Below are positions 1 through 20,057 of a stretch of 20,057 bases of DNA, piece after piece. Below the pieces are notes generated by a model that was not told the DNA's origin, ran no database searches, and saw only the letters and a program-made list of their open reading frames with translations. The stretch comes from Patescibacteria group bacterium (GTDB lineage Bacteria > Patescibacteria > ABY1 > JAGPKW01). The stretch covers positions 1-20,057 of the forward strand of contig JAIPGT010000006.1 of the NCBI GenBank assembly GCA_021735565.1, written 5' to 3'. A program made the position numbers and the translations under genes. Position 1 is the first letter of the stretch. Every line of letters starts with the position of its first letter.

Positions 1-35
1 TTCAGTCCTCTGCTCTACCACTGAGCTACCTCGGC
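1..35 (-). tRNA. tRNA-Phe (GAA), 3' part cut off by window edge
   Basis: Read on the minus strand from position 35, the sequence starts GCCGAGG, continues with a four-pair D stem (GCTC/GAGC) around AGTGGTA, then the anticodon stem strand GAGGA and loop C-T-G-A-A. With U33 fixed, positions 34-36 are GAA, which reads Phe codons. The window ends exactly after the anticodon, so the variable and T arms cannot be checked. It lies 6 nt downstream of the tRNA-Tyr gene and is probably processed from the same transcript. Confidence 0.85.
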
Positions 36-41
36 AAAAAC

Positions 42-128
42 TGGTGGGCAGAGAGGGATTCGAACCCCCGTAGGCATAAAGCCGGCAGATTTACAGTCTG
101 CTGCGATTGACCGCTCCGCCATCTACCC
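42..128 (-). tRNA. tRNA-Tyr (GTA), class II, CCA encoded
   Basis: Read on the minus strand from 128, the acceptor GGGTAGA pairs with TCTGCCC (one G-T pair), followed by discriminator A and an encoded CCA at 44-42. The anticodon arm is GCAGA-CTGTAAA-TCTGC, giving anticodon GTA. A long variable arm (CGGC...GCC) identifies the class II fold of bacterial tRNA-Tyr. The T arm carries GGTTCGAATCC. Length is 87 nt including CCA. It is the first gene of a leftward tRNA transcript that continues into tRNA-Phe. Confidence 0.95.
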
Positions 129-143
129 AAGTTTTATGAAGAT

Positions 144-172
144 ATAATATCAAAAAACAAAGAATAAGGCAA
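144..172 (-). promoter_or_regulatory. sigma70-type promoter of the tRNA-Tyr/Phe transcript
   Basis: On the minus strand a -35 box TTGCCT (172-167) is followed by a 17-nt spacer and the -10 box TATTAT (149-144). The -10 is preceded by TGA, an extended -10. Transcription should begin near 137, giving a leader of about 9 nt before the mature tRNA-Tyr 5' end, as expected for a tRNA operon. Confidence 0.75.
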
Positions 173-257
173 GGCAAAATTTTTATTACCATTTTTATTA
201 ATATAAAATAAAGAATATATATGATAAAATTAAATAATTTGAAAATAAATATAATTA

Positions 258-1691
258 ATGTCTGATACAAAAAAAGTAGCCGAAAATTCAGTAATACAAA
301 TGCTAGGAAAGATATTTTCTATGATTTTTGGAGTTGTAGGAATAGGTATAATGACTAGATATTTAGGACAAGAAGGATTTGGAAAATATACAACAATAAT
401 AACATTTACTCAAATATTTACAGTATTTTTAGATTTAGGATTATCAAATGTCACATTAAAAATGATATCTCATGAAAATGATGAAAATACTGAAAATATA
501 ATATCAAAAATATTTACACTCAGATTTTTTCTAAACTTTCTAATATTTTTAGCCCCAGTTGTAGTATTTTTATTCCCATACAGTAGCGATATAAAACAAG
601 GAATATTAATATCATCATTTGCTTTTTTCTTTACAAATTTAATACAAATATTAGTAGTATTATTACAAAAAAAGTTAAATACGATTTCTTATGTTATAGG
701 CGAGGTGTTTTCAAAATTAATATTTCTTTTATCAGTAATATACGTAGCAACAAATTCTCTAGAATTAAAACATATTTTAATATTTTCTATATTAAGTAAT
801 TTTATTTATTTCATAAACGTTTTTATAGGAGCCAGAAAATATTCAAAAATAAAATTAAAAATAGATTTAAAATTTTGGAAAAAAGCTTTAATAATGTGTT
901 GGCCATTTGCAATATCTATAATATTGAATTTAATTTATTTCAGAGGAGATACATTCATACTTTCATTACTAAAACCACAAGCAGATGTAGGAATATATGG
1001 AGCAGCATACAAAGTCTTGGAAATATATGATATGTTTCCGATACTTTTTGTAAATTTAGTATTACCAATATTAGATAGGAGCTATAAACAAGGAGATTTT
1101 GAAAGATTTAAAAGAATTATACAAAAAATATTTGATTTTTTCTTAATGATAGCAATACCACTAGTTTTTGGGGGATTATTATTATCAAAAGATATTATTA
1201 TTCTTGTTGCAGGGGAAGATTTTGTAAAAGCAGGAAGTGTTCTTCAGATATTAATATTGGCAATGTCTATAATAACTTTTGGAGCTTTATTTTGCAGTTT
1301 AGTAATAGCAGTAAATAAACAAAAAAAGATGACGATAGGCTATATAACAGCAGCAATATTATCTATAATAGGATATTTAATATTAATACCTAGATATTCA
1401 TATTTTGGAGCAGCAATAACAACGGTTGTAGTTGAATTAATAGTTACAATATTTGCAGTAATAATTTTTAAGAAAGAAACAAAATTTTTGCCAAATATAA
1501 AATCAGTATATAAAATATTATTTTCATCTATAATAATGTTTATCTTTATATATTTATTGAAATATAAACTTAATTTAGATATATTTATAACGCTTCCATC
1601 AGGAGTAATAATATATTTCATATCTTTATACCTAACAGGTGGAATAAATAGAGAGATATTAAATGAATTAAAAGCTAAAAATATAAAATGA
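258..1691 (+). CDS. MOP-superfamily lipid-linked oligosaccharide flippase (Wzx-like)
   Basis: A 477-residue polytopic membrane protein with roughly 12-14 hydrophobic segments separated by short basic loops. The N-terminus (NSVIQMLGKIFSMIFGVVG, then a TRYLGQEGFGKY-type loop) is characteristic of polysaccharide-biosynthesis flippases of the MATE/MOP superfamily, which move undecaprenyl-linked glycans across the cytoplasmic membrane. The second half carries the typical ADVGIYGAAYK loop and a C-terminal transmembrane block. The specific substrate cannot be read from sequence; a MurJ-type lipid II flippase is less likely. The ATG has no Shine-Dalgarno, and a TATAAT at 250-255 is too close to it to serve as its own -10. 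The gene ends in the only TGA stop of the window, in an ATGA overlap with tsaE. With the ligase-like protein at 18408 it suggests a surface polysaccharide. Confidence 0.88.
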   Translation: MSDTKKVAENSVIQMLGKIFSMIFGVVGIGIMTRYLGQEGFGKYTTIITFTQIFTVFLDLGLSNVTLKMISHENDENTENIISKIFTLRFFLNFLIFLAPVVVFLFPYSSDIKQGILISSFAFFFTNLIQILVVLLQKKLNTISYVIGEVFSKLIFLLSVIYVATNSLELKHILIFSILSNFIYFINVFIGARKYSKIKLKIDLKFWKKALIMCWPFAISIILNLIYFRGDTFILSLLKPQADVGIYGAAYKVLEIYDMFPILFVNLVLPILDRSYKQGDFERFKRIIQKIFDFFLMIAIPLVFGGLLLSKDIIILVAGEDFVKAGSVLQILILAMSIITFGALFCSLVIAVNKQKKMTIGYITAAILSIIGYLILIPRYSYFGAAITTVVVELIVTIFAVIIFKKETKFLPNIKSVYKILFSSIIMFIFIYLLKYKLNLDIFITLPSGVIIYFISLYLTGGINREILNELKAKNIK

Positions 1692-2107
1692 TTTCAAATA
1701 AAGAAGAAGAAACATATAAAATAGCAAAAAAATATTGTGAAGATTTAAATGGTGGGGAAGTAATATTGCTTAAAGGAGATTTAGGATCAGGAAAAACAAC
1801 ATTTGTTAAAGGTGTTGCAGAATTTTTTAATATAAAAAAAGAAGAAATTATATCTCCAACATTCACAATTTTTAATAATTACAAAGTAGAAAATAATAAA
1901 AACATAAAAAATATAATACATATAGATGCATACAGGATAGAAAATGAAGAGGAGTTTTTAGAAACAGGAGCATTAGAATATTTTTATGATAAAAACACAA
2001 TAGTTTTTATAGAATGGCCGGAAAATATAAAAAGTTTTTTAGGGGATACTGAGAGAAATATTAATTTAAAAGCTCTAGATGAAAATAAAAGAGAAATAAT
2101 AATTTAA
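1688..2107 (+). CDS. tsaE: tRNA threonylcarbamoyladenosine biosynthesis ATPase TsaE
   Basis: A 139-residue P-loop protein, normal length for TsaE, which works with TsaB and TsaD to make N6-threonylcarbamoyladenosine at position 37 of ANN-decoding tRNAs. Visible motifs: Walker A GDLGSGKTT (30-38), the switch-like SPTFTI (56-61), HIDAYR (78-83) and FIEWPE (107-112), all diagnostic. The start is the ATG that overlaps the flippase stop (ATGA), so translation is probably coupled. The t6A partner tsaD lies about 2 kb downstream on the other strand; no tsaB is visible. No clear terminator separates it from the CIRCE element that follows. Confidence 0.93.
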   Translation: MISNKEEETYKIAKKYCEDLNGGEVILLKGDLGSGKTTFVKGVAEFFNIKKEEIISPTFTIFNNYKVENNKNIKNIIHIDAYRIENEEEFLETGALEYFYDKNTIVFIEWPENIKSFLGDTERNINLKALDENKREIII

Positions 2108-2130
2108 TTTTTCCTAAAATTATAAAAATA

Positions 2131-2157
2131 TTAGCACTCTTGACTTGAAAGTGCTAA
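2131..2157 (+). promoter_or_regulatory. CIRCE operator (HrcA binding site) of groESL
   Basis: TTAGCACTC (2131-2139), a 9-nt spacer, then AAGTGCTAA (2149-2157). This matches the CIRCE consensus TTAGCACTC-N9-GAGTGCTAA with one change (G to A) at the first base of the right arm. It lies 51 nt upstream of the groES start codon. CIRCE is bound by the heat-shock repressor HrcA in many bacteria; hrcA itself is not in this window. Confidence 0.93.
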
Positions 2158-2168
2158 TATATTAACAT
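2140..2168 (+). promoter_or_regulatory. groESL promoter embedded in the CIRCE element
   Basis: The CIRCE spacer contains TTGACT (2140-2145), a near-consensus -35 box. A 17-nt spacer leads to TAACAT (2163-2168), a four-of-six -10 box. Transcription would start near 2175, leaving a 33-nt leader. HrcA bound at CIRCE would cover the -35 region directly. Confidence 0.65.
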
Positions 2169-2207
2169 ATATTTATCAATAAATAACTAATTAAATAAAA
2201 TAAAAAT

Positions 2208-2501
2208 ATGGCTAAATTAAAACCTTTATATGACAATATAGTCATTTTACCAATTGAAAAAGAAGAAAAAACAAAATCAGGAATACTACTCCCTGAAAAA
2301 GATAAAAATGAAAAACCAGAACAAGGAGAAGTTATAGCTGTAGGAGAAGGGAGAATAAAAGAAAATGGTGAAATACAAAAATTATCAGTTAAAGTAGGTG
2401 ATAAAGTTTTATTTAAAAGCTATATACCATCTGAAATAGAAGTAGAAGAAAAAAAATATTTAATTTTAAGAGAATCAGATATATTAGCAATCTTAGAATA
2501 A
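2208..2501 (+). CDS. groES: co-chaperonin GroES (Hsp10)
   Basis: A 97-residue protein of standard GroES length; it forms the heptameric lid on GroEL in the cytoplasm. The N-terminus LKPLYDNIVILPIEKEEKT is the classic start, followed by the mobile loop with the hydrophobic SGILLP segment (about residues 24-29) that contacts GroEL, then GEVIAVGEG and the C-terminal VLFKSY...ILRESDILAILE. The ATG lacks a Shine-Dalgarno; its leader is almost entirely A and T. It is followed after 30 nt by groEL and is controlled by the CIRCE operator upstream. Confidence 0.97.
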   Translation: MAKLKPLYDNIVILPIEKEEKTKSGILLPEKDKNEKPEQGEVIAVGEGRIKENGEIQKLSVKVGDKVLFKSYIPSEIEVEEKKYLILRESDILAILE

Positions 2502-2520
2502 ATAAAATTAACTAATATTT

Positions 2521-2526
2521 AAAGGA
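2521..2526 (+). promoter_or_regulatory. Shine-Dalgarno of groEL
   Basis: AAAGGA ends 5 nt before the groEL ATG at 2532. It is the clearest Shine-Dalgarno in the window; most other genes have only an A/T-rich leader, so its presence on a highly expressed gene is notable. Confidence 0.75.
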
Positions 2527-2531
2527 ATAAT

Positions 2532-4169
2532 ATGGTAAAACAAATTATATATAAAGATGAAGCAAGAGATAAATTAAAAGCTGGAGTAGATAAGCTTGCA
2601 AACGCTGTAAAAATTACTTTAGGTCCAAAAGGAAAAAATGTAGCTATAGATAAAGGTTATGGATCACCATCAATAATAAATGATGGAGTTTCAATAGCAA
2701 AAGAAATAGAATTAAAAGATAAATTTGAAAATTTAGGAGCTGAACTTGTTAAAGAAGTTGCTAACAAAACAAATGATTTAGCAGGTGATGGAACTACAAC
2801 AGCTACAGTTTTAACTCAAGCTATAGTTGGTGAAGGAATAAAAAATGTAGCAGCAGGATCTAACCCAATGGCAATAAGAAGAGGAATACAAAAAGGTGTT
2901 GATGAGGTTTGTAAACACCTAAAAGAAATGTCAAAAGAAGTTTCAACAAAAGAAGAAATAGCTCAAGTAGCTTCAATATCAGCAAATGATAATGAAATAG
3001 GAAAGATAATTGCAGAAGCTATAGAAACTGTCGGTAAAGATGGAGTTATAACAGTAGAAGAATCTCAATCTTTTGAAATATCAAAAGAAATAGTAGAAGG
3101 AATGCAGTTTGATAAGGGTTATATATCTCCTTATATGGTTACAAATTCAGAAAAAATGACTTCTCAAATGGAAAATGTTCCAATATTAATAACAGACAAA
3201 AAAATATCAGCAATAAAAGATATTTTAAAACTTTTAGAAGATCTTGCATCTTCTGGTAAAAAAGATTTAGTAATTATTTGTGAAGATTTAGATGGAGAGG
3301 CTCTTACAACTCTTGTTATAAATAAATTAAGAGGTGTTTTTAATGTTTTAGCTATAAAAGCTCCTGGATTTGGAGATAATAAAAAAGCTATTTTAGAAGA
3401 TATAGCAATTTTAACTGGAACTGAAGTTATTTCAGAAGAAAAAGGTGAGAAATTAGAAAATGTTAATTTAGAAGATTTAGGATCAGCAGGTAGAGTAATT
3501 TCAGAAAAAGATAATACAACAATAGTAAATGGAAATGGAAGAAAAGAAAATATAGAAGAAAGAATCTCTGTATTAAAAACAACTTTAGAAAATACAGAAA
3601 GTAAGTATGATAAAGAAAAAATAGAAGAAAGAATAGCTAAATTATCTGGAGGAGTAGCAGTTATAAAAGTAGGAGCATCATCAGAAACAGAAATGAAAGA
3701 AAAGAAGCTTAGAATAGAAGATGCAATTAATTCTACAAAAGCAGCTACAAGAGAAGGAATAATAGCTGGTGGGGGAGTAGCGTTATTAAAATGTGAGAAA
3801 ATTTTAGAAAATATAAAAATAGATGATCCAGAAGAAAGAATAGGAGTTGATATATTAAAAAGAGCGCTTGTTTCTCCAATAAAACAAATAGCAGAAAATG
3901 CAGGAAAAGAAGGGTCTGTTATAGCAGAAGAAGTTAGAAAAAATACTAGTGATTATTATGGATATAATGCAGCAACAGATACATTTGAAGATTTATTCAA
4001 ATCTGGAATAGTTGATCCAACAGAAGTGACAAGAACAGCATTACAAAATGCAGCATCAATATCTGCAATGTTTCTAACAACAGAGGTTGCAATTGCTGAA
4101 TTACCAGAAGAACATAATCATGATGATATGCCAATGAATCCAGGAATGGGTGGAATGATGGGAATGTAA
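2532..4169 (+). CDS. groEL: chaperonin GroEL (Hsp60)
   Basis: A 545-residue protein, essentially the canonical length. It is the ATP-driven double-ring chaperonin that refolds proteins with GroES. The equatorial ATP site is intact: LGPKGKNV (30-37), NDGVS with Asp51, and [10 protein letters not shown] (85-94) with Asp86. The intermediate and apical regions are well conserved ([25 protein letters not shown]). The C-terminal equatorial segment [16 protein letters not shown] is present, and the protein ends in a Gly/Met-rich tail (about 533-545). It is the second gene of the CIRCE-controlled operon and is closed by a terminator starting 18 nt after its stop. Full length without any in-frame TGA, it also supports use of the standard stop code. 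Confidence 0.98.
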
Positions 4170-4181
4170 TTAAAATAAAAT

Positions 4182-4218
4182 AAAAAAGACGGGGTTTTTA
4201 AAATCTCGTCTTTTTTTT
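4182..4218 (+). terminator. intrinsic terminator of groESL, overlapping the tsaD 3' end
   Basis: GACGGGGTTT (4188-4197), loop TTA, then AAATCTCGTC (4201-4210) form a 10-pair stem using two G-U pairs, followed by eight Ts (4211-4218) and preceded by six As. The stop codon of converging tsaD (4217-4219) lies at the end of the T tract. On the minus strand the two G-U pairs become A-C mismatches, so it should be weaker for tsaD, though the A/T flanks and GACG/CGTC still pair. Confidence 0.88.
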
Positions 4219-5239
4219 ATATAGATCTTAATGGATCAGATTTTATATCTTTCCAATTATCAATTTTTCTTTTTTTTATCAAAAAATATGCATTAATATT
4301 AACCATAAGAGCATTATCAGTGGTTAATAATTTATCTGGATAATAAAAACAAATTTTTTGTTCAATATTATCTAATCTTTCTTTCATTAATTCTTTTAAT
4401 CTAATATTAGCACTAACTCCACCTGCAATAATTAAGCTTTTGGGTTTATATTTTTTAACAGCTTTTATAGCTTTATAAGTTAAAACATCACAAACTGCTT
4501 CTTGAAAAGAACAACAAACATCTTCTATATTATAATTTTTATTATCTCTTAAATAATACAAAACAGAAGTTTTAAGACCAGAAAAACTAAAATCAAAATC
4601 AGAAGAATTCATCATTGGTCTAGGGAAATCAATAATATTTTTACCATTTTTAGCATATTTAGATATTATGGGTCCTCCTGGATATCCAAGATTAAGCATT
4701 TTAGCAACTTTATCAAAAGCTTCTCCTGAGGCATCATCTATAGTTCTCCCAATTACTTTAAAATTATCAAAATCTTTAATTAAAACAATAAAAGTGTGCC
4801 CACCTGAGGCAGTTAAACTGATAATAGGAAACTTTATATCTCTTATTTTATTATTTTCAGTATCCATAAAAACAGCAAGACTGTGTGACTTGATATGATT
4901 TACTTGAACAATATTTTTATTCAATATAAAGCTTATAGTTTTAGCCATTTCTACTCCAACAATTTGAGAACCAATAAGCCCTCCACCTTTATTTGTGATA
5001 GCTATATAATCAATATCTTTTTGAGAAATTTTAGCAGAAGTTAAGGCTTTATCTAATACTGGTATAGAATTTTGAATATGACATCTACTAGCAAGTTCAG
5101 GAACTACACCCCCAAAAGCGTTATGTTCTTTAACCTGTGAAGATAAAATATTTGAAAGAATTTCAAAATTGTTATTACTATATTTTACAATAGCAATAGC
5201 TGTATCATCACAAGTTGTTTCAATAGATAAAATAACCAT
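4217..5239 (-). CDS. tsaD: tRNA N6-adenosine threonylcarbamoyltransferase TsaD
   Basis: About 340 residues, normal for TsaD, the catalytic subunit that transfers the threonylcarbamoyl group to A37 of tRNA. Visible: N-terminal ILSIETTCDDTAIAIV; the metal-binding NHIKSH (HxxxH); the ASGGHT nucleotide loop; RTIDDASGEAFDKVAKMLNL followed by YPGGP; FSFSGLKTS; IIAGGVSANIRLKE; and C-terminal LTTDNALM. The start chosen is the ATG at 5239 (MVILSIETT), the usual TsaD N-terminus. An in-frame GTG at 5254 would add five residues but lies inside the predicted promoter. It is a single minus-strand gene between convergent groEL and divergent efp. Its TsaE partner is at 1688. Confidence 0.96.
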   Translation of the reverse strand: MVILSIETTCDDTAIAIVKYSNNNFEILSNILSSQVKEHNAFGGVVPELASRCHIQNSIPVLDKALTSAKISQKDIDYIAITNKGGGLIGSQIVGVEMAKTISFILNKNIVQVNHIKSHSLAVFMDTENNKIRDIKFPIISLTASGGHTFIVLIKDFDNFKVIGRTIDDASGEAFDKVAKMLNLGYPGGPIISKYAKNGKNIIDFPRPMMNSSDFDFSFSGLKTSVLYYLRDNKNYNIEDVCCSFQEAVCDVLTYKAIKAVKKYKPKSLIIAGGVSANIRLKELMKERLDNIEQKICFYYPDKLLTTDNALMVNINAYFLIKKRKIDNWKDIKSDPLRSI

Positions 5240-5245
5240 TTCTAT

Positions 5246-5275
5246 ATTATACACTAATCATCTATAGCTAACCAA
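5246..5275 (-). promoter_or_regulatory. tsaD promoter, predicted to give a leaderless mRNA
   Basis: On the minus strand TTGGTT (5275-5270) and TATAAT (5251-5246) are separated by 18 nt. The perfect -10 box ends 6 nt before the tsaD ATG, so the expected start of transcription is the A of the ATG at 5239. Confidence 0.6.
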
Positions 5276-5306
5276 TAAAAATATTAAAATTCTAATACAA
5301 TTTAAG

Positions 5307-5335
5307 TTGATAAAAAGATTAAAATAAATTACAAT
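5307..5335 (+). promoter_or_regulatory. promoter of the efp-led transcript
   Basis: TTGATA (5307-5312), 17-nt spacer, TACAAT (5330-5335): ten of twelve consensus positions. The expected start near 5342 leaves about 31 nt of leader. The leader holds a four-codon ATG-TTA-AAC-AGT-TAA reading frame (5349-5363), then eight Ts directly before the efp ATG, and no Shine-Dalgarno. This promoter may serve the genes downstream as well. Confidence 0.75.
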
Positions 5336-5372
5336 ATACGAATATACTATGTTAAACAGTTAATTTTTTTTT

Positions 5373-5939
5373 ATGATTTCAACATCAGATTTCAAAAACG
5401 GACTTGCTTTTTATTATAACAATGAACCATACATAATAACTTGGTTTCAACATCATAAACCAGGAAAAGGTGTTACTAAAATGCTTGCTAAAATAAAAAA
5501 TTTAAAAAATGGTAAAAATATAGATGTAGCATTCAACACAGGGGAAAGATTTGAATCTGTCAATTTAGAAAGGAAAACTATGCAATATTTATATGAAGAT
5601 GGAAATTTTGCATATTTTATGGATCCTATTAGTTATGAACAAATAGACATTCATCTTGAAAATTTAGGAGAAGATATAAAATTTTTAAAACCAGAACAAA
5701 AAGTAACTATTTTATTAATAGATAATTTTGCATCAAATGTAGAATTACCTAAAAAAGTTACTTTACAGGTAACTGAATGTGTAGATTCAGTAGATAAAGG
5801 AAATACAACAGGAAATGTTATGAAAGAAGCAACATTAGAAACAGGTTTAATTATTAAAGTCCCTGGATTTATAAAAAAAGGAGAATTTGTAAATATAAAC
5901 ACAGAAACAAAAGAATATGTAGAAAGATCAACTAATTAA
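5373..5939 (+). CDS. efp: translation elongation factor P
   Basis: A 188-residue protein, the standard length of EF-P, which binds between the ribosomal P and E sites and rescues stalling at polyproline stretches. The three-domain pattern is visible: an N-terminal KOW-like barrel starting with ISTSDFKNGLAFYYNNEPY, with the tip loop HKPGKG carrying the candidate modified Lys32; a central OB domain (about 65-125) starting RKTMQYLYEDG; and a C-terminal OB domain with the signature KEATLETGLIIKVPGFIKKGE (about 150-170). It follows a good promoter and is separated by 21 nt from the MFS gene, so the two are probably cotranscribed. No EF-P modification enzyme is seen nearby. Confidence 0.97.
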   Translation: MISTSDFKNGLAFYYNNEPYIITWFQHHKPGKGVTKMLAKIKNLKNGKNIDVAFNTGERFESVNLERKTMQYLYEDGNFAYFMDPISYEQIDIHLENLGEDIKFLKPEQKVTILLIDNFASNVELPKKVTLQVTECVDSVDKGNTTGNVMKEATLETGLIIKVPGFIKKGEFVNINTETKEYVERSTN

Positions 5940-5960
5940 CAAACAAATTTTTTATAAAAA

Positions 5961-7169
5961 ATGAAGGCAAACATAACAAAAAGGGTTCCAAAAAAAAGAT
6001 TTAAATTTTCTATTTTTAAGAATACTCAAGAAGAGTTAATATTAACATTCAGAAGAATAGCTTTTTATACAATATCAAATGCAATTTTAGGATTTGTTTT
6101 ATCATCTTATTTAAGTGAATATTTAACACCAGAAAAAGTTAGTTTAGTATTTTTAATACCAAACTTAATATCCTGCTTAATAATTTTATTTTTAGGGGAA
6201 TTCGTAAGAAAAAGATCTCTTTTTAAAATTACAATAATAAATACAACTATAATTTTTTTCTCTTTAATAACTCAGATCCCACAAAATAAAAATGTGTTAC
6301 TTATTGTAATTCCTATAATAATATACCAAATAGCTTTAATGGTAGGGAATATATTATTTGATTATTATATAGAAAATTATTCAAACGATGATACAACTGG
6401 TGATACAAAAGGAAAACAATGGACAATAGTAAATTTTATGATTCTTTTAGGTCCTGTTTTATCTGGTATATTAATAAATAGTTTTGGTTTTAATATAACA
6501 TTCGGAATATCCGCATTATTTTTAATAGGGGATTTTTTAATTTTATATAGATACTTTAGAAAAATATCAGTTAATATAAATATTGATGCTATTGCAAAAA
6601 TAAATTTAAAAAGGATTATAAAAAATAAATCAATAACAAAAATGAGTGTAACTCATTTAATACTTTCATTTTTTTATTCATGGATGACTATATATACACC
6701 AATATATATGAACACAGTATTAAATTTAAGTTGGGATAAAATAGGTTTGATATTAGGTATAATATTAATTCCATTTGTTATAATACAATATCCAGCAGGA
6801 CAAATAGCCGATAAATTTTTAGGTGAAAAAGAATTATTAATAACAGGGGGAATTATAATGACTATATCAACAATATCATTGTTTTGGGCACAAGATGTAC
6901 TCACATTTACTATTTTATTATTTATGACAAGAGTAGGAGCTAGCTTAGTTGAAATTATGAGAGATGTTCATTTTTATAAAAATGTATCATGTAAAGATTT
7001 AGATATGATAAGTTTTTTTAAACTACAACATCCATTGGGATATGTTTTAGGGCCTTTGGTAGGGATGATTGTTTTGACTTATTTAAATATGAATTATCTA
7101 TTTTTAATATTAGGAATAATAACCTCATTATTTGTATTTATAAATATAAATTTAAAAGATAGTAAATAA
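5961..7169 (+). CDS. major facilitator superfamily (MFS) transporter
   Basis: A 402-residue membrane protein with about 12 hydrophobic segments and a central cytoplasmic linker rich in Lys and Asn (about 200-222), the two six-helix-bundle layout of MFS permeases. The loop GQIADKFLGEKEL (about 279-291) fits MFS motif A between helices 8 and 9 (G-x-x-A/S-D-x-x-G-x-K/R); the equivalent loop in the first half (GEFVRKRS) is degenerate. The long basic N-terminus (about 35 residues) precedes the first helix. Substrate cannot be inferred; drug or metabolite efflux are both possible. It lies 21 nt after efp and only 2 nt before the RNA methyltransferase gene. No Shine-Dalgarno is visible. Confidence 0.85.
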   Translation: MKANITKRVPKKRFKFSIFKNTQEELILTFRRIAFYTISNAILGFVLSSYLSEYLTPEKVSLVFLIPNLISCLIILFLGEFVRKRSLFKITIINTTIIFFSLITQIPQNKNVLLIVIPIIIYQIALMVGNILFDYYIENYSNDDTTGDTKGKQWTIVNFMILLGPVLSGILINSFGFNITFGISALFLIGDFLILYRYFRKISVNINIDAIAKINLKRIIKNKSITKMSVTHLILSFFYSWMTIYTPIYMNTVLNLSWDKIGLILGIILIPFVIIQYPAGQIADKFLGEKELLITGGIIMTISTISLFWAQDVLTFTILLFMTRVGASLVEIMRDVHFYKNVSCKDLDMISFFKLQHPLGYVLGPLVGMIVLTYLNMNYLFLILGIITSLFVFININLKDSK

Positions 7170-7171
7170 TA

Positions 7172-7732
7172 ATGGATAAAAAAGGTAGAAAAATTTCTGT
7201 AATTTGTGAAAATTTAAGATCTATATATAATGTTGGATCAATTTTTAGAACATCAGATTGTTCTGGGCTTGTAGATTATATTTATTTAACAGGATATACA
7301 CCAACCCCAGAGGATAAAAGAATGTCAAAAACTTCACTAGGGGCAGAAAAAGAAATAAAATGGAAAAAATATAAAAATCCAATAACTATAATAAATAAAC
7401 TCAAAAAAGAAGGTTATAAAATTATTTGTATAGAAAAAATAAATAATGAAAAAACAGCAGAAGAATTATTATCAAAAAATAAAAATACTCTATACGAGAT
7501 AAATAAAAGGAATAAAGAAAATAAAAAATTCCAAAAATTACAAAAAAATATTTTTGAATATACACCCAAAAAAAAATGTGCTATAATTTTAGGTAATGAA
7601 GTTTTAGGAATAAGTAAAAAAGTTTTAGAAAAAGCTGATGAAATATTATTTATACCTATTTTAGGGATTAAAGAATCTTTAAATGTTTCAGTAGCTTTTG
7701 GAATTTCGGTGTATAAATTAGGAGGTTTTTAA
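7172..7732 (+). CDS. SpoU/TrmH-family (SPOUT) RNA 2'-O-methyltransferase
   Basis: A 186-residue protein with all three SPOUT motifs: motif 1 ENLRSIYNVGSIFRTSD (13-29) with the catalytic-type Arg26; motif 2 AIILGNEVLGIS (137-148); and motif 3 IPILGIKESLNVSVAFGI (161-178), which forms the SAM-binding knot. It methylates a ribose in tRNA or rRNA; the target is not readable. It is longer than the minimal TrmL-type enzymes because of a charged Lys/Asn/Glu-rich insert at about 95-130, before motif 2. It has no N-terminal L30e-like RNA-binding domain. It follows the MFS gene by 2 nt. Confidence 0.92.
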   Translation: MDKKGRKISVICENLRSIYNVGSIFRTSDCSGLVDYIYLTGYTPTPEDKRMSKTSLGAEKEIKWKKYKNPITIINKLKKEGYKIICIEKINNEKTAEELLSKNKNTLYEINKRNKENKKFQKLQKNIFEYTPKKKCAIILGNEVLGISKKVLEKADEILFIPILGIKESLNVSVAFGISVYKLGGF

Positions 7733-7754
7733 AAGAGAATTATTATGTTAATAT

Positions 7755-7760
7755 TATAAT
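7755..7760 (+). promoter_or_regulatory. possible -10 box before the secreted-protein gene
   Basis: A perfect TATAAT lies 30 nt before the ATG at 7791. No recognisable -35 box sits 16-18 nt upstream, so this may be a weak internal promoter or chance in very AT-rich DNA. Confidence 0.3.
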
Positions 7761-7790
7761 TACAAAAGACTAAAAAATAACCATAAAAAT

Positions 7791-9197
7791 ATGAAAATAA
7801 AAAATTTTATAATATCATTTTTCTCTATGATATTTATATTTACTTCGGCTAATATAGCCTTAGGAACAGAAATTTCTGATGATAATATTGTAAATCCTAG
7901 AGTAATAGAACCTAGAACAGTTGAGCCAGTTAATATGAATATAGAAGAAGAAAATTTAATAAAAATAAATCCAGAAGAAGAAGTAATAGCACCTTCTAGA
8001 TTTAGATTATTTTTTCAAAACATCATAGAAAATGTTGATATAGCTTTTACTTTTTCAGAAGAAAAAAAGATAGAAAAAAGATTAGATTATGCTGAAAATA
8101 AAATTGAAATTGCTAATAAAATATTAAGTTCAAGTAATGCAGAAAATTCAGAAAAAAGATCTGAAATTGCTCTTTCTATGATAGAAAATGCAGAAAGACA
8201 TATAAATAGAGTTCAAAATAAAAACAAAATATTAGAAATGAATAAAGAGGAAAATAAAGAACAAAACCAAGAACAAAATAATACTGAAAGTGAAGAAAAT
8301 AGAAGGGAAGCTGATTCAAATAAAATAGAAGCAGTTATGAATAGAATTATGAATATTCAAAGTAATAAAGATAGGGTATATGCTCAAATTGAAAACACTG
8401 CAGTAAGTGAAGACAAACTAGAAAAAATCATAAAACAAAAACAAGAAAATTATGAAAAACAAGAAATATTTTTAAATAGTTTAGAAAAAGAAGAAATAGA
8501 TTATAGAGTAAAAAATATAATTCAAAATAGAGCTATAGAAATTGATAGTAATAGGCAAATAGATAATATTAAATTAGAAAATATAATAAGAGAAAGAAAT
8601 AAAATAGAAGAACAAAACCAAAACCAAGAACAAAATCAAAATTCAGATTTAGAAAGAGATCAAACAAGAGAAAGAAATAGAGAGATAATAAATGAAGGCT
8701 TAACAGAAAAACCGGAAGGTGTTGTTATGTGTACTATGGAATATGCTCCAGTTTGTGGAGAAGATGGAAAAACTTATCCAAATAGATGTGTAGCTGAACA
8801 TCAAAATAAAATAAAAGTAGCCTATGAAGGTGAATGTAGAAATAATGGTAATATAAAAGATAATGAAACAACAGAAGATGAAGATATATCAAACCCAGAA
8901 ATAACAAATAGCACATTAAATAAAATTACAAGAGAAGAATTAGAAAGAGGTTGGTATTGGGGATCTGTAAATCAGAAAAAATTAGGAACACCAGATAATT
9001 GGGTACATAAATCAGCAGGTAGTCGTAATGCAATGTGGGTTTCTCCTAATGGTAATAATTTAGAAGAAAAAATAGCTGATGATTTATTAGAAATAAATAC
9101 TGAAAATTCAGAAAACGGTTCTGCTCTTCAAGATGAAAGACAAATAAATAGAATAGAAAATAGATCTAATACTGGATCTAATTCTGATAATAATTAA
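7791..9197 (+). CDS. secreted protein with DUF5667-like helical region and Kazal-type inhibitor domain
   Basis: A 468-residue exported protein. Residues 1-25 form a signal peptide (KIK, hydrophobic core, ALG before T26). Residues 66-140 (PSRFRLFFQNIIENVDIAFTF, then a charged helix, then ALSMIENAERHINR) resemble DUF5667, a helical domain of exported bacterial proteins. A Gln/Asn/Glu-rich coiled region follows (150-300). Residues 314-349 form a Kazal-type protease-inhibitor domain: CTMEYAPVCGEDGKTYPNRC then a final Cys349, close to the ovomucoid third-domain loop; Met316 occupies the P1 position. Only four Cys remain, matching C2, C3, C4 and C6. A Trp-rich stretch (387-418) follows, then a polar tail. 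It may act at or outside the envelope against foreign or host proteases (inference). It sits 58 nt after the methyltransferase gene and 10 nt before ferredoxin. Confidence 0.8.
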   Translation: MKIKNFIISFFSMIFIFTSANIALGTEISDDNIVNPRVIEPRTVEPVNMNIEEENLIKINPEEEVIAPSRFRLFFQNIIENVDIAFTFSEEKKIEKRLDYAENKIEIANKILSSSNAENSEKRSEIALSMIENAERHINRVQNKNKILEMNKEENKEQNQEQNNTESEENRREADSNKIEAVMNRIMNIQSNKDRVYAQIENTAVSEDKLEKIIKQKQENYEKQEIFLNSLEKEEIDYRVKNIIQNRAIEIDSNRQIDNIKLENIIRERNKIEEQNQNQEQNQNSDLERDQTRERNREIINEGLTEKPEGVVMCTMEYAPVCGEDGKTYPNRCVAEHQNKIKVAYEGECRNNGNIKDNETTEDEDISNPEITNSTLNKITREELERGWYWGSVNQKKLGTPDNWVHKSAGSRNAMWVSPNGNNLEEKIADDLLEINTENSENGSALQDERQINRIENRSNTGSNSDNN

Positions 9198-9207
9198 TTA
9201 AAAAAAT

Positions 9208-9414
9208 ATGGCAAAAGTAATACATGATAGAAATAAATGTGTACATTGTGGTATATGTACAGCCGTTTCTCCAGACTTATTTGATGATGACGGAAAAATT
9301 ACTTTAAAAAATGCAGAATATAAAGATGGAATAGGATCTATAGAAGTAGAAGATGAGACATCCGCAAATACAGCAGCTGATGCTTGTCCTGTTCTTGCAA
9401 TAGAAGTGATATAA
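9208..9414 (+). CDS. single-cluster [4Fe-4S] ferredoxin
   Basis: A 68-residue electron carrier of the monocluster type known from Thermotoga and Pyrococcus. Cluster ligands are C11-x2-C14-x2-C17 and C60 followed by Pro. The two further Cys that form a disulfide in Pyrococcus ferredoxin align with Ser21 and Ser52 here, so no disulfide is possible. The middle is acidic (DLFDDDGK; EVEDE), suited to docking on an oxidoreductase. It lies directly upstream of the four POR genes (21 nt before the gamma subunit), so it is the likely electron acceptor of that enzyme (inference). Confidence 0.92.
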   Translation: MAKVIHDRNKCVHCGICTAVSPDLFDDDGKITLKNAEYKDGIGSIEVEDETSANTAADACPVLAIEVI

Positions 9415-9435
9415 ATTTTTAATAAAAAAGGTTAA

Positions 9436-9993
9436 ATGTTACAAATAAGAATACATGGTAGAGGTGGCCAAGGAGCTAAATCTACTTCACAATTTATAGC
9501 TGAAACAGCTATAAAAAAAGGAAAAGAAATACAAGCTTTTCCAGAATATGGTCCAGAAAGATCTGGGGCACCTGTTGCTTCTTTTGTTAGAATTGATGAT
9601 AAAAAAATCAGAACTCATGAATCTATAATAAATCCAGATATCGTTATTGTATTAGATGAAACTCTAATACAAAATGTAAATGTCACTTTAGGTTTAAAAA
9701 GTAATGGTATTTTAATGATAAATACAGAAAAAACAAAAGAAGAAATACAAAAACAAGTTTTAGATTTTGATGGAGATATATATACTATTCCTGCAAGTAA
9801 AATATCTATAGAACAAATGGGTCAAAATAAACCAAATACAGCAATGTTAGGTGCTCTTTGTAGGCTTACTAATCTTATAGATATAGAAGCAATGAAAGAA
9901 GTTGTAAAAGAAAAATTTGAAAAGAAAATAGGAATAGAAAATACAAAAGCTAATTTAAAGGCCATAGAAATAGGTCATAAATCAATGATATAA
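9436..9993 (+). CDS. porG: pyruvate:ferredoxin oxidoreductase, gamma subunit
   Basis: A 185-residue subunit of normal length for PorG, part of the cytoplasmic complex that oxidises pyruvate and CoA to acetyl-CoA, CO2 and reduced ferredoxin. Motifs: RIHGRGGQGAKS (5-16), the family's glycine-rich N-terminus; FPEYGPERSGAPV (35-47), the CoA/2-ketoacid oxidoreductase signature; and MLGALCRLTNLI towards the C-terminus. A weak Shine-Dalgarno (AAAAAGG, 9425-9431) precedes the ATG. The gene order gamma-delta-alpha-beta that starts here is the classical four-subunit arrangement. A related 2-ketoacid oxidoreductase such as VOR cannot be wholly excluded from this subunit alone. Confidence 0.92.
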   Translation: MLQIRIHGRGGQGAKSTSQFIAETAIKKGKEIQAFPEYGPERSGAPVASFVRIDDKKIRTHESIINPDIVIVLDETLIQNVNVTLGLKSNGILMINTEKTKEEIQKQVLDFDGDIYTIPASKISIEQMGQNKPNTAMLGALCRLTNLIDIEAMKEVVKEKFEKKIGIENTKANLKAIEIGHKSMI

Positions 9994-9996
9994 ATT

Positions 9997-10278
9997 ATGG
10001 ATAAAAAAACATCAAAACAAATTCCAATTGGTGGAATAATAGATAAACCAAAAACCTCTCTTCTTAATAAAACGGGTGATTGGAAAAAAATGAGGCCTGT
10101 AATAGATGAGAGTAAATGTATACATTGTGCAAGATGTGTTCTTTCTTGCCCTGAAAATTGTATTGCAATAAAAAAGGATGGAAAAAGAGGGGATGTAAAT
10201 TTAGATTTTTGTAAGGGTTGTGGTATTTGTGCTAAAGAATGTCCAGTAGGAGCAATAACAATGGTTGAAGATAAATAA
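9997..10278 (+). CDS. porD: pyruvate:ferredoxin oxidoreductase, delta subunit (2[4Fe-4S])
   Basis: A 93-residue ferredoxin-like subunit. Two clusters are evident: C41-x2-C44-x2-C47-x3-C51-P and C72-x2-C75-x2-C78-x3-C82-P; the fourth Cys of each motif is expected to ligate the other cluster. An extra Cys55 (PENC) is present. The 35-residue N-terminal extension before the first cluster, including the GDWKKMRPVID stretch, is typical of PorD rather than of free ferredoxins. It relays electrons from the beta-subunit cluster to soluble ferredoxin. It begins 3 nt after porG, and a GC-rich hairpin follows before porA. Confidence 0.93.
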   Translation: MDKKTSKQIPIGGIIDKPKTSLLNKTGDWKKMRPVIDESKCIHCARCVLSCPENCIAIKKDGKRGDVNLDFCKGCGICAKECPVGAITMVEDK

Positions 10279-10283
10279 AATAT

Positions 10284-10312
10284 GTAAGAACGCAGCCGAG
10301 GCGCGTTCGTAC
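10284..10312 (+). other. GC-rich intra-operon hairpin between porD and porA
   Basis: GTA-A-GAACGC (10284-10293) pairs with GCGTTC-G-TAC (10303-10312) through one A-G mismatch, enclosing a 9-nt GC-rich loop (10294-10302). It is strikingly GC-rich for this window and its arms resemble the operon-end terminator at 12499, but no T tract follows. A partial terminator, processing site or mRNA stabiliser are all possible. Confidence 0.65.
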
Positions 10313-10331
10313 AGAAAATTAAAATAATATT

Positions 10332-11516
10332 ATGGCTAAAATTAATAAAAAAATATTACCACTTACAGGATCACAGGCAGTTGCTGAAGCAATGAGGCAG
10401 ATAAATCCTGGAGTAGTAGCGATGTATCCAATAACACCACAAACTCCAATTGTAGAAACTTTTGCAAAATATCATGCAGATGGTTTAGTGGATACAGAAA
10501 TAATAAGAGTAGAATCAGAGCATTCAGCTATGAGTGCAGTTTTAGGAGCTAGTGCTTCAGGAGTTAGAGCTATGACGGCAACTTCTTCAAATGGATTAGA
10601 ACTTATGCATGAAGTAGTTGCAGCAACTCCAGGAATGAGACTTCCTATTGTAATGCCTATTGTTAACAGAGCTGTTTCATCTCCTATAAATATACACTGT
10701 GACCACTCAGACTCTATGGCTTGTCGTGATCTTGGATGGATACAAATTTTTTCAGAAACGGCACAAGAAGCTTACGAAAATACATTACTTGCTCTTAGAT
10801 TATCAGAAAAATGTTTATTTCCTTCTATGGTAATGCAAGATGGTTTTATAACATCACATTCAGTTGAAAATGTTGAAATATTTAGTGATTCAAAAATCAG
10901 AAAATTTATAGGCCAATATAACCCAAAAAATCCTTTATTAAATATAGATAAACCTGTAACTTATGGTCCTTTAGAACTTACAGATTATTATTTTGAAACT
11001 AAATATCAAGAAGCTGAAGGATTTGAATGTATTATTGATGAATATACAAAAATAGGTAAGGAGTTATCAGAAATTACAGGAAATACGTATCCTTTATTTG
11101 AAGGCTATAAAATTAAAGACGCTGAAGTTATTTTAATTGTTCTTAGCTCATCAGCTGGGACAGCAAAAGAAGTTGTTGAACAATATAGAAAAGAAGGAAA
11201 AAAAGTTGGAATTTTAAAACCAAAAATATTTAGACCATTTCCTTATAAAGAAATATATAAAGCAATTTCCCACGCAAAGGTTATTGGAGTAATGGATAGA
11301 TCAATGTCTAGAGGAGCTTTTCCTCCGCTTGCCAGTGATATAAAAATAGCAATAAATACATATAAAGAAGGTAAAAATATTCCAGATGTAGCTTCTCATA
11401 TATTTGGATTAGGAGGTAGAGATTTATTCAAAAAAGATATAGAAATCATTTTTGATAATTTACTTAATAATAAATACAATATAACAAAAATTGATTATAT
11501 TGGAGTAAGAAAATAA
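10332..11516 (+). CDS. porA: pyruvate:ferredoxin oxidoreductase, alpha subunit
   Basis: A 394-residue subunit of usual PorA length; it carries the pyrimidine-side TPP domain and the substrate loop. Signature motifs: MYPITPQTPIVE (31-42), which contacts substrate/TPP; RVESEHSAMSAVLGASASG (59-77); TATSSNGLELMHE (82-94); RLPIVM and DHSDSMACRDLGWIQ (124-138); and towards the C-terminus KPKIFRPFP and VMDRSMSRGAFPPL, from the transketolase C-terminal-like domain. Together with the beta subunit it forms the active site. No Shine-Dalgarno; the leader is AT-rich and follows the hairpin at 10284-10312. It is 2 nt from porB. Confidence 0.95.
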   Translation: MAKINKKILPLTGSQAVAEAMRQINPGVVAMYPITPQTPIVETFAKYHADGLVDTEIIRVESEHSAMSAVLGASASGVRAMTATSSNGLELMHEVVAATPGMRLPIVMPIVNRAVSSPINIHCDHSDSMACRDLGWIQIFSETAQEAYENTLLALRLSEKCLFPSMVMQDGFITSHSVENVEIFSDSKIRKFIGQYNPKNPLLNIDKPVTYGPLELTDYYFETKYQEAEGFECIIDEYTKIGKELSEITGNTYPLFEGYKIKDAEVILIVLSSSAGTAKEVVEQYRKEGKKVGILKPKIFRPFPYKEIYKAISHAKVIGVMDRSMSRGAFPPLASDIKIAINTYKEGKNIPDVASHIFGLGGRDLFKKDIEIIFDNLLNNKYNITKIDYIGVRK

Positions 11517-11518
11517 AT

Positions 11519-12490
11519 ATGATTACACCAAAAGAATTAGCAAAAAAAATTCAAAAGCAAGAAGCTTTTGCCTCAGGGGGTAGGTGGTGTGCTGGATGTG
11601 CTTTTCCTATGATTGTCAGAACTATATTAGCAGCAGCTGGAGAAAATGTAGTAGTTTCTAATGCAACAGGATGTCTAGAAGTAACATCCACTATTTATCC
11701 TTATACTTCATGGGGAGTACCTTGGATTCATAATACTTTCGAAAATGCTGCAGCTACATTAAGTGGAGTAGAGGCTGCTTATGATTTTATTCAAAAACAA
11801 GATGAAAAGAGTCTACCTAAATTTGGAAAAGAATTAAAAAATAAAAAAGTAAAATTTGTAGCTTTTGGTGGAGATGGTGGAACTTATGATATAGGATTAC
11901 AATCATTATCAGGAGCTTTAGAAAGAGGGGATGATTTTGTTTATGTTTGTTATGATAATGGGGCATATATGAATACAGGAAATCAAAGATCATCAGCTAG
12001 TCCATTAGGATCTAGCACAACAACAGCACCTGCAGGTAAAGAGCATTTAGGTAAAGAAGAACTTAGAAAGGATTTATTAAAAATAGCATTAGCTCATAAT
12101 ATTCCTTATGTAGCACAAGCTGCTGTTCATGATTTAATAGATTTATATAATAAAGCAGAAAAAGCTTTTTCTAAAAAAGGTCCTGCAGTAATAGATGTTT
12201 TGTCTCCTTGTGTAAATTGGAAAATAGCTCCAGGAACAACAATGGAAATATCTAGAATAGCTGCAAATACATGTTTTTGGCCTTTATATGAAGTTGATGA
12301 AGGAAAATATAAAATAACATACAAGCCTTCTAAAAAATTAAAAGTAGAAGAATTTTTAAAACCACAAGGAAGATTTAAACATTTATTTAATAATCCTAAA
12401 GGTAAAAAAATAATAGAAAAAGCACAAGAAGAAGTTGATAGAAGATGGGAAGAATTACAAGAATTAGAAATTTTTACAAATAGAAAATAA
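11519..12490 (+). CDS. porB: pyruvate:ferredoxin oxidoreductase, beta subunit (TPP-binding)
   Basis: A 323-residue subunit that binds the TPP diphosphate and one [4Fe-4S] cluster. The TPP motif is GGDGGTYDIG (117-126) through CYDNGAYMNTGNQ (144-156). Cluster ligands fit C24 and C27 (RWCAGC), C52 (ATGC) and C231 (SPCVNW), the standard PorB set. The PYTSWGVPWIHNTFENAA stretch (61-78) is also typical. It begins 2 nt after porA and is the last gene of the transcript: a strong terminator starts 8 nt beyond the stop. All four POR subunits look intact, so the enzyme should be functional. Confidence 0.96.
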   Translation: MITPKELAKKIQKQEAFASGGRWCAGCAFPMIVRTILAAAGENVVVSNATGCLEVTSTIYPYTSWGVPWIHNTFENAAATLSGVEAAYDFIQKQDEKSLPKFGKELKNKKVKFVAFGGDGGTYDIGLQSLSGALERGDDFVYVCYDNGAYMNTGNQRSSASPLGSSTTTAPAGKEHLGKEELRKDLLKIALAHNIPYVAQAAVHDLIDLYNKAEKAFSKKGPAVIDVLSPCVNWKIAPGTTMEISRIAANTCFWPLYEVDEGKYKITYKPSKKLKVEEFLKPQGRFKHLFNNPKGKKIIEKAQEEVDRRWEELQELEIFTNRK

Positions 12491-12498
12491 AATCTATG

Positions 12499-12526
12499 GG
12501 AACACGCTTTGGCGTGTTCCTTTTTT
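12499..12526 (+). terminator. intrinsic terminator of the POR operon
   Basis: GGAACACGC (12499-12507), loop TTTG, and GCGTGTTCC (12512-12520) form a perfect 9-bp stem followed by TTTTTT (12521-12526). It lies 8 nt after the porB stop. Confidence 0.95.
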
Positions 12527-12549
12527 ATTTATAAAATAATTTTAAAAAT

Positions 12550-12578
12550 TTGAAAAAGTCTATATTTGATGGTATTCT
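12550..12578 (+). promoter_or_regulatory. leuS promoter
   Basis: TTGAAA (12550-12555), a 17-nt spacer and TATTCT (12573-12578), with TGG immediately upstream of the -10 (extended -10). Transcription would start near 12585, leaving a 16-nt A-rich leader without a Shine-Dalgarno. Confidence 0.7.
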
Positions 12579-12600
12579 TAGAAAAAAGTAATATAAAAAA

Positions 12601-15132
12601 ATGAAAGAATACAAACATAAAGAAATTGAAAAAAAATGGCAAAAAATTTGGGAAGATAATAATGTTTATAGAACAAAAGAAGAAAAAAATAAGGAAAAAT
12701 TTTATATTTTAGATATGTTTCCTTATCCTTCCGGATCAGGTCTTCATATCGGACATCCTAAAGGTTATACTGCAACAGATATTTATTCAAGATATAAAAA
12801 TTTACAAGGATATAACGTTCTACATCCTATGGGTTGGGATGCTTTTGGACTTCCAGCAGAAAATTATGCTATAAAAAATAAAGTTCATCCAGAAAAAGCA
12901 ACTCTAGAAAATATTGAAAAATTTAAAAACCAATTAAAAAATATAGGCTTTAGTTATGATTGGGATAAAGAATTAACAACAATATCCCCAGAATATTATA
13001 AATGGACTCAATGGATATTTATCAAATTATACAATTCTTATTACGACGAAAAAATAGATAAAGCCCGAGATATTAAAGAATTAATAAAAGAAAAATTTCA
13101 AACAGAAAATTATTATTCTTTAAAACAGGAAGAAAAAAAATATATAGATTCAAAAAGATTAGCTTTTGAGAGTTTTGAGCCTATAAATTGGTGTCCTTCT
13201 TGTAAAACTGGTCTAGCAAATGAAGATTTAGAAAATGGAAAATGCGAAAGATGTGGGTCTGAAATAGAATTAAAACCTATGAGACAATGGGTTTTGAGAA
13301 TTACAGAATATGCAGATAGAATGCTAGAAGATTTAAATCTTCTAGATTGGGAAGACATGATAATTGAAATGCAAAAAAATTGGATAGGGAAGAGTGAAGG
13401 TTCAGAAATAGATTTCAATATAGTAAAAGAAGATAAAAATTTAAATAAAATATCAGTATTCACAACTAGATTAGATACTATTTTTGGTTGTACATATATT
13501 GTTATCGCTCCAGAGAATAAAATAATTCATGAAATAGAAGACAAAATAGAAAATATAGAAGAAGTTGAAGAATATATAAAAAATATAAAAAATAAAAGCG
13601 ATTTAGAAAGAACTGATCTAAATAAAGATAAAACAGGAATAAAACTAGAAGGTATATATGCTATAAATCCTTTTAATAATGAAAAAATAGAAGTATGGAT
13701 AGCTGATTATGTATTAAATTCATACGGAACAGGTTGTGTTATGGCTGTTCCTGCTCATGATTTTAGAGATTTTGAATTTGCTAAAAAATATAATTTAGAG
13801 ATAAGAGAATCTATAATTTCTGAAAAGGAAGATAAAGAAATAAATACAGATTATGGAATAACTATAAATTCAGGAGAATTTTCTGATTTAGACTCAAAAA
13901 CAGCAATAGAAAAAATGATGAAATTTGCAGAAAATAAAGGATTTGGTAGAAAAAAAATTAATTATAAATTAAAAGATTGGGTTTTCTCTAGACAAAGATA
14001 TTGGGGAGAGCCTATTCCAATAATACATTGTCCAAAATGTGGAGTAGTTCCATTAGCAGAAAAAGATTTACCACTAGAATTACCGAATGTAGAAAATTAT
14101 GAACCATCAGGAACAGGGGAGTCTCCTCTTGCAAAAATTGATTCTTGGGTAAATATAAAATGTCCAATATGTGGAGAAAATGCTAAAAGAGAAACTAATA
14201 CAATGCCTCAATGGGCAGGTTCTTGTTGGTATTATTTGAGATATATAGATACAAAAAATAATGAATTAATAATTGATCCAGAAAAAGAAAAATACTGGAT
14301 GAACGTTGATTTATATGTTGGAGGAGCTGAACATGCAACAAGGCATTTGATATATGCTAGATTTTGGCATAAATTTTTATATGATATTGGAGTAGTTTCA
14401 ACAAAAGAACCTTTTAAAAAATTATTACACGTTGGTCTAGTGATGGCAGAAGATGGAACAAAAATTTCTAAAAGAAAGGGGAATGGTATAGATCCAAACG
14501 ATGTAGTAGAAGAATTTGGAGCAGATTCTTTAAGATTATTTGAAATGTTTATGGGGCCATTTTCACAAAGTGCATCATGGAGTCAGGGTGGAGTTTTAGG
14601 AATGAGAAAGTTTTTAGAAAGAGTTTATCAATTAAAAAGTAAGGTTGTAGAACACAATGTAGAACAAAAAAATATAGAAAAACTAGCCAATAAAACAATA
14701 AAAAAAGTTAGTGAGGATTTAGATAATTTTTCATTTAATACAGCTATTTCTGCTTTAATGATCCTTTCAAATAATTTTAAAAAAGAAAAAGAAATATCAA
14801 AAAAGTTATTTGAAAAATTTTTAATAATATTAAATCCATTTGCTCCACATATAACAGAAGAATTATGGAGTCAAATAGGCAATAAAGATATTATTGTAAA
14901 AAATGTAAATTGGCCTTCTTATGATGAGAATTTAATAAAAGATGATATTATAAAGTTCGTTATATCAATAAATGGAAAGCCAAGAGAAATTATAGAAATG
15001 AATACAGAAAGTACTGAAGAAGAGGTATTAAAGATTGCTAAAGAACAAGAAAAAATAAAAAAATATATTGAAAATAAAGAAATTAAAAAAACTATATTTG
15101 TAAAAAATAAATTATTAAATATTATAATATAA
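12601..15132 (+). CDS. leuS: leucyl-tRNA synthetase
   Basis: An 843-residue class Ia synthetase charging tRNA-Leu. The first catalytic motif is LHIGH (48-52) after FPYPSGSG; the second is KISKR (621-625), a variant of KMSKS, followed by KGNGIDPNDV. A zinc finger-like CPSC...CERC pair (about 199-219) precedes PMRQW. The CP1 editing domain is present with TTRLDTIFG and the VPAHDFRDFEFA stretch. A second CPKC...CPIC pair flanks the segment before NTMPQWAGSCWYYLRY. About 40 extra residues (about 147-190, starting DEKIDKARDI) precede the first zinc site; similar inserts occur in some bacterial LeuRS groups. The C-terminus ends in the usual small domain. It has its own promoter and overlaps the next gene by 1 nt (TAATG). 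Confidence 0.97.
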   Translation: MKEYKHKEIEKKWQKIWEDNNVYRTKEEKNKEKFYILDMFPYPSGSGLHIGHPKGYTATDIYSRYKNLQGYNVLHPMGWDAFGLPAENYAIKNKVHPEKATLENIEKFKNQLKNIGFSYDWDKELTTISPEYYKWTQWIFIKLYNSYYDEKIDKARDIKELIKEKFQTENYYSLKQEEKKYIDSKRLAFESFEPINWCPSCKTGLANEDLENGKCERCGSEIELKPMRQWVLRITEYADRMLEDLNLLDWEDMIIEMQKNWIGKSEGSEIDFNIVKEDKNLNKISVFTTRLDTIFGCTYIVIAPENKIIHEIEDKIENIEEVEEYIKNIKNKSDLERTDLNKDKTGIKLEGIYAINPFNNEKIEVWIADYVLNSYGTGCVMAVPAHDFRDFEFAKKYNLEIRESIISEKEDKEINTDYGITINSGEFSDLDSKTAIEKMMKFAENKGFGRKKINYKLKDWVFSRQRYWGEPIPIIHCPKCGVVPLAEKDLPLELPNVENYEPSGTGESPLAKIDSWVNIKCPICGENAKRETNTMPQWAGSCWYYLRYIDTKNNELIIDPEKEKYWMNVDLYVGGAEHATRHLIYARFWHKFLYDIGVVSTKEPFKKLLHVGLVMAEDGTKISKRKGNGIDPNDVVEEFGADSLRLFEMFMGPFSQSASWSQGGVLGMRKFLERVYQLKSKVVEHNVEQKNIEKLANKTIKKVSEDLDNFSFNTAISALMILSNNFKKEKEISKKLFEKFLIILNPFAPHITEELWSQIGNKDIIVKNVNWPSYDENLIKDDIIKFVISINGKPREIIEMNTESTEEEVLKIAKEQEKIKKYIENKEIKKTIFVKNKLLNIII

Positions 15133-15425
15133 TGAACATATTAGATCTGTTATCAGATGATGTAAAAATACTAAACGAAGAAGTCGAGGGGAAAATAAAT
15201 TCAGCTCTAAACTTTAATGGATATTTTTGGTATAAAGATGAATATAATAAAAAAGATGATAAAATTGAAGGATACATATCAGAAATAAATAAAATAGCTG
15301 AAAATCTAAAAGAAAAAGTTTTTAATAAAAAAGAAGAAATAACTTGGGGAGAATTAAAAAAATTGATGAATTTAAAAGAAGAGGCTGAAAGATATATAAA
15401 AAATATTAGAAATAATAAAAAATAG
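15132..15425 (+). CDS. small uncharacterised protein translated after leuS
   Basis: A 97-residue acidic/basic, soluble protein I do not recognise. Its ATG overlaps the leuS stop (TAATG), which supports real, coupled translation. It is predicted mostly helical: an N-terminal LLSDDVKILNEEVEGKINSALN helix, a central aromatic patch (GYFWYKDEY), then two long Lys/Glu helices that could pair as a helical hairpin or coiled coil. No Cys, signal peptide or membrane segment. It ends in the only TAG stop of the window, and that stop lies inside the stem of the terminator. It could be an RNA-binding or LeuRS-associated factor, but nothing in the sequence shows this. Confidence 0.7.
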   Translation: MNILDLLSDDVKILNEEVEGKINSALNFNGYFWYKDEYNKKDDKIEGYISEINKIAENLKEKVFNKKEEITWGELKKLMNLKEEAERYIKNIRNNKK

Positions 15426-15449
15426 GGTATTAAAATACCTTATTTTTTT
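15421..15449 (+). terminator. bidirectional terminator between converging operons
   Basis: AATAGGGTAT (15421-15430), loop TAAA, ATACCTTATT (15435-15444) form a 10-pair stem (one G-U) with a T run to 15449; on the minus strand the A-rich left flank supplies the T tract. Both flanking stop codons, TAG at 15423-15425 and the minus-strand TAA at 15442-15440, fall inside the stem. Confidence 0.85.
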
Positions 15450-16015
15450 AAAATCATAATACCATCATCAAAATCTATATTTATTATAGTATATTTTATA
15501 TTTTCTTTTTCCAAATAATCATATAAATTTTGCATTTTATATTTATATTTAATAACATCATCAAATATAATAATAGAGCCCTTTTTCGTAATATTTATTA
15601 TATTTAGATAATAATCTAAGTATTGCTTTTTCATGGCATCAATAAAAACTAAATCATATTTAGGTTTTTTTATTTTTTTATTTATATTATTTAAATATAA
15701 AATAGCATCTTCAAAAATAATATTTGTATATTTATTAAAATTTAAAGAATTAATATTTTCTTTTAGTCTTAAAACCGAATGAGGGACATATTCTATGGTA
15801 TTTAATTTACCATTTCTTTTTGATAATTCGGAGAGCATATATATAGAAGACAAACCATTACATGCACCTATTTCTAAAACATTTTTTATATTTTTATTAT
15901 TTTTTATAACAAAATTTAAGAAAAGGCCAACATTTTCTGTTACATTTGGTATACTGTTTTCTTTTCCAAACTTTCTAATTTCTGATATTTTATTTTCAAT
16001 ATTTTTATCAAACAT
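15440..16015 (-). CDS. SAM-dependent O-methyltransferase-like protein
   Basis: A 191-residue Rossmann-fold methyltransferase. Motif I is VLEIGACNGLSSIYM (46-60) binding SAM; the acidic residue after strand 2 is Glu75 (TIEYV); motif IV is YDLVFIDAMKKQYLDYY (120-136); and FDDV (151-154) follows strand 5. The layout matches the class I O-methyltransferase family (caffeoyl-CoA/catechol type) and related bacterial proteins annotated only as O-methyltransferase; Asp126 and Asp152 are candidates for metal binding. The substrate is unknown. The start codon directly abuts the recQ stop, so it is likely the last gene of the minus-strand operon. Confidence 0.82.
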   Translation of the reverse strand: MFDKNIENKISEIRKFGKENSIPNVTENVGLFLNFVIKNNKNIKNVLEIGACNGLSSIYMLSELSKRNGKLNTIEYVPHSVLRLKENINSLNFNKYTNIIFEDAILYLNNINKKIKKPKYDLVFIDAMKKQYLDYYLNIINITKKGSIIIFDDVIKYKYKMQNLYDYLEKENIKYTIINIDFDDGIMILKK

Positions 16016-17737
16016 TTATATTTTTTTATATAAACAATTATCACAAATATCACAATAATCATCATCAGATTCTTCTCCAAAATAGTTTAATATAAATTTA
16101 TGTCTACACATTTTAGTTAAAATATATTCTTCCATTATATTTATTTTAGATATTGAATCTTTTTTCTTTTTATTTATTTTTTCTGTATCTATTTCTATAT
16201 TTTTATCTTTATACAATATTTTTACAACTCTTCCTTTTATTGGGGGGATATATTTTATAAAACCTTTTGTATCTAAAATATTTAAAACTCTATTTATATT
16301 ATTTCTTTGGATATTATAAGCAAGACAAAATTCGTCAATACTAAACTCTTGAGAATCGCCTTTTTTTTCTAAATTTAAATCCCTTTTTAATGTAAAAAGC
16401 AAATCTTTTTGAGCCCTAGCTCTCGGGCTTAATTGTTTTATTATATCATCAAAATCTTCATTTAATTTTATCTTTATATTTGAATTTGCATCCATATCTT
16501 TACTTAAAAAACCCTGTTCTTCCAAAATTTTAATTGAAGCTGATATTTGCATTTCATTTATATAAATATAGGAAGACATAATATCATAATTTGAAATTGG
16601 AACTATATCTTTATCTAAAATATTAGATTTTTCTAATACTTTTAAATATACTTTTTTTATAACATTTACTCCAGGATTTTCTGATAAAACAAAAAAATCG
16701 TGGACTTTTCTATCTTGAGGAGAATAGAATAAAACACAACTAGATTTTTTGCCATCCCTACCAGCTCTTCCTATTTCCTGATAATAAGCCTCTATAGATC
16801 CAGACATAGTATAATGGACTATTAATCTTATATCTGATTTATCTATTCCCATACCAAAAGCATTTGTTGCTACCATTGTAATAAATTTTTCATTTATAAA
16901 TTTTTCTTGCATACCTTTTCTAGTCTGGCTATCTAATGCTCCGTGATAACAAAGAGCTTTTATATTATTAGATCTCAAAAATAAAGTAATTTCTTCAGCT
17001 GTTTTTCTGGTGGAAGTATAAATTAATTTGGATCCTCTTATACTTTTTATTAATTTTAATAAATTTTCTTTTTTTTCTTCATCATTTTTTGTTTTTATAC
17101 AAATTAATTCTAAATTTTCTCTTTTAAAACCAGAAATAAAAACTTTTGGATCTTTAAAGTCTAATTGTTTAATAATATCTTCCTTAACATGAGGAGTAGC
17201 AGTTGCAGTAAGAGCTACAACTGCTGGATAATTTTTATTTTCAGAAATATTATTTATAGAATCTTTTATTTTAGTATAACTAGGCCTAAAATCATGACCC
17301 CATTCAGATATACAATGAGCTTCATCAATAGCTATCATAGATATATCGATTTTTTTCATTTCTTCTTGGAATTTTTTCATAGCAAGTCTCTCTGGTGCTA
17401 TATATAATATTTTATAAACACCAGATTTTAAATCTTGCAAAATTCTATTAGATTCAGAAGGTGTAAGACTACTATTTAGAAAAGTAGCTTTTATATTTTT
17501 ATCATTTAAATTATCAACTTGATCTTTCATTAATGCTATAAGAGGAGATATAACTATAGTCAAACCGTCAAAAATAAGTGCAGGTATTTGATAACATATA
17601 GATTTACCAGCACCAGTTGGAAGAATTCCTAAAACTTCTTGTTTTTGTAATATACTTAAAATAATATCCTCTTGCCCAGGGCGAAAGGATTCATAACCAA
17701 AATATTCTTTTAATGTTTTTTTAGCTTTATTTATCAT
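16016..17737 (-). CDS. recQ: ATP-dependent DNA helicase RecQ, short form with C-terminal zinc site
   Basis: A 573-residue superfamily 2 3'-5' helicase for recombinational repair. Motif 0 is FRPGQ (18-22), Walker A LPTGAGKS (39-46), DEAH (138-141) within [18 protein letters not shown], the aromatic-rich loop of RecQ; motif III ALTATAT (175-181); motif [12 protein letters not shown] (290-300); motif [12 protein letters not shown] (320-329). After the core comes a winged-helix-like region (about 380-510), and the zinc-binding [12 protein letters not shown]...YCDICDNC (Cys 544, 562, 565, 568) is at the very end. In E. coli RecQ the zinc site precedes the winged helix. No HRDC domain is present. 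The start overlaps the upstream nucleotidyltransferase stop by 11 nt, and its own stop abuts the methyltransferase ATG. Confidence 0.95.
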
Positions 17738-18422
17738 TTATTATTTCATTTCTAACTTTTCTTCTAACGTCATTGTCATGAAATTTTAACATATCATTAT
17801 TAATAATTACACCCCAAGGATTTTCTAATTTTTTTTTATGATTTATAGTTTTTTTAATAAATATTTTCTTTAATAAATATTCAAAAAAGTCAAAAAATTT
17901 ATAATTTTTAATATTATTTTTATATTTTATATATATCTTATATTTATTAAAATCTTTATTTTGCTTTTCTATATTAAATAAATTTAATAATTTTTTATAA
18001 ATATCATTTTTATCAACTATAGTTTTTAAATAATATATCCAAAAAAACAAATAAATATCATTTTCTATTTTTATTTTATTAAAATTAGAAATACCATTTT
18101 CTGTGCAAAAAAAAGAAAGACAAAAATTATTTTTTATTTTATTAGAAGTTCTTCTATTTCCTAAAAGCTGAAAATATAAAGTAGTTAATATTCTGACTAT
18201 CCATAATCTATTATTTGATGATACAATAAATAAATCTATATCAGAGTTTTTATTTGTTGCATTCATAGATAAAGAATTACAAACAAAAATACCTTTAATA
18301 AAAGGAATTCTAGATAAAGGTTTTGTATATTTTAAAACTTTTTTATATAAAATTTCCTCATTATTTGAAGGCTCTTCCTTTATATTAAAATATTCTTTAA
18401 ATTTTTCATGATATTCAAACAT
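17727..18422 (-). CDS. Pol-beta-type nucleotidyltransferase-like protein
   Basis: A 231-residue protein. Residues 42-66 ([20 protein letters not shown], then IDLFIV) match the nucleotidyltransferase core: a strand, the usual Gly-Ser written here as Asn49-Ser50, then Asp61-x-Asp63, the metal-binding pair. The third carboxylate is not evident. A C-terminal stretch ([18 protein letters not shown], then VRRKV, about 201-223) looks conserved and may be a family-specific tail. The middle is hydrophobic and aromatic but has no convincing membrane helix set. It leads the minus-strand operon with recQ (11-nt overlap). A role as a kanamycin-type or tRNA-related nucleotidyltransferase cannot be decided; substrate is unknown. 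The start is supported by the promoter immediately upstream. Confidence 0.72.
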
Positions 18423-19706
18423 AATACAATTATATCACACATAAAAGACTATTTTACAAAAAATAAAATAAGTAATTTTTTATTATTATTAATAATATTT
18501 TTGATTCCATTTCAAACCAGATATATATTTGAAATAATGGGAATTAATAATCAATATTTTGAATATGGAAATATATCAATATATATAATAGATATATTAA
18601 TCTTATTTTATATTTTATTTAATTTAAAAAATTTATTAGAAACAGTAAAAGATAAAAAAAATTTAAAATTTATTATTTTAACTTTAATTTTATTAATAAT
18701 ATTAATATTATTTAATAACAAAATTTTAAGTATATATTGGATTTTTAGAATATTTTATTTAATTTTATTTTTTACAATTTTATTTTTTGAAAAAATTAAA
18801 ATTTTAGAAAAAATATATTTAGTTTTGATATGTTCATCTACAATACAAGCAATAATATCAATATACCAATTTTATAAACAAAGTATTATTCCAAATAAAT
18901 ATTTAGGTTTAGCTGGAAAATTTGCCTCAGATTTAGGGCCATCAATAATAGAAGGTGGGGGATTCAGAATTTTAAGAGGATATGGATTATTTACACACCC
19001 TAATATTTTGGGGCTTTATTTGATTATAGGAACCATATTTTTAATATATTTTATATTTAAAAATAATAAGTATAAGAATCTTTATTATTTTTTATTAGGA
19101 TTAAATATTATAGGAATAATATATTCATTCTCTAGATTAATTTATGTTTTTTTATTTATAACTATATTTTTTACTTTGATTTTTTATAAAAAAAATATAA
19201 AAGAAAAAATAATTATATTAATTATATTTTTATCTTTAATAATAATTAATTTTAATTTTATAAAAATAAGAATAAATCCAGAAAGTAGATTAAATATTAA
19301 TTCTAATAATGAGAGGGTATTAGAATATAATAATATAGATTTTAATGAGTTTAATATATTAAAAGGTGTAGGAATTAGAAATTATACATTTTACACATTA
19401 GATAAATATCCAGATATTAAAATTTGGGAATTAAATCCTATCCATAATATATATTTATTATCAATAATAGAATCAGGAATTATATTTTCTTTTATATTCA
19501 TATTAATTCTATTATTTCCTTATTATTTATTTTTCAAAAATATAAAAAAGGGGAATAAAGAAAATATTATAATAATACTTATATATTCATTTTTTATAAT
19601 AAATGGTTTTTTTGAACATTTTTTAATAACAGAAAACTCAGGATTATTGTTTCTAGGGCTTATATATATAATATATTTAAAAAATAATTTAACTCTTGAC
19701 ACATAA
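18408..19706 (+). CDS. O-antigen ligase/polymerase-like membrane protein (Wzy_C family)
   Basis: A 432-residue, extremely hydrophobic protein with about 11-12 membrane segments. The WaaL/Wzy signature is visible: RGYGLFTHPNILGLYL (190-204), a large periplasmic-type loop around 284-345 and LNPIHNIYLLSIIESG (342-357), where His346 matches the catalytic histidine of WaaL ligases. Such proteins transfer or polymerise undecaprenyl-linked glycans at the outer face of the membrane; ligase versus polymerase cannot be decided. The ATG at 18408 makes the first 15 nt overlap the divergent gene; a later non-ATG start is possible because the next in-frame ATG comes 43 codons in, after the first membrane segment. 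Its 3' end overlaps the -35 of the 23S rRNA promoter. The flippase at 258 may act in the same pathway. Confidence 0.85.
   Translation: MIFKHNTIISHIKDYFTKNKISNFLLLLIIFLIPFQTRYIFEIMGINNQYFEYGNISIYIIDILILFYILFNLKNLLETVKDKKNLKFIILTLILLIILILFNNKILSIYWIFRIFYLILFFTILFFEKIKILEKIYLVLICSSTIQAIISIYQFYKQSIIPNKYLGLAGKFASDLGPSIIEGGGFRILRGYGLFTHPNILGLYLIIGTIFLIYFIFKNNKYKNLYYFLLGLNIIGIIYSFSRLIYVFLFITIFFTLIFYKKNIKEKIIILIIFLSLIIINFNFIKIRINPESRLNINSNNERVLEYNNIDFNEFNILKGVGIRNYTFYTLDKYPDIKIWELNPIHNIYLLSIIESGIIFSFIFILILLFPYYLFFKNIKKGNKENIIIILIYSFFIINGFFEHFLITENSGLLFLGLIYIIYLKNNLTLDT
18429..18437 (-). promoter_or_regulatory. extended -10 promoter of the nucleotidyltransferase-recQ operon, predicted leaderless
   Basis: On the minus strand TGATATAAT (18437-18429) is an extended -10 with a perfect TATAAT ending 6 nt before the ATG at 18422, so transcription should start at or next to the start codon. 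The -35 is weak (TTGTAA, 19-nt spacer). It lies within the beginning of the divergent ligase gene. Confidence 0.55.
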
Positions 19707-19724
19707 AAAAAAATAAGATACAAT
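19696..19724 (+). promoter_or_regulatory. promoter of the 23S rRNA transcript
   Basis: A perfect TTGACA (19696-19701), a 17-nt spacer and TACAAT (19719-19724): the best match in the window to sigma70 consensus. The -35 lies in the last codons of the ligase gene (stop 19704-19706). Expected start is near 19731, leaving about 250 nt of leader. Confidence 0.85.
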
Positions 19725-19745
19725 ACACAACATCATAAAAATTTA

Positions 19746-19839
19746 GATAACCTCTAAGCTAATTTAAAGACTTAAGTTATATATCAAATATATTAAATAC
19801 TGTTTTTTGTTTAGTCACGTTTTCGAGGTTGTCTTTTTT
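19746..19839 (+). terminator. terminator-like structure in the 23S leader
   Basis: GATAACCTC (19746-19754) pairs with GAGGTTGTC (19825-19833) over 9 bp with one G-U pair, followed by TTTTTT (19834-19839). The enclosed loop is 70 nt, which is long for a simple terminator. It could be an attenuator or define a ~110-nt small RNA made from the rRNA promoter. Confidence 0.5.
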
Positions 19840-19841
19840 AT

Positions 19842-19858
19842 TGCCTTTTAACAATTTA
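19842..19858 (+). promoter_or_regulatory. boxA antitermination element upstream of 23S rRNA
   Basis: TGCCTTTTAACAATTTA matches the E. coli rrn leader boxA TGCTCTTTAACAATTTA at 15 of 17 positions, including an unbroken TTTAACAATTTA. BoxA binds the NusB-S10 antitermination complex in E. coli. It lies after the terminator-like structure and before the hairpin at 19862-19884. Confidence 0.75.
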
Positions 19859-19861
19859 CAT

Positions 19862-19884
19862 AAGTTCTTAAAAAATAAGAATTT
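19862..19884 (+). other. hairpin after boxA in the 23S leader
   Basis: AAGTTCTTA (19862-19870), loop AAAAA, TAAGAATTT (19876-19884): 9 bp with one G-U pair, followed by TT. It is enclosed by a longer-range pairing of TTTAACAA (19847-19854, inside boxA) with TTGTTAAA (19892-19899). A processing stem or weak terminator are possible roles. Confidence 0.5.
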
Positions 19885-19982
19885 TTGCTAGTTGTTAAAG
19901 AAGATATTTTAAAATTAGAAAAGGAGAATAAAGTCCAAAATATTATAATTGCAATTTACTCATGTTAATTTCATTATTAATG

Positions 19983-20057
19983 TGATTAGGTAATCATAGT
20001 ATATGGTGGATGCCTTGACATTAAAAAGCTAAGAAGGACGTAGCAATCTGCGATAAG
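19983..20057 (+). rRNA. 23S ribosomal RNA, 5' end only (continues beyond window)
   Basis: GGTGGATGCC (20005-20014) followed by GAAGGACGTAGCAATCTGCG (20033-20052) and ATAAG is the highly conserved 5' region of bacterial 23S rRNA. Counting 22 nt upstream of GGTGGATGCC, as in E. coli, puts the mature 5' end near 19983 (uncertain by a few bases). No 16S gene precedes it: the upstream neighbour is a protein gene ending at 19706, with its own promoter in between. Confidence 0.95.

Follow-up and report, generated by a model that had tools for sequence, protein, structure and literature searches.

How does a bacterium make its 16S and 23S rRNAs in step when the two genes are not transcribed together? 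The question is raised by the end of a 20,057-nucleotide stretch of Patescibacteria DNA (contig JAIPGT010000006.1), analysed as a whole and called the window here, which closes on the start of a 23S rRNA gene with no 16S rRNA gene in the window's 20 kb upstream of it. Unlinked 16S and 23S–5S rRNA genes were reportedly described by Brewer et al. in 2020. The excerpted text of PMC8172020 gives unlinked rRNA genes for 27 of 34 circularised CPR genomes, which bears out an earlier note on this DNA where it names CPR among the lineages with split rRNA genes; the gene order in the window, a stand-alone 23S, is already known in that group. The portion of PMC7761764 consulted treats the production of 16S and 23S in step from split genes as an open question, offers hypotheses and calls for promoter comparisons. 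Since the split would need a balancing device of its own, as the earlier note had argued, we searched the DNA leading into CPR 23S genes, and the search led to a layout shared by 61 of 92 leaders. We think it fairly probable that the end of the window belongs to a stand-alone 23S(–5S) unit whose leader is of a kind widespread in CPR, and that the typical form of this leader acts as a translation-coupled attenuator.

The features at the 3′ end of the window are collected in Table 1. With no more than 75 nt of the gene in the window, the 23S match does not reach the 50 bits set as cut-off for a whole gene. Between the stop codon of the membrane-protein ORF at 19706 and the start of 23S lie 276 nt (19707–19982), a gap that contains neither a 16S gene nor a spacer tRNA, as had been claimed; the sole tRNA in the window is a tRNA-Tyr at 42–128. 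The ORF matches PF04932 (O-antigen ligase/Wzy_C) weakly, at 31.2 bits, just under the Pfam cut-off of 31.7. A homologue of this gene also adjoins 23S in G475, the closest genome compared, whose POR beta subunit is 98% identical to that of the window. A match to the snoRNA GlsR7 on the minus strand (19956–20001; E 0.14, 18.4 bits against the 75 needed) was taken as chance.

Table 1. Features at the 3′ end of the window (positions are those of the whole 20,057-nt stretch).
Feature	Position	Strand	Description
Membrane-protein gene	18408..19706	+	432-aa ORF; its 3′ end holds the −35 box of the 23S promoter
Putative 23S promoter	19696..19724	+	−35 TTGACA at 19696–19701, N17, −10 TACAAT at 19719–19724; 11/12 consensus
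Helix 5′ arm, GATAACCTC	19746..19754	+	Pairs 9/9 with 19825–19833; long-loop, terminator-like
Helix 3′ arm, GAGGTTGTC	19825..19833	+	Partner of 19746–19754
U-run	19834..19839	+	Six T, as in an intrinsic terminator; directly 3′ of the helix 3′ arm
boxA-like antitermination element, TGCCTTTTAACAATTTAC	19842..19859	+	From a motif scan; kept in G475
Hairpin joining boxA core to TTGTTAAAG (19892–19900)	19846..19900	+	z −4.69; 0/200 shuffles as good
Predicted pre-23S processing stem, 5′ strand	19966..19990	+	Pairs with the 23S trailer of G475
23S rRNA gene, first 75 nt	19983..20057	+	Rfam RF02541 (LSU_rRNA_bacteria) positions 1–75, E 3.2e-09, 35.5 bits

The near-perfect promoter that the earlier note placed over the end of the membrane-protein gene is present, with its −35 box inside the ORF, and would start transcription of the 23S unit near position 19731. 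Among the sites listed for 18000–20057 it is the only one to reach 11/12. Promoter-like sites in that interval occur overall at chance level (27 versus 26.8 expected from shuffles), and with the weaker sites at chance level the site count by itself was rejected as evidence. When the 320 nt that precede 23S are shuffled, 20 of 1,000 shuffles contain an 11/12 site; taken by itself, the motif is no more than moderately improbable. Aligned by blastn, the window and G475 share 1,403 of 1,583 positions (89%) over 18480–20057, a span that takes in the gene end, the promoter, the leader and 23S, and within this alignment both hexamers and the N17 spacer are unchanged in G475. This conservation argues more strongly for a promoter than the motif itself does. 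The counterpart in a second relative, G418, reads TTGACT-N17-TATAAT. Judged by eye on the blastn alignment, the leader is conserved at least as well as the upstream gene. Neither outcome that the earlier note named as refuting, a 16S gene directly upstream or transcripts arriving from a distant one, was encountered; transcripts may, however, enter 23S from the membrane-protein gene upstream.

The nearest relatives display the split directly. G475 carries one 23S gene (C1:77820-80800) with a 5S gene behind it (77608–77722) and one 16S gene on contig C26; in G418 the 23S–5S pair lies on C1 and the one 16S gene on C11. The 5S gene follows about 100–130 nt behind 23S in both. A search for 16S, 5S and further copies, which the earlier note had proposed, found one 16S, one 23S and one 5S gene in each of these two draft genomes, and both genomes support its central claim of a 23S gene unlinked from 16S and equipped with its own promoter. 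The 16S gene of G475 has a promoter of its own (TTGACA-N16-TAGAAT, 76 nt upstream), a predicted leader/trailer stem of −23.5 kcal/mol and, by eye, a terminator-like end, which suggests that 16S and 23S–5S are two complete transcription units in that genome. In 13 further genomes (G039, G017, G029, G096, G032, G238, G221, G168, G262, G003, G004, G111 and G083) both genes lie on one contig yet apart, for example by 80 kb in G004, on a sequence labelled as a chromosome. Seven CPR genomes are linked, with 16S and 23S within about 0.9 kb.

The layout fitted by the 61 leaders consists, in order, of a strong promoter, an ATG frame, its stop codon, an intrinsic terminator and 23S, often with an rrn-type boxA before 23S. 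All 92 leaders, the window's included, lack a 16S gene directly upstream, and 'unlinked' here means that no 16S 3′-end motif lies in the upstream stretch examined (0.5–5 kb; 20 kb for the window), with two exceptions kept in the set, G039 (16S 3.5 kb upstream) and G096 (1.85 kb upstream). The strict rule called for a promoter of at least 10/12, a hairpin with a T-run and a folding energy of at least −5 kcal/mol, an ATG frame of 5–30 codons and a frame stop 15–40 nt before the hairpin. Although the whole 15–40 nt were allowed, the stop-to-hairpin distance has a median of 27 nt (IQR 26–30); the frames have a median of 13 codons (range 7–17 in the 61 leaders), and the typical hairpin has a short GC-rich stem with 5–7 T behind it. 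The layout occurs in 26 of 45 leaders of the phylum set and in 35 of 47 of the class set, or in 37 of 52 when all members of the class of G475 are counted. The remaining 31 failed the strict rule, 5 for want of a 10/12 promoter, 14 of a terminator and 12 of a frame at the required spacing; 73 of the 92 (92 less the 5 and the 14) passed the intrinsic terminator test.

The phylum scan gave matches in 52 genomes; eight matches that were not 23S (G057, G046, G080, G180, G023, G252, G259 and G069) and seven linked genomes were dropped. From the 53 matches of the class scan, G422 (not 23S) and five already in the set were removed, which leaves the final 45 + 47 = 92. G003 was among the matches in the scan of the class of G475. 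Beyond the strict count, the layout is visible by eye in at least G524, G437, G465, G245, G063, G096 and G077; these were drawn from 21 failing leaders plus G077 and left out of the 61, and G231, which has the layout with a GTG start, was not counted either. The first six CPR genomes viewed by eye (G001–G006) have a short ATG frame followed by an intrinsic terminator, most of them with boxA. In G387 and G354 the promoter leads directly to a boxA-like stretch. No Rfam family was found on the leaders scanned, at E up to 0.05 for the 23S leaders of seven relatives' loci. A match to rnk_pseudo in locus L206 overlaps the 5S gene and was rejected.

Several controls separate the layout from chance. 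Of the 32 terminator-bearing leaders in the phylum set, 24 have a frame whose stop lies 15–40 nt ahead of the terminator, against a mean of 4.6 (s.d. 1.9) and a maximum of 13 in 500 shuffles; put through the same frame–terminator test, 16S leaders gave 3 of 19 versus 2.1 in shuffles. With promoters of at least 11/12, the layout is found in 54 of 74 23S leaders versus 1 of 24 16S leaders (Fisher p 1.2e-9), counts that are not independent draws because the leaders share ancestry. Under looser criteria (promoter at least 10/12), an ATG frame precedes a terminator in 29 of 43 23S leaders versus 6 of 40 16S leaders. The layout was also met at 2 of 14 other strong promoters in the same loci, in G077, where the site is likely that genome's 23S promoter, and in G080, where it was taken as background. 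boxA lies 3′ of the terminator in 43 of the 61 typical leaders (4.8 in shuffles, at most 10). Among 16S leaders, 15 of 41 have boxA-like motifs as well (3.7 in shuffles, at most 8).

On a tree of the first 1,500 nt of 23S (48 rows; the short rows G064, G166, G107 and G279 were dropped, and the window was left out because it holds only 75 nt of 23S), the strict layout is scattered over 23 rows with 11 changes, at least 6 of them forced. Six linked rows form one branch (100/99), inside which E. coli falls beside G124, so that the deep branches, or the membership of G124, are not trustworthy. A single origin of the layout is not claimed. Within four groups of related frames, non-synonymous codon changes outnumber synonymous ones (83 versus 33 codons), and the changes fall 66, 42 and 78 times on codon positions 1, 2 and 3; the peptide is little conserved, and its conservation was set aside as a weak proof of coding.

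Leader-peptide attenuators of the trp/his type combine a promoter, a short frame, two competing hairpins and an intrinsic terminator, and the position of the ribosome decides between the hairpins. The typical CPR 23S leader has the same parts. In typical leaders the 3′ end of the frame (A) is complementary to the 5′ arm of the terminator (B), as in G281 (GAGCGGTTG against CAACCGCTC) and in G004 (AGCGATTCTAA against TTAGAACCGCT, ten of eleven positions by eye). As long as the 3′ arm is still missing from the transcript, 7.2 A:B pairs are expected versus 2.8 with A shuffled; at least 4 are expected in 51 of the 61 leaders, and in 31 the A–B duplex surpasses 95% of shuffles. Own-genome specificity is weaker, as A beats 95% of the A strands of other genomes in just 15 of the 61. 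With A masked to mimic a ribosome on the stop codon, the terminator comes out as the best fold in G281 and G003, from which translation of the frame is predicted to stop 23S transcription; in G543, masking A left the terminator not freed in the whole-leader fold.

These pairings point to a switch. With no ribosome on the frame, A would pair with B, the terminator would be blocked and 23S would be transcribed. Once a ribosome stood at the stop codon, A would be covered, B would be left to pair with the 3′ arm (C), and transcription would end. Abundant working ribosomes would in this way lower 23S and a shortage would raise it; with no obvious Shine–Dalgarno sequence ahead of the frame, its occupancy could follow ribosome supply. 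Such feedback on the large subunit would be absent from the separate 16S unit. We infer termination, translation of the frame and the direction of control from the leader sequences; the split in the relatives, the promoter, the layout and its statistics are read from sequence directly. The proposed switch differs from trp/his attenuators in that an rRNA gene would be controlled instead of an mRNA, no regulatory codon run is present, the antiterminator strand would be the frame's own 3′ end, and a ribosome reaching the stop would trigger termination. We know of no earlier rRNA gene with a leader-peptide attenuator. Among the matches listed in the open-licence PMC literature, none reported that, in CPR or in bacteria with unlinked genes, an rRNA gene has a leader peptide or is controlled by attenuation. 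The unlinked 16S and 23S–5S systems of PMC8172020 and PMC7761764 resemble the present case in their separate 16S, single copies, small AT-rich genome and CPR lineage; the excerpted text of both papers covers gene order and genome traits, and 23S leader, frame, terminator and boxA are not described in it.

The window's own leader departs from the typical form. The earlier note, made from this sequence alone, was in no position to notice that the frame of the typical CPR 23S leader is absent there. No ATG occurs anywhere between the promoter and the helix in the window, a strict search for an ATG frame came up empty in the window as well as in G475 and G418, and inspection of the window leader by eye gave no convincing frame with a GTG, TTG or near-cognate start. 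For lack of a short translatable frame, a feature that sets it apart from the trp/his attenuators, the window leader is not counted in the leader-peptide attenuator family, and it is probably a reduced or remodelled form of the CPR 23S leader. Among the genomes compared, the window's order comprises G475, G418 and G448 only. An Rfam search of the window leader gave no family at E up to 1 besides 23S and GlsR7.

The remaining elements are largely common to the window and its relatives. The GATAACCTC/GAGGTTGTC helix forms 9 of 9 pairs in the window and in G475 and 8 of 9 in G418; its first pair is G–C in the window, G–U in G475 and A–U in G418, the helix being kept with changes on both sides, and a T-run likewise follows the 3′ arm in both relatives. 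The fold of 19731–19842 has a z of −3.48, equalled by none of 200 shuffles. The loop of this helix, 44–70 nt across the three leaders and 70 nt in the window, is poor for a terminator, and the window, G475 and G418 leaders all failed the strict hairpin test for one; no mutually exclusive antiterminator was identified in the window leader. Behind the helix, the boxA-like element has TTTAACAATTTA in common with the E. coli rrnB leader boxA CTCTTTAACAATTTATC, which served as the sequence control for the same scan; with the same pattern G418 gave no clear boxA match at that place. The hairpin on the boxA core is present in G475, and G418 has a TTTAAC/GTTAAA helix at the same place. Nearest to 23S, the window leader strand pairs almost continuously (−22.7 kcal/mol) with a 23S trailer taken from G475, because the window stops short of its own trailer; a long helix of the RNase III type is thus predicted between the two flanks of 23S.

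These observations bear on whether the window's organism has any special control of its 23S gene. That it has none, the rRNAs being balanced by promoter strength and by degradation of excess subunits, is a serious possibility that we nonetheless doubt. Such a state is expected of slow-growing cells with single-copy rRNA genes, and the lack of an ATG frame in the window and its two nearest relatives would follow naturally, as would the bare promoter–boxA leader of a few other lineages; the excerpted text of PMC7761764 associates unlinked rRNA with rRNA control that is under weak selection. However, the window leader is more structured than shuffles in both of its folds (z −3.48 and −4.69), its helix survives changes on both sides, and its conservation at least equals that of the upstream gene. 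We lean slightly towards the view that CPR place their split 23S, and not their 16S, under a ribosome-counting attenuator of its own, and that the window's order lost the frame and runs 23S either constitutively or through the hairpin that pairs with boxA.

In rrn leaders, antitermination works through boxB–boxA–boxC and NusB–S10. The window resembles them in its boxA, TTTAACAATTT, as do the typical leaders with similar motifs; unlike them, the CPR 23S unit has its own putative boxA, placed behind a terminator-like hairpin. The hairpin before boxA might then be no terminator at all, only a structural element in an antitermination leader of the Nus type (boxB–boxA-like), bringing in factors that carry transcription through to the end of the long untranslated 23S. 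The agreement of the boxA behind the hairpin with that of the E. coli rrnB leader, the frequency of boxA among typical leaders and the AU-rich window hairpin with its 70-nt loop would suit this proposal, which we nevertheless regard as unlikely: the short GC-rich stem and T-run of the typical hairpin have the form of an intrinsic terminator, a boxA behind the hairpin comes too late to protect against it, and the frame, the fixed stop-to-arm distance and the A:B pairing are left unexplained. In the window's order an antitermination structure may be the hairpin's only role.

A typical leader that counts ribosomes must also be weighed against one in which the frame–terminator pair senses stalled ribosomes, as in amino-acid shortage or under drugs (trp- or erm-type), instead of ribosome supply. 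Two points favour this reading: the parts list is the same as that of known leader-peptide attenuators, and Lys is the commonest residue of the 61 peptides (14.5%). It seems to us improbable, because the peptides contain no run of one residue and no motif common across lineages, and recurrent endings such as SG* follow from A-strand pairing. The scarcity of SD-like 4-mers ahead of the frame start, with just 3 among the 61, suits the sensing of initiation.

If the ribosome-counting attenuator holds, a translation-coupled switch on 23S alone would answer the question of 16S/23S balance for much of a large, mostly uncultured radiation, and leader-peptide attenuation would extend to rRNA itself. 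Its sequence signature is compact (promoter, frame, 27 nt, terminator, often boxA) and usable on metatranscriptomes and in reporters, for which the window and its order provide a natural contrast with no frame.

An assembly artefact, in which a 16S gene was lost at a misassembled junction (19707–19980), is suggested by nothing beyond the window's being one contig end and is highly improbable, since the same junction lies inside a 101,202-bp contig of G475, which answers the misassembly raised in the earlier note, G418 is split too, and no 16S 3′ end was found upstream (0.5–3.0 kb) in any of 47 further class leaders. The other genes of the window are ordinary for CPR: TsaE, GroES/GroEL, TsaD-like, EF-P-like, a SpoU methylase, LeuRS and RecQ, some of these names being readings of the ORFs alone and not Pfam-checked. 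The proteins closest to the window's LeuRS are 90%, 89% and 82% identical, the third from a Patescibacteria group bacterium. The window also carries a 2-oxoacid:ferredoxin oxidoreductase gene set.

The 23S leaders of two CPR relatives, G387 (locus L287) and G354 (L319), are very short, at only 116 and 141 nt, with a boxA-like stretch immediately 3′ of the promoter; the attenuator is absent from both. Whereas the peptides encoded by leader frames elsewhere are little conserved, a recognisable leader peptide (for example, MSNTKSL..LSGP..V) is common to one branch, comprising L324, L326, L327, L322 and L321 from genomes G457, G518, G398, G502 and G550, respectively.

At the 23S locus of a further relative, G163, a tRNA-Ala(TGC) gene sits after a promoter and before 23S, and 16S is absent from the 5 kb upstream, as if the spacer tRNA had been kept beside 23S when the operon split. 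Internal matches to group I introns, under the Rfam cut-off, were observed in the 23S genes of L085 (G003) and L202 (G111), and the 23S match spans approximately 3.5–3.7 kb in G003 and G006. The 3′ end of 16S reads GGAATTACTCCTTTTT in G475 (L111), the nearest relative among the genomes compared, versus GGATCACCTCCTTTCT in G418 and G448, a difference that reflects either an altered anti-Shine–Dalgarno sequence or an assembly error.

The LeuRS of the window comprises 843 amino acids, in contrast to 987 in that of a relative (P0004), which contains an additional stretch with a precomputed PF10706 domain, which is nucleotidyltransferase-like; this domain is not listed for the window LeuRS. The LeuRS match in G335 falls within an open frame of 24,995 amino acids, perhaps an artefact of masked sequence. 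Finally, the window encodes a protein with a Kazal-type protease-inhibitor domain, unexpected in a small-genome bacterium, and its N terminus appears signal-like by eye.

Coordinates of the tRNA and protein-coding features
Feature	Location	Coordinates	Strand
Kazal-type domain protein	window	7791–9197	
LeuRS	window	12601–15132	
LeuRS match	G335, contig C14	153238–154938	
tRNA-Ala(TGC)	G163, locus L185	2711–2785	minus
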